From: Flavobacteriales bacterium | Lineage (GTDB): Bacteria > Bacteroidota > Bacteroidia > Flavobacteriales_D > Crocinitomicaceae | Direction of reading: 5' to 3' | NCBI GenBank assembly: GCA_947463385.1 | Contig: CANHSL010000004.1 | Location: forward strand, 1-64,000 | Length of the DNA: 64,000 bases | Shown: piece by piece, positions 1 through 64,000 of the stretch | Layout of the letters: each line of letters opens with the position of its first letter | Numbering within the stretch: the first letter of the stretch is position 1 | Position numbers and translations under genes: made by a program | The notes under the pieces: generated by a model | Told to the model about the DNA's origin: nothing | Seen by the model: the letters and a program-made list of their open reading frames with translations, nothing else | The model's database searches: none

Positions 1-44
1 CCCTGCAGATCAATTAAGGCTTCGTTGAATTCTATTGTTGACAT
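1..44 (-). CDS. Partial N-terminus, possibly an ECF-type sigma factor
   Basis: Reading leftwards from an ATG at 42-44, the frame stays open to the window edge and gives MSTIEFNEALIDLQ. The opening resembles the first residues of extracytoplasmic-function sigma factors of Flavobacteriales, where a short MSxxEFxxAL segment precedes region 2, but only 14 complete codons are present. It points away from the threonine dehydrogenase gene's end at 165, leaving an AT-rich gap of about 120 bases that may hold its promoter. The function is a guess; that it is the start of a leftward gene is more likely than not. Confidence 0.35.
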   Translation of the reverse strand, partial: MSTIEFNEALIDLQ

Positions 45-164
45 ATTGTTTAATTATTTCGATATAAAGTTAAACAAAAGTGTTTAACATTTGCTAAAAT
101 AAATTAAACAAAACGTAAAAAAGTGTTAATAAATCAGCTAATTATTTGTTAATCAAACTAATAG

Positions 165-1100
165 CTAATGAATATTTTCTAGCATTTCCCGTGTCATGCG
201 CTCCATATCAAAGCCTAATTTCCAATCCCAATCCTGTTGTGCATAGGAATCATCTATTGAATTTGGCCATGAATCGGCAATTGCTTGTCGAAAATCGGGT
301 TCGTAGGTAATTTCAAAGGCAGGAAGGTGCTTTTTGATGGAGGAAGCGATTTCCTCAGGGGTAAATGAAATCCCGCCTAGGTTATATGCCGAGCGAATTC
401 TTAAGCGATCCGCTGGCGCGTCCATTAATTGAATGGTTGCTCGAATCGCATCGTCCATAAACATCATGGGAAGTGCTGTATCTTTTGAAAGAAAACACGT
501 GAATTTCCCTGTTGCTTTCGCCTTGTAAAAAATATCCACGGCATAGTCTGTTGTGCCTCCTCCGGGAGGACTCTTATAGGATATAAGTCCAGGGTAACGT
601 ATGCTTCTTACGTCCACCCCAAATTTATTATAGTAGTATTCGCACCATCGTTCTCCAGCTTGTTTAGAGATGCCATACACCGTGCTTGGTTCCATCACAG
701 TATGTTGCGGTGTATTATCCGCGGGTGTTGTTGGCCCGAAAACAGCAATTGAACTTGGCCAAAAAATCTTTTTCACATGCCCTTCTTTGGCTAAGTCAAG
801 GATTGTGAATAATCCTTCCATATTCAATTTCCAAGCGAAATCAGGGTTCTTTTCTGCTGTTGCAGAAAGGAGCGCAGCCAATAGATATACAGTTTCGATT
901 TGGTTGTCGATGATGTAACTTCGCACGGCCTCGCGGTTTAGAATATCCAATTGGATATACGGACCATCTTGTATTAATTCAGGCGCATTATCCTTAATAT
1001 CTGCTGCGATAATTTGATCCTTGGTATATTGATTGCGCAACGCGAGGGTAAGTTCTGTGCCAATTTGTCCTCCAGCGCCTATGATTATAGTTTTTCCCAT
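165..1100 (-). CDS. Short-chain L-threonine 3-dehydrogenase (NAD-dependent epimerase fold)
   Basis: Probably oxidises L-threonine to 2-amino-3-oxobutyrate with NAD, the first step of threonine breakdown to glycine and acetyl-CoA in the cytoplasm. The 311-residue product starts with a Rossmann nucleotide loop GAGGQIG (residues 8-14) and has the extended short-chain dehydrogenase Tyr-x3-Lys motif YGISK near residue 142, following a PSSIAVFGP strand. Its length fits the short-chain threonine dehydrogenases known in Bacteroidota, distinct from the zinc-dependent E. coli Tdh. The ATG at 1100 is preferred over an in-frame start at 1118 because the glycine loop should lie close to the N-terminus. 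It stands alone, divergent from hmgA. A general UDP-sugar epimerase is the main alternative, but the sequence resembles threonine dehydrogenase more. Confidence 0.8.
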   Translation of the reverse strand: MGKTIIIGAGGQIGTELTLALRNQYTKDQIIAADIKDNAPELIQDGPYIQLDILNREAVRSYIIDNQIETVYLLAALLSATAEKNPDFAWKLNMEGLFTILDLAKEGHVKKIFWPSSIAVFGPTTPADNTPQHTVMEPSTVYGISKQAGERWCEYYYNKFGVDVRSIRYPGLISYKSPPGGGTTDYAVDIFYKAKATGKFTCFLSKDTALPMMFMDDAIRATIQLMDAPADRLRIRSAYNLGGISFTPEEIASSIKKHLPAFEITYEPDFRQAIADSWPNSIDDSYAQQDWDWKLGFDMERMTREMLENIH

Positions 1101-1164
1101 AAGCACAAATTTAACCAAGAAAATGCCTGAAAAAAATGGAATTTGGAAAAACTGACGAAAATCA

Positions 1165-1196
1165 TTTGTAACTTGGTCAACCTAGCGGTACATTTG
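1165..1196 (+). promoter_or_regulatory. Bacteroidota-type promoter of hmgA-hppD
   Basis: TTTG at 1165-1168 is followed after 20 bases by TACATTTG at 1189-1196, a full match to the Bacteroidota primary-sigma consensus (TTTG, then TAnnTTTG). Transcription would begin around 1203, leaving a leader of about 12 bases before the hmgA ATG. No regulator site is recognisable. Confidence 0.75.
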
Positions 1197-1215
1197 ATTT
1201 TTAAATTTCAAAAAA

Positions 1216-2373
1216 ATGCCTTTTTATCATAAACTTGGACAAATTCCTCCAAAACGTCATACGGTGTTTAGACAGCCAAATGGCAGTTTATATCACGAGC
1301 AACTCTTCGGGACAGTTGGTTTTGATGGGATGTCAACCTTAATGTATCATGTTCACCCGCCAACGGTGGTTAAAGAAATTAAAGGCCAAACGAATATTGC
1401 GCCTGAAGTTGCTTTGGAGAAGCATATGACCATGTTCTCATTGCAAGGATTTCAATTAACTCCTACGGCTGATTTTTTGGATAGCAGAACCCCCGTATTA
1501 GTAAACTCCGATTGTTATATCGAATTAGCCGCTCCTCAGCAATCCATGACGGATTATTTCTACAAGAATGCAGATGCGGATGAAGTATTGTTTGTTCACA
1601 AAGGCAGTGGCACCTTAAAGACACAACTTGGAAATATTGACTTTTCCTACGGCGACTACTTGGTGATTCCACGCGGAATGATTTATCAAATACATTTTAA
1701 TGATTCGAATAACCGCTTATTTACTGTCCAATCATTCAATCCCGTGTACACTCCGAAGCGTTATAGAAATTGGTTTGGACAATTACTAGAGCATTCTCCG
1801 TTTTGCGAGCGTGACATTCGTCCACCCCATGTGTTAGAAACGCACGATGAGGAAGGTGAGTTCCTAATTCGGATCAAGAAACAGGATGTATTATACGACT
1901 ACGTGTATGCACACCACCCGTTTAATGTGGTAGGTTGGGATGGATATAATTTTCCATATGCCTTCTCCATTCATGAATTCGAACCCATCACAGGAAGAGT
2001 ACATCAACCACCTCCAGTACATCAAACCTTTGAAACTACGGGGTTTGTGATGTGTTCTTTTGTGCCTAGGATGTACGATTATCATCCAGATTCAATTCCA
2101 GCGCCTTACAATCACAGTAACATTGATTCTGATGAGGTGTTGTACTATGTAGATGGAGATTTTATGAGTAGAAATAACATAGAGCAAGGCCAGATTACCT
2201 TGCATCCTGCGGGCATTCCGCACGGACCACATCCAGGAGCCTATGAGCGAAGCATTGGAAAAACAGAAACACAGGAATTAGCGGTAATGATAGATACCTT
2301 TAGGCCGTTAAAGGTGACTAAACAAGCCCTGGGATTAAAAGTTGATGGCTATGAAAAGTCATGGATTCACTAA
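1216..2373 (+). CDS. hmgA: Homogentisate 1,2-dioxygenase
   Basis: Opens the aromatic ring of homogentisate with O2 and Fe(II) to give maleylacetoacetate, in tyrosine and phenylalanine catabolism. The 385-residue protein starts MPFYHKLGQIPPKRH and keeps the family's two-part cupin architecture. A first barrel region holds HKGSGTLKTQLGNIDF and the strand YGDYLVIPRGM; a second holds the iron-site segment PPVHQTFE (His and Glu ligands) and, near the C-terminus, GIPHGPHPGAYE with the remaining histidines. It is shorter than the human enzyme (about 445), as is usual for the bacterial COG3508 form. It lies 18 bases upstream of hppD, which makes its substrate, so the two form an operon behind a strong promoter. 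Confidence 0.93.
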   Translation: MPFYHKLGQIPPKRHTVFRQPNGSLYHEQLFGTVGFDGMSTLMYHVHPPTVVKEIKGQTNIAPEVALEKHMTMFSLQGFQLTPTADFLDSRTPVLVNSDCYIELAAPQQSMTDYFYKNADADEVLFVHKGSGTLKTQLGNIDFSYGDYLVIPRGMIYQIHFNDSNNRLFTVQSFNPVYTPKRYRNWFGQLLEHSPFCERDIRPPHVLETHDEEGEFLIRIKKQDVLYDYVYAHHPFNVVGWDGYNFPYAFSIHEFEPITGRVHQPPPVHQTFETTGFVMCSFVPRMYDYHPDSIPAPYNHSNIDSDEVLYYVDGDFMSRNNIEQGQITLHPAGIPHGPHPGAYERSIGKTETQELAVMIDTFRPLKVTKQALGLKVDGYEKSWIH

Positions 2374-2391
2374 AAAATATTACTATTTAAC

Positions 2392-3555
2392 ATGGCAGCA
2401 GAAATAAAAAATTTAAAAGACATTGCAAACTATGAGTATGGCCTGAAAAAAATCTTTGAAGATGCAGAAGATTTCTTGCCTTTACTTGGAACAGATTATG
2501 TGGAAATGTATGTAGGGAATGCGAAGCAGTCAGCACTCTATTACAAAACGGCCTTTGGGTTTCAATCGGAAGCGTATGCGGGTTTAGAAACAGGAATGAA
2601 AGACCGGGTATCTTATGTGTTGCGTCAAGGAAAAATTCGTTTGGTGTTAACTACGCCGTTGAATGAAGGCGGAGAAATTAATGAGCACATTGTAAAACAT
2701 GGCGATGGGGTAAAAGTGGTCGCGTTGTGGGTTGAAGATGCTACCAAAGCGTTCGAAGAAACAATGAAACGTGGTGCTAAACCATACATGGAGCCAACAC
2801 GTGAAGAAGATGAGCATGGGTATGTGGTACGTTCCGGAATCCATACCTATGGAGAAACAGTACACGTATTTGTTGAACGAAAGGGGTATAATGGGTTGTT
2901 TTTACCGGGATATAGAACCTGGGAATCGCATTACAACCCAGCGCCGGTTGGCTTAAAATTTATTGATCACATGGTAGGTAATGTGGGTTGGAACGAGATG
3001 AATCAATGGGTTGAATTTTATGCCAAGGTGATGGGCTTCGCTCAAATTGTATCCTTCGACGATAAAGACATTTCTACGGATTATACAGCCCTAATGTCTA
3101 AGGTGATGAGTAATGGCAATGGAAGAATTAAATTCCCAATTAATGAACCGGCCGAAGGAAAAAAGAAATCTCAGATCGAAGAGTATATTGACTTTTATAA
3201 AGGACCAGGAGTGCAGCACATTGCTGTGGCAACCGATGACATTGTTACCACGGTATCTGCCATGCGCGACCGAGGAGTAGAGTTCTTATATGTTCCTGAA
3301 ACATACTACGACGATTTATTAGAGCGCGTAGGTTCTATCGATGAAGATGTAGAAATCTTGAAAAAACATGGAATTTTAATTGACCGTGACGATGAAGGGT
3401 ATTTGTTGCAATTATTCACGAAGCCGGTAGTGGATCGTCCAACATTGTTTTTCGAGATCATTCAGCGTAAAGGAGCACAATCTTTTGGTAAAGGTAATTT
3501 CAAAGCCTTGTTCGAAGCGATTGAGCGAGAACAAGAAAATCGAGGCACCTTATAA
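2392..3555 (+). CDS. hppD: 4-hydroxyphenylpyruvate dioxygenase
   Basis: Converts 4-hydroxyphenylpyruvate to homogentisate with O2 and Fe(II), feeding hmgA upstream. The 387-residue protein has two vicinal-oxygen-chelate domains: an N-terminal one beginning DYVEMYVGNAKQSALYY, and a catalytic C-terminal one. The three expected iron ligands are visible: His in FIDHMVGNV, His in GVQHIAVATDD and Glu in TLFFEIIQRKG. The C-terminal helix (SFGKGNFKALFEAIEREQ) that gates the active site in this family is intact. The ATG at 2392 follows the hmgA stop after 18 bases. The pair ends in a palindromic terminator at 3572-3599. Fumarylacetoacetase and maleylacetoacetate isomerase are not in the window. Confidence 0.95.
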   Translation: MAAEIKNLKDIANYEYGLKKIFEDAEDFLPLLGTDYVEMYVGNAKQSALYYKTAFGFQSEAYAGLETGMKDRVSYVLRQGKIRLVLTTPLNEGGEINEHIVKHGDGVKVVALWVEDATKAFEETMKRGAKPYMEPTREEDEHGYVVRSGIHTYGETVHVFVERKGYNGLFLPGYRTWESHYNPAPVGLKFIDHMVGNVGWNEMNQWVEFYAKVMGFAQIVSFDDKDISTDYTALMSKVMSNGNGRIKFPINEPAEGKKKSQIEEYIDFYKGPGVQHIAVATDDIVTTVSAMRDRGVEFLYVPETYYDDLLERVGSIDEDVEILKKHGILIDRDDEGYLLQLFTKPVVDRPTLFFEIIQRKGAQSFGKGNFKALFEAIEREQENRGTL

Positions 3556-3571
3556 GTATGGCATAGAAAAC

Positions 3572-3599
3572 AAAAAAGGGAGGCTAGCCTCCCTTTTTT
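3572..3599. terminator. Bidirectional terminator between hppD and frr
   Basis: A perfect 28-base palindrome: GGGAGGC (3578-3584), a TA centre, GCCTCCC (3587-3593), flanked by six A and six T. Either orientation gives a GC stem followed by a U-run, so it can end both hppD (plus) and pyrH-frr (minus), which converge on it. Confidence 0.9.
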
Positions 3600-3618
3600 G
3601 TTATAATTATCTTTTGAC

Positions 3619-4182
3619 TTATACGGTCATGATGTCTTTTTCTTTGATTTCAAGAACGTCATCAATACGCTTGATGAATCCATTCGTGATTTGTTGCACT
3701 TCTTCTTCAGCACCTTTAGCCAAATCTTCCGATAAGCCTTCATTTTTCATGTCTTTAATCATGTCCATGGCATCTTTTCGTTGGCTTCGTATCCCAACTT
3801 TCGCGTGTTCGCATTCCGCCTTGGCACGCTTCACCAAATCACGCCGCCGCTCCTCAGTCAACGGTGGAACGGAAATTATCAATTGCTCTCCGTTACTTTG
3901 CGGATTTAATCCAAGGTTTGCATTAAGAATCCCTTTTGCAATATCATTTAACAAGGGTTTTTCCCACGGCTGCACGACAATAGTTCGCGCATCAATCGTA
4001 TTGACATTGGCGACTTGTTGCAGGGGTGTCATGGAGCCATAATATTCCACCATTACGCCGTTGAGCATTCCTGGACTGGCCTTTCCAGCTCTTACTTTGC
4101 TTAATTCTGTATCTAAATGAACGAGGGTCTTTTCACTGGAAGACTTGAACTCGTCAAAGATCATATCTAATTCTTCTGTCAT
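3619..4182 (-). CDS. frr: Ribosome recycling factor
   Basis: Splits post-termination ribosomes together with EF-G. The 187-residue length is standard. The N-terminus carries the signature around HLDTELSKVRAGKASPGML, followed by the segment VMVEYYGSMTPLQQVANVN and the C-terminal helical arm RRRDLVKRAKAECEHAK, so both the three-helix bundle and the beta domain are complete. It starts 4 bases after the pyrH stop, the classical pyrH-frr arrangement, and transcription runs leftwards into the shared terminator at 3572-3599. Confidence 0.97.
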   Translation of the reverse strand: MTEELDMIFDEFKSSSEKTLVHLDTELSKVRAGKASPGMLNGVMVEYYGSMTPLQQVANVNTIDARTIVVQPWEKPLLNDIAKGILNANLGLNPQSNGEQLIISVPPLTEERRRDLVKRAKAECEHAKVGIRSQRKDAMDMIKDMKNEGLSEDLAKGAEEEVQQITNGFIKRIDDVLEIKEKDIMTV

Positions 4183-4186
4183 CGGA

Positions 4187-4894
4187 TTAATTATGTACGA
4201 GGGTTCCTACTTTTTTCCCCTTTAATAAATCTTTGAGATTGCCTGGGGTATCCATATCAAACACTATAATGGGCAAGTTATTTTCTTTACACAAGGTAAA
4301 TGCAGTCAAATCCATCACATTTAATCCTTGTTGGTAAACTTCATCAAACGTGATTTGCTCATATTTTATGGCACTGCTATCTTTGAACGGATCGGCCGTA
4401 TAAATACCATCTACTCGCGTGCCTTTTAAAATAACATCGGCATTAATTTCTATAGCTCGTAAGCTAGCAGCTGAATCTGTAGTGAAGAATGGGTTTCCAG
4501 TTCCGGCACCAAAGATTACAATTCTTCCTTTTTCCAAATGACGAACAGCTCTTCTTCGAATAAACGGTTCAGCAATGGCCTTCATCTCAATTGCAGAAAG
4601 TAAACGGGTTTGTAAACCAGAAGTTTCAAGCGCAGATTGAAGGGCCATGGAATTTATCATAGTAGCTAACATTCCCATATAGTCTCCATGCGTACGGTCC
4701 ATGCCTCCTTCTTCGGCTTGAACCCCTCTGAAGATGTTACCTCCTCCAATTACAATGGCAATTTCAATTCCCATCTCATGGATTTCTTTAATTTCAGCGG
4801 CGTAGTTCGCAAGGCGTTGATTATCAATTCCAAATTGTTTAGAACCCATCAAGGATTCACCACTTAGTTTTAAAAGGATGCGTTTGTACTTCAT
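4187..4894 (-). CDS. pyrH: Uridylate kinase (UMP kinase)
   Basis: Phosphorylates UMP to UDP with ATP in pyrimidine nucleotide synthesis; bacterial UMP kinases are hexameric amino-acid-kinase-fold enzymes. The 235-residue sequence shows the N-terminal [14 protein letters not shown] phosphate-binding segment, GGGNIFRG, the [14 protein letters not shown] helix and the C-terminal [15 protein letters not shown]. It follows the tsf terminator on the same strand by about 45 bases and directly precedes frr, so it may have its own start of transcription or depend on read-through from rpsB-tsf. Confidence 0.97.
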
Positions 4895-4939
4895 GATTTG
4901 CGCTCAAATATAATAAAATGAATCTTGTGTGATAAAAAA

Positions 4940-4963
4940 AAAGCCTCACAATTGTGAGGCTTT
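4940..4963 (-). terminator. Terminator downstream of tsf
   Basis: A perfect 24-base inverted repeat, AAAGCCTCACAA meeting TTGTGAGGCTTT, sits 6 bases past the tsf stop. Read on the minus strand it is followed by a long U-run (the plus strand shows A at 4934-4942). It probably ends the ribosomal operon before pyrH, perhaps partly. Confidence 0.85.
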
Positions 4964-4969
4964 ATAGTA

Positions 4970-5800
4970 TTAACTTAAGGAAAATCTTCGGAAATCGGTG
5001 ACTGTAAGTCCTTTCTCCGTAGTATTTAAAAACTGGTCTACAGTAAGTTTATTGTCGCGAACGAATTGTTGGCTTAATAAGGTGTTTTCTTGGAAGAACT
5101 TATTCAAACGCCCCATGGCAATTTTTTCTGCCATATCTGCTGGTTTACCTTCTTGGATAGCAAGTTCCTTACCAACTTCGATTTCACGCTCAATCGTTCT
5201 AGCATCAACGCCATCCTTATTAATTGCGATTGGATTCATTGCAGCTACTTGCATAGCCACTTGACGACCTGCTTCTGCGGCATCTTCAGATGAATTATTC
5301 AAAACAACCATCGTTGCTAATTGGTTTCCTGGGTGATTGTATGCTACTACACGTTCACCGCGTAACAAGGCATAACTTGAAAGATCAAGTTTTTCACCAA
5401 TTACACCAATTTGCTCAGTGATTTTGTCTTCAACACTCAATTTACCATCATACGATAATGATTTCAGTGCGTCTGCGCTTTCAGGTAAGTTTGCGATTGC
5501 TAAATCAACCAAGGATTGAACTAATGATACATATCCTTCGTTTTTCGCAACGAAATCTGTTTCACAATTCAAGGCTAAAATAACTCCTGCTTTTCCATCT
5601 GCAGTAGATTGTGCAAGGATAATCCCTTCTTTAGCATCATTATCACCACGTTTTGCAGCAATTTTTTGTCCTTTTTTGCGAAGGATATCAATGGCTGTTT
5701 CAAAATCCCCGTTAGCTTCTACTAGGGCATTTTTACAATCCATCATACCTGCACCGGTTTGCTGTCTTAGTTTGTTTACGTCTGCTGCTGTAATTGCCAT
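4970..5800 (-). CDS. tsf: Translation elongation factor Ts
   Basis: Nucleotide-exchange factor for EF-Tu. The 276-residue protein has the N-terminal UBA-like domain with KLRQQTGAGMMDCKNAL, then the TDFVAKNEGY motif that contacts EF-Tu, and the C-terminal dimerisation region ending LTVTDFRRFSLS. Length and order are standard. It follows rpsB after 27 bases, the near-universal rpsB-tsf pair, and ends at its own terminator. Confidence 0.97.
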   Translation of the reverse strand: MAITAADVNKLRQQTGAGMMDCKNALVEANGDFETAIDILRKKGQKIAAKRGDNDAKEGIILAQSTADGKAGVILALNCETDFVAKNEGYVSLVQSLVDLAIANLPESADALKSLSYDGKLSVEDKITEQIGVIGEKLDLSSYALLRGERVVAYNHPGNQLATMVVLNNSSEDAAEAGRQVAMQVAAMNPIAINKDGVDARTIEREIEVGKELAIQEGKPADMAEKIAMGRLNKFFQENTLLSQQFVRDNKLTVDQFLNTTEKGLTVTDFRRFSLS

Positions 5801-5827
5801 GACTTATAAAATATAAAGATTAAATAA

Positions 5828-6766
5828 TTACGCTTCTTCTGTTGATGATTCTTCGGTAGGCGCTTCATCAGTTGAGGTTTCTTCAACCGCTGGCGTTTCT
5901 TCAACCACTGGAGTTTCTTCAACTGCTGGAGTTTCCTCAACTGCTGGAGTTTCCTCAACTGCTGGAGTTTCTTCAACTACTTCTGCAACAGGTGTTTTTA
6001 CAGCTGATTTCTTTTCAGCTACTGGAGCCTCTACAACCACTTCTTCAGAACCTTCATCACTTGAATCACCTTTCATGTTCTTGCGATCTTCAAGTCCTTG
6101 TTGAATTGCGTTACAGATTTCATCCAAAATTAACGCGATAGACTTAGTTGCATCGTCGTTAGCAGGGATTGGGAAATCAACCAATTTCGGATTTGAGTTT
6201 GTATCTACAATTGCAAACGTTGGGATATTCAAACGCTTAGCTTCAGCTAAAGCGATGTGCTCTTTTAAAATATCTACGATAAAAATAGCCGCAGGTTGAC
6301 GTGTCATGTCTGCGATAGAACCAAAGGTTTTTTCTAATTTCTCACGTTGACGAGACTTGAATAATTTCTCACGCTTGTTGAGTGTATCCCATGTACCATC
6401 CGATTTCATTTTGTCAATCATTGACATTTTACGGATAGATTTTCTGGTTGTTTGAAAGTTGGTAAGCATACCACCTGACCAACGCTCAGTAACGAAAGGC
6501 ATATTTACTTTAGCTACGCGTTGCGCAACGATTTCTTTCGCTTGTTTTTTTGTGGCTACAAATAAAACTTTTTTACCAGACTTCGCGATTTGTTTCATCG
6601 CAGCAGAGGCTTGTTCTAAATGAACAATAGTTTTATTTAAATCGATAATATGGATTCCCTTTTTCTCTTCGAAAATGTAGGGAGCCATTGCTGGATTCCA
6701 TTTTCTTTTAAGGTGACCAAAGTGTACTCCTGCTTCGAGAAGTCTTTCAAATGTTAATTTTGACAT
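5828..6766 (-). CDS. rpsB: 30S ribosomal protein S2 with a repetitive acidic tail
   Basis: Small-subunit protein S2. The core of about 225 residues begins LTFERLLEAGVHFGHLKRKW and contains FVATKKQAKEIV, RWSGGMLTNFQT and the IPTFAIVDTNSNP and PIPANDDA segments typical of S2. Beyond the core there is an extra tail of roughly 85 residues rich in Glu, Val, Thr and Pro, with the six-residue unit EETPAV repeated about five times. S2 proteins are usually 220-260 residues, so this tail is an accretion; it is likely disordered and exposed on the ribosome surface. The gene lies between rpsI and tsf on the same strand. Confidence 0.95.
   Translation of the reverse strand: MSKLTFERLLEAGVHFGHLKRKWNPAMAPYIFEEKKGIHIIDLNKTIVHLEQASAAMKQIAKSGKKVLFVATKKQAKEIVAQRVAKVNMPFVTERWSGGMLTNFQTTRKSIRKMSMIDKMKSDGTWDTLNKREKLFKSRQREKLEKTFGSIADMTRQPAAIFIVDILKEHIALAEAKRLNIPTFAIVDTNSNPKLVDFPIPANDDATKSIALILDEICNAIQQGLEDRKNMKGDSSDEGSEEVVVEAPVAEKKSAVKTPVAEVVEETPAVEETPAVEETPAVEETPVVEETPAVEETSTDEAPTEESSTEEA
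5874..5983 (-). repeat. 18-base tandem repeat in the S2 tail
   Basis: The plus strand shows an 18-base unit close to agtttcctcaactgctgg in consecutive copies (for example from 5894, 5912, 5930, 5948 and 5966), with a diverged copy at each end. The unit is in frame and encodes EETPAV. Copies at 5930 and 5948 are identical, which suggests recent slippage. Confidence 0.85.
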
Positions 6767-6855
6767 ATATAATTGTTTACGTTCCTATATTTAAGCAATC
6801 GTTGAGGGATAAAATGGTACTCAACAATTTGGATACTAAACCTCCGATTCTTCGA

Positions 6856-7242
6856 TTAACGTTTCGAGAACTGGAATTTCTTTCTTGCTTTCGGTTGACC
6901 TGGTTTTTTACGTTCAACCATTCTTGGATCACGCGTCATTAAACCTTCAGCGCGCAGGGCTGGTTTAAAATCTTCAGATATTTCAACCAATGCTCTTGAA
7001 ATGCCCAAACGTACTGCTTCCGCTTGTCCGTTGATTCCGCCGCCATTCACGGTAACCTTAACGTTGTATTGACCAACAGTGTCCGTTAATTCAAAGGGCT
7101 GATTAATTTTGGTTAGCAATAAATTTGTAGGGAAAAATTCAGAAACTGGACGATTGTTAATCGTTACTTCTCCTTTACCTTTTGAAAGATAAACACGCGC
7201 TACGGCTGTTTTTCTTCTTCCTAAAGCATTTGTAATATCCAT
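6856..7242 (-). CDS. rpsI: 30S ribosomal protein S9
   Basis: Small-subunit protein S9, whose C-terminal tail reaches the P-site tRNA. The 128-residue product begins with NALGRRKTAVARVYL and ends with the conserved basic tail KARKKFQFSKR. The central TVNGGGINGQAEAVRLGISRAL segment of S9 is intact over its length. It starts 3 bases after the rplM stop, the conserved rplM-rpsI pair, and is followed by rpsB after about 90 bases. Confidence 0.97.
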   Translation of the reverse strand: MDITNALGRRKTAVARVYLSKGKGEVTINNRPVSEFFPTNLLLTKINQPFELTDTVGQYNVKVTVNGGGINGQAEAVRLGISRALVEISEDFKPALRAEGLMTRDPRMVERKKPGQPKARKKFQFSKR

Positions 7243-7245
7243 GAG

Positions 7246-7701
7246 TTATAATAAATTGTCTAAGTTCAACACTTCAGGTTGTTGCGCATCATGCTTGTGC
7301 GCTGATCCCTTGTATACTTTCAAGTTGGTATAAATTTGACGTCCCAACGTATTTTTTGGCAACATCCCTTTGATTGCTTTTTCAATTAAACGTTCAGGAT
7401 GCTTCTTCAACATAACTTCTGCCGAAGTGAAACGTTGACCACCTGGGTAACCAGAGAATCTTACGTATTCTTTATCTTCTAATTTAGTACCTGAAAAGGC
7501 TACCTTCTCTGCATTGATAATAATCACATTGTCCCCGCAATCTGCATGAGGCGTGTAACATGTTTTGTATTTACCACGCAGCACCTTTGCAACCACACTG
7601 GCCAAACGACCAACATGCTGTCCTGATGCGTCCACAATAAACCACTTTTTCGCTGCAGTAGCAGTGTTTCCTGAAATTGTTCTGTAACTTAACGTATCCA
7701 C
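7246..7701 (-). CDS. rplM: 50S ribosomal protein L13
   Basis: Large-subunit protein L13, an early assembly protein. The 151-residue sequence includes [33 protein letters not shown], the YRFSGYPGG-like segment [11 protein letters not shown] and [20 protein letters not shown]. The start appears to be GTG at 7701, since the family's N-terminal strand (TLSYRTISG) begins directly after it and no in-frame ATG lies nearby. First gene of the rplM-rpsI-rpsB-tsf block, with a consensus promoter upstream at 7744-7774. Confidence 0.96.
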
Positions 7702-7743
7702 AATCTTAATAATTTAATTGTAAAACCCTATTTTAAGGGGGTG

Positions 7744-7774
7744 CAAAGATAGAAGGAATGTTTTAATAATCCAA
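7744..7774 (-). promoter_or_regulatory. Promoter of the rplM-rpsI-rpsB-tsf block
   Basis: On the minus strand TTG (7774-7772) is followed after 20 bases by TATCTTTG (7751-7744), the Bacteroidota -33/-7 pattern. The predicted start is near 7738, giving a leader of about 35 bases before the rplM GTG. Confidence 0.7.
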
Positions 7775-7797
7775 CCCGTGCGGTAAAAAAAGTGTAA

Positions 7798-8556
7798 TTA
7801 TTTTGATTTAAACGCACTGATAGCATTTCTCGTAAATTCACTGAGCACCAATCTACCACTAATTCCTGCGCGTTCTTCTAGTAAATCTTCCCAATGCGAT
7901 GTGCCTTGCCAAAAGATTTTTTTCAGGTCTTTCATGGCTTCTGGGTTTGAATTAGAAAGACGCACTGCAAGCGTTTCAACTGCTTCATCCATGGCTTCAA
8001 TGCTGTCAAATACTTCGGTATAAAGTCCTTTCGCTTTCGCCCATTCTGCACTCCGCCATTCTGTAGCATTGATGGCTAATTCACTCATCGCCGACAATCC
8101 AATTTTTCGTTCAACAGCCGGTCCGACAACAAAAGGGCCTATCCCTACAGCTAATTCTGAAAGTTTTACTTCGGCTCGTTGCGTTGCAAAACAATAGTCA
8201 ACAGCTGAAGCTATTCCTACACCACCGCCAACCGCTTTCCCTTGCACACGGCCAATGATCAATTGATCTACTGTCCTACATGCATTGATGACTTGAGCAA
8301 ATCCGGAAAAGAAAACCTTCCCTGTTTCTAAATCGTCAATCGCAACCAATTCGTCAAAACTTGCTCCAGCACAAAAAGTTTTTTCACCGATGGATTTCAA
8401 AATGATAACACGAACTTCCTTAGATGAACCTATTGAACGGATTTCATTCGCTAAAGCTCTTAATATTTCACCCGGTAATGAATTGCTTTGTGGGTGCCCA
8501 AAAGTAATGGTGGCTATTCCGTTTGCAATGCTACTGCTTACTGAACCGTTTTCCAT
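7798..8556 (-). CDS. Enoyl-CoA hydratase/isomerase family protein
   Basis: A crotonase-fold enzyme of 252 residues, probably adding water to or isomerising an enoyl-CoA. The oxyanion-hole segments are seen as FCAGASFDEL and the later GKAVGGGVGIASAVDYCFA. The catalytic region VKLSELAVGIGPFVVG differs from a classical two-Glu hydratase in some positions, so the exact reaction is uncertain; methylglutaconyl-CoA hydratase-like enzymes of leucine breakdown are one option. It begins 1 base after the stop of the coiled-coil protein upstream and is the last gene of the pssA-purS-aldehyde dehydrogenase run. Confidence 0.8.
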   Translation of the reverse strand: MENGSVSSSIANGIATITFGHPQSNSLPGEILRALANEIRSIGSSKEVRVIILKSIGEKTFCAGASFDELVAIDDLETGKVFFSGFAQVINACRTVDQLIIGRVQGKAVGGGVGIASAVDYCFATQRAEVKLSELAVGIGPFVVGPAVERKIGLSAMSELAINATEWRSAEWAKAKGLYTEVFDSIEAMDEAVETLAVRLSNSNPEAMKDLKKIFWQGTSHWEDLLEERAGISGRLVLSEFTRNAISAFKSK

Positions 8557-8557
8557 A

Positions 8558-9511
8558 TTATTTAAGAGTAAAACTATCTGTACCTATGAGCTGGCCTTCG
8601 CAATAAACTCTTACTTTGTAGTTTCCTTTGCCAACTTCAAGCCCTTTTAAATCGTAGTAAATCGTTAAATCAATTGCCTGATTGTTGTAATCAATATCTT
8701 TTTTGTCTGAGTAGCCTTGTTGCCCATTTTCTGTTTCCATTACGTAGTTTGCCTTGCTTTGCAATACTTCCCCATTGGGCCCGATAATTTGTAAATAAAC
8801 AGATTTCCTTCCGCTGCTAGCAATTTGATTTTCACCAATGGTAAAGGAGGATCTCATTTGAATTACATTTTTAGCCTTCGTTGTTGGTTCTGTGGTGTTG
8901 TTAAATTTCATGCGCAGCGCTTCGGAATTAAACCCATACGCTTGAAGTTTTGCTCCTTTCTTGAGTTGCTCTGTTTTTTGCTCGGCGTCTTTTTTATAGG
9001 TATCCCTTTCCGTAGTAGTTTCAGTAAGCTTGGTGTTCGTTTCGTCAAGAACCGAAGTTAATTTGATATTCAATGTATTAAGCGAATCGATCTGTTTCAC
9101 ATAGCCTCTCATAATCGATCTTAATACTTCATTCTCTTTCTTTAAATTAAATAGTTCTCGAGCAGATAATTTCTTGTTCGTATTAAGTTGTTTCAATAAC
9201 TGAGAAATCTGCGCTTTCTGTTTGTTCAAACTGTCGGCCTTGCTTTGATCCATTTCAATCAATCGATCGTAGGTGTCAAGCATGTTCTTAAAGTCTGTTT
9301 TTAAGTCATTCGACAAACCACCAACATACCCTTCTAACATCTTATTCATGCCTTCCATGTCGGATTTTAGAATCAAGTTGTCATTCTGACATTGATTTAA
9401 TTCGGAGCGCTTGGCGGACCACATAAATGTTAATGTCGCTAAACCAATCAGCAAAATACCGATTACACTGTAGAGCAATAAGTTAGACGATTTTGGTTGG
9501 GTTTCATTCAT
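8558..9511 (-). CDS. Membrane-anchored coiled-coil protein of unknown function
   Basis: I do not recognise a named family. The 317-residue product has a short cytoplasmic start, one hydrophobic helix (LLLYSVIGILLIGLATLTFMW, about residues 11-31), then about 160 residues of heptad-rich helix with many Leu, Lys, Asp and Asn (for example LKKENEVLRSIMRGYVKQ), and a C-terminal beta-rich domain of about 110 residues with KSVYLQIIGPNGEVLQ and a closing GTDSFTLK. This layout suggests a single-pass protein whose coiled coil and Ig-like domain lie in the periplasm. It sits between aldehyde dehydrogenase and enoyl-CoA hydratase genes with near-zero spacing, so it is co-transcribed, though its role is not obvious from them. 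Confidence 0.7.
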   Translation of the reverse strand: MNETQPKSSNLLLYSVIGILLIGLATLTFMWSAKRSELNQCQNDNLILKSDMEGMNKMLEGYVGGLSNDLKTDFKNMLDTYDRLIEMDQSKADSLNKQKAQISQLLKQLNTNKKLSARELFNLKKENEVLRSIMRGYVKQIDSLNTLNIKLTSVLDETNTKLTETTTERDTYKKDAEQKTEQLKKGAKLQAYGFNSEALRMKFNNTTEPTTKAKNVIQMRSSFTIGENQIASSGRKSVYLQIIGPNGEVLQSKANYVMETENGQQGYSDKKDIDYNNQAIDLTIYYDLKGLEVGKGNYKVRVYCEGQLIGTDSFTLK

Positions 9512-9547
9512 AATAATGTATTTTTAGCAAAGGTAAGATAAAACAAT

Positions 9548-10954
9548 TTAAGTTCCATGTGATTTTTGAACAGAAACATAACGAACAAACCGTAAAATAG
9601 ATGCTTCGCCAACTGCTGTAAATCGAGAATCACTGCTTGCTGGGTATGGTCCACCATGATGCATTTCTGGAATAACAGCCACCCCTGTTGGCACACCGGA
9701 TAAAATTACTCGGCCCGCAATATTACACGCAAGATTAAAAAGTGTCGATTGCTCTGGGTTTTTACCGATTATCGTCGTGGTAAGTTGTCCCTTAAGTGCG
9801 GAAAGTGTGCTTTCTAACCGCTTGATGTCATCATATTCAACTAGCAAACAAAATGGACCAAAAACCTCATGGCTTAGTGTTTCGAAATGGTTTAATTCTC
9901 TATTTAGTGTATGCATAAATCCGTGTGGCACACTAAATTCTTGATCTATTTTTAGGTAAAATTCTCCAGCATTTGTCGATTGAATTTCATTAAGTCGCAT
10001 TTCATAACGCTGTTGAATGGTTGGGTGCAGCATCGGTTGGGTAGGCGCCTGATTAAATCGCGCATTCATTGTTTGAATTGTTTCTTCAATCAATGCGCTG
10101 GGACAAAAAATGATTCCAGGTTTTGTACAAAACTGACCCGCATCCGTTGTTATTGAATCAACTAATGCATGTAAATGAGAATTGAGGTTTTCTGTATTCG
10201 GTAAGATGACCACAGGATTTAAACTACCCATTTCAGCGAAAAAAGGAATAGGCTCTTTGCGGTTTTGCGCAATCCGGTAAAGTGCCATTCCACCTTCAAA
10301 ACTACCGGTAAAACCGCAGCCTTTGATTCGTTCATCTTGAACTAATGCTTGCCCAATACGATGCCCGTCGTCTAGTACGTGTCCAAAAATCCCCGGATGC
10401 AGATTCAGTTTACTTAGTGTGCCTCGAATGATTTCAGAGCTCAACAAACTGGTTCCCGCATGGAAGGGGTGCCCTTTAACGATAACCGGACATCCCGCCG
10501 CAAAAGCCCCCATAACATCACCACCCAAGGTGGAATATGCCAAAGGAAAGTTCGATGCGCCAAATACGGCTACGGGACCTACAGGTAAAGGCTTTTTAGT
10601 AATAATTCGGTCTGTTAAAACGGATTCTGTGCGCTCCTGTTCAAGTGCACTAGCTGCATCTCGATATAGGCGCAGTTGATTTAAGGTACGCTCGAATTCT
10701 GTCTCAAAACGCGAACGACTTAGGCTAGTTTCTCTTTCGTATAAATTGTACAGGTCTTCTTTTCGGGCAACAATTTGCTCATGTAGCTCATTCAAAAAGT
10801 TCGTTCGAACCCTTATGTCTAATAAAGCACCTGAATCATGTGCCTCCGTTGCTTGTTCAAGACATTTGTATAACTCATCAACTGATGATACGGGATATGA
10901 ATTCGGATTAACCGTGCCTGTGCGACAATGATATGTCTCAATAAAATTAGGCAA
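9548..10954 (-). CDS. Aldehyde dehydrogenase, 2-oxoglutarate semialdehyde dehydrogenase type
   Basis: Probably oxidises 2,5-dioxopentanoate to 2-oxoglutarate with NAD(P), a terminal step in hydroxyproline, arabinose or glucarate breakdown. The 468-residue protein has the substrate/cofactor segments GPVAVFGASNFPLAYS, PVIVKGHPFHAGTS, GFTGSFEGG, the general-base region FFAEMGSLNPVVILP and the nucleophile in GQFCTKPG. These variants, notably HPxHxGTS and AEMGSxNP, are typical of this NADP-linked subfamily. The start appears to be TTG at 10954, 4 bases after the purS stop: homologues begin close to this point (ETYHCRTGTVNP) and no in-frame ATG is available. Confidence 0.85.
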   Translation of the reverse strand: MPNFIETYHCRTGTVNPNSYPVSSVDELYKCLEQATEAHDSGALLDIRVRTNFLNELHEQIVARKEDLYNLYERETSLSRSRFETEFERTLNQLRLYRDAASALEQERTESVLTDRIITKKPLPVGPVAVFGASNFPLAYSTLGGDVMGAFAAGCPVIVKGHPFHAGTSLLSSEIIRGTLSKLNLHPGIFGHVLDDGHRIGQALVQDERIKGCGFTGSFEGGMALYRIAQNRKEPIPFFAEMGSLNPVVILPNTENLNSHLHALVDSITTDAGQFCTKPGIIFCPSALIEETIQTMNARFNQAPTQPMLHPTIQQRYEMRLNEIQSTNAGEFYLKIDQEFSVPHGFMHTLNRELNHFETLSHEVFGPFCLLVEYDDIKRLESTLSALKGQLTTTIIGKNPEQSTLFNLACNIAGRVILSGVPTGVAVIPEMHHGGPYPASSDSRFTAVGEASILRFVRYVSVQKSHGT

Positions 10955-10958
10955 GAAC

Positions 10959-11210
10959 TTAAACCGCTTCTACGGTAAATGTGTAGGATTCCATGATGGC
11001 ATTCGCTAGCATTTTCTTGCAAGCTTCATCTACGCGCTCTTTAGCAGCTTCCATAGAGTCTGTTTCAACAAATAAGCGAATATGTCTTCCGATTCTCACG
11101 CCTTCTATTTCATGCATTCCAATGGATGACATGGCGTGGGTTACTGCTTTGCCTTGTGGGTCTAATAAGGCATCGTGTGGCATTACGTCGATTTCAGCTT
11201 TGAATTTCAT
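10959..11210 (-). CDS. purS: Phosphoribosylformylglycinamidine synthase, PurS subunit
   Basis: Small subunit of the PurS-PurQ-PurL complex that makes formylglycinamidine ribonucleotide in purine synthesis. From the ATG at 11210 the product is 83 residues, starting MKFKAEIDVMPHDALLDPQG and containing HAMSSIGMHEIEGVRIG, RHIRLFVET and CKKMLANAIMESYTF, all typical of PurS. An in-frame start at 11234 would add eight residues that do not fit the family. Its start overlaps the end of pssA by 17 bases. The matching short PurL lies 30 kb away at 41110-43347; purQ is not in the window. Confidence 0.92.
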   Translation of the reverse strand: MKFKAEIDVMPHDALLDPQGKAVTHAMSSIGMHEIEGVRIGRHIRLFVETDSMEAAKERVDEACKKMLANAIMESYTFTVEAV

Positions 11211-11991
11211 GGTGCTTCGTGGTGTTGTGCTCAATAATGGATAAAATCACATACAAAATTACAATTATTGGTAGTGCGTAGATTTTAAAAACAAAAATTG
11301 TTATCAACGAAATTCCTAACAAAAGGTACTGGTAGATGTTGCTTTTAAGGCTAAAGTTCTTGATTTTCAAGGATAACAATGGGATTTCAGAAATTAACAA
11401 CAGTGGAAATATCAATGCGGTACATGCCATGACTAAAGGATCTAATACCCATGGGTAAGACGGTTCAAAAGGGGTGGTGTTTTCAAATCCGATTTGCCAA
11501 TACAGCAAGGGAAAGAACAAAAAGAATATGGTGCTGGTCGGGGTAGGTACGCCAATAAATCGATCAGTTTGCCGGGTATCATTATTGAATTTTGCTAGAC
11601 GAAATAACGAAAAGAAGGGAATGCTGAGCGCACACATGCTTAACCAATCGGTGTAGTCATGAAATTGGAAATCGTGAAACTTTAAATATGTTGCGCCTAA
11701 GGTTCCATTCAGTCTAAGTTCTATAGTAATAAACATGAGGATCCCTGGTGCTAAGCCAAATGATACCAAATCAGCCAAAGAGTCTAAGTCTTTGCCTATG
11801 GGAGAACTTATTCCAAGTTTTCTTGCTACAAACCCATCAAAGAAATCAAAAATCATTGCTAAAATGAGGAGTAACGCACTTATTTCCAACCTTCCAAAAA
11901 AAGCAAGAATAATGGCCATTACGCCACAAAGAAAGTTGCTTGATGTAATTAAATTAGGAAGATTAAACAACTTCTGACCCATTTCATTCAT
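11194..11991 (-). CDS. pssA: CDP-diacylglycerol-serine O-phosphatidyltransferase
   Basis: Inner-membrane enzyme joining CDP-diacylglycerol and L-serine to make phosphatidylserine, the route to phosphatidylethanolamine. The 265-residue protein shows the CDP-alcohol phosphotransferase motif DxxDGxxAR-x8-GxxxDxxxD in full (from DFFDGFVAR near residue 47) and about eight hydrophobic helices. The start MNEMGQKLFNLPNLITSSN puts the first helix right after the amphipathic lead typical of type II PssA. First gene of a leftward run, overlapping purS by 17 bases. Confidence 0.93.
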   Translation of the reverse strand: MNEMGQKLFNLPNLITSSNFLCGVMAIILAFFGRLEISALLLILAMIFDFFDGFVARKLGISSPIGKDLDSLADLVSFGLAPGILMFITIELRLNGTLGATYLKFHDFQFHDYTDWLSMCALSIPFFSLFRLAKFNNDTRQTDRFIGVPTPTSTIFFLFFPLLYWQIGFENTTPFEPSYPWVLDPLVMACTALIFPLLLISEIPLLSLKIKNFSLKSNIYQYLLLGISLITIFVFKIYALPIIVILYVILSIIEHNTTKHHEIQS

Positions 11992-12094
11992 TTCGAGCGA
12001 AGGTAATTCAAAAATCGCTTATATTTATCGAGTTAAATCTTTCTTTACACAATAAATGCTGTTGTTTCAGAGTTTACGAGGCCCAAATTTTTAT

Positions 12095-13180
12095 ATGAAA
12101 TACATCATTCTCTCCCTTGTTTTATTCCAGTTTTTCACCTTTAAGGCTCAAGCGCCTAAGTACTCTAATGAATTCCTGCATCTTGGTGTTGGAGCTCAAG
12201 CATTTGCAATGGGCAATGCTGTTGTGGCTTCGTCGGAAGATGTAACTGCTGGGTATTGGAATCCTGCAGGCTTAACGAGTGCCACAGAATGGCTTCAGGT
12301 ATCTGCTATGCACTCTGAATATTTCGCGGGCATCGCCAAATATGATTATGTAGGGGTTTCACATTCACTAGGAAAGAAAGGAGTTCTTGGCTTTACCTTC
12401 CTTCGCTTTGGAGTAGACGATATACCCAATACTACACAGCTAATTGATAACGACGGTAGAATTAATTACGATAACGTCACCACCTTTACCGCGGGTGATT
12501 ACGCATTTATGGGTTCTTACGCAAAAGCCTTGGCTGTTCCTGGGTTGTCCATCGGAGGAACTGTAAAAGTAATTCATCGCCGAGTGGGAGACTTTGCGAA
12601 ATCTTGGGGCTTTGGTCTGGATGCCGGCGTAAAATATCGCCTGAACTCCCATTGGAAATTTGGCTTGGTAGCCCGCGATGCGACGTCAACGTTTAACGCT
12701 TGGATTTTTAATCTTTCGCAAGACATGCAACAAGTATTTTTGTCGACGGGTAATGAAATCCCAACGAATGGGCTTGAATTATCGCTACCAAGATTCATTA
12801 CAGGAATTGCTTACAGTCATCCGATTGGCAATCCAGAAAAAGGATTCAATATTGCAGCCGAATTGGACATCGATGCCACGACAGACGGAATGAGAAATAC
12901 ACTCATTAAATCCAATACCTTTTCGCTCGATCCGCACATGGGAATACAACTGTCGTTCAAAGAACTGGTCAAGGTGCGCGGAGGGGTTTCTTCAATCCAG
13001 CAATTTAAAGCAATCGATGGTTCAAGCAGTTGGGGTGTTCAGCCAAATTTAGGATTGGGTGTTGGTATTAAAGGATTCAACTTGGATTATGCATTTACAA
13101 GATTGGGTGCCGCAGAGGCAGGTTATTACACCCATGTGTTTTCATTGAAGTTCAAATTAAGTCAGCCTAAGAAAAAGTAG
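12095..13180 (+). CDS. porV2: PorV/PorQ-family outer-membrane barrel, PorV2 type (T9SS-associated)
   Basis: An outer-membrane beta-barrel of the UPF0164/PorV family. In T9SS, PorV shuttles cargo from the translocon to the PorU sortase. The ATG at 12095 is favoured over 12056 because it directly opens a signal peptide (MKYIILSLVLFQFFTFKAQA). The mature part begins with the family motif HLGVGAQAFAMGNAVVAS followed by the conserved WNPAGL, then alternating strands up to the closing FSLKFKLSQPKKK, 361 residues in all. It is followed after 2 bases by a giant PorU-like protease, so the pair probably works together. The assignment to the PorV2 subgroup rests on that linkage and general appearance; canonical PorV is possible. 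Confidence 0.75.
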   Translation: MKYIILSLVLFQFFTFKAQAPKYSNEFLHLGVGAQAFAMGNAVVASSEDVTAGYWNPAGLTSATEWLQVSAMHSEYFAGIAKYDYVGVSHSLGKKGVLGFTFLRFGVDDIPNTTQLIDNDGRINYDNVTTFTAGDYAFMGSYAKALAVPGLSIGGTVKVIHRRVGDFAKSWGFGLDAGVKYRLNSHWKFGLVARDATSTFNAWIFNLSQDMQQVFLSTGNEIPTNGLELSLPRFITGIAYSHPIGNPEKGFNIAAELDIDATTDGMRNTLIKSNTFSLDPHMGIQLSFKELVKVRGGVSSIQQFKAIDGSSSWGVQPNLGLGVGIKGFNLDYAFTRLGAAEAGYYTHVFSLKFKLSQPKKK

Positions 13181-13182
13181 CG

Positions 13183-16100
13183 ATGAATCGGTATTTAAGC
13201 GCCATATTACTCTTTTTTACTCTTCAACTTAGTGTTAATGCCCAAACCTTCGGGAACGAATGGATTGATTACAATCAAAAATATTATGGATTCCCCATTC
13301 TTCAATCTGGAATTCATAAGATTTCATATCAGAATTTATTTGATGCAGGGATTCCCGTTTCTTCCATTCCGATTTCAACCTATCAAGTGTTTGGAAAACA
13401 AAAGGAGCAACCCTTGTACATCATAGACGATGGGAATAATCTCCTTGATCCCTATGAGTTTATTTACTTCTATGCAGAAAAGAACGACGGTTGGCTTGAT
13501 TCAACGCTCTATGATAATCCGTCGTGGTTAGGGAATCCAAAATACAGTTTATACAACGATACCATTCGCTATTTTTTTAGTTGGACCAATGGCGCAGCGG
13601 GATTGCGGTTTACGCCTGAAAATGACATTGATTTCGCGAGTTATCAAACTGCTTCGCATCTCTTGTTCGAAAAGAGCCTTGTAAATGCACAAGCTTATAA
13701 TGAAGGTGAAATAAATTCACAATCGGCAAGTTCTTTGTTTGTGCCCGGAGAAGGGTGGGGGAGTACGATGCAAAATGGTGCCTCGGGTTATACTTGGAAT
13801 TATTCCGCAACTACCCTTGATAATTTATACACTGGACTTGATGCGCCTCAAATTCAATTAAAATCGGTTATTGTTGGGGGATCCAATGCCTATTCTCCGA
13901 ATTTACATAACCATCATACCCGCCTGACCATTGGCCCAACCAATAGTGTCTTGCTTGATACCCTCACCATTGGGTACAATGCGATCAATGTAACTAAACA
14001 AATTCCAGTTTCCACCCTTGCCACGAATGGTGCAACAAATTTTAAGATCAACATTATCGGTGATCTTGGGGTAGCAACGGATTATCAAAGCGTTAATTAT
14101 TGGTCTTTTCTCTACCCAAGAACCATGGCCTTGCCGGGGAGTAACAAAAGTGAGTTTTTGATACGAAATGAACTCAATCAACCAAAAATTAAATTGGCAC
14201 TCAGCGGGGTGAGCATGACGAATCCGATAGCCTTTGTTTTTGGTTCAAATCCAAAGGTAATTAATGCTGTTTTTACAGGGACTACCTGTCAATTGCTCGT
14301 GCCAAACGATCCGATTTATGCGAACCAAAAAGTAGTCATTCAAGCAACATCGACCATTAATTCAATCCCTGGATTAACCCCAGTAACAACATCAGCTACA
14401 TTCACGAATTTTTCTGCTGTACCCAATTTGGAAGCGTCCCTGCTCTTTGTTTATCCTAAAAAACTTGCATCTGGTGTGTTTGATTATGCAAATTACCGAA
14501 GTTCACCTGCAGGAGGCGATTATAACGTGATCCTTTCAGAAGTAGAAGAGTTGTATGATCAGTTTGGTGGAGGAATTAATAAGCATGTTAACGGAATTCG
14601 TCGCTATGCCCAATTTATGCATAGTTTAGGTCAGCAAAAACCTGTGGGTTTATTTCTAATCGGAAAAGGTATCCGTGAGGCGAATGTAGCTACTACCTTG
14701 GCTACTGGTCCAGGTGCCCGCGCCAATGTGTTGAATTATTCCATGAACTTGGTTCCGTCGTTTGGTCAACCTTCCAGCGACCAAAGCATGACCTCCAATT
14801 TACCGGGTACCGATACGTGGACTCCCCTCATTCCAACAGGGAGGATATCCGTAAATAACCTCTTAGAGTTAGCGCTTTATTTGGATAAAGTTAAGGCCTT
14901 TGAGCTTGCGCAAGATTCTACGTCCATGTATGATTCACCGAGTAAAGATTGGCAAAAGCATCTGATTCACTTTGCTGGTGGGGGCAATGCCAATGAACAG
15001 TTTATTTTTCAAACCTACCTGAATGGCATGGCGGATATTGCCGAAGATGATTTTTTCGCTGGAACTACTACGCGAATTGTTAAAGAGTCTGCCAATCCCT
15101 TAACGCCAGCTCAAATACAAGGCATTTCCGATCGCTTATCCGAAGGCGTAAGTGTTATGAATTTTTTCGGTCACGCTTCCTCTTCTCAAAGTGGTTTTGA
15201 TTTGAATATTGATGATCCTCAGAACTGGAATAATCAAGGCAAGTATCCCTTGTTAATCGCAAATTCATGCTACAACGGCAACATATTCTACAGTGTTCCT
15301 ACGAAATCAGAACAGTTTGTCTTAACCCCTAACGCGGGAGTTATTGCATATCTCGGAACACTTAACTATGGTTTTTCTGGTGCGCTAAATGACTACTCAA
15401 ACCAATTCTATCGACAGTTTAGTAAACACAATTACGGAGGAACCATTGGGGAACATATTAAAAACACGATTGATTCTGTAATGAACATAAATCAACCGTT
15501 GAGTACAGAATCGGTATTCCAACAAATGACACTCCACGGTGACCCCATGTTGCGTCTTAATCCACACACAAAACCGGAACTTGAATTAACTGAAGATCGC
15601 GTTTCGTTTGGTCCAGACGATATTTCTTTAACCACCGACTCGCTAGAAATCCAAATTAAATTGCGCAATTTGGGGCAATCCATCCCCGGCGATTTTGCCC
15701 TAGAAATTTTACGCGATTTTCCAGGTTCAACAGCCGATTCTAGTTATGTGTTCACGATCAACGGGATTGATTATGAAAAAGATATAGCGCTTAAACTTCC
15801 CTTTTATCCACTAATAGGTGTGGGATTGAATCAATTTACGATTACGGTGGATATCCCGAATTTTAATGATGAGGTCTACGATGAAATTAACAATAACCGA
15901 ATAGTAAAGTCTTTTAATATTCGAGTAGATGGCATTGAACCCATATTACCAATTGATTTTGCAGTCGTACCACGAGATACCCTGGCAGTATTCGCATCAA
16001 CCATTGATCCTTTGGCGCCTGCGAATTCTTATCGCTTTGAAATGGATACGAGCCATTTGTTTAATTCAGCGTTCTTAAGGTATGCGAACGTTACTGGGAC

Positions 16101-18351
16101 AGGGGGCGTGAAGTCGGTCAATTGGAATCAATGGATACGGGTTTCATCTAACGCCGTGGATCCGGTTCATTTTTCGGACAGTGTGGTGTATTATTGGCGA
16201 GTTGCTGTGAATAACATTCCCTTTATTTGGAAGAAACGCTCCTTTCAATACATACCTGGAAAAGAGGGCTGGGGTCAGGATGATTTCTTTCAGTTTACAG
16301 ATAACTCCTTCACGGGTATATCAATGAATATCCAACAAGAGTTGCGTGAATTTGTCCCGATTCAGAAAGGAATCTCTTGCTTGGTTAAGGCAGCGACTAC
16401 CGCTCCAGAGATTTATGACAATGCCTGGTATTTAAACGATGAACAGCAAGAATATGAGGTGTGTAATATGACGCCAAAATTGCACGTAGCAATCGTTGAT
16501 AAAGCCACCTTGTTGCCATGGGAAACACGCTATACCTATCCGAATGGCACGGTTGTTAATCCAGGGAATAATTTCGGGAATGCGAATGACAATTCTGGGT
16601 GTAAACCCCGATCCATGAAGTATTTCACCTTTCATCAAAACAGTGCCGTGCAATTAGCTGCATTCCAAAATTTAGTTCAGAATGTGGTTGAAAATGGAGA
16701 TTACATTTTAGTGTATTCTCCGATGACAACGCGCTACGATTGGTGGAATACCTTTGGACCTACCTTGTATCAAACCTTCGCGTCCTTGGGTTCGGATAGC
16801 ATTGTTCAAGGACGACCAAACAAGCCTTTTATCTTCTTAACCAGGAAAGGTGACCCCTCGTTTGTTGTGGAGAAATTTACGCAAGGGACAGAAGATATTC
16901 ACATGGATACCGTAATTTTCGGTTCTCAATTGGTTGGATATGAAACCACTCCGTTAATCGGTCCGGTAAGCGATTGGCAGTCCCTCTTTTGGAAACGGGA
17001 TCCCTTGGAAGTGCTTCCAGGTGATTCAACCCGAATGCGCGTTCAAGTATATAATGCCGTCGGTGGATTAGATCACGTTATTGATACCTTGATGACCCCA
17101 CACGATTCGATCATTAACCTCAATAATTTAATCAATGCAGCGCAGTTTCCTTATGCGCGACTTAACGCTTTTTATGCGGATTCAAATTTCCAAACCCCAG
17201 CCCAATTAGATTTTTGGCATGTTGTCTTTGCGCCGCTACCGGAAGCAGCGATTGATCCATCTACTGCGATGTTTTGGTCTGCACAAAATGATTCAATACA
17301 AGAAGGGCAGCCGGTAAGTTTTGCGGTGGATATCCGAAACATCAGCGAGTATTCAATGGATTCCTTGTTGGTTAGTTATTCCGTAATTGATGAAAATCAA
17401 CTTGTTCACCCGATCGCCTATCCTCGTCAAGCGCCACTTTTAGCCAATGGACATCTGTACGATACGATCACTATTCCAACCTTGAATTTAACAGGGAATA
17501 ATTGGTTGCGGGTAGAAGTTAATCCATATACGGATCAAAGTTTTTCGCAAACCGATCAGCCCGAACTAACGCACATAAATAATGTACTTCAATTAGCATT
17601 CACCGTAGGGGGAGAGGACGTTAATCCGATTTTGGACGTCACGTTCGATGGGCAACATATTCTCAATAATGACATCATTGCTCCACAGAGTGAAATCCTA
17701 ATCACCTTGAAAGATGATAATCCGTATCTCATCATGGATAGTGATGCAGATACCTCGCTGTTTGCGATTTACCTAACGGATCCGGATGGTGAAATGCGAA
17801 AGATTCCCTTTGTAGATGCACAAGGTACGGTTGTTATGGAATGGGTGCCTGCCAATGCATCGAATAAGAAGTTTAAGATTCTATATCCGGCACTTTTCAC
17901 TAAAGATGGCACCTACACCTTGCTGGTGCAAGGACAAGACCGTTCTGGAAATCTCTCGGGTGATTATGAATATAAAATTAGTTTTAAAGTGATTCATGAA
18001 TCTTCGATTACTGAAGTAATGAACTACCCGAATCCGTTTAGTACAAGTACACGGTTTGTTTTCACCCTTACAGGTTCCGTATTACCGGATGAAATACTCA
18101 TTCAAATCATGAATATTAGTGGAAGAGTGGTTCGGGAAATTACAGCCGATGAACTTGGTCAATTGCGAATTGGGCGTAACATCACGGATTTTGCCTGGGA
18201 TGGTAGGGATAATTACGGCGATTTATTGGCGAATGGGGTGTATTTGTATCGTGTTATTGCGCGAAGTGGTGGACAAGAAATAAAGCACTTAGAATCAGGG
18301 GCAGACACGTATTTCCACAAAGGACTCGGTAAAATGTATATTTTACGTTAA
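13183..18351 (+). CDS. porU2: C25-type protease, putative T9SS sortase PorU2
   Basis: A 1722-residue secreted protein with signal peptide MNRYLSAILLFFTLQLSVNAQ. The mature start (FGNEWIDYNQKYYGFPI) and great length are those of the PorU2 subgroup rather than canonical PorU (about 1100-1300 residues). A gingipain-like peptidase C25 domain occupies roughly residues 420-800, with catalytic His664 in NFFGHASSS and Cys696 in IANSCYNGN. After it come beta-rich domains and a C-terminal T9SS-type sorting domain starting with MNYPNPFSTST (about 1605) and ending GKMYILR. PorU sortases cut the C-terminal signals of T9SS cargo and attach them to lipopolysaccharide; this relative may do so for a subset. 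The 3' end overlaps the convergent phosphatase gene by 4 bases. Confidence 0.82.
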   Translation: MNRYLSAILLFFTLQLSVNAQTFGNEWIDYNQKYYGFPILQSGIHKISYQNLFDAGIPVSSIPISTYQVFGKQKEQPLYIIDDGNNLLDPYEFIYFYAEKNDGWLDSTLYDNPSWLGNPKYSLYNDTIRYFFSWTNGAAGLRFTPENDIDFASYQTASHLLFEKSLVNAQAYNEGEINSQSASSLFVPGEGWGSTMQNGASGYTWNYSATTLDNLYTGLDAPQIQLKSVIVGGSNAYSPNLHNHHTRLTIGPTNSVLLDTLTIGYNAINVTKQIPVSTLATNGATNFKINIIGDLGVATDYQSVNYWSFLYPRTMALPGSNKSEFLIRNELNQPKIKLALSGVSMTNPIAFVFGSNPKVINAVFTGTTCQLLVPNDPIYANQKVVIQATSTINSIPGLTPVTTSATFTNFSAVPNLEASLLFVYPKKLASGVFDYANYRSSPAGGDYNVILSEVEELYDQFGGGINKHVNGIRRYAQFMHSLGQQKPVGLFLIGKGIREANVATTLATGPGARANVLNYSMNLVPSFGQPSSDQSMTSNLPGTDTWTPLIPTGRISVNNLLELALYLDKVKAFELAQDSTSMYDSPSKDWQKHLIHFAGGGNANEQFIFQTYLNGMADIAEDDFFAGTTTRIVKESANPLTPAQIQGISDRLSEGVSVMNFFGHASSSQSGFDLNIDDPQNWNNQGKYPLLIANSCYNGNIFYSVPTKSEQFVLTPNAGVIAYLGTLNYGFSGALNDYSNQFYRQFSKHNYGGTIGEHIKNTIDSVMNINQPLSTESVFQQMTLHGDPMLRLNPHTKPELELTEDRVSFGPDDISLTTDSLEIQIKLRNLGQSIPGDFALEILRDFPGSTADSSYVFTINGIDYEKDIALKLPFYPLIGVGLNQFTITVDIPNFNDEVYDEINNNRIVKSFNIRVDGIEPILPIDFAVVPRDTLAVFASTIDPLAPANSYRFEMDTSHLFNSAFLRYANVTGTGGVKSVNWNQWIRVSSNAVDPVHFSDSVVYYWRVAVNNIPFIWKKRSFQYIPGKEGWGQDDFFQFTDNSFTGISMNIQQELREFVPIQKGISCLVKAATTAPEIYDNAWYLNDEQQEYEVCNMTPKLHVAIVDKATLLPWETRYTYPNGTVVNPGNNFGNANDNSGCKPRSMKYFTFHQNSAVQLAAFQNLVQNVVENGDYILVYSPMTTRYDWWNTFGPTLYQTFASLGSDSIVQGRPNKPFIFLTRKGDPSFVVEKFTQGTEDIHMDTVIFGSQLVGYETTPLIGPVSDWQSLFWKRDPLEVLPGDSTRMRVQVYNAVGGLDHVIDTLMTPHDSIINLNNLINAAQFPYARLNAFYADSNFQTPAQLDFWHVVFAPLPEAAIDPSTAMFWSAQNDSIQEGQPVSFAVDIRNISEYSMDSLLVSYSVIDENQLVHPIAYPRQAPLLANGHLYDTITIPTLNLTGNNWLRVEVNPYTDQSFSQTDQPELTHINNVLQLAFTVGGEDVNPILDVTFDGQHILNNDIIAPQSEILITLKDDNPYLIMDSDADTSLFAIYLTDPDGEMRKIPFVDAQGTVVMEWVPANASNKKFKILYPALFTKDGTYTLLVQGQDRSGNLSGDYEYKISFKVIHESSITEVMNYPNPFSTSTRFVFTLTGSVLPDEILIQIMNISGRVVREITADELGQLRIGRNITDFAWDGRDNYGDLLANGVYLYRVIARSGGQEIKHLESGADTYFHKGLGKMYILR

Positions 18352-19577
18352 AAGAATTTACAGCTCAGTATTGCGGTATCGTCGCCATACGGTAATTCAC
18401 CTTTCCATTCATCCAATTTTGAAAATAAGATGTTGTTCATGTCTTCCATCTTGAGGGAGGAAAAAGCTTGGACATTTTTTATCATTCGTTCTATTCCAAA
18501 CTGCTCTCCCTCGTCATTTTCTAATTCGACAACACCGTCTGTATATAGTACCAAGGTACTTTTGGGTGGAATAACAATTTTACCAACCTGTAGATTTGGA
18601 AGTTCATCTAACATCCCAAGTCCAATACAGCCATCGTGAAGGAGTTGGTATTTTCTACCCATAAAAAGTACGGGCTGATTGTGGCCGGCATTGATGTATT
18701 TTAATTTACGTGTGTATGCGTTGTAGTGGGCAATAAAGAAGGTGATGAATTTTTCTCCTTTTGCTGCGCCCATTACCTTTTTATTTAATTCTTCAATCAA
18801 GAACGAAAGATCGAACCGCTGGTACCTAAACAGGGTGCGCAATGTAGCTTGGAAATTCGCCATGAGTAAGGCCGCCGAGATCCCTTTTCCAGAAACATCT
18901 GCGATACAAATGATATATTCTTCATCACCTAGAGGAATGAAATCATAATAATCTCCTCCAATCACGTGCCTGGAAATATACTTAGCCGAGATGTCCATTT
19001 TTCGGTTAGAAGGTAAATCGGAAGGGAAGAGTAGTTTTTGCAATTCAGAAGCTGTTTCTAAGTCACGGTTGATCATGTCTTTGGAAATCAATCGGTTCGT
19101 TAATCGCTGATTTTCCATAGCAACAGCGATCACATTGGTTAAGGTCTGTGCAAATTCCAGGTGCTGCTCTTTTTCGGCAGAGGCATGAGCCACGGCGTTT
19201 TCAGAGAGAAGTAAATAGGCCAAGGGATTTCCTTTATGGAATACGGGAATAATGATATTGAATTCACTGAGCAAGCTGGAGTTAGATTCCGCTACGATGG
19301 TTAGTTCTTTTATGCGTTGAAGCTGATCAAGATGTGTGGTCAGGTCAATTTTTCCTTTCATTCCAGCTTTGTGGAGGATTTTCCACCCATTCGAATTGGT
19401 GATCAACACGAATTTTCTGAAGCTTAGTTGTTCTTTTAATATGTAGGAATAAATACTAAGCAGATCATCAACCGAAGCTTGGGTATTAATTGCCGAGGTA
19501 ATCGACAGCAATGAATTGAGTTTCAATTCATGTAGTGCGAGTTGACGTTCTAGGGAATTAATTACGCGTTCGCTCAT
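18348..19577 (-). CDS. GAF plus SpoIIE-type PP2C serine phosphatase
   Basis: A 409-residue soluble signalling protein. The N-terminal half (about 1-170) looks like a GAF sensor with a leading helix (LERQLALHELKLNSLLSITSA). The C-terminal half is a SpoIIE/RsbU PP2C phosphatase with the metal-binding motifs GGDYYDF, IADVSGKGISAALLMA and LVLYTDGVVELEN, and GDDTAIL at the end, all intact. Such enzymes dephosphorylate anti-sigma-factor antagonists in partner-switching pathways; no anti-sigma factor or antagonist is nearby. Its ATG overlaps the stop of the lpxD-like gene (ATGA), so the two are translationally coupled. Confidence 0.88.
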   Translation of the reverse strand: MSERVINSLERQLALHELKLNSLLSITSAINTQASVDDLLSIYSYILKEQLSFRKFVLITNSNGWKILHKAGMKGKIDLTTHLDQLQRIKELTIVAESNSSLLSEFNIIIPVFHKGNPLAYLLLSENAVAHASAEKEQHLEFAQTLTNVIAVAMENQRLTNRLISKDMINRDLETASELQKLLFPSDLPSNRKMDISAKYISRHVIGGDYYDFIPLGDEEYIICIADVSGKGISAALLMANFQATLRTLFRYQRFDLSFLIEELNKKVMGAAKGEKFITFFIAHYNAYTRKLKYINAGHNQPVLFMGRKYQLLHDGCIGLGMLDELPNLQVGKIVIPPKSTLVLYTDGVVELENDEGEQFGIERMIKNVQAFSSLKMEDMNNILFSKLDEWKGELPYGDDTAILSCKFF

Positions 19578-20479
19578 TGATGTTTTCTGAGAAAATCAGG
19601 AAGTTGTTTTACTGCGGCCATTTCTTTGAATTTTTCTCGCACTTCACTGCACGGACTTCCAAAGTAGGTGGCATTTCCCGCCAGGCTTTTTGAAATTCCA
19701 CTTTGGGCTAAAACCACCGCATCATCCCCAATATGAATGCCGCTCGCGCAACCTACTTGTCCCCACATGGTTACTCGATCGCCAATATCTACGCAACCCG
19801 CAATCCCAACATGCGAGGCAAATAAACAGTTGGTTCCAATTCGTGTATCATGTCCAATCTGAACTAAATTATCGATTTTAGTACCTGTACCAATATAAGT
19901 TACATCCGTCACGCCGCGATCAATGGTGCAATTTGCTCCAATTTCCACATGGTCGGCGATTTCTACATTTCCGCAACTAAACATGGCCGTGTACTGCTGG
20001 TTTGATTTTTTAAAGTAAAATGCAGTGTGTCCAATTACTGTATTTGGACCAATCACGACATGATTACCAATTACCGTGTCATCCATAATGCAAACCCCCG
20101 GAGCAAGTTGGACATTGGACCCAATTGTTACATTTTTACCAATAAAAACTCCCGGATAATCTCCTGAACGGTTAAACGGCGCACGTTGTTTTTGTGAATA
20201 TCCGAATCGCGTAATTTGGTTGAAAATATCAAAGGGTTTTTCGCTAATCAATAGTCCTTTTCCTTCCGGACATTCCACCTGCTTGTCTATAATGATTACG
20301 GTAGCATTCGATTGCAGGGCTTTGTCGTAGTATTTCGGGTGATCAACAAATACGATATCACCTGGAACCACCCGGTGTATTTCATTAATTCCTGTGATTG
20401 TTAATTCAGGAGAACCAACTAAGGGGCATCCGAATTGCTTGGAAATAGCTTCTAAGGTATATGGAATATCAAACTTCAT
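19574..20479 (-). CDS. LpxD-like UDP-3-O-acylglucosamine N-acyltransferase (short form)
   Basis: A left-handed beta-helix acyltransferase likely to act in lipid A synthesis or a related acyl transfer. The 301-residue product has an N-terminal uridine-binding-like domain (PLVGSPELTITGINEIH, then GDIVFVDHPKYYDKAL), a run of hexapeptide repeats from about residue 105, and the region QIGHDTRIGTNCLFASHVGIAG that holds the expected catalytic His. Canonical LpxD is about 340 residues with a C-terminal helical lobe; here that lobe is short. Bacteroidota often carry a second, LpxD-like copy, and this may be one. It is coupled to the SpoIIE-type phosphatase gene by an ATGA overlap. Confidence 0.8.
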   Translation of the reverse strand: MKFDIPYTLEAISKQFGCPLVGSPELTITGINEIHRVVPGDIVFVDHPKYYDKALQSNATVIIIDKQVECPEGKGLLISEKPFDIFNQITRFGYSQKQRAPFNRSGDYPGVFIGKNVTIGSNVQLAPGVCIMDDTVIGNHVVIGPNTVIGHTAFYFKKSNQQYTAMFSCGNVEIADHVEIGANCTIDRGVTDVTYIGTGTKIDNLVQIGHDTRIGTNCLFASHVGIAGCVDIGDRVTMWGQVGCASGIHIGDDAVVLAQSGISKSLAGNATYFGSPCSEVREKFKEMAAVKQLPDFLRKHQ

Positions 20480-20588
20480 ATGTATGTTGAAGGTATAAAA
20501 ATAAGGACATCCATTGCGTGAAAATTGCAGCGAATAAATAGTTATGAGGCGTTTTCTGTTAGTTTATTTCAAATTTACTTCAATTGGG

Positions 20589-20619
20589 TTTGTTTAATTC
20601 AATTGATTTACTACCTTTG
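20589..20619 (+). promoter_or_regulatory. Promoter of rpmE2
   Basis: TTTG at 20589-20592, 19 bases, then TACCTTTG at 20612-20619: a full Bacteroidota promoter. Start of transcription would be near 20626, about 11 bases before the L31 ATG. Confidence 0.75.
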
Positions 20620-20636
20620 CACTCCTATTTTGTATC

Positions 20637-20891
20637 ATGAAAAAAGAAATACATCCAGACGATTACCGATTAGTAGTGTTTAAAGACATGTCTAACGATT
20701 ATGCATTTATTTGTCCATCTTGCGCTCCGGCAAAAGAAACCATTCAATGGGAAGATGGAAATGAGTATCCGTTAGTGAAATTGGATATCTCTCACAAGTC
20801 TCATCCATTCTTTACTGGAATTGCTCAGTTTGTGGATACTGCGGGACGTATTGATAAGTTCAAAACACGTTTTGGTCGTACGATGAAATAA
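20637..20891 (+). CDS. rpmE2: Type B 50S ribosomal protein L31
   Basis: Large-subunit protein bridging to the small-subunit head. The 84-residue product begins MKKEIHPDDYRLVVFKDMS and contains SHPFFTGIAQFVDTAGRIDKF, which marks the type B form. It has two Cys in ICPSCAP but not the full four-ligand zinc set of type A L31, as expected for type B. It is a single-gene unit with its own promoter and terminator. Confidence 0.96.
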   Translation: MKKEIHPDDYRLVVFKDMSNDYAFICPSCAPAKETIQWEDGNEYPLVKLDISHKSHPFFTGIAQFVDTAGRIDKFKTRFGRTMK

Positions 20892-20918
20892 GAACCTAAG
20901 GGTTTTACTATATTTAAG

Positions 20919-20948
20919 AACCATTCCATTTCGGGATGGTTTTTTTTT
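20919..20948 (+). terminator. Terminator of rpmE2
   Basis: AACCATTCC (20919-20927) pairs with GGGATGGTT (20933-20941) with one G-T pair, followed by eight T. It lies 28 bases past the L31 stop and just before the end of the convergent tsaC-like gene. Confidence 0.85.
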
Positions 20949-20958
20949 GCGCGATGGG

Positions 20959-21915
20959 TTAGTTGAATTTTGCTGTGGCTCGTTTAAGTCGATCCAGAAT
21001 GGTTAAGCCAAGTCCTTTGGCCAGCGGTTTTTCAATATAGATCGCCTGGAATCCACATTCATCCATAGTAATCAAGGTGTGGTATAAATTCCGTGCTACG
21101 TCTCTTAAATCACCGGTGGAGCTCAAGGTCATACATTGTTCAGAAGGAAAACCCTCAGGGATGGTGTGAATGAAAATATAGCCTGTATTTTCCTCCGATT
21201 TAAGTTCCTTTGTGAGGTAGTGTAGCGGAGTTTTTGTTGCATAGTGATATTTCACCATACCCGGCGCAAGCGGTGAGTGTTCCGCTTGATTTTTAACTTT
21301 TGGAATGTACCCTAAGTGTGCAGAAAGTTCATCTAAATCAATGCTTCCTAAGCGATAAACAATTACCCGATCTCCATCCATCCCAACAATGGTGGATTCC
21401 AAGCCATACTGACATGATCCGCCGTCTAGAATTAAAGGGATTTCTCCATTTAATTGAGCTAATACTTCTTCCGCGCGCGTAGGACTAACCGACCCATATT
21501 TATTTGCACTCGGCGCAGCAACGGGAAAATCAAGTTGATTGAGTAAGGCTAAAAATAGGGGATGTGAAGGAAAGCGTACTGCAACAAGCGAAGAACCACT
21601 TGTGATTTCGTCAGGTACCAGGGCTGTTTTTGGCACGAGGAAGGTAATTGGTCCTGGACTAAACTGCTTATATAATACCTTCAATTCATCATGGAATTCC
21701 TGAATATAGGCTTCGGCTTGCTGTAAATTCGCAACGTGTAAGATCAAGGGATTACTGGACGGGCGTTGTTTTACACTAAAAATGTTGGATACTGCTTTTG
21801 GACAAAGTGCATTTGCAGCTAATCCATATACCGTTTCTGTTGGAATACCAATGACCTGATTTTCCTTTAGTGCATTGGCTGCTTGAACAATATCTGTAGT
21901 AATTTTTGTAATCAC
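20959..21915 (-). CDS. L-threonylcarbamoyladenylate synthase (Sua5 type)
   Basis: Makes threonylcarbamoyl-AMP from threonine, bicarbonate and ATP for the t6A37 modification of ANN-decoding tRNAs. The 318-residue length marks the two-domain Sua5 form: a YrdC domain with GIPTETVYGLAANAL, KQRPSSNPLILHV, the FSPGPITFLV segment and FPVAAPSANKYGSVSPT, then a C-terminal domain of about 110 residues. The start is a GTG at 21915, placed where homologues begin; a promoter -7 element ends only 4 bases upstream, so the message may be leaderless. Confidence 0.92.
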   Translation of the reverse strand: MITKITTDIVQAANALKENQVIGIPTETVYGLAANALCPKAVSNIFSVKQRPSSNPLILHVANLQQAEAYIQEFHDELKVLYKQFSPGPITFLVPKTALVPDEITSGSSLVAVRFPSHPLFLALLNQLDFPVAAPSANKYGSVSPTRAEEVLAQLNGEIPLILDGGSCQYGLESTIVGMDGDRVIVYRLGSIDLDELSAHLGYIPKVKNQAEHSPLAPGMVKYHYATKTPLHYLTKELKSEENTGYIFIHTIPEGFPSEQCMTLSSTGDLRDVARNLYHTLITMDECGFQAIYIEKPLAKGLGLTILDRLKRATAKFN

Positions 21916-21991
21916 GAAGCAAAGATAACCTATATTTTTTTGGGCTATTAACGGCTTGTGAATCTCTTGTTAAAAAAAAATCACCTCATAC

Positions 21992-22022
21992 TTGAAGGGT
22001 AAATGTACAAGGTGTATCTTTG
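21992..22022 (+). promoter_or_regulatory. Promoter of the LuxR-type response regulator
   Basis: TTG at 21992-21994 is followed after 20 bases by TATCTTTG at 22015-22022. The expected start lies near 22029, about 19 bases before the GTG start codon. Confidence 0.7.
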
Positions 22023-22047
22023 TCTTGTTTAAAACCATTCTAAATAA

Positions 22048-22719
22048 GTGAGATTACTTTTAGCAGATAGCAATCAATTGATTCGGGTTGGACTAAAATC
22101 CACCTTGTCTGGTTTAGCAGAGGTACATTCTATTGTTGAGATTTCCAACGGAAAACAGTTAATTGACTTCGCTCAACAAGGTGGAATGGCAGTTGTGTTG
22201 ATTGACTACACGGCAGAAGGGTTTGATATAAATGACGTAATCGCTTCGCTTCGCTTAAATCCCTCGTTAAAATTTATTGGTCTTACCTATTTGCAATCGC
22301 CTCAAACCCTCGTGGATGCACTAAGAGGTGGGGTGATGAGTTACATCAAGAAAGATTGTGATTTACAAGAAATTTCTGATGCGGTAATTGAAACGGCTAA
22401 AGGAAACAAGTTCTTTTGTGGCAAAATCCTTGAAACCATCAGTAAAGCAAATTTGGATGTGGACGATATTGATCATGGCGTGTTAACCTGTGATCCTGTC
22501 CTGATGTCTGACCGAGAAAATGAGATTATAGTTCTTATTGCTGAAGGCTATACCAATGATCAGATTGCTGAAATGCTATTCTTGAGCAAACATACGGTGA
22601 ATACCCATCGCAAGAACATCCTCTTTAAACTGGGCGTGAAAAATACCGCCGGAATTGTTATGTATGCTGTAAAAACGCAGTTGGTTTCTCCGAATAAATT
22701 TCTTTTTGCGGCTAATTAA
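22048..22719 (+). CDS. NarL/LuxR-family response regulator
   Basis: A 223-residue two-domain regulator starting with GTG. The receiver domain (about 1-120) keeps the phospho-acceptor Asp53 in VVLIDYT, Thr80 in IGLTYL and Lys101 in SYIKKD, but has a single acidic residue (Asp7 in LLADSN) where two are usual. The C-terminal LuxR-type helix-turn-helix (about 152-210) reads LMSDRENEIIVLIAEGYTND then QIAEMLFLSKHTVNTHRKNI. No histidine kinase gene lies nearby, so it is an orphan in this window. Its 3' end overlaps that of the convergent TonB receptor by 8 bases. Confidence 0.9.
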   Translation: MRLLLADSNQLIRVGLKSTLSGLAEVHSIVEISNGKQLIDFAQQGGMAVVLIDYTAEGFDINDVIASLRLNPSLKFIGLTYLQSPQTLVDALRGGVMSYIKKDCDLQEISDAVIETAKGNKFFCGKILETISKANLDVDDIDHGVLTCDPVLMSDRENEIIVLIAEGYTNDQIAEMLFLSKHTVNTHRKNILFKLGVKNTAGIVMYAVKTQLVSPNKFLFAAN

Positions 22720-25333
22720 AGCGACAAATAAACTTTAAATTCACCCTGCGTTGGGTAAGGTAATTTGGAATGCTGTAGTATTTCCCTTCCACATCTTGTA
22801 TCCATTGTTTTGAGAGCACATTATTCACACCAAGTAAATTGAAAATCTCCAGAGATACCATGGATTCCGGTACATGCTTGTGCCACCATCCGTCTTTTTT
22901 ACTCACTAAGTTATACGACAAGCCCAGATCAACACGGAAATAGGCTTTCATTCTCAAGGTGTCTTTGTAGCGATCTCCTCCAGGAGGACCATAAGGCAGG
23001 GGTGCGCCATATTGTAATCCCATTTGTACAGTAAAGTTTTCTAAGCCAGGCATTTGATCTTGAACTAAGGCGCCAACGGTTAAGAATTGATCGGTTGGAC
23101 GTGGAATGAAGCCTGGAAAGAACTTGGCGCTATCCACTACGACTTGATCTTCACTGTATCCAAAAATAATTTTCTCTCCCGCGGCATTGTAATATTCTTG
23201 GTAGGAATCGGACTTCAAGTTTTCTCGCGTTTGCATAATGCCCAGTTTGAAAAAGGACTCAATTCCAGGAACAAACTCTCCGTGCACATTAAAGTCGATT
23301 CCGGTAGCATAAGCCACGGCATCGTTATTCGCATAATACCGCGTGCGTACATTTTCTATTTCATACGGATTCACATCCCATAAATACTTGTAAAATACTT
23401 CCCCCGAAAACTTAAATGGCCGTTCTCGTTGCCACATGTTAAAGAAAACGTCCGCACCCAACACTGCATGAACCGATTTTTGAGATTGCACCTGAGTATT
23501 TAATTTTCCATCTAGGGTTCGGAATTCACGATAGAATGGTGGTTGATAATAGGTTCCTGTGGCAAAGCGATAACTCAGGTTTCTGCGAACTACTTTGTTG
23601 TTTCGTACCATGTACGCACGTGGGAAATAGGTGGCTGAAAATCTTGGGGTAAGATAAAATTCATTGTTAACCGACGTATACCCCGCGCGGCCGCCCAGGG
23701 AAAATGCAAATTTTGAAGCACTTTCGGCAAGGGTTTCGGTAAACGTTTTAATGATTTTTTTACCGTCGATTTTTTGTTTTTGTTGCACGGTTACGCGCTC
23801 TTGAAAGCGTGTGTGTGATTTACTAAAGTTCCATTGTAGGTAGCCGTTAGCTTTATGGTTTACAAGATTTAAATTACTCTTGATGGTTTCAAATAACTCT
23901 ACTTCATTGGAGTTTCCTTGAGGAACGCTGTACCCTGCAGAGTCGATCATTTTCCACTCGCTTAATACATCCCCGAAACGATCTAATTCATACCCTGCGC
24001 CCCACAAAAGCTCGGAGCTAACAAAGCGAGTTCTGTACATATCGATGTAATCCTTTTTAAGTACATACGAACCCTCGTGGTAGGCATTGTATATTTGGGC
24101 ATTCAAGCGATTTCGTGCGTGATTCAAGAAGGTTCCAATCCCCAATACGGCAATAGAATCTCCGTACTCTTCTTTGGATGGATCGGTCTCAAGTTCATTG
24201 ATGTAGTATTGTCCTTGAATATCAAAATATTCGCGTTCATCCGATTGAAAACCTGTAAGGAAAAACCCAAGTTTGGTTTTCGTATTTGGGGTGTAGTTCA
24301 GCGAGGATCCAACCATCCCAGTTTGGAATCGTGTACTTTCTTTACCATCAAAGTAAATCCGAAAGGAATAGGCTTCATTAGCCGTTCCGAAATCAGTATT
24401 GGACGTTTGTGGGGCGAAGCGGTAATTGTTCGAAGAATAGTGCGCTAAAACCGACCATGTAAGTTTTGGATTAAGCTGGTACTCCCCAAGAAATTGTCCA
24501 TCTGCAAATACTGGGTTGTAGGCCCCTTTGGTAGGAAGTGAGTTCAGAAAATACCCGTTTGATCGATAGCGCGCTCCCGCGAGATAGGTGAATTTTTTTC
24601 CCAGTGTACCTTCCACATGCGCTTCTTCACTCAGTAGGGAAAGGGCCAATGAGCTTCTAAAAGCCGTTGGTTTTTTGTAGGTAATGTCGAGTACAGAGCT
24701 TAAGCGATCACCATATTGGGCATCAAAGCCTCCTGCTGAAAATTTTACTTTTTCTACTAAGGCTGAATGAATAAAACTCATGCCTTCTTGTTGTCCGGAG
24801 CGGGTTAAAAAGGGACGATATACCAGGAATCCATTTACGTACACTAAATTCTCATCATAATTGCCGCCACGCACATTATAATTCGAAGTCAGCTCGTTGT
24901 TTGAGGTAGCGGGTTTTGTTAGGGTGAGGTATTTCTCAACCGAAATCATTTGCTGTAAGTCAATCGTGGGCAATTCAATTAAATCAAAGGGATCGTCTTT
25001 AATGCGTTGAACTACGACAGTTTCACTTACTTGGATTTGAAATAATACCGTAGGAACATAAGTCACAGGACTTTTATTTACCACGACTTGACGTTTTTCT
25101 TGGTAGGATTGAAAGCTAAACAATAAAGAAAGGGTATCGCCGAGCACGGCTTCAAAAGTGAATTTACCCTTGGAATCTGTGGTTGAGAGCAACTTTATAT
25201 GCCTTTGGTCAGTAATGGTGACCTCTGATATTGGCTTTCCCTTCTTGTCGATACAAATTCCCTCCACAGAAATCTGCTGTCCAAGGGCACTACGTACGGT
25301 GAGTACAAGGATGAGGGTATTGAAAAGCTTCAC
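22712..25333 (-). CDS. TonB-dependent receptor with carboxypeptidase-regulatory-like N-domain
   Basis: An outer-membrane active transporter of 873 residues. It starts at a GTG (25333) that opens a signal peptide MKLFNTLILVLTVRSALGQ, followed by a carboxypeptidase-regulatory beta-sandwich (about 20-110: ISVEGICIDKKGKPISEVTI). The plug includes SNYNVRGGNYDENLVYVNGF, and a barrel of 22 strands is expected to end in VNLKFICRFN with a terminal aromatic near the end. There is no SusD partner or regulator beside it and no motif that gives the substrate. Related proteins in Bacteroidota import unknown ligands. The divergent neighbour is tRNA-His. Confidence 0.9.
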   Translation of the reverse strand: MKLFNTLILVLTVRSALGQQISVEGICIDKKGKPISEVTITDQRHIKLLSTTDSKGKFTFEAVLGDTLSLLFSFQSYQEKRQVVVNKSPVTYVPTVLFQIQVSETVVVQRIKDDPFDLIELPTIDLQQMISVEKYLTLTKPATSNNELTSNYNVRGGNYDENLVYVNGFLVYRPFLTRSGQQEGMSFIHSALVEKVKFSAGGFDAQYGDRLSSVLDITYKKPTAFRSSLALSLLSEEAHVEGTLGKKFTYLAGARYRSNGYFLNSLPTKGAYNPVFADGQFLGEYQLNPKLTWSVLAHYSSNNYRFAPQTSNTDFGTANEAYSFRIYFDGKESTRFQTGMVGSSLNYTPNTKTKLGFFLTGFQSDEREYFDIQGQYYINELETDPSKEEYGDSIAVLGIGTFLNHARNRLNAQIYNAYHEGSYVLKKDYIDMYRTRFVSSELLWGAGYELDRFGDVLSEWKMIDSAGYSVPQGNSNEVELFETIKSNLNLVNHKANGYLQWNFSKSHTRFQERVTVQQKQKIDGKKIIKTFTETLAESASKFAFSLGGRAGYTSVNNEFYLTPRFSATYFPRAYMVRNNKVVRRNLSYRFATGTYYQPPFYREFRTLDGKLNTQVQSQKSVHAVLGADVFFNMWQRERPFKFSGEVFYKYLWDVNPYEIENVRTRYYANNDAVAYATGIDFNVHGEFVPGIESFFKLGIMQTRENLKSDSYQEYYNAAGEKIIFGYSEDQVVVDSAKFFPGFIPRPTDQFLTVGALVQDQMPGLENFTVQMGLQYGAPLPYGPPGGDRYKDTLRMKAYFRVDLGLSYNLVSKKDGWWHKHVPESMVSLEIFNLLGVNNVLSKQWIQDVEGKYYSIPNYLTQRRVNLKFICRFN

Positions 25334-25407
25334 AAGACAAAAGTAAACGAAATTAGGTGCTGAATTATTTTTCGTGCTGAATAATAAGTAATATCCTGAG
25401 GGGTTAC

Positions 25408-25439
25408 TTGCAAATTACGGAAGAAAAGTTTTATATTTG
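25408..25439 (+). promoter_or_regulatory. Promoter of tRNA-His
   Basis: TTG at 25408-25410 and TATATTTG at 25432-25439, 21 bases apart, match the Bacteroidota consensus. The tRNA begins 12 bases further on. Confidence 0.65.
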
Positions 25440-25451
25440 TGCCCCTGAAAT

Positions 25452-25526
<75 letters not shown>

Positions 25527-25552
25527 CAACGTTCTATTAAGAACAGGAACAT

Positions 25553-25586
25553 ATCCCGATTCGCAGCAGTGGTCGGGATTTTTTTT
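25553..25586 (+). terminator. Terminator of tRNA-His
   Basis: ATCCCGA (25553-25559) pairs with TCGGGAT (25573-25579) around a 13-base loop, followed by a run of eight T. Confidence 0.85.
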
Positions 25587-25609
25587 ACCTTTATTCGAGA
25601 TCGTTGAAT

Positions 25610-26098
25610 ATGAAAAAATTAGTTTTTGTTTTTTGCCTCTTATCATTTTTTGCTTGTCAACATTCGGATAAAAAAGCTGATTTTGGGTCCAGTATTGTTG
25701 CGGATTCTGAAAATGAACAAGCCCTTGAAGCCACCTTAGCCGAGGCAAAAAAAGAAGAAGCTGAACGTAAAAAAACGCTCAGTTCGGTTGGTTTTGATCG
25801 CATGCTTCATGACTTTGGAAGCATTGGAGCGGATGCCGATTATACGACCTCATTTACTATTAAAAATACAGGTAAGAAACCCCTGTTAATCTACGAAGTA
25901 AAAGCTTCTTGTGGGTGTACTGTACCTACATGGAATAAGAAGCCAATTGCACCAGGTGCAAGCGATCAAATAGAAGTCACCTTTCATCCGGGAAAGTCAC
26001 AACTTGGTCAGCAAGACAAAACAATTTCTGTGATTACAAATACTTCACCGGGTGTTGCGGTATTGCAATTGAAAGCCTTTGTGAATCCTAAAAAATAA
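25610..26098 (+). CDS. DUF1573 lipoprotein
   Basis: From ATG 25610 the 162-residue product has a lipoprotein signal (MKKLVFVFCLLSFFAC) with a lipobox cysteine at residue 16, a charged linker of about 45 residues rich in Glu, Ala and Lys, and a C-terminal DUF1573 Ig-like (ASH-type) domain: HDFGSIGADADYTTSFTIKN, then IYEVKASCGCTVPTWNKKPI and APGASDQIEVTFHPG. The paired cysteines in SCGCT are characteristic of DUF1573. Function unknown; such proteins are common in Bacteroidota and are probably held on the periplasmic or outer surface. Gene follows the tRNA terminator and precedes the metallo-hydrolase by 3 bases. Confidence 0.88.
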   Translation: MKKLVFVFCLLSFFACQHSDKKADFGSSIVADSENEQALEATLAEAKKEEAERKKTLSSVGFDRMLHDFGSIGADADYTTSFTIKNTGKKPLLIYEVKASCGCTVPTWNKKPIAPGASDQIEVTFHPGKSQLGQQDKTISVITNTSPGVAVLQLKAFVNPKK

Positions 26099-26101
26099 GT
26101 C

Positions 26102-26953
26102 ATGAAAATCCATGTAATTGAAACCGGTCTCTTTAAACTTGATGGGGGAGCCATGTTTGGGGTGGTGCCCAAAACACTGTGGCAAAAAACGAATCCTTCG
26201 GATGAAAATAACATGTGCACATGGGCCTTACGTTGTTTACTCATTGAGGACGGTAAACGCCTCATGCTAGTTGATACGGGCATTGGAGATAAACAGTCAG
26301 AAAAGTTCTTTTCTCATTACCATTTGCAAGGAAACGACACCTTAATTGGTTCGATTCGAAAGGCTGGATTTCATGAAGATGATATTACCGATGTAATGCT
26401 TACGCACTTGCATTTTGACCATTGTGGTGGTGCGATTGCTTGGAATTCGAAAAAAGACGGTTATCGTCCCGTATTTAAAAATGCCATTTACTGGAGTAAT
26501 GCCGCCCATTGGCAATGGGCAACGGAACCCAATGCTAGGGAAAAAGCGTCTTTTTTAGCTGAAAATATACTACCTATTCAAGAAAGTGGACAATTGAAGT
26601 TCGTAGAACGAACCGGTTCATTTAGTAAGGATGTTTTTCCAAATATAGACCTGTTATTCGTGGATGGCCACACCGACAGCATGATGATTCCTCACATTAA
26701 ATACAAGGGAAAAACCATTGTCTTTATGGCTGATTTATTGCCGAGTGTTGGACACATTCCCTTGCCCTATGTGATGGGATATGATACGCGACCGTTGATT
26801 ACTTTGGAAGAAAAAGGAGCCTTCTTAGATACTGCTGCTACAGCGAATTTCGTGTTGTTTTTAGAGCATGATAGCGTTAATGAGTGTTGCACCCTTCAGC
26901 ATACGGAGAAAGGTGTGCGCTTGGCTGAAACCTTTGCTTTTTCGTCCTTGTAA
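26102..26953 (+). CDS. MBL-fold metallo-hydrolase
   Basis: A cytoplasmic metallo-beta-lactamase-fold hydrolase of 283 residues. The metal motif THLHFDHCGG (about residues 101-110) gives the HxHxDH zinc site, with later ligands in VDGHTDSM and FMADLLPS, and LVDTGIGDK as the first strand-loop. No signal peptide. The size and motifs fit quorum-quenching lactonase-like or alkylphosphonate-type hydrolases, but the substrate cannot be told. Its stop overlaps the next start in a TAATG junction, so it is coupled to the PaaI-type thioesterase. Confidence 0.88.
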   Translation: MKIHVIETGLFKLDGGAMFGVVPKTLWQKTNPSDENNMCTWALRCLLIEDGKRLMLVDTGIGDKQSEKFFSHYHLQGNDTLIGSIRKAGFHEDDITDVMLTHLHFDHCGGAIAWNSKKDGYRPVFKNAIYWSNAAHWQWATEPNAREKASFLAENILPIQESGQLKFVERTGSFSKDVFPNIDLLFVDGHTDSMMIPHIKYKGKTIVFMADLLPSVGHIPLPYVMGYDTRPLITLEEKGAFLDTAATANFVLFLEHDSVNECCTLQHTEKGVRLAETFAFSSL

Positions 26954-27360
26954 TGAAAACACCCGATGAAATCGTAGGGATGATGCTCAGGGGTGATGCC
27001 TACAGTAAAGCGCTGGGAATGCATGTAGCATTTCTTGAGGCAGGGAGCTGCGTCCTTCGAATGAAGGTGCAGGAACACATGGTGAACGGGTTTAATATCG
27101 CTCACGGAGGAATTACCTATGCACTCGCGGATTCCGCGATGGCCTTTGCTTCGAATACACATGGAGTACAATGCGTGAGTATTGAAACAGCGATTTCGCA
27201 CATCAAAAAAGTACAGGTAGGGGATGACTTAACGGCTTCTTGTAAAGCGCTTTCACGAAACCGAAAAGTTGGCATTTATGAAGTTAACGTAACGAATCAA
27301 TCCAACGAATTAGTCGCGCATTTCAAAGGAACGGTGTTGGTCTCGGACCGGGAATGGTAA
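26953..27360 (+). CDS. PaaI-family hotdog thioesterase
   Basis: A hotdog-fold acyl-CoA thioesterase of 135 residues. The central helix carries AHGGITYALADSAMAFASN, with the HGG and the Asp typical of PaaI, and the following strand reads VQCVSIETAISHIKKVQVGD. PaaI removes CoA from hydroxyphenylacetyl-CoA and rescues dead-end intermediates of the phenylacetate pathway. No other paa genes are in the window, so a more general thioesterase role is equally likely. Coupled to the upstream metallo-hydrolase by a TAATG overlap. Confidence 0.88.
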   Translation: MKTPDEIVGMMLRGDAYSKALGMHVAFLEAGSCVLRMKVQEHMVNGFNIAHGGITYALADSAMAFASNTHGVQCVSIETAISHIKKVQVGDDLTASCKALSRNRKVGIYEVNVTNQSNELVAHFKGTVLVSDREW

Positions 27361-27689
27361 AACGGTTTCCTCTACTTTTTTCCGCACCCTTCGATACGTC
27401 CTTCGGACTACTCAGGGTGCTCAGAACGCTGCTAACTCTTGCTAATCCGATTCCATCGGAATCGCACATTATTGCTCAAGTGATGTGGTAATCAAGCGAC
27501 CCCAGCGGGGTCGAATATCTTTTTGTGTGTTGTGGGCAAGGAAATGTTCCAACAATTGGATGAGGTGTATGCGACAATCTAATTTTTTGGAATAAAAGTC
27601 AGCGTTAATAATACTACCAGGTGCGGTCCCTGAGCCTGTCGAAGGGCGCACCTGGGGAAAAGCGAAGCTTTTCTGGTTTTTATCAACTC
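27361..27689. repeat. Gene-free region with five inverted repeats (REP-like)
   Basis: The only gap above 300 bases. Five hairpins are present. H1: GCACCCT (27384-27390) with AGGGTGC (27414-27420), enclosing GTCC-TTC-GGAC. H2: CGATTCC-ATC-GGAATCG (27448-27464). H3: CGACCCC-AGC-GGGGTCG (27497-27513). H4: CCAGGTGCG (27617-27625) with CGCACCTGG (27647-27655), enclosing the widespread extragenic core CCTGAGCCTGTCGAAGG. H5: GAAAAGC-GAA-GCTTTTC (27657-27673). H2, H3 and H5 share a 7-base stem with a 3-base loop. The cores of H1 and H4 resemble extragenic palindromes seen across bacteria. No conserved coding frame is evident. Confidence 0.75.
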
Positions 27690-30600
27690 TTACATATTTC
27701 GACGATACTGTCCGCCAACTTCAAACAAGGCCTCAGTAATTTGTCCCAGCGAAGCGTATTTGCAAGCTTCCATCAATTGTTCAAACATGTTGCGGTTGTT
27801 GATGGCTGCGTCTTGCACCTTTCTAATGTGTTCCTGTGCGGTTTCACCATAGGTATCATGCAATTCATCCAACATGTGGATTTGATATTGTTTTTCCTCC
27901 TCCGTTGCTCGAATCACTTCTTTAGGCAAGACTGTAGGAGAACCTTTGGAGCTTAAAAAGGTATTTACCCCAATAATTGGAAATTCACCCGTATGCTTTA
28001 ATGTTTCATAATAAAGGGATTCTTCTTGAATCTTTGACCGCTGATACATGGTTTCCATGGCACCCAATACGCCGCCACGTTCTGTTATACGGTCGAATTC
28101 TGTGAGTACAGCTTCCTCAACTAAATCAGTTAATTCGTCAATAATAAATGATCCTTGAAGTGGATTTTCGTTTTTCGCTAAGCCTAATTCTCGGTTGATG
28201 ATGAGCTGTATTGCCATGGCTCTACGCACCGATTCTTCGGTCGGAGTGGTAATCGCCTCATCATAGGCATTGGTATGCAGGGAATTGCAATTATCGTAAA
28301 TGGCGTACAATGCTTGCAAGGTCGTACGAATATCGTTGAAATCAATTTCTTGCGCGTGCAGCGATCGTCCTGAAGTTTGAATATGGTATTTCAACATCTG
28401 CGCTCTGGCATTTGCACCATATTTTTTCGCTAAGGCTTTTGCCCAAATTCTACGTGCAACTCTTCCAATCACCGCATATTCAGGGTCGATTCCATTCGAG
28501 AAGAAAAACGATAGATTCGGACCAAAATCGTTGATGTCCATTCCTCGGCTTAAATAATACTCTACATACGTAAAGCCATTAGCAAGGGTGAATGCCAACT
28601 GAGTAATGGGATTCGCTCCAGCCTCTGCAATGTGATACCCGGAGATCGAAACGGAATAGAAGTTTCGCACCGCATGATCAATGAAATACGATTGGACATC
28701 ACCCATCAACCGAAGTGCAAATTCAGTGGAGAAAATACACGTGTTTTGTGCTTGATCTTCTTTTAAGATATCGGCTTGTACCGTGCCCCGAACTTGCTTT
28801 AAGGTGTCTGCTTTAATTTGTGCATAAACGTCAGCCGGTAAGACCTGATCTCCCGTTACCCCGAGAAGCATCAAGCCTAAGCCATCATTTCCTTCCGGAA
28901 GTTCGCCTTGGTATCGTGGTCGTTCGGTACCTTTACTTTGATAAATTGATGCAATTTTCGACTCAACCTCTGATACTAAGTCATTCGCCCGGATGTACTT
29001 TTCACAGTTCTGATCAATCGCAGCATTCATGAAAAATCCGAGAAGCATAGGGGCAGGACCATTTATCGTCATAGACACTGAGGTCGCAGGATGGCTTAGG
29101 TCAAACCCAGAATACAGTTTTTTAGCATCGTCTAAGCAGCAGATGGATACCCCTGAATTTCCAATTTTCCCATAAATATCAGGACGAACTGCGGGGTCGT
29201 TTCCGTACAGTGTAACCGAGTCGAAGGCCGTAGATAGTCGTTTTGCTGGCATGCCTAAACTGACATAATGGAATCGTTTGTTGGTGCGCTCTGGTCCGCC
29301 TTCCCCTGCGAACATACGCGTTGGATCTTCTCCTTCACGCTTAAAGGGAAATAAACCGGCAGTATATGGGAATTCTCCTGGGAAATTTTCTTGCAGCACC
29401 CAACGTAATATATCACCCCAGCTGGAATATCGCGGTGATGCAACTTTTGGGATTTGAGAATGCGACAAAGACTCTGTGTGCGTTTTGATGCTTAATACCT
29501 TATCTCGAACTTTGAATTCATATTCCGGATTTTTGAAGGCTTGTTTCTTACTTTCCCAATGCTGGATGATTTCCCAGTTTTTCGGATCAAAATTAAGCTT
29601 CTCTTGTTCGAATGCTTCTTGCAATCCTTTGATTAAACGGTCCTTGTCTTCAATGGATGATTTCGAAAGGGTTTCTATAGAACTCTGAAGTCCCTGTAGT
29701 TTCTCAGCCACCACCACTTGTTTATTAACCCATTGGTCATAGGCACGATTGTTTTCTGAAATTTCCGAAAGGTATCGTGTTCGGTCGGGTGGAATCACAA
29801 AGATTTTCTCCGACATTTCATTGGTGATTTCAAAGGTTGAATGCAAGGCAGCACCTGATTTCTCAACTACTTTATCCATAATTACCTTGTACAAGGTATT
29901 CATGCCGGGGTCATTGAATTGCGAGGCTATTGTACCGTATACCGGCATATCATCTACCTTTTCATCCCATAGGTTATGGTTGCGTTGATATTGTTTTCGC
30001 ACATCACGAAGCGCATCCAAAGCACCCCGTTTGTCGAATTTATTAAGGGCAATAACATCGGCAAAATCCAACATGTCGATTTTCTCAAGTTGAGTGGCCG
30101 CACCATATTCAGGCGTCATTACATATAGAGAAAGGTCGCTGTGGTCAAGGATTTCCGTATCGGATTGCCCAATACCGGAAGTTTCAAGAATTATTAAATC
30201 ATATCCAGCTACTTTGAGTATCGAGATGGCTTCTGCCACATGTTTTGAAAGTGCCAGGTTAGATTGTCGGGTAGCTAAAGAGCGCATGTAAACCCGTTCG
30301 TTTTTTATAGAATTCATTCGAATCCGATCGCCAAGCAAGGCGCCACCTGTTTTTCTTTTGGAGGGATCTACTGAAACGACAGCAATGTGTTTATCTTGAA
30401 AATCGATTAAAAACCGGCGCACTAATTCATCCACGAGGGAGGATTTTCCCGCCCCACCGGTACCGGTAATTCCGAGCACTGGCGTTTTTATGGATTTCGC
30501 CTTATCGCGAATTTCAGACAAGGTTTTTTCATGTACTTCAGCATAATTTTCAGCACCTGAAATAACACGAGCAATCGCAGGGACATCCTTAATGGTTAGT

Positions 30601-31070
30601 ATGCTTGCATTGGCAGGTAGCTTTTCTCCAACAGCAAAATCACATTGTTTTATCAGGTCATTAATCATGCCCTGTAATCCCATGGATCGACCATCGTCTG
30701 GGTGATAGATTCGAGCAATGCCATACCCATGAAGTTCTTCAATTTCTGCGGGTAAAATAGTGCCGCCTCCTCCACCGAAAATTTTTATGTGCGGCGCGCC
30801 TTTTTCCTGGAGCAGGTCGTGCATGTATTTAAAGTATTCCATGTGCCCTCCTTGATATGAGGTCATGGCAATTGCCTGTGCGTCTTCTTGAATGGCACAA
30901 TTCACTACTTCTTCCACCGAACGGTCATGACCTAAATGAATTACTTCACACCCGGTGGCCTGAATGATTCGGCGCATAATGTTAATCGCTGCATCGTGTC
31001 CATCAAATAAGGAAGCGGCAGTAACAATTCGGATTTTATGTTGTGGGATATACGGGCTAACAGGTTCCAT
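27690..31070 (-). CDS. icmF: Fused isobutyryl-CoA mutase (IcmF)
   Basis: Coenzyme-B12-dependent interconversion of isobutyryl-CoA and n-butyryl-CoA, with a built-in G-protein chaperone. Three blocks are visible in 1126 residues: an N-terminal B12-binding domain ([16 protein letters not shown], His25 as the likely lower cobalt ligand, then [13 protein letters not shown]); a MeaB-like GTPase with Walker [13 protein letters not shown] near residue 205 and NKFD-type base recognition; and a C-terminal mutase barrel ([40 protein letters not shown]). This order (B12, GTPase, mutase) is diagnostic of IcmF and differs from methylmalonyl-CoA mutase. It probably works in valine or butyrate metabolism. 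A pivalyl-CoA form of IcmF cannot be excluded. Confidence 0.93.
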
Positions 31071-31101
31071 GCAAATAGTTGAGCCGTAAAAATAAGGAAA
31101 T

Positions 31102-31326
31102 TTAGCCGTTTATAAGTGCTTCTATGTCCTTTTCATCAGCAAGTAAATAACAATCGGATTCGTTTAACATCTCTTGAATGCGAAGTGTTTCAAAATAGGT
31201 ATTGGCCTTAATTTCAAGTATTATTTTCTTGCTGCCAATAAGCTGGATTTCGGTAAAGTGGGAGGGGTCGGTGATTATGTAAAAATTCTTGCCTGAAAGG
31301 TGTTTTCGGTATTGTGGAAAGTCCAT
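31102..31326 (-). CDS. Small hypothetical protein
   Basis: No family recognised. A 74-residue, soluble, mixed alpha/beta product ([20 protein letters not shown], ending [11 protein letters not shown]) with a pattern of short strands and one helix. It starts inside the stop of the alpha/beta hydrolase gene (a TAATG junction) and ends 31 bases before the icmF start, so it belongs to that leftward unit. The coupling makes it likely to be a real gene despite its size. Confidence 0.6.
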
Positions 31327-32099
31327 TACCCCTGCTTGTGAATAAACTCAATGGCCAATTTATTGAACGTTTCAGGTTGTTCCACATTCACTACGTGTCC
31401 ACATTGCTCAACAATTTCAAGTGTTAAGTTCGGATTGTCTTTTACAATTTCTTTGGCTGTTCCAACAAATAAGTGGTCTTCACTACCCATGATATAAAGC
31501 GCTTTATCATCTTTATTTTCATGATGAAGGTACGTGAGGTATTTGGTTAGTCGTCCGGTTAATTTAAACCACCGTTTGAACTCTTTATTCATTAATTTCT
31601 TTGCCTCACCAATAAAGATAATACGCGATTCCTTATGATTTTTTTTAGGCATCATGATGTTAGCAAACAGCTTATATAAGGCCATGTAAGGCAATACGGG
31701 TTCCAAGGTTCTTCCGAGCTTTAGAAAAAATCTAGATTTAATATCCATTTGGGTAATTGCTCCAGCAAAAATCATGGATTTAACCATTTTCGGATAATTC
31801 ACGGCGATTTGACGGATCACGATACTGCCCAATGACACCCCAATAAAGTGGGCTTTTTGGATATTGAGAAAATCGATCACTTCAGCTACTTCTTTTGCGA
31901 TTAATTCAAACGAGTATTTGCGGTGTTGAGGTAGGCCTTGGGATTTACCATGTCCGCGTAGATCGATGAGCACGACATTAAAATGTTCTTGAAAATCCCT
32001 AACCTGTTTGAACCAAACGTTAGAACTTCCCCCGAAGCCATGAATGAATACGGTCCATTCGGTGCTTTTAGGATGAGTAAGTACTTTGTGATGAAGCAT
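31326..32099 (-). CDS. Alpha/beta-fold hydrolase
   Basis: A 257-residue alpha/beta hydrolase. It has the oxyanion-hole strand VFIHGFGGSSNVW, the RGHGKS segment after the third strand, the nucleophile elbow FIGVSLGSIVI (Ser in GVSLGS), a late acid in MGSEDHLF and the catalytic His in CGHVVNVEQPE. The start ATG at 32099 is chosen over an in-frame TTG two codons upstream. The substrate is not indicated; the pattern is that of general esterases or acyl hydrolases. It follows the dnaK terminator and is coupled to the 74-residue gene downstream. Confidence 0.85.
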   Translation of the reverse strand: MLHHKVLTHPKSTEWTVFIHGFGGSSNVWFKQVRDFQEHFNVVLIDLRGHGKSQGLPQHRKYSFELIAKEVAEVIDFLNIQKAHFIGVSLGSIVIRQIAVNYPKMVKSMIFAGAITQMDIKSRFFLKLGRTLEPVLPYMALYKLFANIMMPKKNHKESRIIFIGEAKKLMNKEFKRWFKLTGRLTKYLTYLHHENKDDKALYIMGSEDHLFVGTAKEIVKDNPNLTLEIVEQCGHVVNVEQPETFNKLAIEFIHKQG

Positions 32100-32110
32100 G
32101 CGCAAAAATA

Positions 32111-32134
32111 GAAAAAGGGCTCCGAAGAGCCCTT
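32111..32134 (-). terminator. Terminator of dnaK
   Basis: On the minus strand AAGGGCTC-TTCG-GAGCCCTT forms an 8-base stem capped by a UUCG tetraloop and followed by a U-run. It lies about 20 bases past the dnaK stop and just before the start of the hydrolase gene. Confidence 0.9.
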
Positions 32135-32155
32135 GATTTTTTAATTTAAGTTCGA

Positions 32156-34063
32156 TTATTTTTTATCGTTAACTTCTTCAAAGTCTACATCGGTTACTTC
32201 ATCGTCAGGATTTCCGGAACTGGCTTGTTCTCCGCCTTCGGTTGATGCACCGCCTTGCGCGTTCGCTGCATTATACATGTCTTGCGATGCTGCTTGGAAC
32301 ACTTGGTTTAGTTTTTCCATTGCAGGCTCAAGGTTTTCCATGTTTTTCGCTTCGAATTCTTTTTTCAATTCGTTTAACGCATCTTCGATTCCTTGTTTTT
32401 TATCCGCTGGAATTTTATCACCGTATTCTTTTAATTGACGTTCCGTTTGGAAAATGGTTGAATCGGCCTTATTGATTAAATCTACCTCTTCGCGTTTCTT
32501 CTTATCGGATTCGGCATTGGCTTGCGCCTCTGCTTTCATGCGTTCGATTTCAGCATCACTTAATCCAGATTTAGATTCAATTTTAATCGATTGTTCTTTA
32601 CCTGTCCCTTTGTCTTTGGCCGAAATATTCATGATACCGTTGGCATCAATGTCAAAGGTCACCTCAATTTGCGGTACACCTCTAGGCGCTGGTGGAATAT
32701 CAGATAATTGAAATCTCCCTAGGGTTTTGTTGTCTCCTGCCATAGCGCGTTCACCTTGAAGCACGTGGATGTCTACTGCAGGTTGACTGTCAGCTGCTGT
32801 AGAGAAAACTTCCGATTTTTTCGTTGGAATCGTTGTGTTCGCTTCGATGAGCTTCGTGAATACACCACCCATGGTTTCAATCCCTAATGAAAGTGGAATA
32901 ACATCAAGCAATAATACATCTTTAACTTCACCGGTAAGAACACCTCCTTGAATCGCTGCACCTACGGCTACCACTTCGTCTGGATTTACCCCTTTTGATG
33001 GAGCCTTTCCAAAAAACTTCTCTACTGCATCTTGAATGATTGGAATACGCGTTGATCCACCTACCAAGATTACCTCGTTAATGTCTTTTGGACTTAATCC
33101 TGCATTTTTTAATGCCGAACGACAAGGAGCAATGGTTCGTTCAACGATTTCTGAAATCAACTGTTCGAATTTTGCTCGTTGTAAGGTTCTAACCAAGTGT
33201 TTTGGAATCCCATTTACCGGCATGATATACGGCAAGTTTATTTCACTCGAAGTAGTTGAAGATAGTTCGATTTTAGCTTTTTCTGCGGCTTCTTTCAAGC
33301 GTTGAAGCGCCATAGGGTCTTCTCTAAGATCAATTCCTTCTTCACTTTTGAATTCGTCTGCCAACCAGTTAATGATTGCGTTATCTACGTCGTCTCCTCC
33401 AAGGTGCGTATCTCCGTCTGTAGAAAGTACTTCAAAAACACCGTCTCCAAGTTCAAGGATGGATACATCGTGTGTTCCACCTCCGAAATCGAAAACAACG
33501 ATTTTTTGATCGATACCTTTTTTGTCTAATCCATAAGCAAGCGCAGCTGCTGTTGGTTCGTTAATGATTCGTTTGATTGTTAATCCTGCGATTTCACCAG
33601 CTTCTTTTGTTGCTTGACGTTGCGCATCATTAAAGTATGCAGGTACAGTAACTACGGCTTCCGTTACTTCTGTCCCTAAATAATCTTCTGCGGTTTTTTT
33701 CATTTTTTGCAAAATGATGGCAGAGATTTCTTGTGGAGAATATAGACGGTCATCGATTTTTACCCGTGGCGTATTATTTTCGCCTTTAACTACCTCATAC
33801 GGAACGCGCTTTGTTTCTGCGACTGAATCGTCGTAGCTGCTTCCCATGAATCGCTTAATCGAGTAGATTGTTTTTGTTGGATTAGTGATTGCTTGACGTT
33901 TTGCTGGATCCCCAACTTTTCGCTCGCCTCCATCTATAAATGCAACTACCGATGGCGTAGTTCTTTTTCCTTCTGAGTTAGTGATTACCACTGGCTCATT
34001 TCCTTCCATGACCGATACGCAAGAGTTGGTGGTACCTAAGTCAATTCCAATTATTTTTCCCAT
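32156..34063 (-). CDS. dnaK: Molecular chaperone DnaK (Hsp70)
   Basis: ATP-driven chaperone that folds and rescues proteins with DnaJ and GrpE. The 635-residue sequence begins [19 protein letters not shown] (first phosphate loop), has [20 protein letters not shown] (second loop), the linker [14 protein letters not shown], the substrate-binding beta domain and the helical lid, and ends in the acidic tail [14 protein letters not shown]. All blocks are intact and the length is standard. dnaJ and grpE are not adjacent. A UUCG-capped terminator follows. Confidence 0.98.
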
Positions 34064-34208
34064 GTTAACTTTTGTTTTTAAATGTTGACATCACCCCATT
34101 TTCAATTTATGTGCCATGCCTGTATATCTTGAAATAATATGACAAAGCGATAAACACGGCAGGTTTTACGTGACGATTTGGCAGAATTCCTCAATTTTAT
34201 CACTTGTA

Positions 34209-34619
34209 TTATGCCGTTTTAGCCAGTTTTGATTTTGTAGCTAACCAAGCCATGGGAATATATGCCATGCTTAAGTCTAGGATATCAAACCACAACGGGG
34301 CATTAATCATGTAGACAGCCATGATGCCACCAACTAAAAATAGGGAACCGATGGTGTAAACTACCCAAGTGGCATGCGTTCTAACAAGTAAGAGTGCAAT
34401 CAAACAACCGCTTAGTGTTCCCATGGCATGAGCAATGAAAGGGAAGACATAATATTTGAGAGGGAGTCCACTAAAGGCTTTCATTCCTTCAGTTGTATCA
34501 AAATTTACTCCGTTAGGATAAGGGAATATTTTCATTCCTAGTTCAATGAAACTGCCATTTACCATGGCGCCTACAAAAAGACCGAGGAATAATCCGAGAA
34601 TTATTCGAAGGGTGTTCAT
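34209..34619 (-). CDS. Four-helix membrane protein of unknown function
   Basis: No named family recognised. The 136-residue product has about four hydrophobic helices (for example IILGLFLGLFVGAMVNGS at the start, and TIGSLFLVGGIMAVYMI near residue 90) and a soluble loop of about 25 residues after the first (FPYPNGVNFDTTEGMKA). Its start lies inside the stop of lpdA (TAATG), so the two are translated together, but no functional link to lipoamide dehydrogenase is known to me. Confidence 0.6.
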   Translation of the reverse strand: MNTLRIILGLFLGLFVGAMVNGSFIELGMKIFPYPNGVNFDTTEGMKAFSGLPLKYYVFPFIAHAMGTLSGCLIALLLVRTHATWVVYTIGSLFLVGGIMAVYMINAPLWFDILDLSMAYIPMAWLATKSKLAKTA

Positions 34620-36010
34620 TACAAGTGAATTACTTCACCATAAGCAGCAGCGGCAGCTTCCATTATGGCTTCTGACATGGTCGGGTGCGGGTGAACCGTT
34701 TTGATGAGGTCCATTCCAGTGGTTTCTAATTTACGAACCGCAACAATTTCTGCAATCATTTCGGTAACGTTCGCTCCAATCATGTGAGCTCCTAACAATT
34801 CGCCGTATTTCGCATCAAAGATCAATTTTACAAAACCATCCTTTGCGCCAGCTGCACTTGCTTTTCCAGAGGCAGAGAACGGGAATTTACCAATTTTAAT
34901 TTCTCGTCCAGCGGCTTTAGCTGCCTTTTCTGTCATTCCAACAGAGGCAACTTCTGGTGAGCAATAGGTACATCCTGGGATGTTGCTGTAATCTAAGGGC
35001 TCAGGGTGGTGTCCGGCTAATTGCTCAACACAAATGATTCCTTCAGCCGAAGCAACGTGGGCTAAGGCAGGGCCGGGTACTAAATCGCCAATGGCATAAT
35101 ATCCTGGAATATTCGTTTGATAGAATTCATTTACTGGGATTTTCCCCTTGTCTTGAATAATTCCTACGTCTTCTAATCCTAAACCTTCTATATTTGCTTG
35201 TATACCAACAGCTGATAATACTACATCGCACTCAATTTTCTCTTCTCCTTTTGCCGTTTTAACAGTAACAATACAGCCTTTTCCTTTGGTATCAACAGCT
35301 TCCACAGACGCTTCAGTCATGATTTTAATACCGGATTTTTTGAAGGATTTTTCGAGTTGTTTTGATACTTCTTCGTCTTCTACCGGTACAATGTTTGGCA
35401 TGTACTCTACGATGGTTACTTCTGTGCCCATGGCATTATAGAAATATGCAAATTCTACTCCAATGGCCCCAGATCCAACGACTACGAGTTTCTTTGGTTG
35501 TTTTGCCAAGGTCATTGCTTGACGGTATCCAATAATCTTTGTCCCATCCTGTGGAAGGTTAGGTAACTCTCTTGAACGAGCTCCCGTAGCAATAATTACG
35601 CCTTTACTTGCTGTGTAAGTCGTGGGTTTTCCAGCTTCGTCAATTACAATCACTTGCTTTCCTGGGGCAATCGTTGCGGTCCCCATGATTACATCGATTT
35701 TATTTTTTTTCATTAAAAACTGGATGCCATTACTCATGCCATTGGCAACATCGCGTGAACGTTTTACCACCGCATCGAAATCTGCACTGGCCTCTTTCAC
35801 ATTGATTCCATAATCTGAGGCATGTTTAAGATATTCGAATACCTGCGCACTTTTTAATAAGGCTTTGGTTGGAATGCATCCCCAATTTAAGCAAATTCCT
35901 CCTAAGGATTCTCGCTCGATAATCGCAGTTTTCATTCCCAATTGAGATGCTCTGATTGCCGTTACATATCCACCTGGTCCACTTCCAATAACTATAAGGT
36001 CGTAATTCAT
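34619..36010 (-). CDS. lpdA: Dihydrolipoyl dehydrogenase
   Basis: The E3 flavoenzyme that re-oxidises lipoyl groups of 2-oxoacid dehydrogenase and glycine cleavage complexes. From ATG 36010 the product is 463 residues: FAD-binding YDLIVIGSGPGGYV at the start, the redox-active disulfide in GGICLNWGCIPTKALL, NAD-binding VVGSGAIGVEFAYF, and the C-terminal interface with TVHPHPTMSEAIMEA supplying the His-Glu pair. An upstream in-frame start at 36055 would add 15 poorly fitting residues. A TAATTTTG element at 36035-36028 could be its -7 box. The E1 for such a complex lies at 58191-60191; no E2 is in the window. Confidence 0.95.
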   Translation of the reverse strand: MNYDLIVIGSGPGGYVTAIRASQLGMKTAIIERESLGGICLNWGCIPTKALLKSAQVFEYLKHASDYGINVKEASADFDAVVKRSRDVANGMSNGIQFLMKKNKIDVIMGTATIAPGKQVIVIDEAGKPTTYTASKGVIIATGARSRELPNLPQDGTKIIGYRQAMTLAKQPKKLVVVGSGAIGVEFAYFYNAMGTEVTIVEYMPNIVPVEDEEVSKQLEKSFKKSGIKIMTEASVEAVDTKGKGCIVTVKTAKGEEKIECDVVLSAVGIQANIEGLGLEDVGIIQDKGKIPVNEFYQTNIPGYYAIGDLVPGPALAHVASAEGIICVEQLAGHHPEPLDYSNIPGCTYCSPEVASVGMTEKAAKAAGREIKIGKFPFSASGKASAAGAKDGFVKLIFDAKYGELLGAHMIGANVTEMIAEIVAVRKLETTGMDLIKTVHPHPTMSEAIMEAAAAAYGEVIHL

Positions 36011-36062
36011 ATCCGATAATTTGGAGACAAAATTAAGGAAAATAGCTGAATGCACGAATATG

Positions 36063-36461
36063 CTATCTACTTGTTTTTACTACAAGAATAAAAAGGATGG
36101 AACTAATTACAAAAGGCACAGCAGATAAAATCACCCAAAGGTTTGCACTAAGGAAGCCGGCAAGGAATATAAAAATAAATAATAAAAATAATCCAATAAT
36201 TCCGATGTAAACAGGTCTAACTTTGGGTATGAATAATCCGAAGGTGATGATTATCACTTGACTTAACACCGGTATGATAATGAGTGGGTGTATAACCTGG
36301 GCTGGATCGGAACATATTTTTTTAATGATTTCCCATTCGATTTGAAATAAAAATGCATGGTTTTCCCCGCCCCAATTTAAATATGGAATAAGGGATGAAA
36401 TAAGAATCAAACTTGAAATAAACCGTATTTGAGCGTGTTTAGAATTATTAAAGAAGTTCAT
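36063..36461 (-). CDS. Small membrane protein of unknown function
   Basis: No family recognised. It encodes 132 residues with about four hydrophobic helices: FISSLILISSLIPYLNWGG near the start, PLIIIPVLSQVIIITFGLF, a glycine-poor central helix IGIIGLFLLFIFIFLAGFL, and a last one ending VKTSR. An acidic and aromatic loop (FLFQIEWEIIKKICSDPAQ) lies between the first two. AT-rich and short, but the hydrophobic pattern and a clear ATG support it as a gene. It follows the pore-like gene by about 30 bases on the same strand. Confidence 0.55.
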   Translation of the reverse strand: MNFFNNSKHAQIRFISSLILISSLIPYLNWGGENHAFLFQIEWEIIKKICSDPAQVIHPLIIIPVLSQVIIITFGLFIPKVRPVYIGIIGLFLLFIFIFLAGFLSANLWVILSAVPFVISSILFILVVKTSR

Positions 36462-36490
36462 GAAACCTTTACCTAAATGTTTGGTTTTAA

Positions 36491-36829
36491 TTATTCGTCA
36501 TCAAGATGCAGAATATGTAGTAGTCTATGAATGATTGGGGCCATAAATATGGCAGTAATACTGAGAAATGCTACGCCGCTATACAACGCATAAAATGAGG
36601 AAAATAATTTGGCTGCTGTGGTTTTCATTTCAATAACCGGCCCCATACCGGTTAAAATTAATGCGGCCATATGAAAGGCGTCAATCCAAGAGGTCCCGCC
36701 AATGTAATGATATCCTAACACACCAATCACCAAAGAAATTAAAATTAATATGGTGGTTAAGCTGATGTACCAAATCATTCGTTGAAAAAACGTTTGGTAG
36801 GATGCTAATTTTTGTTTTTTCGTTTCCAT
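36491..36829 (-). CDS. Two-helix pore-like membrane protein (degenerate K-channel type)
   Basis: A 112-residue membrane protein laid out like the pore module of a potassium channel. There is a first helix (MIWYISLTTILILISLVIGV), then SWIDAFHMAALILTGMGPV, which matches the pore helix and selectivity-filter loop in position, and then a second helix (LFSSFYALYSGVAFLSITAI). The canonical filter TVGYG is replaced by TGMGPV. Related short proteins occur in several bacterial groups, without a known role that I can name. The ATG at 36829 is chosen over an upstream TTG. It follows the DUF1003 gene by 7 bases. Confidence 0.65.
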   Translation of the reverse strand: METKKQKLASYQTFFQRMIWYISLTTILILISLVIGVLGYHYIGGTSWIDAFHMAALILTGMGPVIEMKTTAAKLFSSFYALYSGVAFLSITAIFMAPIIHRLLHILHLDDE

Positions 36830-36836
36830 TAGCAAG

Positions 36837-37532
36837 TCATTTGTGTTTAGAGAGTTTATTTAATACGTCATTTAGATAATCAAGCTGTAATTCTTGGATT
36901 TCTAGTAGTTTTTTATTTTGTTGTACGATGAGGTGGTCCACTTTTTCGCTTAGCAATTTTATTTCTAATTCTGCTTTTAGATTGATTTTGTAATCATGCT
37001 CAGCTCGTTCTCTGTCCTTCTGCTCTTGACGGTTTTGACTCATCATGATTATTGGTGCTTGAATTGCTGCCAGACAGGATAAAATTAAATTCAATAAAAT
37101 GAACGGATATCGATCGTATGGGTGATCCCCAAGAAGCAGTGCATTTAAAAGAATCCAACCGAATAGGAAAAGGAAAAAAGAAATGATAAAGACCCAGCTT
37201 CCACCAAACGTGGCAATTAAATCAGCCATACGTTGCCCAAACGTTAATTCTTCATCGATTTTATCTTCAATGTTTTCGGATAAAACGGCATTCGATCTAA
37301 TCGCTTCAACTACATCTTCGTCTATTTTTGCTAATTCACCTTTCTCTTGAATTACTAATTCAGTGATGTATAGTCTTCTAAAAAAATTAAGCTCCTCGTA
37401 ACTTAAATACCCCTCACTGCTAAATTCAGGGTGATTTTTTTGAATAAAACTCAAAAGGCTTTCTCTGATATCTGAGGCTTTTATGGCTTCTGACGGTTTA
37501 ATATTCTTATTTGAAATTGAACTAATTATCAT
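36837..37532 (-). CDS. DUF1003 membrane protein
   Basis: A 231-residue protein with a soluble N-terminal part of about 95 residues, then the DUF1003 core. The core shows FGQRMADLIATFGGSWVFII, a tight two-helix hairpin through FGWILLNALL and PFILLNLILSCLAAIQAPII, then the signature MMSQNRQEQKDRERAEHDY and a C-terminal helix of coiled-coil character. DUF1003 proteins are inner-membrane proteins; their role is not established. Its ATG overlaps the stop of the upstream lipoprotein gene by 4 bases, and the pore-like gene follows within 10 bases, so the three are probably one unit. Confidence 0.88.
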   Translation of the reverse strand: MIISSISNKNIKPSEAIKASDIRESLLSFIQKNHPEFSSEGYLSYEELNFFRRLYITELVIQEKGELAKIDEDVVEAIRSNAVLSENIEDKIDEELTFGQRMADLIATFGGSWVFIISFFLFLFGWILLNALLLGDHPYDRYPFILLNLILSCLAAIQAPIIMMSQNRQEQKDRERAEHDYKINLKAELEIKLLSEKVDHLIVQQNKKLLEIQELQLDYLNDVLNKLSKHK

Positions 37533-38047
37533 TTATTTGGATTATTCCACGGCCAATAGGGGTTAATATTGCTTGATTCTTCCTTCCAAATCGATTTTTC
37601 TTTTTTCAATTGGATTTCCTTGTATGGCCTAAAAGAAGTGTGGAAGAGGCTGTCTGTGGGGTTGAGGTATTTCTTACTTAGCACTAATTCGATGCTATTC
37701 TTTTCTTCATTCATGTGCGTTACCCGTACACTTTTTGAACCATATGTTAATGCCCATTCTTTAACCGCACGTATGTATTTTTCTGGTGTTTTGGTAACCA
37801 TTACCACGGACTCTAAACCTAATGAATCGCTAAAGTGAATAATATAGGTTTGTGCTAGTTGTTTTTTCACACAGCCACTTGCCTCGGTTGGGTTAATAAA
37901 CTCAATCGTATAACCCTTCCTATGTTGCTTGATGATTTCGTTTAGATACACATAGCAATCAGATTCATCCATAAATTGTTCATGGTATGCGATTTCTTCT
38001 TGACAAGAACCCAATAAAAGCGCTAAAATGAGTACACGGAAATACAT
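37529..38047 (-). CDS. Hypothetical lipoprotein
   Basis: No family recognised. The 172-residue product begins with a lipoprotein signal MYFRVLILALLLGSCQ (lipid-modified Cys15 in LLGSC). The mature part is a soluble mixed alpha/beta domain with VYLNEIIKQHRKGYTIEF, a second Cys in ASGCVKKQL and SVRVTHMNEEKNSIELVLS, ending NPYWPWNNPNK. It overlaps the DUF1003 gene by 4 bases and starts about 20 bases after the Fur-family gene's stop, so it may be transcribed from the same promoter as that regulator. Confidence 0.65.
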   Translation of the reverse strand: MYFRVLILALLLGSCQEEIAYHEQFMDESDCYVYLNEIIKQHRKGYTIEFINPTEASGCVKKQLAQTYIIHFSDSLGLESVVMVTKTPEKYIRAVKEWALTYGSKSVRVTHMNEEKNSIELVLSKKYLNPTDSLFHTSFRPYKEIQLKKEKSIWKEESSNINPYWPWNNPNK

Positions 38048-38066
38048 GGGGTAAAGGTATGATTTC

Positions 38067-38465
38067 CTAGGAAAGACTGCAACTTGGACAAATCCCGGAG
38101 ATTGTAAGGAATAACTCTTTTATTTGGTATGTGTCTGGCAGCTTAACATGAATCAATTGTTCTTCCAAACATTCGATTTTCTTGCATTTAACGCAGCTGA
38201 AATGTAAATGGTCATGTGCATGTGTGTGGGATTCGTCACAACTTGCGCAATGGGCATAATTTATTGTCCCATCTATATTTACAATTTTATGTATTTTATT
38301 TTCTGTTACAAGTCGGTCCAGTACGCGATATACGGTTACTCTATCGCAGGTGCCTTTTACCCGTTCAAAGAGCTCCGGTTGACTTAAGGCAAACGATGAA
38401 TTAGCTATTTCGTTCAAGACAGCTTGTTTTGCTTTTGTATTTCTTGGATTGGACATTTTTTCCAT
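38067..38465 (-). CDS. Fur-family metalloregulator (Zur-like)
   Basis: A 132-residue metal-responsive repressor from ATG 38465 (an alternative ATG is at 38456). The winged-helix DNA-binding part holds LSQPELFERVKGTCDRVTVY followed by RVLDRLV. The C-terminal dimerisation and metal domain is rich in ligands: HCASCDESHTHAHDHLHFSC, then CVKCKKIECLEE and GICPSCS, including two pairs of CxxC-type cysteines. The His-rich segment and the receptor next door fit a zinc sensor (Zur), but iron (Fur) is not excluded. It is divergent from the TonB receptor at 38535; the shared 70-base gap holds two palindromes. Confidence 0.85.
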   Translation of the reverse strand: MEKMSNPRNTKAKQAVLNEIANSSFALSQPELFERVKGTCDRVTVYRVLDRLVTENKIHKIVNIDGTINYAHCASCDESHTHAHDHLHFSCVKCKKIECLEEQLIHVKLPDTYQIKELFLTISGICPSCSLS

Positions 38466-38468
38466 TAG

Positions 38469-38483
38469 TGCAACAAAATTGCA
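38469..38483. promoter_or_regulatory. Palindromic operator 1 for the Fur-family regulator
   Basis: TGCAA-CAAAA-TTGCA, an inverted repeat with 5-base arms. It lies 3 bases upstream of the regulator start codon and over the -33 zone of the receptor promoter. Confidence 0.6.
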
Positions 38484-38492
38484 ATTATTATT

Positions 38493-38500
38493 TATATTTG
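38493..38500 (+). promoter_or_regulatory. -7 element of the TonB receptor promoter
   Basis: TATATTTG fits the Bacteroidota -7 consensus exactly; no clear -33 motif lies 20 bases upstream, which is common for regulated promoters. Transcription would start near 38507, inside operator 2. Confidence 0.6.
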
Positions 38501-38506
38501 CAAAAC

Positions 38507-38519
38507 GCAACAATGTTGC
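38507..38519. promoter_or_regulatory. Palindromic operator 2 for the Fur-family regulator
   Basis: GCAACA-A-TGTTGC is a perfect 6-1-6 palindrome, sharing the GCAAC/GTTGC core with operator 1. It overlaps the expected start of transcription of the receptor gene, the classical position for repression. Confidence 0.7.
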
Positions 38520-38534
38520 AATAAATGTTTTAAC

Positions 38535-40781
38535 ATGAAATATGCCTTAGTAGTTACTGTTCTGATTTTGGCTTTTAACTCGTTATTGGCTCAGCAGTTA
38601 ACCGTGCAGGTTTTTGACTCGATTCGTAATGTTCCACTTTCTAATGCAACGGTTTACTGCGTTGAATTCGATCAGACCGTGCTTACCAATACGGATGGAA
38701 AAAGTGTATTTACAGTTAACACCGGCAGTTGCCTTAATATAAAAGTAGTTACGCTAGGGTATCGAAGTGCTTTTTTCACGCTGTGTGAGGGGCAAAGCCT
38801 GGTGAAAATTTACCTTTTGCCAGTTCATTTGGATATGCATGAAGTTACCGTTTCTTCTGGTGCGCTAATTCAATCGAATAAAAACCCCTTTCATATTGAA
38901 TCTCAGAAAATGTCGTCCCTTGGTGTGATTTCAAATTTAACACTAGGCGAAGCATTGGCGAAAATACCTGGGGTCTATAATGCGGCTTTAGGAAATGGTA
39001 TTTCAAAACCTGTGATTCGCGGTATGCAAGGTATGCGTGTTGTTACATTGTTGAATGGGTTAAGACTGGAGGGACAGCAATGGGGTGGTGATCACGGAAT
39101 TGGCATTACAAGTCTTGGTGTTTCTGCCGTTGAAGTTATAAAAGGTCCCGCCAGTTTATTATATGGTGCGGATGCCTTGGGTGGAGTTGTCTATTTGGTG
39201 GATGCCCCATTTGCGCCATCCAATGCGCGTTCAGTCGAATTTCAATCAGAGGGTTTTTCCAATACCTTAGGTGGCAGAGCTCAGTTGATTTACAAGGAAT
39301 CCTATCGTAAGTTCCGATGGTTTGTGGCTTCTACCTACTCTAATCATGCTGATTTTCAATTGCCTTCAGGTAAGTTTGCCAAGAATTCACGGTTTAATGA
39401 TTTTGGTGCTAAAGTGAATATGTCCTACACCGGAAAACGGAGTTTATATTCCTTGCGTTACACCGCCAGTCATTCCGTAGTAGGAATCCCAGGACATACA
39501 CATGATTCCTTAGCTACGCCCTTGACGTTTCAGGTCGATGAGCGTGCTAGAACATATGAGTTGCCGGCACAGTTTTTTCAGAATCACCTAATTCAAGCTA
39601 CCGCCAATTTTTACAGGGATAAATCAGATGTTTTATTCATGTACGGGGCGACACTAAATCGATTAATTGAATTTGACGAGAAAGTTACGATCCCTTCCTT
39701 GAGTATGTTCTTATTCAATCACTTGGCGCAATTGAGGTGGCAAATAAAGTGGAATCCAAGAACTAAATTAACAGCTGGGCTGCAAGCGATGACCCAAGAT
39801 AATACCAATGCGTTAAATGCTTCTGACACCTTAATTCCTAATGCGCAATCTGTTGATTTGGGCGGATATGTAAGTGTCAATCACGAGCGAAAAAAATGGA
39901 ACGTTCAAGCAGGGATTCGGTATGACCGAAGAACGATATTTGGGATTGATTTACCACACCAAAACAACCTCAGTTTTAATGGCTTAAATGGAAGTATAGG
40001 GGTGGTGCGCAGTTCGGATAAGTTTGTTTGGCGGACGTCATTATCCACTGGATTTCGGGCGCCACACTTAACGGAGTTGTTCTCAAATGGGTACCATCAC
40101 GGTGCGCTGAGGTATGAGGTAGGTGATGCTGCGTTGGTTCCCGAAAAGGCTAGCCAATTAGATGTTACCATAGAATGGAATCAAGCGCATGGCGCCTTGG
40201 TGTTAAACCCGTTCGTGAGTTACATACGCGATTATATTTATTTGGAGCCCATGGGGATGCTGTTTGATGGAATTCCTGGATACCGTTACGTTCAAAATAA
40301 TGAAGTGCTTTTTTCTGGCGTAGATTTGTCTTATCATGTACATCCGCATTTTGCGCATGGATTGCATTGGGAGGTTTCCATATCCTACCTTAATGTCAGT
40401 TCCCTTGGCGATAGTTCGGTTTCTATGATTCCTCAGCCTCGAATGCAAAACGTGCTTAGGTATGAATTTGAATTAAAGAACTTTATTCGATTGAAAGAGG
40501 TGAATGTACAATCCACTTTAATGGGACCTCAAAATAATGTGGCCTACCTCGAAACCACGTCGAAGGCATATCATGTATTGGATTTTTCATTAGTGTTTGC
40601 CTTTGGTAAAACCGATCAATTTACCATAAAAGGGGGAGGGAGAAATGTGCTAAATGCCACGTATATTGATCATTTATCCCGCTTAAAAAACATTCAAATG
40701 CCCTTTCCTGGAAGAAATTTCTTCTTGGGAGTTGGGTATAATTTCAATAGTAATTTTAAAAACAAACCATATGAAAACTAA
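38535..40781 (+). CDS. TonB-dependent receptor, probable metal (zinc) uptake
   Basis: An outer-membrane transporter of 748 residues: signal peptide MKYALVVTVLILAFNSLLAQ, a carboxypeptidase-regulatory-like domain (about 21-95), and a plug with GEALAKIPGVYN, KPVIRGMQGMRVVTLLNGLR and VEVIKGPASLLYGADALGG. The barrel follows and ends with the FLGVGYNFNSNF strand near its end. Extracellular loops contain His-rich stretches such as HSVVGIPGHTHD, a WGGDHG segment in the plug, and NGYHHGALRY, as in ZnuD-type zinc receptors. The adjacent Fur-family gene and operators support metal control. It overlaps the small lipoprotein gene by 11 bases. Confidence 0.88.
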   Translation: MKYALVVTVLILAFNSLLAQQLTVQVFDSIRNVPLSNATVYCVEFDQTVLTNTDGKSVFTVNTGSCLNIKVVTLGYRSAFFTLCEGQSLVKIYLLPVHLDMHEVTVSSGALIQSNKNPFHIESQKMSSLGVISNLTLGEALAKIPGVYNAALGNGISKPVIRGMQGMRVVTLLNGLRLEGQQWGGDHGIGITSLGVSAVEVIKGPASLLYGADALGGVVYLVDAPFAPSNARSVEFQSEGFSNTLGGRAQLIYKESYRKFRWFVASTYSNHADFQLPSGKFAKNSRFNDFGAKVNMSYTGKRSLYSLRYTASHSVVGIPGHTHDSLATPLTFQVDERARTYELPAQFFQNHLIQATANFYRDKSDVLFMYGATLNRLIEFDEKVTIPSLSMFLFNHLAQLRWQIKWNPRTKLTAGLQAMTQDNTNALNASDTLIPNAQSVDLGGYVSVNHERKKWNVQAGIRYDRRTIFGIDLPHQNNLSFNGLNGSIGVVRSSDKFVWRTSLSTGFRAPHLTELFSNGYHHGALRYEVGDAALVPEKASQLDVTIEWNQAHGALVLNPFVSYIRDYIYLEPMGMLFDGIPGYRYVQNNEVLFSGVDLSYHVHPHFAHGLHWEVSISYLNVSSLGDSSVSMIPQPRMQNVLRYEFELKNFIRLKEVNVQSTLMGPQNNVAYLETTSKAYHVLDFSLVFAFGKTDQFTIKGGGRNVLNATYIDHLSRLKNIQMPFPGRNFFLGVGYNFNSNFKNKPYEN

Positions 40782-40980
40782 CATGTTATTTATTGCTTTA
40801 CTCGGGTTAATGGCGGTGTCATTCTCGGCGTGTAAAAAGAACAAATGTGAAGAATGCCATTACGACAAGGCTGGAGCCGAGATTGAGCTTGGTGAAAAAT
40901 GTGGGGATGAAATGGAGAGCTTAGAAGCGAATGGCTATACAGATACAACGGGTACGTATATTGTCCATTGCGGGCATTGA
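40771..40980 (+). CDS. Small Cys/His-rich lipoprotein
   Basis: A 69-residue protein with signal MKTNMLFIALLGLMAVSFSAC, lipid-modified Cys21, and a mature part of only about 48 residues. The latter contains CEECHYD, an acidic centre EIELGEKCGDEME and a terminal VHCGH, four further Cys plus His at likely ligand spacing. It starts inside the receptor gene, so it is translated with it, and is followed by a strong terminator. Similar mini-lipoproteins sit beside receptors in Bacteroidota. A metal-handing role is an inference from composition and location. Confidence 0.7.
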   Translation: MKTNMLFIALLGLMAVSFSACKKNKCEECHYDKAGAEIELGEKCGDEMESLEANGYTDTTGTYIVHCGH

Positions 40981-41002
40981 AGATTCCTTTTGTATCATTG
41001 TT

Positions 41003-41028
41003 AAATCCGGTTTATCCGGATTTTTTTT
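41003..41028 (+). terminator. Terminator of the receptor-lipoprotein unit
   Basis: AAATCCGG (41003-41010) pairs with CCGGATTT (41016-41023) around a 5-base loop, then a T-run to 41028. Confidence 0.9.
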
Positions 41029-41086
41029 GTTAATAAAGTTGGGGGTGATTCTTTGTGTGAAGGCTCATTCACTTAAAGATAATCCG

Positions 41087-41094
41087 TACTTTTG
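41087..41094 (+). promoter_or_regulatory. -7 element upstream of purL
   Basis: TACTTTTG fits TAnnTTTG and ends 15 bases before the purL ATG; a TTTG further upstream (41052) is too distant, so the -33 half is weak. Confidence 0.5.
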
Positions 41095-41109
41095 TGCTTG
41101 AAATTTATC

Positions 41110-43347
41110 ATGGAAAATACCCTACAAAAAGAAGCTACGCTTACGCAAGCTAAAGAACTAGGTTTGTTAGCAGAAGAATTCGAGCAAATTAAAGGAATTC
41201 TTGGTCGAACCCCCAACTTTACTGAAACCGCAATTTACTCGGTAATGTGGTCTGAGCATTGTTCATACAAAAATTCAATTCTTTGGTTAAAAACACTTCC
41301 TAAGGATGGTCCGCACATGCTGGTTAAGGCGGGGGAAGAAAATGCCGGATTAGTAGATATTGGTGACGGTCTTGGGTGTGTATTTAAAATCGAATCCCAT
41401 AACCACCCCAGTGCCTTGGAGCCTTATCAAGGAGCTGCCACGGGCGTAGGGGGAATCAATCGAGATATTTTTACCATGGGTGCACGTCCAATTGCGCAAT
41501 TAAACTCATTGCGTTTTGGGAATTTAGACTTGCCCCGAACCAAATGGTTGGTTAAAGGTGTGGTTAAAGGAATAGGAGACTATGGAAATGCTTTCGGGAT
41601 TCCGATTGTTGGAGGCGAAGTGTTTTTTGATGATTCATACAATACAAATCCCTTGGTGAATGCGTTCTCCGCCGGGATAATTGATACCAAACGAATTATT
41701 TCTGCCACAGCAAAAGGTCCGGGTAATCCAGTATTTATTGTGGGTTCTGCCACCGGTAAAGACGGAATTGCAGGGGCGGCTTTTGCTTCTAAAGATATTA
41801 CAGAAGATTCTGCGAATGATTTACCTTCTGTTCAAGTGGGTGACCCCTTTATGGAAAAGTTACTTCTTGAAGCGACCATGGAGTTGTCTCAAACGGATGC
41901 TATCGTTGGTATGCAAGACATGGGGGCTGCCGGGATCACTTGCTCTACCACAGAAATGTCTGCGGCTGGAGGTGTAGGAATGGAGATTTATTTGGATAAA
42001 GTTCCTACCAGACAAGAAAACATGTTGCCCTATGAAATTTTGCTTTCTGAATCCCAAGAACGAATGTTAGTTGTGGTTCAAAAAGGCAAAGAGCACGTAG
42101 TAAAATCAATTTTTGATAAATGGGATTTACATGCAGAAGAGATCGGTCATGTAACAGATACGGGTAGAATCCGATATTACATGCACGGTGAATTGGTGGG
42201 TGATGTACCCGCTGAATCCTTGGTACTTGGTGGAGGTGCGCCGCAAAATAAACGTGCCTATTCTGAGCCTGCATATTATGCCGAGGCAAAGAAATTTAAT
42301 CCAGATTCGATCAAGGTTCCTTCGGATCTTAAAGCCGTGGCGTATCAAATGTTGGGCTTACCTAACATTGCCTCAAAACGATGGGTTTATGAGCAATATG
42401 ACTCCATGGTAGGTACCGTTAATATGTCCACCAATGCACCTTCAGATGCTGGCGTTGTTTCTATTAAAGGAACCAAAAAAGCACTCGCAATGACGGTTGA
42501 TTGTAATTCACGCTACGTGAATTCTGACCCTGAAATAGGCACGATGATCGCTGTTTCTGAAGCGGCACGAAACATTACTGTTTCAGGCGGTATTCCTTCA
42601 GCTGTTACGAATTGCTTGAATTTCGGGAATCCATATAATCCTGAAAGCTATTGGCAGTTTGTGGGTGCAATCAAAGGAATGAGCGCTGCATGTATAAAAT
42701 TTTCTACGCCAGTTACTGGAGGGAATGTTTCTTTCTACAATCAATCAGTTATTGGAGGAAAAGAAGTTCCTGTATTTCCAACCCCAACGATTGGTATGAT
42801 TGGACTTTTGGAGGATAAGGATAAAAAAATGACGCTTGATTTCAAAGAAAAAGGGGATTTGATTTATTTAGTTGGAAATTATTCCGATGATATGGGTTCC
42901 TCTGAGTATTTATCTGCAATTCAAGGGGTAAAACTTTCACCGGTTCCAAGCTTTGATTTGGATGAAGAATTCAACATGCAGCAAACCATCCAAGAACTGA
43001 TATCGCAAAATTTAATAAACGCTGCGCATGATGTTTCTGACGGGGGTCTTTTCGTCACCTTAGTAGAGATGGGCTTCCCACGAGGCCTCGGATTTGATAT
43101 TGAAACCGATATGGACATCCGTACTGATGCCTTTTTATTTGGGGAAGGACAAGGCAGAGTAGTAGTTACCTTACCTGAAGATAAACGGGATGCGTTTAGC
43201 GAGTACAAAAAATCGTGTGATACGAATATCATTCTATTGGGGCACGTAACCAAAGGTAAAATGCAAATAGATTTGCAGGCATTTGGTTTTATTGATGAAG
43301 CACGCGATATTTACATGAATGCACTTGGTGCAAAAATCGAATCTTAA
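41110..43347 (+). CDS. purL: Phosphoribosylformylglycinamidine synthase, large subunit (short PurL)
   Basis: Catalyses the ATP-dependent conversion of FGAR to FGAM. The 745-residue length is that of the small PurL acting with separate PurS and PurQ, not the 1200-1300-residue fused enzyme of E. coli. It contains [17 protein letters not shown], the signature [30 protein letters not shown] (ATP and metal site), [25 protein letters not shown] and [10 protein letters not shown], spread over two homologous halves. The ATG at 41110 is chosen over one at 41092. Its partner purS lies at 10959-11210. The stop overlaps the DUF4290 start (TAATG). Confidence 0.95.
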
Positions 43348-43982
43348 TGGAATATAATACAACACGCGGTAAACTGATCTTACCTGAATATGGACGAAAT
43401 GTGCAGAATATGATCGCACATGCCATGGAAATTTCGGATCGAAAAGAACGTAACCGCGCGGCACAAGCCATAATCGAAGTGATGGGACAATTAAACCCTC
43501 ACCTGCGTGATGTGGATGATTTTCGACATAAATTATGGACTCACCTTTTTGTGATGTCCGATTTTAATTTGGAGGTTGATTCTCCGTATGAAATACCAAA
43601 AGCAGAATCCCTTCAAGAGAAGCCTAAGTTGATGGCGTATCCGAAAAGTAAGATTAGATATGGTCATTACGGTAAGTATACTCAAGAAATTCTAGAATCA
43701 GCCAAAGAGATCACGAAAGCGGATGAACGGGATTATTTGAAAAATACCATGGCTAATTTCATGAAAAAGCAATTCTTGTCCCATAACAACGATACCGTTG
43801 AAAATCATGTAATTGCTGATCAGTTAAAGGAACTTTCTAAAGGAGATTTAGTATTGGAAAATCCAGACGAACTTATGAACACGAATGTCCTACTGCGTTC
43901 TATGGGTATTGGCAACAATAATAATAAAAAGTTCAGCAAGAATTTTAAACAAAAACAAAAGAAAAAAAATTTTAAAAAATAA
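43347..43982 (+). CDS. DUF4290 protein
   Basis: A 211-residue soluble protein of the Bacteroidota-specific DUF4290 family: [20 protein letters not shown] at the start, the helical block ERNRAAQAIIEVMGQLNPHL, then DDFRHKLWTHLFVMSDFNLE, and a strongly basic C-terminus (QKQKKKNFKK). The role is unknown; the basic tail suggests contact with nucleic acid or membrane. It lies directly between purL and murA with one-base overlaps on both sides, an arrangement conserved in the phylum as far as I recall, which hints at a link to envelope growth. Confidence 0.85.
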   Translation: MEYNTTRGKLILPEYGRNVQNMIAHAMEISDRKERNRAAQAIIEVMGQLNPHLRDVDDFRHKLWTHLFVMSDFNLEVDSPYEIPKAESLQEKPKLMAYPKSKIRYGHYGKYTQEILESAKEITKADERDYLKNTMANFMKKQFLSHNNDTVENHVIADQLKELSKGDLVLENPDELMNTNVLLRSMGIGNNNNKKFSKNFKQKQKKKNFKK

Positions 43983-45289
43983 TGGCATCTTTTGAAATTC
44001 ACGGCGGTAAACCTTTAAAAGGTGAATTGCATCCACAAGGGGCAAAAAATGAGGCACTTCAAGTGTTATGTGCTCCCTTATTAACGGCTGAAAAAGTAAC
44101 CATCTCCAATGTTCCGGACATTATTGATGTAAATAAACTGATAAGCCTTTTGCAAACTATGGGAGTGAAGGTGGAGAAGGTTGAAAAAGGCACTTATATT
44201 TTTCAGGCTAAGGAGATTGATTTAGCGTATTTGGAAACCGAAGATTTCAAGAAACGTGCGTCGGCACTGCGCGGCTCCATTATGATTGTAGGACCCTTAT
44301 TGGCAAGGTTTGGTAAAGGATTTATTCCAAAACCAGGAGGAGACAAAATTGGGCGCAGAAGATTGGATACGCATTTCGAAGGATTTACGCTATTGGGTGC
44401 AAAGTTTAATTACGATGCGGGAGAACATTTCTACTCCATTGAAGCAAAGAAATTAAAAGGAACATACATCCACCTTGACGAAGCGTCTGTTACCGGAACA
44501 GCAAATATTCTAATGGCTGCCGTGTTGGCTGAAGGTAAAACAACCTTTTATAACGCAGCCTGTGAACCCTATATTCAGCAATTGTGCAAGATGCTTAATT
44601 CCATGGGAGCTAAGATTGAAGGGATCGGTTCTAATTTATTACATATTGAAGGAGTGAAGGAGTTGAAAGGATGTTTTCATCGCATACTACCCGATATGAT
44701 TGAAATTGGAAGTTTCATTGGCTTGGCAGCCATGACAAAATCTGAAATTACCATTAAAGATGTGAGTTGGGAAAACCTGGGGATTATACCAAACGTATTT
44801 AGAAGGTTGGGTATTAAGTTGGAACGAAAAGGAGATGATATTTATATCCCTGCTCAGGATCACTATGAAATAGACACGTTCATCGATGGCTCCATCTTAA
44901 CCATTTATGATGCGCCATGGCCAGGGTTTACGCCGGATTTACTCTCGATTATTTTGGTGGTTGCTACCCAAGCCAAAGGGTCTGTACTGATTCATCAAAA
45001 GATGTTTGAGTCTAGGTTATTCTTCGTCGATAAATTAATCGATATGGGAGCGCAAATCATTCTTTGTGACCCGCATCGAGCTACTGTGATTGGATTAAAT
45101 AGAGAACATCAACTCAAAGGAATTTCCATGACCTCACCCGATATCCGTGCTGGAGTATCCCTGTTGATTGCAGCACTTTCTGCTAAAGGAAAAAGCGTTA
45201 TTCATAACATCGATCAAATTGATCGAGGGTATCAAGACATTGAAATCCGCTTGAATAACATTGGTGCTGATATTCGAAGAATTGGCTAA
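43982..45289 (+). CDS. murA: UDP-N-acetylglucosamine 1-carboxyvinyltransferase (MurA), Asp at the Cys site
   Basis: First committed step of peptidoglycan synthesis, transferring enolpyruvate to UDP-GlcNAc. The 435-residue protein begins FEIHGGKPLKGELHPQGAKN with the substrate lysine, and has SIMIVGPLLARFGKG and PKPGGDKIGRRRLDTHF. In this last block Asp121 stands where E. coli has the fosfomycin-target Cys115. The later EIGSFIGLAAMT and DPHRATVIG are intact. Coupled to DUF4290 upstream and the thioredoxin-like gene downstream by TAATG junctions. The Cys-to-Asp change is known to keep activity and give fosfomycin insensitivity in other bacteria. Confidence 0.95.
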   Translation: MASFEIHGGKPLKGELHPQGAKNEALQVLCAPLLTAEKVTISNVPDIIDVNKLISLLQTMGVKVEKVEKGTYIFQAKEIDLAYLETEDFKKRASALRGSIMIVGPLLARFGKGFIPKPGGDKIGRRRLDTHFEGFTLLGAKFNYDAGEHFYSIEAKKLKGTYIHLDEASVTGTANILMAAVLAEGKTTFYNAACEPYIQQLCKMLNSMGAKIEGIGSNLLHIEGVKELKGCFHRILPDMIEIGSFIGLAAMTKSEITIKDVSWENLGIIPNVFRRLGIKLERKGDDIYIPAQDHYEIDTFIDGSILTIYDAPWPGFTPDLLSIILVVATQAKGSVLIHQKMFESRLFFVDKLIDMGAQIILCDPHRATVIGLNREHQLKGISMTSPDIRAGVSLLIAALSAKGKSVIHNIDQIDRGYQDIEIRLNNIGADIRRIG

Positions 45290-45819
45290 TGAAAACCTTG
45301 CAACGATTTCTACCCTTAGCTTTTATTGTACTCATTTTTTGCGGTGCATTCTGTTTAAATAATTCCGAAGAGGTAGTTGTAAGCCCCAAGGGTTTAGCCC
45401 CGGATATTGTAATGAAGTCTCATAAAGGGAAGAAGATTACATTATCCAAATTAAGAGGAAAAATGGTATTGGTGGATTTCTGGGCCTCGTGGTGTGGACC
45501 TTGCCGTAAAGAAATGCCGAACGTTGTGGAGGCCTATAACAAATACCGTAAAAAGAAATTCACGAATGGTAAAGGCTTTACTGTATTTAGCGTATCCTTA
45601 GATCGCGAGTCTTCCGCTTGGAAAGACGCCATTAAATCGGATGGAATGGTTTGGAAATACCATGGATTAGATGAAGGAGGTAAAATTTCGAATCTCTATG
45701 GTGTATATTCAATTCCGAGTGCGTTCTTAATTGATGGGAATGGAGAGATAATCGCCAAAGGGGCAGAACTTCGCGGGATAAACCTTCACCTTACCTTGGA
45801 TAAATACCTGGAAAATTAA
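45289..45819 (+). CDS. TlpA/ResA-type thioredoxin-like protein
   Basis: An envelope thiol-disulfide oxidoreductase of 176 residues. It has an N-terminal signal anchor (LPLAFIVLIFCGAFCLNN), then a thioredoxin domain with the redox pair in WASWCGPCRKEMP, the AhpC/TSA-like strand VFSVSLDRESSAWKDAI, and cis-Pro in YSIPSAFLID. The protein most likely reduces disulfides in the periplasm, for cytochrome c or other envelope proteins. It is the last gene of the purL-DUF4290-murA unit and its end overlaps the convergent phosphorylase by 4 bases. Confidence 0.9.
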   Translation: MKTLQRFLPLAFIVLIFCGAFCLNNSEEVVVSPKGLAPDIVMKSHKGKKITLSKLRGKMVLVDFWASWCGPCRKEMPNVVEAYNKYRKKKFTNGKGFTVFSVSLDRESSAWKDAIKSDGMVWKYHGLDEGGKISNLYGVYSIPSAFLIDGNGEIIAKGAELRGINLHLTLDKYLEN

Positions 45820-46685
45820 GGGACCCTGTCAAGAACAAACTGTATCAGTTCATTCATTTCTTTTTGATATCCTTCTGAAAAGGTGGTGTTCGGTCGGTTT
45901 GCTATCCCCAGACAAATGGTAGCACATCGGTGGCCTAATGCCCTACCTAAGGCAAATAAAGCCGAACTTTCCATTTCAAAGTTCAATAGCCTTAAGTTGT
46001 TTTCACTGAAATGCTGAGCCTTAATTTGAATGTCGGCTATGCGTGAATCAAGGCGTAGTTGTCTTCCTTGTGGGCCATAAAATCCAGAACTGGTTATGGT
46101 TATCCCAGGAAAACAGCTATCCGCTGTTAGATTGAATGTGAGCTCTGAATCCGCTGCAACAAAATAAGGTTCTATCGCCTTCGGGAGTTGAATGAATTCT
46201 TTAATGCGTTCGTTCATGAAGCGTTCAGTGTCCGTAAATTCAATGTCGTAAAAATGCGCTACATTATCGAGTCCAAAGGCATGCGTTGAAACAATGTAAC
46301 TATGTACTGGAATTTGTGGCTGTAAAATACCGCAGGTTCCAATGCGAATTAAATTCAGTGAAGTATGGGAGGGAAGTGAAGTTCTTGTCTTAAGATCGAT
46401 GTTAACTAAGGCGTCGAGTTCATTAACGGTAATGTCAATATTATCCGTACCTATTCCGGTTGAAATGGCAGAGATTCGCTTTCCTTTGTAGGTTCCGGTA
46501 TGACAAACAAATTCTCTATGTTGGCTCTTGTGCTCAATCGCATCAAAAAAATTAGATATTAAGGATACACGGTCTTGATCACCTACCAAAATTACTGTCT
46601 GTGCGACTTGATCTCGTGAAAGGCCTAAATGATATACCTGATGTTGCGCATTTAACGCAAGCTCAGTTGGCGGAAAATGTTTCAA
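45816..46685 (-). CDS. Nucleoside phosphorylase
   Basis: A PNP/uridine phosphorylase-fold enzyme of 289 residues that splits nucleosides with phosphate. It shows YHLGLSRDQVAQTVILVGDQDR at the start of the fold (in two parts), ISTGIGTDNIDITVNEL, the phosphate region RIGTCGILQP and LLNFEMESSALFALGRALGH with the substrate-binding Glu-Met-Glu. It most resembles the uridine phosphorylase branch of Bacteroidota. The start is a TTG at 46685; an upstream stop and the family's normal N-terminus leave no better choice. Confidence 0.85.
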   Translation of the reverse strand: MKHFPPTELALNAQHQVYHLGLSRDQVAQTVILVGDQDRVSLISNFFDAIEHKSQHREFVCHTGTYKGKRISAISTGIGTDNIDITVNELDALVNIDLKTRTSLPSHTSLNLIRIGTCGILQPQIPVHSYIVSTHAFGLDNVAHFYDIEFTDTERFMNERIKEFIQLPKAIEPYFVAADSELTFNLTADSCFPGITITSSGFYGPQGRQLRLDSRIADIQIKAQHFSENNLRLLNFEMESSALFALGRALGHRCATICLGIANRPNTTFSEGYQKEMNELIQFVLDRVP

Positions 46686-46696
46686 ACGATATAGGA

Positions 46697-47419
46697 TTAA
46701 ATACTACTAAATACTTTCATTAATATATCAGTAACCCTAGCACCAGGATCCTTTCTGATTTTATTTTCTTCCTTCTCTACCAATTTAAATAACCCTTGAA
46801 TTGCTAACTGGGTCACATAGGCATCTAAATCTGGATTTATTTTTTCTCCACCTGTAAGTGTAACCGCTGCGTTATATTTCGTGATAATTGGATTCCAATA
46901 AGACGTTAATTGTACTTTACTCGTGGCATTCTTTACCTTAGGCAAAAAGGCAACTGCAAGGCTGTCTGAAGTTTTATCTTTCAAGAACTTAGTGGCTGCA
47001 CCATTTCCGCCTTTCAAAATGGCAAAACCATCTTGAATAGACATGTTTAATATAGCATTTTTAAAGATAGGTAAGGCTTCTTTTACAGCTTCTTCAGCCG
47101 CACGATTCAAGGTTGTTTCAAATTTATCTACTTGACCTTGCATTCCCAGATTAATAGCTTTCTCTTTTACTTTAATTGCATCCGGAGGGAATGGTAAACG
47201 TATTGCGGGGTTCTTTAAAAAACCATCAAGTACTGAACTTGAATCTACTGAATTCTGAATTCCAATAGTTAACGCTTCTTTTAACCCTTTGATTACTTCA
47301 TCGTTTGTTAGTTGAGGTTTTGTTGGAGTAGAGTTCCCCGTTGGTAGAGATGATATATCTACCACGCCGCAACCAAACAAAATACTACCAATGAACAATA
47401 GGATTAAAATCTTTTTCAT
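46697..47419 (-). CDS. DUF4197 lipoprotein
   Basis: A 240-residue protein with lipoprotein signal MKKILILLFIGSILFGC (Cys17) and a helical DUF4197 domain: GLKEALTIGIQNSVDSSS, the segment IRLPFPPDAIKVKEKAINLG, and VTQLAIQGLFKLVEKEENKIR near the C-terminus. The family's helical bundle is complete; its function is unknown. It begins 2 bases after the stop of the SprB-repeat cargo gene on the same strand and may be co-transcribed with it. Confidence 0.88.
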   Translation of the reverse strand: MKKILILLFIGSILFGCGVVDISSLPTGNSTPTKPQLTNDEVIKGLKEALTIGIQNSVDSSSVLDGFLKNPAIRLPFPPDAIKVKEKAINLGMQGQVDKFETTLNRAAEEAVKEALPIFKNAILNMSIQDGFAILKGGNGAATKFLKDKTSDSLAVAFLPKVKNATSKVQLTSYWNPIITKYNAAVTLTGGEKINPDLDAYVTQLAIQGLFKLVEKEENKIRKDPGARVTDILMKVFSSI

Positions 47420-47421
47420 AC

Positions 47422-50118
47422 TTATCTCAATACATTTACGAATCCTTGTCTAATTTTCTTACCATCACTGTCACGTTCCTTATACCAAGCAGTCCACGTG
47501 TAAACTCCCGGTTGAACCAATTTCCCTCCATACATACCATCCCATTCACCCGCAGGATCAAACGATTCCCATACGGTTTCTCCCCATCGGTTATATACGG
47601 TTAAATGAAAGCCCATCTCATCAATCCCCTCTACATAAAATCTCCATGTCTGGTTATGCTCGTCATCATCCGGAGTAAAGGTATTAGGTACATAGAATAC
47701 GATATCTGGAATAATTTCTAAAGGCAAAGAGATTGAATCTGAACACCCTTGCGCAGTGGTTACTGTTAAGTTTAAATAATATGTACCAACTACACCTTGA
47801 GGGAAAGTAAACATGGCGTTAATCCCATTGCTGGTAATGCTTTCTGCACCATCACAAGACCATTGCCAATCTACGATGTTCCCTTGAGAATTATCATTTG
47901 CTTGTACAGAGGTTTCAAACCAGGTTACAGGGTTGCGTGAAAGTACAAAGTCAGCCGTAGGTAAGGGGGTCACTTCAACGATATCTTGTGTGCTGTTTGA
48001 GTAAACGCAACCATAGATAGAGGTTGTGGTCATGTTAACACTGTAAAACCCTGGGTAAGGGAAGGTGTTTGAAAAATTCTGCATCCCAGGAACCGTGTAG
48101 GTGTCTCCATTCGAGAACGTATAAACCGTAGATGCGATTTCTGCTGCGTTGGAAGAGGTATTCGAAAAATTGAATGAACCAGGCATACAAAGAATAGGGA
48201 AATTTGGAGCTATACTCGGTATGATTGGGGTAGGGAATGTAATCGTCATGCAATCTTGCGTTGTTGGCGATCCACATTGCTCTGAGAGTGTAACACAATA
48301 TTGGGTAGGTGTGGTAGCTGGATCTACGGTTATTGAGCTCGCTGGCCCAAAAGAATTCCCATTATTATCCACCCAACTAAAAATGTATGGGCTGGAACCA
48401 CCAACGCCTTGTGCTGTTAATGTAATACTTGCCTCAGGACAAATCATAGTATCTTGAGTGAGAAATGAAATGGATAATGGTGGAGGCTCACTAATGTTAA
48501 ACGTTGTATCTTGTACACATCCATTGGCATCAGTTACAGTAACGGTATGTGTTCCGGCACCTAAGTCGATTGCCATATTTGATACAGAGGCAGATCCTGT
48601 CCAACTGTAAAGGTATCCAGGAGTACCTTGTATTGCAGAAATGGTTGCACTTCCATTATTGATGCTATTGCAATTTGCGTTAACAACATTGGTTAAATTC
48701 AAAATCATAGCAGGGATTTCAGTAACCGTTATAGTGACACTTCCTGAACAACCACTTGGTGTTGCAACGTTACAGGTATATGTTCCGGCACTTAAACCAG
48801 TAGCGGTTTGTGTGGTTTGGCCATTACTCCATGTGTAGGTAGCGCCAGGTGCTGCCGGTACAATTTGCGCAGTGGCTGTTCCGTCATTTCCGCCCGGACA
48901 ACTTACTTGTGTCATGGTAGCAGTGTATTGAGCTGGGGTATCTCCAATGACTCCAGTGCCTGTGGCCGGACAACCGCTGGCGTCTTGAACACTTACGGAA
49001 TATGTACCTGCAGGAAGATTATTTACTGTTTGTGTATTTCCAATGTTTGGGGTCCAAGTATAGGTAAACGGTGGTGTACCTGCTGTTGGATTGGCCGTTA
49101 CGGACCCAATAGATTGAGAACAAATATCATTGGTTGTTGTCACATTTACAGCTGCTCCACCAATAGAAATCCATGTAGTATCATTGGTAATTGACCCGAT
49201 ACTCGCATTGCATGCAGATCCTGATAAAAAATATCCTGTGGGACCAGGGGTTGGTACATTGTTTACGACCAAGGTTCCGTTATTGTAAGGAAAGGTTTGC
49301 CCTAGTGTATTTTGCCAAATAAAATTTGTCCCTGGACTAGATACCAATACATATGGAATTTGAGCCATGGTATATTGATTGGTGTTATTTGGAGCTGTTG
49401 GAGTAAATCGACGACCATCTTGATTTGCACCCCATACTTGGTTGTTTCTCCCCGGGGTTATGTGCGCTACGGTCATTGGATTATTCTCTGACCCTTGAAT
49501 GGCTAAGCCGCTATTCCAACCCGTACAAATTGGTTTATTTCCAATGTGCAATTCAAACACATTGGTAGTTTCATACATAATAATAGCCATGTAATTACAT
49601 TGTTGTGTACAGCTAAACATCATTATGTTTTTATATAATACAACAAATCGGCGATTAGGTGCTGTACCTATCATTTGATATTGAATTTGACCGCCTAACG
49701 ACGGATTAATGTCCTGATACGTGAGCATGATTGAATTCCGAGCAGAGGTTAATTGCATATTCGGAAGTGGAGGAATCCCCCCCAACGACCATGGACAATA
49801 TCCATTCGCGTTTGCCAGGTTAAATGACACTAATCCATTGGAACCTATTACACACTGGTTATAATTTTGACCATAAAAATTGAATGGGAATCCGATATTA
49901 ACAACACCCGACCAAGAGTCATCAGATAAGTTAACTTGGCTTGGGGCATTCAAATAAACACCTGCAACGTTATTGGCACCACCACCTTGATTGCAATTGT
50001 TGATTGTCACTGTTTGGCCTGGGCAAACAGATAAGTCTTGGCCTAGACAAACGGTATATTGACTGTGAGCGAAATAAGTAGTGAATAAAACAATTACACT
50101 CAATATAAATCGTGTCAT
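47422..50118 (-). CDS. T9SS cargo with SprB repeats and gliding-motility C-terminal domain
   Basis: A secreted surface protein of 898 residues: signal peptide MTRFILSVIVLFTTYFAHSQ and an N-terminal beta-rich region of about 300 residues with three aromatic, Gly- and Asn-rich blocks. Then come three SprB-type repeats of about 70 residues, with tails such as AGTYSVSVQDASGC, AGTYTCNVATPSGC and AGTHTVTVTDANGC. These are followed by Ig-like and PKD domains (FTFPQGVVGTYYLNLTVTT) and a C-terminal CHU_C/type-B sorting domain (YVPNTFTPDDDEHNQTW, then VYNRWGETVWESFD, ending GFVNVLR). SprB is the mobile adhesin of gliding flavobacteria; this smaller relative may be an adhesin. Type-B tails usually need a SprF/PorP-like partner, absent here. 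Confidence 0.88.
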   Translation of the reverse strand: MTRFILSVIVLFTTYFAHSQYTVCLGQDLSVCPGQTVTINNCNQGGGANNVAGVYLNAPSQVNLSDDSWSGVVNIGFPFNFYGQNYNQCVIGSNGLVSFNLANANGYCPWSLGGIPPLPNMQLTSARNSIMLTYQDINPSLGGQIQYQMIGTAPNRRFVVLYKNIMMFSCTQQCNYMAIIMYETTNVFELHIGNKPICTGWNSGLAIQGSENNPMTVAHITPGRNNQVWGANQDGRRFTPTAPNNTNQYTMAQIPYVLVSSPGTNFIWQNTLGQTFPYNNGTLVVNNVPTPGPTGYFLSGSACNASIGSITNDTTWISIGGAAVNVTTTNDICSQSIGSVTANPTAGTPPFTYTWTPNIGNTQTVNNLPAGTYSVSVQDASGCPATGTGVIGDTPAQYTATMTQVSCPGGNDGTATAQIVPAAPGATYTWSNGQTTQTATGLSAGTYTCNVATPSGCSGSVTITVTEIPAMILNLTNVVNANCNSINNGSATISAIQGTPGYLYSWTGSASVSNMAIDLGAGTHTVTVTDANGCVQDTTFNISEPPPLSISFLTQDTMICPEASITLTAQGVGGSSPYIFSWVDNNGNSFGPASSITVDPATTPTQYCVTLSEQCGSPTTQDCMTITFPTPIIPSIAPNFPILCMPGSFNFSNTSSNAAEIASTVYTFSNGDTYTVPGMQNFSNTFPYPGFYSVNMTTTSIYGCVYSNSTQDIVEVTPLPTADFVLSRNPVTWFETSVQANDNSQGNIVDWQWSCDGAESITSNGINAMFTFPQGVVGTYYLNLTVTTAQGCSDSISLPLEIIPDIVFYVPNTFTPDDDEHNQTWRFYVEGIDEMGFHLTVYNRWGETVWESFDPAGEWDGMYGGKLVQPGVYTWTAWYKERDSDGKKIRQGFVNVLR

Positions 50119-50216
50119 AAAAAAAAAGTTAATGTTTGGGTCACATTCTTTACGAGAATATTAACCAATCGTTGCCATTCTCACCTTCAAATTTATGAAT
50201 TAAATGCCAAACTACA

Positions 50217-53200
50217 TTACCTCAATAAATTCACATGTCCAATGTATGCTTTTCTGCTATCTGAGTAAGGAGATTTAAGTACTATTTTCCATGTATATGT
50301 TCCCTGTGAAACATCAATTCCATCCGTTCTTTTTCCATCCCAACCCAATTCGTGGTTATGATTTTCCCAAATAATTTCACCCCATCGGTCGAAGATAAAA
50401 CAACTATATTCATAGGGGTCAAAATCTGCTGTAATTATCGGAAGCCAGGTTTGGTTATATTCGTTTCCATCGGGAGTAAAGGTGTTAGGAACGAAAATCA
50501 GCTGGGATTCTAAAACAATGACAGTACGTGTTGCAGTGTCTTTACACCCAAATTCAGTTGAGGCAATTAATGAAATTAAATAGGTACCAGCGGCAGACGT
50601 TGGAAATGCATGAATAGGTTCAAATTCACTTGAATTAGCGGACCCATCACCAAAATCCCAATCGTAATAATCTGCTCCTGCACTGTAATTTTCAAATGTC
50701 CCAGTAGTATTCAAAACAGTCATCGATTGTGGGGTGACGTTAAAGTCAGCAATTGGTACAGAATAGGCGCACAAATAATCAGTAAACGTGGTATCCCAAA
50801 CACAACCTAATGCAGTGGTTAAGGTCAAGCTTACATCGTAACATCCTTGCGCATTGTAGATTACGGACGTTGAATTCATACCGTTGCCGGTTAGACCATT
50901 ACCGAAATCCCAAAGTGCTGATACATAAGGAGTGCCGGAGGATGTATTGGTAAGGTTGGCTGTGAATGGAATACAATTTTCTGTTATTGCAGCGTTGAAG
51001 TTAGGTATTGAAGCCGGTTCAATGGTGATGTTCATATTGTCTGTTCCAATACAGCCGTTTTGGTCTGTTCCGGTAACTGTGTAGGTTGATGTGGTGCTTG
51101 GTGTAAAGTTAACTTGATTCACTATCCCATTATTCCATTGATAACTTACCGCACCAGATCCACTTACTTGGGTACTTGCTCCTTCGCAAATGCTTTGATC
51201 AACTCCTGCGTTCACTGTTGGATTCGCCCAAACGGTTAGAACCATGTTACTAGTGTCTATACATCCATTCGCATCCGTTCCTGTTACAAGGTAGGTAACA
51301 ATTCCCACGGGTGGGGTCCATGTGTTTCCATTAATTAGTCCATTGTCCCAAACGTATGTAATAGCTCCTGAACCTGAAATGGTAACAGATGTACCCGAAC
51401 ATACTTGAATGTCTGGTCCTGCATCAACTACTGGGGCTTGAAAAACAGTTATAATTAAGGTGTCATATGCAGGGCAAAGGTTGGTGTCCAATCCAATTAC
51501 AGTAATAACCTCGTTATTGAGTGGACTATAATTGCTTCCATTGGTAGTTCCGGTACTCCAGGTGTAGGTAGCTGTTCCAACTGCGTTAAGCGGAATACTA
51601 AATCCAGGACAAATACTGCTGTCATTACCAGCAAATACAATAGGTTGAGGTATCGTTATCTGTAAGGTGTCATACCCTACGCAACCATTGTTATCAATTC
51701 CTGTCACACTCCATAATCCACTTGCCAACGGAGTAAAGTATGTGCCATTTACTACGCCACCACTCCATTGATAACTTATCGCTCCTTGTCCAATTAACTG
51801 TGTTGAATCCCCTGAACATACAATTTGGTCTATTCCTGCACTTATTCCGGGATTTGAAAATACGGTCAACACCATCGAATCTACATTCGTACAGCCATTC
51901 GCAGAGGTGCCTATAACGGTGTAAGTAGTAGTTCCAAGAGGAGGTGTAAACGTTTGACCATTAGTGATTCCATTGTTCCACTGATACGTATTAGAGCCCG
52001 TTGCAGTGATTGTTACCGTTGACCCTAAACACACGTTGATATCAGGACCTGCATTTACAAGTGCTCCCGGATAAATCGTAATATCCATCGAGTCTTGATT
52101 CACACAGCCGTTGTTATCTATACCAACCACGGTCAGTGTGGTACTGTTCGCAGGTAAATAGGTTCCACCGTTGGCTGTTCCTGTTTCCCATGTTAATGTT
52201 GCTGCACCCGTTGCGTTTAAAGTTACTTGTGTACCAGGACAAACAGAAACATTACTTCCAGCATTGACAGGAGGAAGTGGATAGACAGTTACTGCTTGTG
52301 TAAGTGTATCCGTACAACCGCCCGCATTAGATGCGATAAGTGAAACATTATATGTTCCGGCATTGGGATATATTTGAATGGGATTGGTTTGTGTAGAATT
52401 TGGACTTCCGTTTCCAAATAACCATGTGTAACTTACTTGGGGAAGGTTCGGGTCTTGTGTTTGGTTTGTAAAACTTACTGTATCGTTCATACAGCTGTTG
52501 TTGAAACTGAAATTAATCACAGGTGGTGGTAGTACCGTAATGGTTTGAGAAATAGTATCTGAACACCCCGCTTGAGTTGTTACAATATGTGTAACGGTAT
52601 AAGTTCCTGGATTCTGATAGGTGTGCGTTGGATTCATGTGAACAGCAGGATTATTGCCATTCAATGTAGACCCATCCCCAAAATTCCATGACCACGAGGA
52701 AGCACCCCCATTTGCGAGAAGTACACCATTTATCATATTTGGAAGAATAGTTGGCGTACTATTAAATTGCATTGGGGTCCATGGACATGCTGCTGTATAG
52801 GTAAAATTACTTTGAACGGTGGTCGGTATTGCCGAAGCAGTTAATGCCACAGTACAACTTCCTTGGTTTGAAAACGATTGCATCGTCACCGTATAACTTG
52901 GAGCCGCCGTTGCTGCTGGAACACTTATACTTTGCGTGTTGGCTCCATTGCTCCAATTATAACTTTGGAATCCTGCAGGCCCTGAAATGTTTATGTTAGG
53001 CGAGCCAAAACAATAATCTAAGTCTAAGGTTAACGGCATACAATCGGCCACCACGTAGGCATATCCATAGTGGCCACTCTGTGCACAATCTTTAGTTGTA
53101 AATTCAACAGTTACGTTTTGCCCTAAATATGCTTGAAGATTAACCCCAACAATGGTCCATGGAAGCCATTTGACTCCCCCGCACGTTTGAAAATTTTGGC

Positions 53201-53681
53201 CTGGTTGGCCTGCGTAAACGGTATATGTTCCACAATTTCCACCGATTTGAGTCCCGTTTTGGTTCAATAAGCGCATTTGGAAAACGGGCTGTTGCGCCGG
53301 TGAATGACCTGGGTCTTGCAAAACACAAGCATACTTATATATAAATAATGAATTCTGTGCAGTAACATTCATGGTATAAGTTAACCGTTCACCCTGAGCG
53401 CCAGTGCTTTGGTTGCCTAATCTTGCAGAACGCGTACTACCCGGTGGGATCATTTGTAATCCACCGCATGTATTCGGGTCTATTCCAGGAGCAGAAATTA
53501 TCGTATGTCTTCCATTCACTATTCCAAATGCCGAAGCAGGATTAGCATAATTCCCGGTATAACCTTGCCAATTGCTGAAATTACTACTACTGAAATTTGC
53601 ATTTGGACATCCAGCGTTATTTTGAGCAACAGCGTAAATCGTTGATATAACAAGGAAAACTAAGGAGTAAAATAATTTCAT
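50217..53681 (-). CDS. T9SS cargo with six Ig-like repeats, long paralogue
   Basis: A 1154-residue secreted protein from ATG 53681 (signal peptide MKLFYSLVFLVISTIYAVAQ). Domain order: an N-terminal beta-rich domain of about 210 residues (CPNANFSSSNFSNWQGYTGN to the YAYVVADCMPL strand), a short Ig-like segment (YNWSNGANTQSISV), two PKD domains (WNFGDGSTLNGNN and WLFGNGSPNST), six tandem units of about 70 residues each ending in a DxNGC-like turn, two further PKD domains (WDFGNGLTG, WDFGDGSAN) and a C-terminal type-B sorting domain (VPNTFTPDGNEYNQTW to HVNLLR). Almost every domain has a counterpart in the next gene. It is likely an adhesin or matrix protein; ligand unknown. Confidence 0.88.
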   Translation of the reverse strand: MKLFYSLVFLVISTIYAVAQNNAGCPNANFSSSNFSNWQGYTGNYANPASAFGIVNGRHTIISAPGIDPNTCGGLQMIPPGSTRSARLGNQSTGAQGERLTYTMNVTAQNSLFIYKYACVLQDPGHSPAQQPVFQMRLLNQNGTQIGGNCGTYTVYAGQPGQNFQTCGGVKWLPWTIVGVNLQAYLGQNVTVEFTTKDCAQSGHYGYAYVVADCMPLTLDLDYCFGSPNINISGPAGFQSYNWSNGANTQSISVPAATAAPSYTVTMQSFSNQGSCTVALTASAIPTTVQSNFTYTAACPWTPMQFNSTPTILPNMINGVLLANGGASSWSWNFGDGSTLNGNNPAVHMNPTHTYQNPGTYTVTHIVTTQAGCSDTISQTITVLPPPVINFSFNNSCMNDTVSFTNQTQDPNLPQVSYTWLFGNGSPNSTQTNPIQIYPNAGTYNVSLIASNAGGCTDTLTQAVTVYPLPPVNAGSNVSVCPGTQVTLNATGAATLTWETGTANGGTYLPANSTTLTVVGIDNNGCVNQDSMDITIYPGALVNAGPDINVCLGSTVTITATGSNTYQWNNGITNGQTFTPPLGTTTYTVIGTSANGCTNVDSMVLTVFSNPGISAGIDQIVCSGDSTQLIGQGAISYQWSGGVVNGTYFTPLASGLWSVTGIDNNGCVGYDTLQITIPQPIVFAGNDSSICPGFSIPLNAVGTATYTWSTGTTNGSNYSPLNNEVITVIGLDTNLCPAYDTLIITVFQAPVVDAGPDIQVCSGTSVTISGSGAITYVWDNGLINGNTWTPPVGIVTYLVTGTDANGCIDTSNMVLTVWANPTVNAGVDQSICEGASTQVSGSGAVSYQWNNGIVNQVNFTPSTTSTYTVTGTDQNGCIGTDNMNITIEPASIPNFNAAITENCIPFTANLTNTSSGTPYVSALWDFGNGLTGNGMNSTSVIYNAQGCYDVSLTLTTALGCVWDTTFTDYLCAYSVPIADFNVTPQSMTVLNTTGTFENYSAGADYYDWDFGDGSANSSEFEPIHAFPTSAAGTYLISLIASTEFGCKDTATRTVIVLESQLIFVPNTFTPDGNEYNQTWLPIITADFDPYEYSCFIFDRWGEIIWENHNHELGWDGKRTDGIDVSQGTYTWKIVLKSPYSDSRKAYIGHVNLLR
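51005..52268 (-). repeat. Six 70-residue units forming two copies of a three-unit super-repeat
   Basis: Unit starts (codon of the first V or I in the VxAGxD motif, reading leftwards) fall at 52268, 52058, 51845, 51638, 51428 and 51215: spacings 210, 213, 207, 210 and 213 bases. Units 1 and 4 share a TGTxNG turn, units 2 and 5 share PPxGxxTYxVxGT, units 3 and 6 share SYQW...GxVN. Thus the array is [ABC][ABC] with a period of 630 bases. Confidence 0.85.
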
Positions 53682-53711
53682 ACACCGCAAAATTAAGGCT
53701 TTTATATGGAT

Positions 53712-56555
53712 TTACCTTAAAAGGGTTACGTGACCTGTAAAAGCTTTACGCTCATCTCGATAGGGCGACTTAATCAAGATTTTCCATGTATACACGCCTT
53801 CTTGAATCGGTTTTCCATTCATCCGTTTTCCATCCCAACCAACCAAATGATTGTGATTCTCCCAAATAAGCTCTCCCCAGCGATCATAGATTAAACAGGT
53901 GAACTCGTATGGGTCAAAATCAGCGGTAATCACAGGAAACCACGTTTGATTGTATTCATTCCCATCCGGTGTAAAGGTGTTTGGAACATACAGGAGTTGT
54001 GTTTCAGTTAATGTAACAACACGATTGGTTGTATCCGTACATCCATTATCTGTGTATACAATTAATGTTACAAGATAATTGGCCGTAGTAGTATTAGGGA
54101 AGAAATGAATCGGCTCAAATTCAGTTGATGTTGTTCCATCGCCAAAGTCCCACGCGTAATAACTGCCACCAGCGCTTTGATTTATCATTGAACTGGTATT
54201 TTCCAAATCAGTAATATTCATCGGGCTAGGCTCAAAATCCGCTATCGGCAACACATAACTGCACAAGTAGTCAGAAATTAAAATATCCCATTCACAACCT
54301 AAAGCCGTTGTTAATGTAAGCCCTACATCGTAGCAGCCCGGACTATTGTACGTGTAAGAAATCGGTCCCGCTCCTGTTGCTGTAGCTCCGTTTCCAAAGC
54401 TCCATTCTGCCTGGGTAAATGGTGTGCCAGTAGATGTGTTATTCAGTGTAAACGAGAAAGGCGTGCAATCCGCTAATACGGGTGCGTTGAAAGATGGGTA
54501 GGCCGCGGGCTCAATGGTTAAATTCATATCGTCCGTACCAATACACCCATTGTTGTCTGTACCAATTACTGTATAGGTGGTATTAATTGTAGGGATGAAA
54601 TAGTCATTATTAAGAATACCATTGTCCCAAACATAGGTGCTTGCGCCTGAACCAGAAAGTAGGGTTGAATCACCTTCGCAAATCGATTGATCATTGCCTG
54701 CATTAACCACGGGATTTGCCCAAGTTGTCAAGATCATTTGATCGGTATCAATACATCCGTTGGCATCTGTTCCTGTTACGGTATACGTTACCACACCAAC
54801 GGGTGGGGTAAAGGGTTGCCCATCGATTAATCCATTATTCCATGAGTAACTTAATACTCCAGCTCCGGTAATAGTTACACTGGTACCGAAACACTCACTG
54901 ATGTCCGGACCCGCATCAACAACCGCTGCGGGATGAAGGGTAATGTAAATAGAATCAGTATTTATGCAACCATTTGCATCTGTTCCAATTACTGTTAGCA
55001 TTTCACTTGCTTGTGGAACATAGGGTGATCCATTTGCTGTTCCCGTTTCCCAACTATATGTTACGGCACCAGTTGCGTTGAGTGGAATGCTAAAACTTGG
55101 ACAAATCGTAGTGTCATTGCCAGCAAACACAAGTGGAAGCGGATGAATTGTTACGGATTGATACAAGGTGTCTGTGCATCCCCCCACGTTGGTGGCGGCC
55201 AAACCGAGTTGAAACGTTCCCGCTTGCTGATAGGTGTGCGATGCATTTGTAGTTATGTCATTTGCGCTCCCGTCACCCCATAACCACTGATAGGTAACCT
55301 GAGCAAGATTTGGGTCTTGGGTGTTATTTGTTGTATTAACAACATCAAAAACACAGGCGTCGTTGTAGGTAAAGTTAATGGTAGGAGGGGGCAGTACATT
55401 GATTGTTTGAGAAATGGTGTCGCTACAGCCGGCTTGCGTAAATACAATGTGTGTTACAGTATATGTTCCGGGATTAGCATATACGTGCGTCGGGTTTTGA
55501 TGTAATGCAGGGTTGTTTCCTGTTAACGTAGAATTATCACCGAAGTCCCAGAACCATGAGGCCGCGCCGCCATTGGCAAGGGTAACTCCATTTATGGAGG
55601 TTGGTAAAATGGTTGGGGTACTGTTAAATTGGGTTGGCGACCACGGGCAAGCTTGTGTAACAGTAAAGTTGTTATTTACAGTTGTTGGAATGGCTTGCGC
55701 TGTAAGTGATACCGTACAATTCCCTTGATTCGAAAAGGACTGCATGGTTACCGTATACGTTGGGGCTGCATTTGCAACAGGCACTGAAATTGACTGCGTG
55801 TTTTGTCCCGAACTCCAGTTATAACTTTGAAATCCGGCAGGACCAGAAATATTTATCGTGTTTGCGCCGAAACAATAATCTAAATCCAAGATCAAAGGCA
55901 TGCAATCTGCAACCACATATGCATAACCAAAATGCCCTGAATAATCGCAATCCTTCGTTGTAAATTCAACGGTTACTTGTTGACCGGTGTAAGCCGTAAG
56001 GTTTACCCCAACAATAGTCCAAGGGAGCCATTTTACCCCTCCGCAGGTTTGGAAATTTTGACCAGCCTGTCCAGCATACACCGTATAAACTCCACAATTA
56101 CCTCCAATTTGATTACCTGCTTGATCTAATAAACGCATTTGAAATACCGGCTGTGCATTTGGTGGATGACCCGGGTCCTCTAAAACACAGGCATATTTGT
56201 AGATGAAGAGTGCATTTTGAGGAGTCACCGTCATGGTGTATTTTAACTGTTCACCTTCTGCGCCTGTATTTGAATTTCCTAGCCGCGCAGATGAGGTGCT
56301 TCCGGGCGGTACAATTGGCAAGCCCCCGCATGAAAACGGATCTGTTCCAGCGCCCGTCATAATCGTATGTCTACCGGCAACAATACCCATACTCGCTGCT
56401 GGATTCGAGTAATTTCCTGTAAATCCTTGCCAATTCGTAAAATTACCCATGCTGAGGTTAGCATTCGGACATCCCGAATTGTTCTGTGCAATTGCATTGA
56501 ATTGCGCAAAAACTAGTATAAAAAACGAATAAAATATAGGGCGCAATGAGAGCAT
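53712..56555 (-). CDS. T9SS cargo with three Ig-like repeats, short paralogue
   Basis: Tandem paralogue of the previous gene, 947 residues from ATG 56555 (signal peptide in MLSLRPIFYSFFILVFAQ and on to FNAIAQ). It has the same domain order: N-terminal domain (CPNANLSMGNFTNWQGFTGN), Ig-like segment, two PKD domains (WDFGDNSTLTGNN, WLWGDGSAND), only three units of the 70-residue repeat, two PKD domains (WSFGNGATATG, WDFGDGTTSTE) and the type-B sorting tail (VPNTFTPDGNEYNQTW to HVTLLR). A longer in-frame start (TTG at 56600) would break the signal peptide. It lies 30 bases upstream of its paralogue and probably leads that unit. Confidence 0.88.
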   Translation of the reverse strand: MLSLRPIFYSFFILVFAQFNAIAQNNSGCPNANLSMGNFTNWQGFTGNYSNPAASMGIVAGRHTIMTGAGTDPFSCGGLPIVPPGSTSSARLGNSNTGAEGEQLKYTMTVTPQNALFIYKYACVLEDPGHPPNAQPVFQMRLLDQAGNQIGGNCGVYTVYAGQAGQNFQTCGGVKWLPWTIVGVNLTAYTGQQVTVEFTTKDCDYSGHFGYAYVVADCMPLILDLDYCFGANTINISGPAGFQSYNWSSGQNTQSISVPVANAAPTYTVTMQSFSNQGNCTVSLTAQAIPTTVNNNFTVTQACPWSPTQFNSTPTILPTSINGVTLANGGAASWFWDFGDNSTLTGNNPALHQNPTHVYANPGTYTVTHIVFTQAGCSDTISQTINVLPPPTINFTYNDACVFDVVNTTNNTQDPNLAQVTYQWLWGDGSANDITTNASHTYQQAGTFQLGLAATNVGGCTDTLYQSVTIHPLPLVFAGNDTTICPSFSIPLNATGAVTYSWETGTANGSPYVPQASEMLTVIGTDANGCINTDSIYITLHPAAVVDAGPDISECFGTSVTITGAGVLSYSWNNGLIDGQPFTPPVGVVTYTVTGTDANGCIDTDQMILTTWANPVVNAGNDQSICEGDSTLLSGSGASTYVWDNGILNNDYFIPTINTTYTVIGTDNNGCIGTDDMNLTIEPAAYPSFNAPVLADCTPFSFTLNNTSTGTPFTQAEWSFGNGATATGAGPISYTYNSPGCYDVGLTLTTALGCEWDILISDYLCSYVLPIADFEPSPMNITDLENTSSMINQSAGGSYYAWDFGDGTTSTEFEPIHFFPNTTTANYLVTLIVYTDNGCTDTTNRVVTLTETQLLYVPNTFTPDGNEYNQTWFPVITADFDPYEFTCLIYDRWGELIWENHNHLVGWDGKRMNGKPIQEGVYTWKILIKSPYRDERKAFTGHVTLLR
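54497..55130 (-). repeat. Three 70-residue units, one copy of the super-repeat
   Basis: Unit starts at 55130, 54920 and 54707 (spacings 210 and 213). By motif they are type A (SWETGTANGS), B (PPVGVVTYTVTGT) and C (TYVWDNGILN), matching the second half of the array in the neighbouring gene. Confidence 0.85.
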
Positions 56556-56737
56556 AGTAATTAGGTATTCAAAAATATATATTTTTTTTAGCTTGACCAA
56601 ACGATCTACCTTACGAAATGATTAAATTAAAGTTGCTTGATTATACATTAATAAGAAGTAAAATAACCATTAATTTAGTGTCACTTTAACACTTAGTATT
56701 TGTTGAAAAATATTCAGTTCACAACTTAAAATCTTGT

Positions 56738-56745
56738 TACATTTG
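56738..56745 (+). promoter_or_regulatory. -7 element of the gdhA promoter
   Basis: TACATTTG matches the -7 consensus and ends 24 bases before the gdhA ATG. The matching -33 is weak, so an activator may help. Confidence 0.5.
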
Positions 56746-56769
56746 TGAGCAAATTTTAAATTTAGTTTT

Positions 56770-58125
56770 ATGTCAAACAAATATCAAAAGGAAATAGATG
56801 CTTTCATGGAAAATGTGAAGGTTAACAATGGTCATGAGCCAGAATTCCTTCAAGCAGTTCACGAAGTAGCAGAAGCAATTATTCCGTTTACAGAAGTACA
56901 TACAAAGTATAAGGATGCGAAAATTCTCGAACGTATTATTGAGCCAGAACGAACGATTATATTCCGAGTTCCATGGTTAGATGATAATGGAAATGTGCAA
57001 GTGAATCGTGGATATCGTGTTGAATTTAACTCAGCCATCGGACCATATAAAGGAGGCTTGCGTTTTCACCCTTCAGTGAATCTTTCTATCCTTAAATTCT
57101 TAGGTTTTGAGCAAATTTTTAAGAATTCATTAACTACGCTTCCCATGGGTGGCGGTAAGGGAGGTTCTGATTTTGATCCAAAAGGAAAGTCTGACAATGA
57201 AGTGATGAAGTTTTGCCAATCGTTTATGACAGAACTTTCGCGTCACATTGGTGCAGACACGGATGTACCCGCAGGAGATATCGGTGTAGGTGGTAGAGAA
57301 ATTGGTTACATGTTCGGACAATACAAGCGAATTCGAAATGAGTTTACCGGCGTATTAACCGGAAAAGCTAGAAACTGGGGAGGTTCTTTGATTCGTCCAG
57401 AAGCTACAGGGTATGGTACCGTTTATTTTGCAAAAGAAATGCTTGCAACGAAAGGAGATTCTTTCAATGGAAAAACAGTTGTAGTTTCAGGTTCAGGAAA
57501 TGTAGCGCAGTTCGCATGCGAAAAGGCGACACAATTGGGCGCTAAGGTGGTAACACTTTCAGATTCTTCAGGTTATATCCATGATGCAGACGGCATCGAT
57601 GCTGAAAAATTAGCATTCGTTATGGAATTAAAGAATGTTAAACGTGGACGAATTGCAGAATACACTCAACGGTATCCGAACGCTAATTTTGTTGCAGGGA
57701 AACGTCCTTGGCAAGTAAAAGCAGACATCGCATTGCCATGTGCAACTCAAAATGAATTAAATGGTGAAGAGGCTAATGCACTTATTGCAAATGGCGTTAA
57801 ATGTGTTGCTGAAGGTGCCAATATGCCTTCAACTCCAGAAGCAATTTCTGCATTCCAAGCAGCAAATGTATTGTTTGCACCAGGTAAAGCATCCAATGCA
57901 GGTGGTGTAGCAACGTCAGGACTTGAAATGTCACAGAACTCTCTTAGATTATCTTGGTCGGCAGAGGAAGTTGATCAACGCTTGCATGGCATCATGGTTT
58001 CTATCCATGAAGCATGTGTGAAATATGGTAAAAAAGAAGACGGTAATGTGGATTACGTTAAGGGTGCAAATGTTGCCGGATTCGTGAAGGTAGCAGATGC
58101 TATGATCGACCAAGGCTTAGTTTAA
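56770..58125 (+). CDS. gdhA: NADP-specific glutamate dehydrogenase
   Basis: Interconverts glutamate and 2-oxoglutarate plus ammonia. The 451-residue protein is of the small hexameric type: [20 protein letters not shown], the catalytic-lysine motif [35 protein letters not shown], the coenzyme fold [17 protein letters not shown] and [14 protein letters not shown] near the C-terminus. The GSGNVA loop, with no Asp at the end of the second strand typical of NAD enzymes, suggests NADP. Single-gene unit, promoter upstream and a terminator at 58148-58172. Confidence 0.95.
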
Positions 58126-58147
58126 GCCTCATTTTCTCAAAACTCTT

Positions 58148-58172
58148 AAAACCCACCTCGGTGGGTTTTTTT
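58148..58172 (+). terminator. Terminator of gdhA
   Basis: AAAACCCAC (58148-58156) pairs with GTGGGTTTT (58161-58169) around CTCG, followed by further T. It lies 22 bases past the gdhA stop. Confidence 0.88.
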
Positions 58173-58190
58173 ATTTGTTAATTTTGCAGC

Positions 58191-60191
58191 GTGGAAAAAT
58201 TACTAGACCAATTACATATTACGTATGATCGAAATGGCTTCGATAACGAAGAATTAATCAATATTTATAAGGCCATTCTCCTCCCGCGTATGATTGAAGA
58301 GAAGATGTTGGTCTTACTTCGACAAGGAAAAATAACCAAGTGGTTTTCTGGCTGGGGGCAAGAAGGGATTTCTGTAGGGTGCGCTTATGCACTGGAATCG
58401 GATGAGTATATCTTACCAATGCACCGAAATTTAGGGGTATTTACAACAAGAGAAATTCCCTTAAATCGCCTGTTCGCCCAATTCCAAGGTAAAATGTCAG
58501 GATTTACGAAAGGAAGAGACCGTTCGTTTCACTTTGGTTCTAACGAGCACCATTTGGTAGGAATGATTTCTCACCTCGGTCCGCAGTTAGGTATCGCAGA
58601 TGGGATTGCCTTAGCTCAAAAACTAAAGAAAAACAATAAAGCAACACTCGTATTCTCTGGAGATGGTGGGGCCTCAGAGGGAGATTTTCACGAGTCGTTA
58701 AATGTCGCCTCGGTTTGGGATTTACCCGTAATATTCTGTATCGAAAATAATGCGTGGGGTCTTTCCACACCATCAAACGAGCAATTTAAGTGCAAGCAAT
58801 TTATTGATAAAGGAATTGGATATGGCATGAATGCAATCCAAGTGGATGGCAATAATATTCTAGCAGTGATTCGGGCTATTCGAACGATTGCGGAAGAAAT
58901 TCGGGTGAATCCAACGCCCTATTTGGTGGAATTGATGTCTTTTAGAATGCGGGGTCATGAAGAGGCGTCAGGAACAAAATATTATCCAGAAGGTATTCAA
59001 GATAAATGGGCGCTTAAAGATCCTGTAGCAAATTTCGAATTGTTTCTACTTCAAGAAAAGGTGGTAAATGAAGAGCTTATCTCAAAAATTAAAGATGGGT
59101 TTAAAGCGGATATCCAACGTTCCTTTGATGAAGCTAACACGGAATCAGCCATTGTACCTTCCTTAACACAAGAACTTTCAGATTTGTATGCTGCTACCTC
59201 GACACAAGCCATTCCACCAACTGGGGAGTCTAAGGAACTTAGGTTCATTGATGCCATACAAGAAGGCTTGAGTCAAAGCATGGAAAGACATCCGAATCTT
59301 GTCCTTATGGGCCAAGACATTGCCGAGTATGGCGGGGCCTTTAAAGTAACCGAAGGATTTGTAGAGAAATTCGGGAAAGATCGCGTGCGAAATACTCCGT
59401 TGTGTGAGTCGGCTATTGTTGGGGCAGGATTAGGGCTATCTATTTCTGGAATGAAAGCCATGGTGGAGATGCAGTTTGCGGATTTCGTTACCTGTGGATT
59501 TAATCAAATCATAAATAATTTAGCTAAAATTCATTGGCGCTGGGGACAGCAAGCCGACGTAGTGGTTCGAATGCCAACGGGGGCCGGTACTGCAGCAGGT
59601 CCATTCCACTCGCAAAGCAACGAAGCTTGGTTTACACATACCCCGGGGTTAAAAGTGGTTTATCCTTCGAATCCATTTGATGCCAAAGGCTTATTGAATG
59701 CATCCATCGAAGATCCAAACCCCGTACTTTTCTTCGAACATAAAGCTCTTTATCGAAGCACAAAAGGGATGGTTCCTAGCGCGTATTATCAATTGGAAAT
59801 CGGTAAGGCAGCCGTTGCAAGCGAAGGAAAGCTAGCCAGTATTATAACGTATGGTTCAGGCGTGCACTGGGCCTTAGAATTAAAAGAGGAACGTGGCTTA
59901 GACGTTGAAATCATTGACTTAAGAACCCTTCTGCCTTTAGATACGGAGTGTATTTATAACTCAGTAAGAAAAACTGGTAAAGCATTGATTCTTCATGAGG
60001 ATTCCTTATTTGGAGGAATTGGAGGTGAGATTTCAGCCCTGATTAATGAGCATTGTTTTGAATCCTTAGATGCGCCGGTTAGAAGAGTTGGTTCCCTTGA
60101 TACGCCAGTACCTTTTGCCGTAGCCTTGGAAGAACAGTTTCTTCCTAAAAAACGGTTCGAAGAGACCTTGTTGGAATTAATTACCTATTGA
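58191..60191 (+). CDS. 2-oxoacid dehydrogenase E1, fused alpha-beta (branched-chain type)
   Basis: The thiamine-diphosphate decarboxylase of a 2-oxoacid dehydrogenase complex, here with both subunits in one 666-residue chain. The N-terminal alpha half (about 1-340) has LRQGKITKWFSGWGQEGISV, the TPP motif SGDGGASEGDFHESLNVAS and IENNAWGLSTP. The C-terminal beta half (about 345-666) has LMGQDIAEYGGAFKVTEGF, TPLCESAIVGAGLGLSISG and RMPTGAGTAAGPFHSQSNEA. Fused E1 enzymes of Bacteroidota usually serve branched-chain 2-oxo acids. It starts with GTG at 58191 and overlaps the convergent xerD by 7 bases. E2 is not in the window; an E3 is at 34619-36010. Confidence 0.92.
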   Translation: MEKLLDQLHITYDRNGFDNEELINIYKAILLPRMIEEKMLVLLRQGKITKWFSGWGQEGISVGCAYALESDEYILPMHRNLGVFTTREIPLNRLFAQFQGKMSGFTKGRDRSFHFGSNEHHLVGMISHLGPQLGIADGIALAQKLKKNNKATLVFSGDGGASEGDFHESLNVASVWDLPVIFCIENNAWGLSTPSNEQFKCKQFIDKGIGYGMNAIQVDGNNILAVIRAIRTIAEEIRVNPTPYLVELMSFRMRGHEEASGTKYYPEGIQDKWALKDPVANFELFLLQEKVVNEELISKIKDGFKADIQRSFDEANTESAIVPSLTQELSDLYAATSTQAIPPTGESKELRFIDAIQEGLSQSMERHPNLVLMGQDIAEYGGAFKVTEGFVEKFGKDRVRNTPLCESAIVGAGLGLSISGMKAMVEMQFADFVTCGFNQIINNLAKIHWRWGQQADVVVRMPTGAGTAAGPFHSQSNEAWFTHTPGLKVVYPSNPFDAKGLLNASIEDPNPVLFFEHKALYRSTKGMVPSAYYQLEIGKAAVASEGKLASIITYGSGVHWALELKEERGLDVEIIDLRTLLPLDTECIYNSVRKTGKALILHEDSLFGGIGGEISALINEHCFESLDAPVRRVGSLDTPVPFAVALEEQFLPKKRFEETLLELITY

Positions 60192-61084
60192 TGATTTCTT
60201 GGGTGAAAGGTTAATATAGCCTCCCGCAAAAAGCGTTGGTCCATATGGGTGTATATCTCGGTTGTCGTAATCGATTCATGTCCCAACATTTCTTGAATAG
60301 CCCGTAAATTCGCCCCGCCTTCCAATAGATGTGTAGCAAAGGAATGCCGAAACGTATGCGGAGAGATATTTTTTTGCAAGCCAATGGATTCCGCCAATTG
60401 TTTAATTATGGTGAAAATCATAACCCGTGTGAGACGTTTTCCCCTTCGATTTAAAAACACAATTTGCTCATCGCCTTTGTATATATCGAGTTGTTTACGT
60501 TGATTATCTACATACCAAGTAATCTCTTTTTCAACCGATTTACTCATTGGAACTAAACGTTCCTTGTTTCCTTTTCCAATTACTCGAATATACCCTTCGT
60601 CGTAAAATAAGTCCGATTGCTTCAGATTTACCAATTCACTGACACGGATACCACAACTGTATAAGGTTTCTAAAATCGCGCGGTTTCGATGCCCCTCGGG
60701 TTTTGATACGTCTATTGCCGCAATTAATGCATCAATCTCCTCCATATCGAGCACTTCGGGGAGTTTACGCCCGATTTTTGGTTGTTCCAACAGTTCGCTT
60801 GGGTCGTTTTGAATGAGTTGCTCAAGGAGTAAAAAACCGAAAAATTGTTTGATTCCCGAGATAATTCTTGCCTGTGTTCTTGCGCTTAACCCTAAATCAT
60901 ATAGAATGGAAACAAATTCTTTTAAGTCCTGATAAGAAATGCCAGTAGGGGATACCTTATTCGAAAGACAAAAATCACGTAATTTCATTAAGTCCTGTTG
61001 GTAGGCAAGACAAGAATTCTCAGAGAGCCCTTTTTCAATTCGGAGATAGGAAATGAATTGCTTCGTTAATTGCTCCCAGTTCAT
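60185..61084 (-). CDS. xerD: Tyrosine recombinase XerD
   Basis: Site-specific recombinase that resolves chromosome dimers at dif. The 299-residue length, N-terminal SAM-like domain (FISYLRIEKGLSENSCLAYQ) and C-terminal catalytic domain are standard. The catalytic set is complete: Arg in LYSCGIRVSEL, Lys in VIGKGNKERLVP, HTFRHSFATHLLEGG, His in MLGHESITTTEIYTH and the nucleophile Tyr in IYTH. The context is housekeeping (E1, aroQ), with no attachment site or phage genes, so this is the core recombinase and not a mobile-element integrase. Confidence 0.93.
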   Translation of the reverse strand: MNWEQLTKQFISYLRIEKGLSENSCLAYQQDLMKLRDFCLSNKVSPTGISYQDLKEFVSILYDLGLSARTQARIISGIKQFFGFLLLEQLIQNDPSELLEQPKIGRKLPEVLDMEEIDALIAAIDVSKPEGHRNRAILETLYSCGIRVSELVNLKQSDLFYDEGYIRVIGKGNKERLVPMSKSVEKEITWYVDNQRKQLDIYKGDEQIVFLNRRGKRLTRVMIFTIIKQLAESIGLQKNISPHTFRHSFATHLLEGGANLRAIQEMLGHESITTTEIYTHMDQRFLREAILTFHPRNHQ

Positions 61085-61174
61085 GGTTTAGATTAATTTA
61101 CACCAAGTGTATTGCGGTATTTCAAAGTTAGTAGAATAAGTGCATGAATTGTAAAATTCCCTTATTTTTACTGC

Positions 61175-61585
61175 ATGAAAGTTGCGATTGTTAATGGCCC
61201 AAATTTGAATCTTCTTGGCACCAGAGAACCTGAGGTTTATGGCAATCAATCGTTTGAAGAGTTTTTCGCTGAATTGACCCATGGATTTAAGGGAGAACTG
61301 TATTATTTTCAATCCAATATTGAAGGGGAATTAATTGATTTCTTGCAAAAATTTAAGGGAGATGGAATTCTGATCAATGCCGGAGGATATACACACACCA
61401 GCGTGGCTATTCGGGATTGTATCGCTGCAATTGAAACTCCAGTTATCGAAGTGCACATTTCGAATGTAGCGTCGAGGGAATCGTTCCGTCATGAATCCTT
61501 ATTAACTCCTGTTTGTATTGGCTTGGTGATGGGATTTGGCCTAGAAAGTTATCGCATGGCGCTTAGTTTTTTTACCACAGATTGA
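61175..61585 (+). CDS. aroQ: Type II 3-dehydroquinate dehydratase
   Basis: Removes water from 3-dehydroquinate in the shikimate pathway. The 136-residue dodecamer-type enzyme has the lid segment NGPNLNLLGTREPEVYG with the catalytic Tyr, LINAGGYTHTSVAIRDCI and EVHISNVASRESFRHES with the catalytic His and the binding Ser and Arg. Length is slightly below the usual 140-150 but all sites are there. It is divergent from xerD with a 90-base gap. Confidence 0.95.
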   Translation: MKVAIVNGPNLNLLGTREPEVYGNQSFEEFFAELTHGFKGELYYFQSNIEGELIDFLQKFKGDGILINAGGYTHTSVAIRDCIAAIETPVIEVHISNVASRESFRHESLLTPVCIGLVMGFGLESYRMALSFFTTD

Positions 61586-61629
61586 ACCCATTCAAGCATG
61601 GGGTGTACTCGAAGGCAAATTAAATAGCC

Positions 61630-62748
61630 ATGAAGTACATTTTCTTATCCATTTTCAGTTTACATCTTGTTTTTAGTTCCGTTGCGCAAACCGGAAAACG
61701 TAAAGTTCAACTCGTAATATTATTCGACACATCGAATAGTATGGATGGTCTACTTAACCAAGCTAAAGCCAAAATTTGGGCGATTGTTAATGAAGTTGCT
61801 GCCTTAACGTATAAAGGTGCTTCGCCAGATTTAGAAATTGCCATGTACGATTATGGGAATCAATCCCTAAGTATCAAGGATAATTACATTCGACAACAAT
61901 TGAATTTCACTAAAGATCTTGATTTGGTTTCTGAAAAACTGTTTGGATTAACAACCAATGGAGGAGATGAGTTTTGCGGTGCTGTAATTCAAAAATCATT
62001 AGCTGATTTAAGTTGGTCAGCAGATAATGGCGATTTAAAATTAATTTACATCGCAGGGAATGAGCCTTTCAACCAAGGACCTATTTCCTATAAAGAGTCT
62101 TGTGCTTTGGCAAAAACGAAAGGAGTTCTTATAAGTACAATATTCTGCGGTCCTTACGATGAGGGTGTTCGTACGTTTTGGCAAGATGGCGCTACCTGTT
62201 CTGGTGGGGATTTTTTCAATATCAACAGCGATCAAGCAATAACCTACATTTCCACACCCTACGATTCCCTAATTCAAACGAATAATGTTAAATTGAATGG
62301 CACCTATGTGTCTTATGGCTTTTCCGGTGCCGATAAAAAACTAAAACAATCGAAGCAAGACGATAATGCAAAGGACTTAAACGAAGCCGTAATGGTGGAA
62401 CGCGCAGTAGCTAAAGGAAGTACATATTATTGGAATGGAGATTGGGATTTAGTGGATGCTGTTGCCGCTGATTCTACGGTAATAACCAAGTTGAAAGCGG
62501 AAGACAGAACGGATGAATTAAAAGGTAAGACCGATGAAGAAATAAAAGTAATCGTTGCTGAAAAAAGTAAGGAACGAGAGCGCGTTCAAAAAGAAATTTC
62601 CGCGTTGAATCAAAAAAGACTCGCATACATTGAGGAACAATCCAAAAATAGCAACTCAAAACCAGATGATTTTGGAACCGCGGTTGCAAAAAGTATCCGA
62701 AAAAATGCAGTTCAACTTGGGTTTGATGAAGAGCGAAAAAATGAATGA
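61630..62748 (+). CDS. Secreted von Willebrand factor A-domain protein
   Basis: A 372-residue protein with signal peptide MKYIFLSIFSLHLVFSSVAQ and a VWA domain from about residue 24 with the MIDAS metal motif DTSNSMDG, the threonine-containing segment FGLTTNGGDEFCG and the strand LKLIYIAGNEPFNQGP. The C-terminal part (about 240-372) is helical, Lys- and Glu-rich and coiled-coil-like (EEIKVIVAEKSKERERVQKE). VWA proteins bind ligands or assemble complexes. There is no obvious partner; it is followed by a large membrane protein after about 30 bases on the same strand. Confidence 0.85.
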   Translation: MKYIFLSIFSLHLVFSSVAQTGKRKVQLVILFDTSNSMDGLLNQAKAKIWAIVNEVAALTYKGASPDLEIAMYDYGNQSLSIKDNYIRQQLNFTKDLDLVSEKLFGLTTNGGDEFCGAVIQKSLADLSWSADNGDLKLIYIAGNEPFNQGPISYKESCALAKTKGVLISTIFCGPYDEGVRTFWQDGATCSGGDFFNINSDQAITYISTPYDSLIQTNNVKLNGTYVSYGFSGADKKLKQSKQDDNAKDLNEAVMVERAVAKGSTYYWNGDWDLVDAVAADSTVITKLKAEDRTDELKGKTDEEIKVIVAEKSKERERVQKEISALNQKRLAYIEEQSKNSNSKPDDFGTAVAKSIRKNAVQLGFDEERKNE

Positions 62749-62777
62749 TATTCGGTATATTTGAAAAAAACATACGA

Positions 62778-64000
62778 ATGTCACTGCTTAAGGAAGATAA
62801 AATAAATTATGTAAACATTGGGCTAATGTTGCTTACAGCAGCATTAGCTTTTTTTATGCCCTTTGAAACCTTTTTATTGGCATATGCTTTCTTGGGGCCA
62901 TTGCATTACTTAACCGAAATTAGCTGGTTGCATGATCGACAGTATTTTTCAAAGGGAAAGTACGATTTTATCATTTTATTAGTAATTGGTGTCCTTCTGT
63001 CGATTGCTGCTTTTGCGAGTGATTTTGGATATGATTGGCAGATCTATGAATCGTTTGTTGAACTTAATTTGTTCGATAAACTCTTAGTGTTTGCTTTATT
63101 TTCCTCAATTCTTTTTGTCCTTATTAAGAATACCTTGATAAAGCTCTTGGCTATCGCATTTTTATATGTGTTTGTTGCCGGGTGGTTAAGCCCAGAACGC
63201 GCTGCAGAGAACGAATCGAATACCTTAGTGTTTGCGCTAACATCCCTTGTTCCCACCCTGATTCATGTGTACCTGTTTACTGGTTTATTTATGCTCTACG
63301 GAGCACTTAAATCTCGGAGTAAATCTGGCCTATGGCAAATCGTAGGTTTTATTATTATTCCTATGATCTTGGTATTTGCAATCCCTGTTAATCCCAAAGG
63401 GAATAAGCTAACTACGTATGGTGAGAATGCCTATTATGCCAAAGGAAATGGGTTTTTCATGACCAACGTTTCAATTATGAATCACTTTAAGTGGATCGAT
63501 GAGCAATACATGACCAATAAGCAATACTTGGATTCATTTGTCCTAAAAGATAATTCTGGTTTTCCGCTGCTTGAAAAGCAACGCATCAAGGATTCATTAG
63601 CTCCCCGTTTATCCGAGTCATATCTTGTGGAAAATCAAGACAATGAGTATTACCAAAAAGCAATTCCACTGCGGTATGCAATTCCTACGAATTCGAAGGA
63701 CTATTTTTGGAATTCTGTCTTCTTTTCAACGGTTGGTATTATGCTCATGCGCTTTATTGCCTTTGCCTACCTCTATCACTATTTAAACTGGTTCAGTAAA
63801 ACCGAGGTGATTCGCTGGCATAAGGTGCCAAAAGTGCGCTTTATTGCAGTTGTGGTTTTTTGGTTAGCTGCTTGCGGATTTTATTTATACGATTATAGTT
63901 TAGGCTTAAGTGTTTTGTTTTTCCTAAGTTTCACTCACGTCCTGCTCGAATTCCCCTTAAATATTGTTTCGATTATTGGTATCGGAAAAGAAGGTGTATC
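62778..64000 (+). CDS. Multi-pass membrane protein, truncated by the window end
   Basis: An open frame from ATG 62778 runs without a stop to the window edge, more than 407 codons. It has at least eight hydrophobic helices, including MLLTAALAFFMPF, the motif GPLHYLTEISWLHDR after the first pair, LVPTLIHVYLFTGLFMLYG in the middle, and the final FLSFTHVLLEFPLNIVSII. Between helices 6 and 7 lies a soluble stretch of about 100 residues with Tyr, Asn and Lys. Recurrent His-x-Tyr and Glu residues within helices (LHYLTE, THVLLEF) are unusual and might bind a metal or cofactor. I recognise no named family. It could be co-transcribed with the VWA gene. Confidence 0.7.
   Translation, partial: MSLLKEDKINYVNIGLMLLTAALAFFMPFETFLLAYAFLGPLHYLTEISWLHDRQYFSKGKYDFIILLVIGVLLSIAAFASDFGYDWQIYESFVELNLFDKLLVFALFSSILFVLIKNTLIKLLAIAFLYVFVAGWLSPERAAENESNTLVFALTSLVPTLIHVYLFTGLFMLYGALKSRSKSGLWQIVGFIIIPMILVFAIPVNPKGNKLTTYGENAYYAKGNGFFMTNVSIMNHFKWIDEQYMTNKQYLDSFVLKDNSGFPLLEKQRIKDSLAPRLSESYLVENQDNEYYQKAIPLRYAIPTNSKDYFWNSVFFSTVGIMLMRFIAFAYLYHYLNWFSKTEVIRWHKVPKVRFIAVVVFWLAACGFYLYDYSLGLSVLFFLSFTHVLLEFPLNIVSIIGIGKEGV

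Follow-up and report, generated by a model that had tools for sequence, protein, structure and literature searches.

ZnuD of Neisseria has its high-affinity zinc ligands at D99, H100, E340 and H499 and a peripheral site at H241/H243, and at one time it was annotated, wrongly, as a haem receptor (PMC4557270). The Fur-family repressor Zur acts through palindromic operators on a regulon that includes TonB receptors, COG0523/CobW GTPases, FolE and carbonic anhydrase (PMC6103462). It is poorly understood how the zinc released by a receptor reaches an inner-membrane importer without loss or wrong binding, least of all in the Bacteroidota that are without ZnuA.

The locus considered here lies in a 64-kb stretch of DNA from a Flavobacteriales bacterium, referred to as the window. 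It consists of a divergent Fur-family gene followed by genes for a TonB receptor (748 aa) and a lipoprotein (69 aa), all three of which are present at 38067-40980, as the initial annotation had it. We give about an even chance to the reading that this is a Zur-controlled zinc import locus whose lipoprotein faces the periplasm and accepts or hands over zinc. The receptor and its relevant residues are as follows.

38535..40781, plus strand: ZnuD-like TonB-dependent receptor, 748 aa (Pfam Plug and TonB_dep_Rec; PDB; AF2 model)
39090..39095, plus strand: receptor D186-H187, equivalent to ZnuD ligands D99/H100 (alignment; 59 of 59 receptors with the lipoprotein)
39495..39503, plus strand: receptor loop 3 (GIPGHTHD) with H321 and H323, the counterparts of the ZnuD peripheral H241/H243 (alignment, conservation, model)
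40095..40100, plus strand: receptor H521-H522 in loop 7 (NGYHHGAL), H521 being equivalent to ZnuD ligand H499 (alignment, conservation, model)
40335..40367, plus strand: His cluster H601, H603, H605, H608 and H611, around the predicted periplasmic turn T8 (603-609)

The AF2 model of the receptor (mean pLDDT 86.6) has 22 barrel strands, and the nearest protein in the PDB is ZnuD both by sequence profile (E 9.3e-41, with the next protein at 2e-20) and by fold (E 3.4e-38), at 18% identity in the structural alignment. Against the NCBIfam ZnuD model NF038289 the receptor scores 102.8 bits, for a cut-off of 950; judged by its sequence, it is ZnuD-like and stands outside that curated family. The ZnuD ligands D99, H100 and H499 map by alignment to D186, H187 and H521, so that three of the four are aligned and invariant, while E340 falls outside the alignments, with E379 and E382 as conserved candidates for its place. 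The peripheral residues H321 and H323 are likewise conserved, and both of the His-rich loops to which attention had been drawn, GIPGHTHD and NGYHHGAL, are present and correspond to zinc sites of ZnuD. The cluster of five histidines around T8, which joins strands 16 and 17 in the AF2 model, occurs in 59 of 59 receptors with the lipoprotein, and ZnuD has no His at the place aligned with it in the PDB profile alignment. This invariant group of five His on what is predicted to be a periplasmic turn, absent from ZnuD, is new here. Receptors without the lipoprotein also keep H603 and H605 (15 of 15), and for this reason the His-turn is not evidence for a specific partnership with the lipoprotein.

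Control of the locus by zinc is suggested by the regulator and by the sequences between it and the receptor gene.

38067..38465, minus strand: Zur-like regulator of the Fur family, 132 aa when started at the ATG at 38465 (Pfam FUR, PDB matches, CxxC pairs)
38468..38484, no strand assigned: candidate Zur operator 1, GTGCAACAAAATTGCAA (one mismatch to TGCAACNNNGTTGCA; motif kept at orthologous loci)
38493..38500, plus strand: candidate Bacteroidota -7 element TATATTTG (direct sequence reading)
38505..38521, no strand assigned: candidate Zur operator 2, ACGCAACAATGTTGCAA (differs from the core by one mismatch; position kept in relatives, e.g. at loci L031-L034 and L094-L100)

For the regulator the ATG at 38465 is the probable start codon, in preference to the TTG at 38513, since the operators lie between 38466 and 38534. 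Its score against Pfam FUR, 22.8 bits, just misses the cut-off of 23.1, and its Fur-family fold carries two CxxC pairs of the structural zinc type, as in Zur (C91/C94 and C126/C129, kept in 47 of 48 sequences, with the remaining row incomplete). Residues H59, C73, C76, H86, H88 and C99 are near-invariant among the 48 sequences, and C73 and H59 (kept in 46 and 45 of these) align in 4mtd with the regulatory-site Cys (C88) and His (H77) of E. coli Zur. The protein might instead be a Fur or PerR of the iron or peroxide type, in a locus importing iron, manganese or another metal. Its best NCBIfam matches, although weak and far below cut-off, are indeed Fur and PerR models, and a PDB search places a Fur (9ire, E 0.00093) level with E. 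coli Zur (4mtd, E 0.0012). We consider this very improbable in view of the conserved C73 at the zinc-sensing position, the ZnuD ligands in the receptor and the genes that adjoin the operator motif, described next, which also speak against an iron Fur.

Two palindromic operators of the TGCAACNNNGTTGCA type separate the regulator and receptor genes. Across 150 genomes the exact motif occurs at ~55 sites, against ~6 for a reversed control, and in relatives it adjoins genes for CobW GTPases, FolE, MerC, carbonic anhydrase and DUF4625 lipoproteins. Judged from these neighbours, the operator is common to zinc-starvation genes and the genes beside it are a Zur regulon. The motif was not found in the papers searched, and it is inferred from the present analysis. 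The window's own genome has no other match with at most one mismatch beside a recognisable zinc gene; the one-mismatch sites elsewhere in it fall within unrelated genes or close to them. Within the same genus, one subclade has the receptor-lipoprotein pair with neither an adjacent Fur gene nor the TGCAAC operator. In genome G087 an exact operator lies between a ZnuD-like receptor gene and the gene of a different small lipoprotein with a CxCH motif, directly ahead of the latter. The Bacteroidota -7 consensus is TAnnTTTG, and direct reading of the sequence gave a candidate -7 element between the two operators and no good -33 element to accompany it. The earlier suggestion of zinc (or other metal) import is thereby well supported for zinc, both by the homology to ZnuD with its ligands and by Zur-type operators shared with zinc-starvation genes.

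The receptor gene is followed by the gene for the lipoprotein and by a terminator.

40771..40980, plus strand: 69-aa lipoprotein gene (homologues conserved; adjoins the receptor gene in relatives)
40831..40833, plus strand: lipobox Cys21, to which the lipid is predicted to be attached (lipobox FSAC; Cys the same in all 76 members)
40846..40860, plus strand: C26-x-x-C29-H30 motif (invariant; within predicted strand 26-33)
40900..40902, plus strand: C44 (GEKCGD; invariant)
40966..40977, plus strand: C-terminal H66-C67 ... H69 (H66 and C67 invariant, final His in 73 of 76)
41003..41030, plus strand: modest intrinsic terminator (stem 41003-41023 with 4 G-C among its 8 pairs; a run of T follows)

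The initial annotation described the lipoprotein as translationally nested in the end of the receptor gene and the unit as closed by a strong terminator. The nesting amounts to an 11-nt overlap between the lipoprotein ATG at 40771 and the receptor TAA ending at 40781, and a terminator is present, but a modest one, of a kind nearly as frequent by chance (5 terminator-like sites found, 3.4 expected from shuffled sequence). The mature part has the 48 residues originally given if counting begins after the lipid Cys and 49 with it, carries a net charge of about -9, and contains the CEECHYD and VHCGH motifs as reported. Among 76 distinct sequences there are five invariant Cys, including the lipid Cys, and H30 and H66 are also invariant; such conservation rejects a chance ORF. 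The AF2 model has a beta-beta-alpha-beta fold (pLDDT ~90 for residues 30-67), for which a PDB fold search returned nothing significant and no close fold. There was no Pfam or NCBIfam family above its curated cut-off and no PDB relative, and in the window member the PG1828 family matches the signal region only (16.7 of 50 bits). In agreement with the earlier remark that no function is described for this protein, none was found in the libraries searched, and by its sequence the lipoprotein is a real, unnamed family.

The lipoprotein was found in 78 of the 150 relatives, and a search of the genome contigs with the window lipoprotein gave 13 loci. It adjoins the receptor gene wherever the contigs permit a check, overlapping it or lying within 100 bp in 67 of 68 distinct cases (107 bp in the other), and a stand-alone case was not seen. 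Absence of the lipoprotein beside orthologous receptors had been named beforehand as an observation that would refute the original interpretation, and for 76 of the 87 genomes with a close receptor this is not what is found. Eight complete loci have the receptor alone, so that the lipoprotein is not essential for it. A profile search across 396 genomes of the phylum found only two true members, both from the window's genus, and three weak partial matches; within this sampling, the family therefore does not extend beyond the order. The CxCH lipoprotein of G087 is not established as a homologue, the hhalign alignment (84% probability) covering essentially the signal peptide and the start of the C/H region.

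The invariant CxxCH could be taken to bind haem c, which would make the lipoprotein a mini-cytochrome and its partner a haem receptor, a subfamily of haem/haemoglobin receptors being the best NCBIfam match of the receptor (below cut-off). We reject this as extremely improbable on grounds of homology, regulon and predicted fold. The motif sits in a predicted beta-strand, Pfam gives no cytochrome c match, and a cytochrome model finds weak matches in just 2 of 75 members. ZnuD surpasses haem receptors by ~20 orders of magnitude in E and is the clear best match, which likewise rejects a siderophore receptor, the shared regulon is of the zinc type, and ZnuD itself has been mistaken for a haem receptor in annotation (PMC4557270). 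The four non-lipid Cys might, on the other hand, simply form two disulfides, their order fitting two such bonds across the predicted fold; the lipoprotein would then be a structural or gating subunit (for stability, plug gating or as a brake), with structural histidines and no zinc carried. The want of a close PDB fold is compatible with this, and a small lipoprotein of phage T5, reported to act on the TonB receptor FhuA, provides a precedent. We regard such a subunit as unlikely, because a structural role hardly accounts for the invariant H30 and H66 and for a C-terminal His that is near-invariant, and the Zur box directly ahead of the analogous small lipoprotein gene in G087 ties such proteins to zinc.

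The initial annotation left the side of the membrane open, as surface or periplasmic. By analogy with BtuG on BtuB, the lipoprotein might sit on the cell surface, where it would capture zinc as a lid or collector and load the receptor from the outer side. Lipoprotein-assisted surface TonB transport is established in Bacteroides (PMC10404256), the mature part is strongly acidic, and among the 76 members 11 carry C-x-K-(D/E)2, which in C. canimorsus is the optimal signal for lipoprotein export (PMC5080379). Such a location is nevertheless unlikely. The window member (CKKNKC) lacks this signal, which is not validated in the host's bacterial family, and like most relatives it has Lys/Asn in place of the acidic pair; moreover, 49 residues are very few for a lid. 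The periplasmic part of the original alternative is favoured over the surface part on three counts: C-x-K-(D/E)2 is lacking in the window member and in 65 of 76 relatives, the His cluster specific to this receptor family lies on the periplasmic side, and there is no ZnuA. ZnuA is absent from the window's own genome and from 75 of the 78 lipoprotein-bearing genomes, an observation new here (Fisher p 0.004 for the anticorrelation, relatedness ignored); two ZIP genes were found.

Under the preferred reading of a periplasm-facing acceptor, plentiful zinc would cause the Zur-like repressor to bind both palindromes and keep the receptor-lipoprotein operon off. Upon zinc starvation the receptor would capture zinc via the histidines of loops 3 and 7 and the Asp-His site of the plug and, with TonB energy, pass it through the outer membrane to leave at the invariant histidine cluster on the periplasmic turn. 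With its invariant Cys/His pattern and its linkage to the receptor across relatives, the lipoprotein is a credible new part for zinc hand-over in bacteria without the usual periplasmic carrier. It is possible rather than probable that these lipoproteins of ~49 residues are an undescribed family of cognate acceptors for the ZnuD-like receptors of Flavobacteriales, taking zinc from the histidine-lined exit turn, replacing ZnuA and feeding ZIP importers, and that in Bacteroidota several outer-membrane lipoproteins without relation to one another (this family, the CxCH mini-lipoproteins and DUF4625) are under Zur control, each paired with a zinc receptor. If the lipoprotein does bind zinc, a receptor-linked mini-lipoprotein would be a simple, testable answer to the question of zinc transfer and among the smallest metallochaperone candidates. 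It would also serve as a marker for zinc-receptor operons in Bacteroidota, a phylum where annotation easily labels such receptors as ones for haem or siderophores.

In comparison with the described systems, the receptor shares full-length fold and sequence homology with ZnuD of Neisseria (PDB 4rdr, 4rdt, 4rvw) as well as the ligands D99, H100 and H499 and the peripheral H241 and H243, and differs from it in the extra five-His periplasmic turn, a CarboxypepD-like N-terminal domain (a weak Pfam match) and the lipoprotein as operon partner. The likeness to Zur lies in the Fur-family regulator, the palindromic operators and, in relatives, the same types of regulon genes; E. coli Zur has a Glu ligand where the regulator has C99, and the regulon within the window's own genome seems limited to this locus. 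The BtuB-BtuG pair of Bacteroides thetaiotaomicron similarly serves a scarce nutrient with a TonB receptor that has an outer-membrane lipoprotein as its partner (PMC10404256), although BtuG is a surface-exposed lid, whereas the present lipoprotein, of 49 residues, is in most members without the strict surface signal and would serve a metal ion. Unlike the periplasmic zinc carriers ZnuA and ZinT, to which it has no homology, the lipoprotein is tiny and lipid-anchored, and it would resemble them if, as proposed, it holds zinc on the periplasmic side.

The three-gene unit proposed in the initial annotation at 38067-40980 is present in the window, and the locus is both real and conserved. Its parts, together with the candidate operators, are as follows.

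Features of the locus
38067-38465 (most likely), minus strand: Fur-family gene, 132 aa
38468-38484: candidate Zur palindrome 1, GTGCAACAAAATTGCAA, in the regulator-receptor gap
38505-38521: candidate Zur palindrome 2, ACGCAACAATGTTGCAA, in the same gap
38535-40781, plus strand: TonB-dependent receptor gene, 748 aa
40771-40980, plus strand: lipoprotein gene, 69 aa, protein MKTNMLFIALLGLMAVSFSA followed by CKKNKCEECHYDKAGAEIELGEKCGDEMESLEANGYTDTTGTYIVHCGH
41003-41023: intrinsic terminator downstream of the lipoprotein gene

The ATG of the lipoprotein gene falls 11 nt within the end of the receptor gene, and the terminator, earlier described as strong, is graded here as modest.

The locus is probably zinc-specific. 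The neisserial zinc receptor ZnuD is the top PDB match of the receptor in a single-sequence search (E 1.2e-13), it reaches E 9.3e-41 in a profile search of the PDB, where the next protein stands at 2e-20, and it is the closest structure to the AF2 receptor model (mean pLDDT 86.6; fold E 3.4e-38). The buried zinc of ZnuD is bound by D99, H100, E340 and H499, and its peripheral zinc sites include H241 and H243 (PMC4557270). When the ligands are mapped with a correction for the PDB chain (paper numbering + 14), D186/H187 of the window receptor pair with D99/H100 and H521 with H499, E340 lying outside the aligned regions, and H321/H323 (in GIPGHTHD) align with H241/H243. Because H321/H323 and H521 align with ZnuD ligands, the two His-rich loops noticed initially are borne out as ZnuD zinc sites. 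D186, H187, H321 and H521 are invariant in the 59 full-length receptors having the lipoprotein, and H323 is kept in 57 of the 59. A haem or iron system is a much less likely reading of the locus.

Only three further sites in the window's own genome match TGCAACNNNGTTGCA at one mismatch or fewer, which puts the coincidence of two such sites within 70 bp at ~3e-9, a flattering figure since the motif was picked after the site was seen. Conservation in relatives lends the predicted operators independent support: most orthologous gaps containing a divergent Fur gene carry WTGCAACNNNGTTGCAW or a near match, and the exact motif is nearly ten times commoner than its reversed control in 150 related genomes. 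In 20 stretches that surround exact sites not located at the receptor, neighbours were named with Pfam for one representative per kind and by sequence likeness for the remaining genes; they include CobW/COG0523 GTPases (L178, L185, L189, L197), FolE (L180, L184, L188, L196), MerC (L182, L183, L184, L188, L196), an alpha carbonic anhydrase (L186), further Fur genes (L179, L196), TonB receptors (L190, L191) and DUF4625 lipoproteins (L191, L193, L194). Published Zur targets include TonB receptors, COG0523 proteins, FolE and carbonic anhydrases (PMC6103462; PMC2770081). The regulator sequence by itself is equally close to a Fur and a Zur structure; its C73 and H59 align with the regulatory Cys and His of Zur, and both of its CxxC pairs are conserved. 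Operator neighbours, aligned residues and CxxC pairs together argue that the regulator is Zur-like.

Regulatory arrangements vary among the relatives. At loci L048, L055, L056, L063 and L064 the Fur gene lies downstream on the same strand, in the order receptor-lipoprotein-regulator and not divergently. Part of the genus (L040-L042, L050, L052, L054, L067-L069, L071-L073, L078-L083) keeps receptor and lipoprotein, and regulation there has changed, since these loci have neither an adjacent Fur gene nor a TGCAAC operator. Other proteins also occur with Zur-type operators.

Proteins at Zur-type operators in related genomes
L122:5151-5440 (genome G087): ZnuD-like receptor, operator and small lipoprotein with a CDCH motif
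L178:2018-2209(-), L179:2120-2314(-), L180:1717-1923(+), L197:2068-2259(-): conserved 63-68 aa protein
L191:2198-3012, L193:2275-3247, L194:1416-2397: DUF4625-type lipoproteins

In G087 the gap between the receptor and a different small lipoprotein with a CxCH motif contains an exact operator immediately before the lipoprotein, and this placement links a mini-lipoprotein itself to Zur control; homology of this CDCH protein to the window's lipoprotein is not established. The 63-68 aa protein (MIPxTxxEWTNCIVNDC...YGEQHLxNIIxWL), which recurs in operons having the exact operator and adjoining a CobW, FolE or Fur gene, matched no Pfam family in the one copy tested and is a candidate new cytosolic zinc-starvation protein. 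At L191 the DUF4625-type lipoprotein comes after a ZnuD-like receptor, and the DUF4625 domain may be part of zinc acquisition.

The mini-lipoprotein of the window is encoded in 78 of the 150 genomes, its own included (E of about 1e-8 or lower); outside the order, no convincing members turned up in a sample of 396 Bacteroidota genomes. No family library searched names it, in keeping with the earlier remark that no described function was known for it. Across 76 distinct sequences, the invariant positions include the lipid Cys, C26, C29, H30, G41, C44, E52, G55, H66 and C67, and the final residue is His in 73. The AF2 model has a confident beta-beta-alpha-beta core (residues 26-67), for which a fold search found no PDB counterpart. 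Wherever the distance could be measured (68 distinct cases), the gene lies 3' of the receptor and is read in the same direction (30 overlapping, 37 within 100 bp, one at 107). Contig-end cases are consistent, with receptor fragments upstream of the lipoprotein in genomes G051 and G127; in G116 the two genes lie at the ends of different contigs. One genome (G074) has three tandem copies behind a single receptor (L065:5001-5789), and another (G016) has receptor and lipoprotein duplicated (L066).

Among the 87 genomes with a receptor at about 34% identity or more, co-occurrence with the lipoprotein holds in 76 and fails at eight complete receptor loci (L114-L121); the remainder are two loci cut by contig ends and G087, with its different CxCH lipoprotein. 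The eight loci, from the same genus, also have no adjacent Fur gene or TGCAAC operator, and in four of them a conserved 465-467 aa protein takes the next position. They offer a natural comparison group for judging what the lipoprotein does.

The lipoprotein had been placed on the surface or in the periplasm. The window member (CKKNKC) lacks the strict signal for surface export in Bacteroidota, C-x-K-(D/E)2 (PMC5080379), and 11 of 76 relatives carry it; this favours, without proving, the periplasmic side. A surface lid, acting by analogy as in the BtuB-BtuG system (PMC10404256), is a possible alternative. On the receptor, in a model with 22 strands counted, turn T8 (603-609) joins strands 16 and 17 and, provided that strand 1 points outward like that of other TonB receptors, would be periplasmic. 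H601, H603, H605, H608 and H611 around T8 are each present in 59/59 full-length receptors having the lipoprotein, and H552 at turn T7 in 58/59. The T8 cluster is also retained in most receptors that lack the lipoprotein, and thus marks the receptor family and not the partnership.

ZnuA (PF01297) is found neither in the window's own genome, which has two ZIP genes, nor in 75 of the 78 lipoprotein-bearing genomes, a gap that a zinc acceptor tethered next to the receptor would fill. In the reading we prefer, zinc would be taken up at the receptor sites, pass to the His-lined exit turn, then to the Cys/His lipoprotein and from there to a ZIP importer; the sequence facts alone are shown, and zinc binding, sidedness and transfer are what we infer. 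The weakest point of this chain is that the four non-lipid Cys could form two disulfides, leaving just His and acids for metal; the lipoprotein may instead be a metal-free subunit of the receptor, built on disulfides.

The regulator and the receptor each add a new member to a kind already known. The window receptor appears, from alignment and model, to have in common with ZnuD the aligned zinc-site residues and the best-matching fold, whereas its family has a five-His cluster at the predicted periplasmic turn T8 that ZnuD lacks, the aligned ZnuD stretch (IYFKPTPRYRIG) containing no His. Through the unnamed mini-lipoprotein family, the locus as a whole becomes a new variation on the pairing of a receptor with a lipoprotein.
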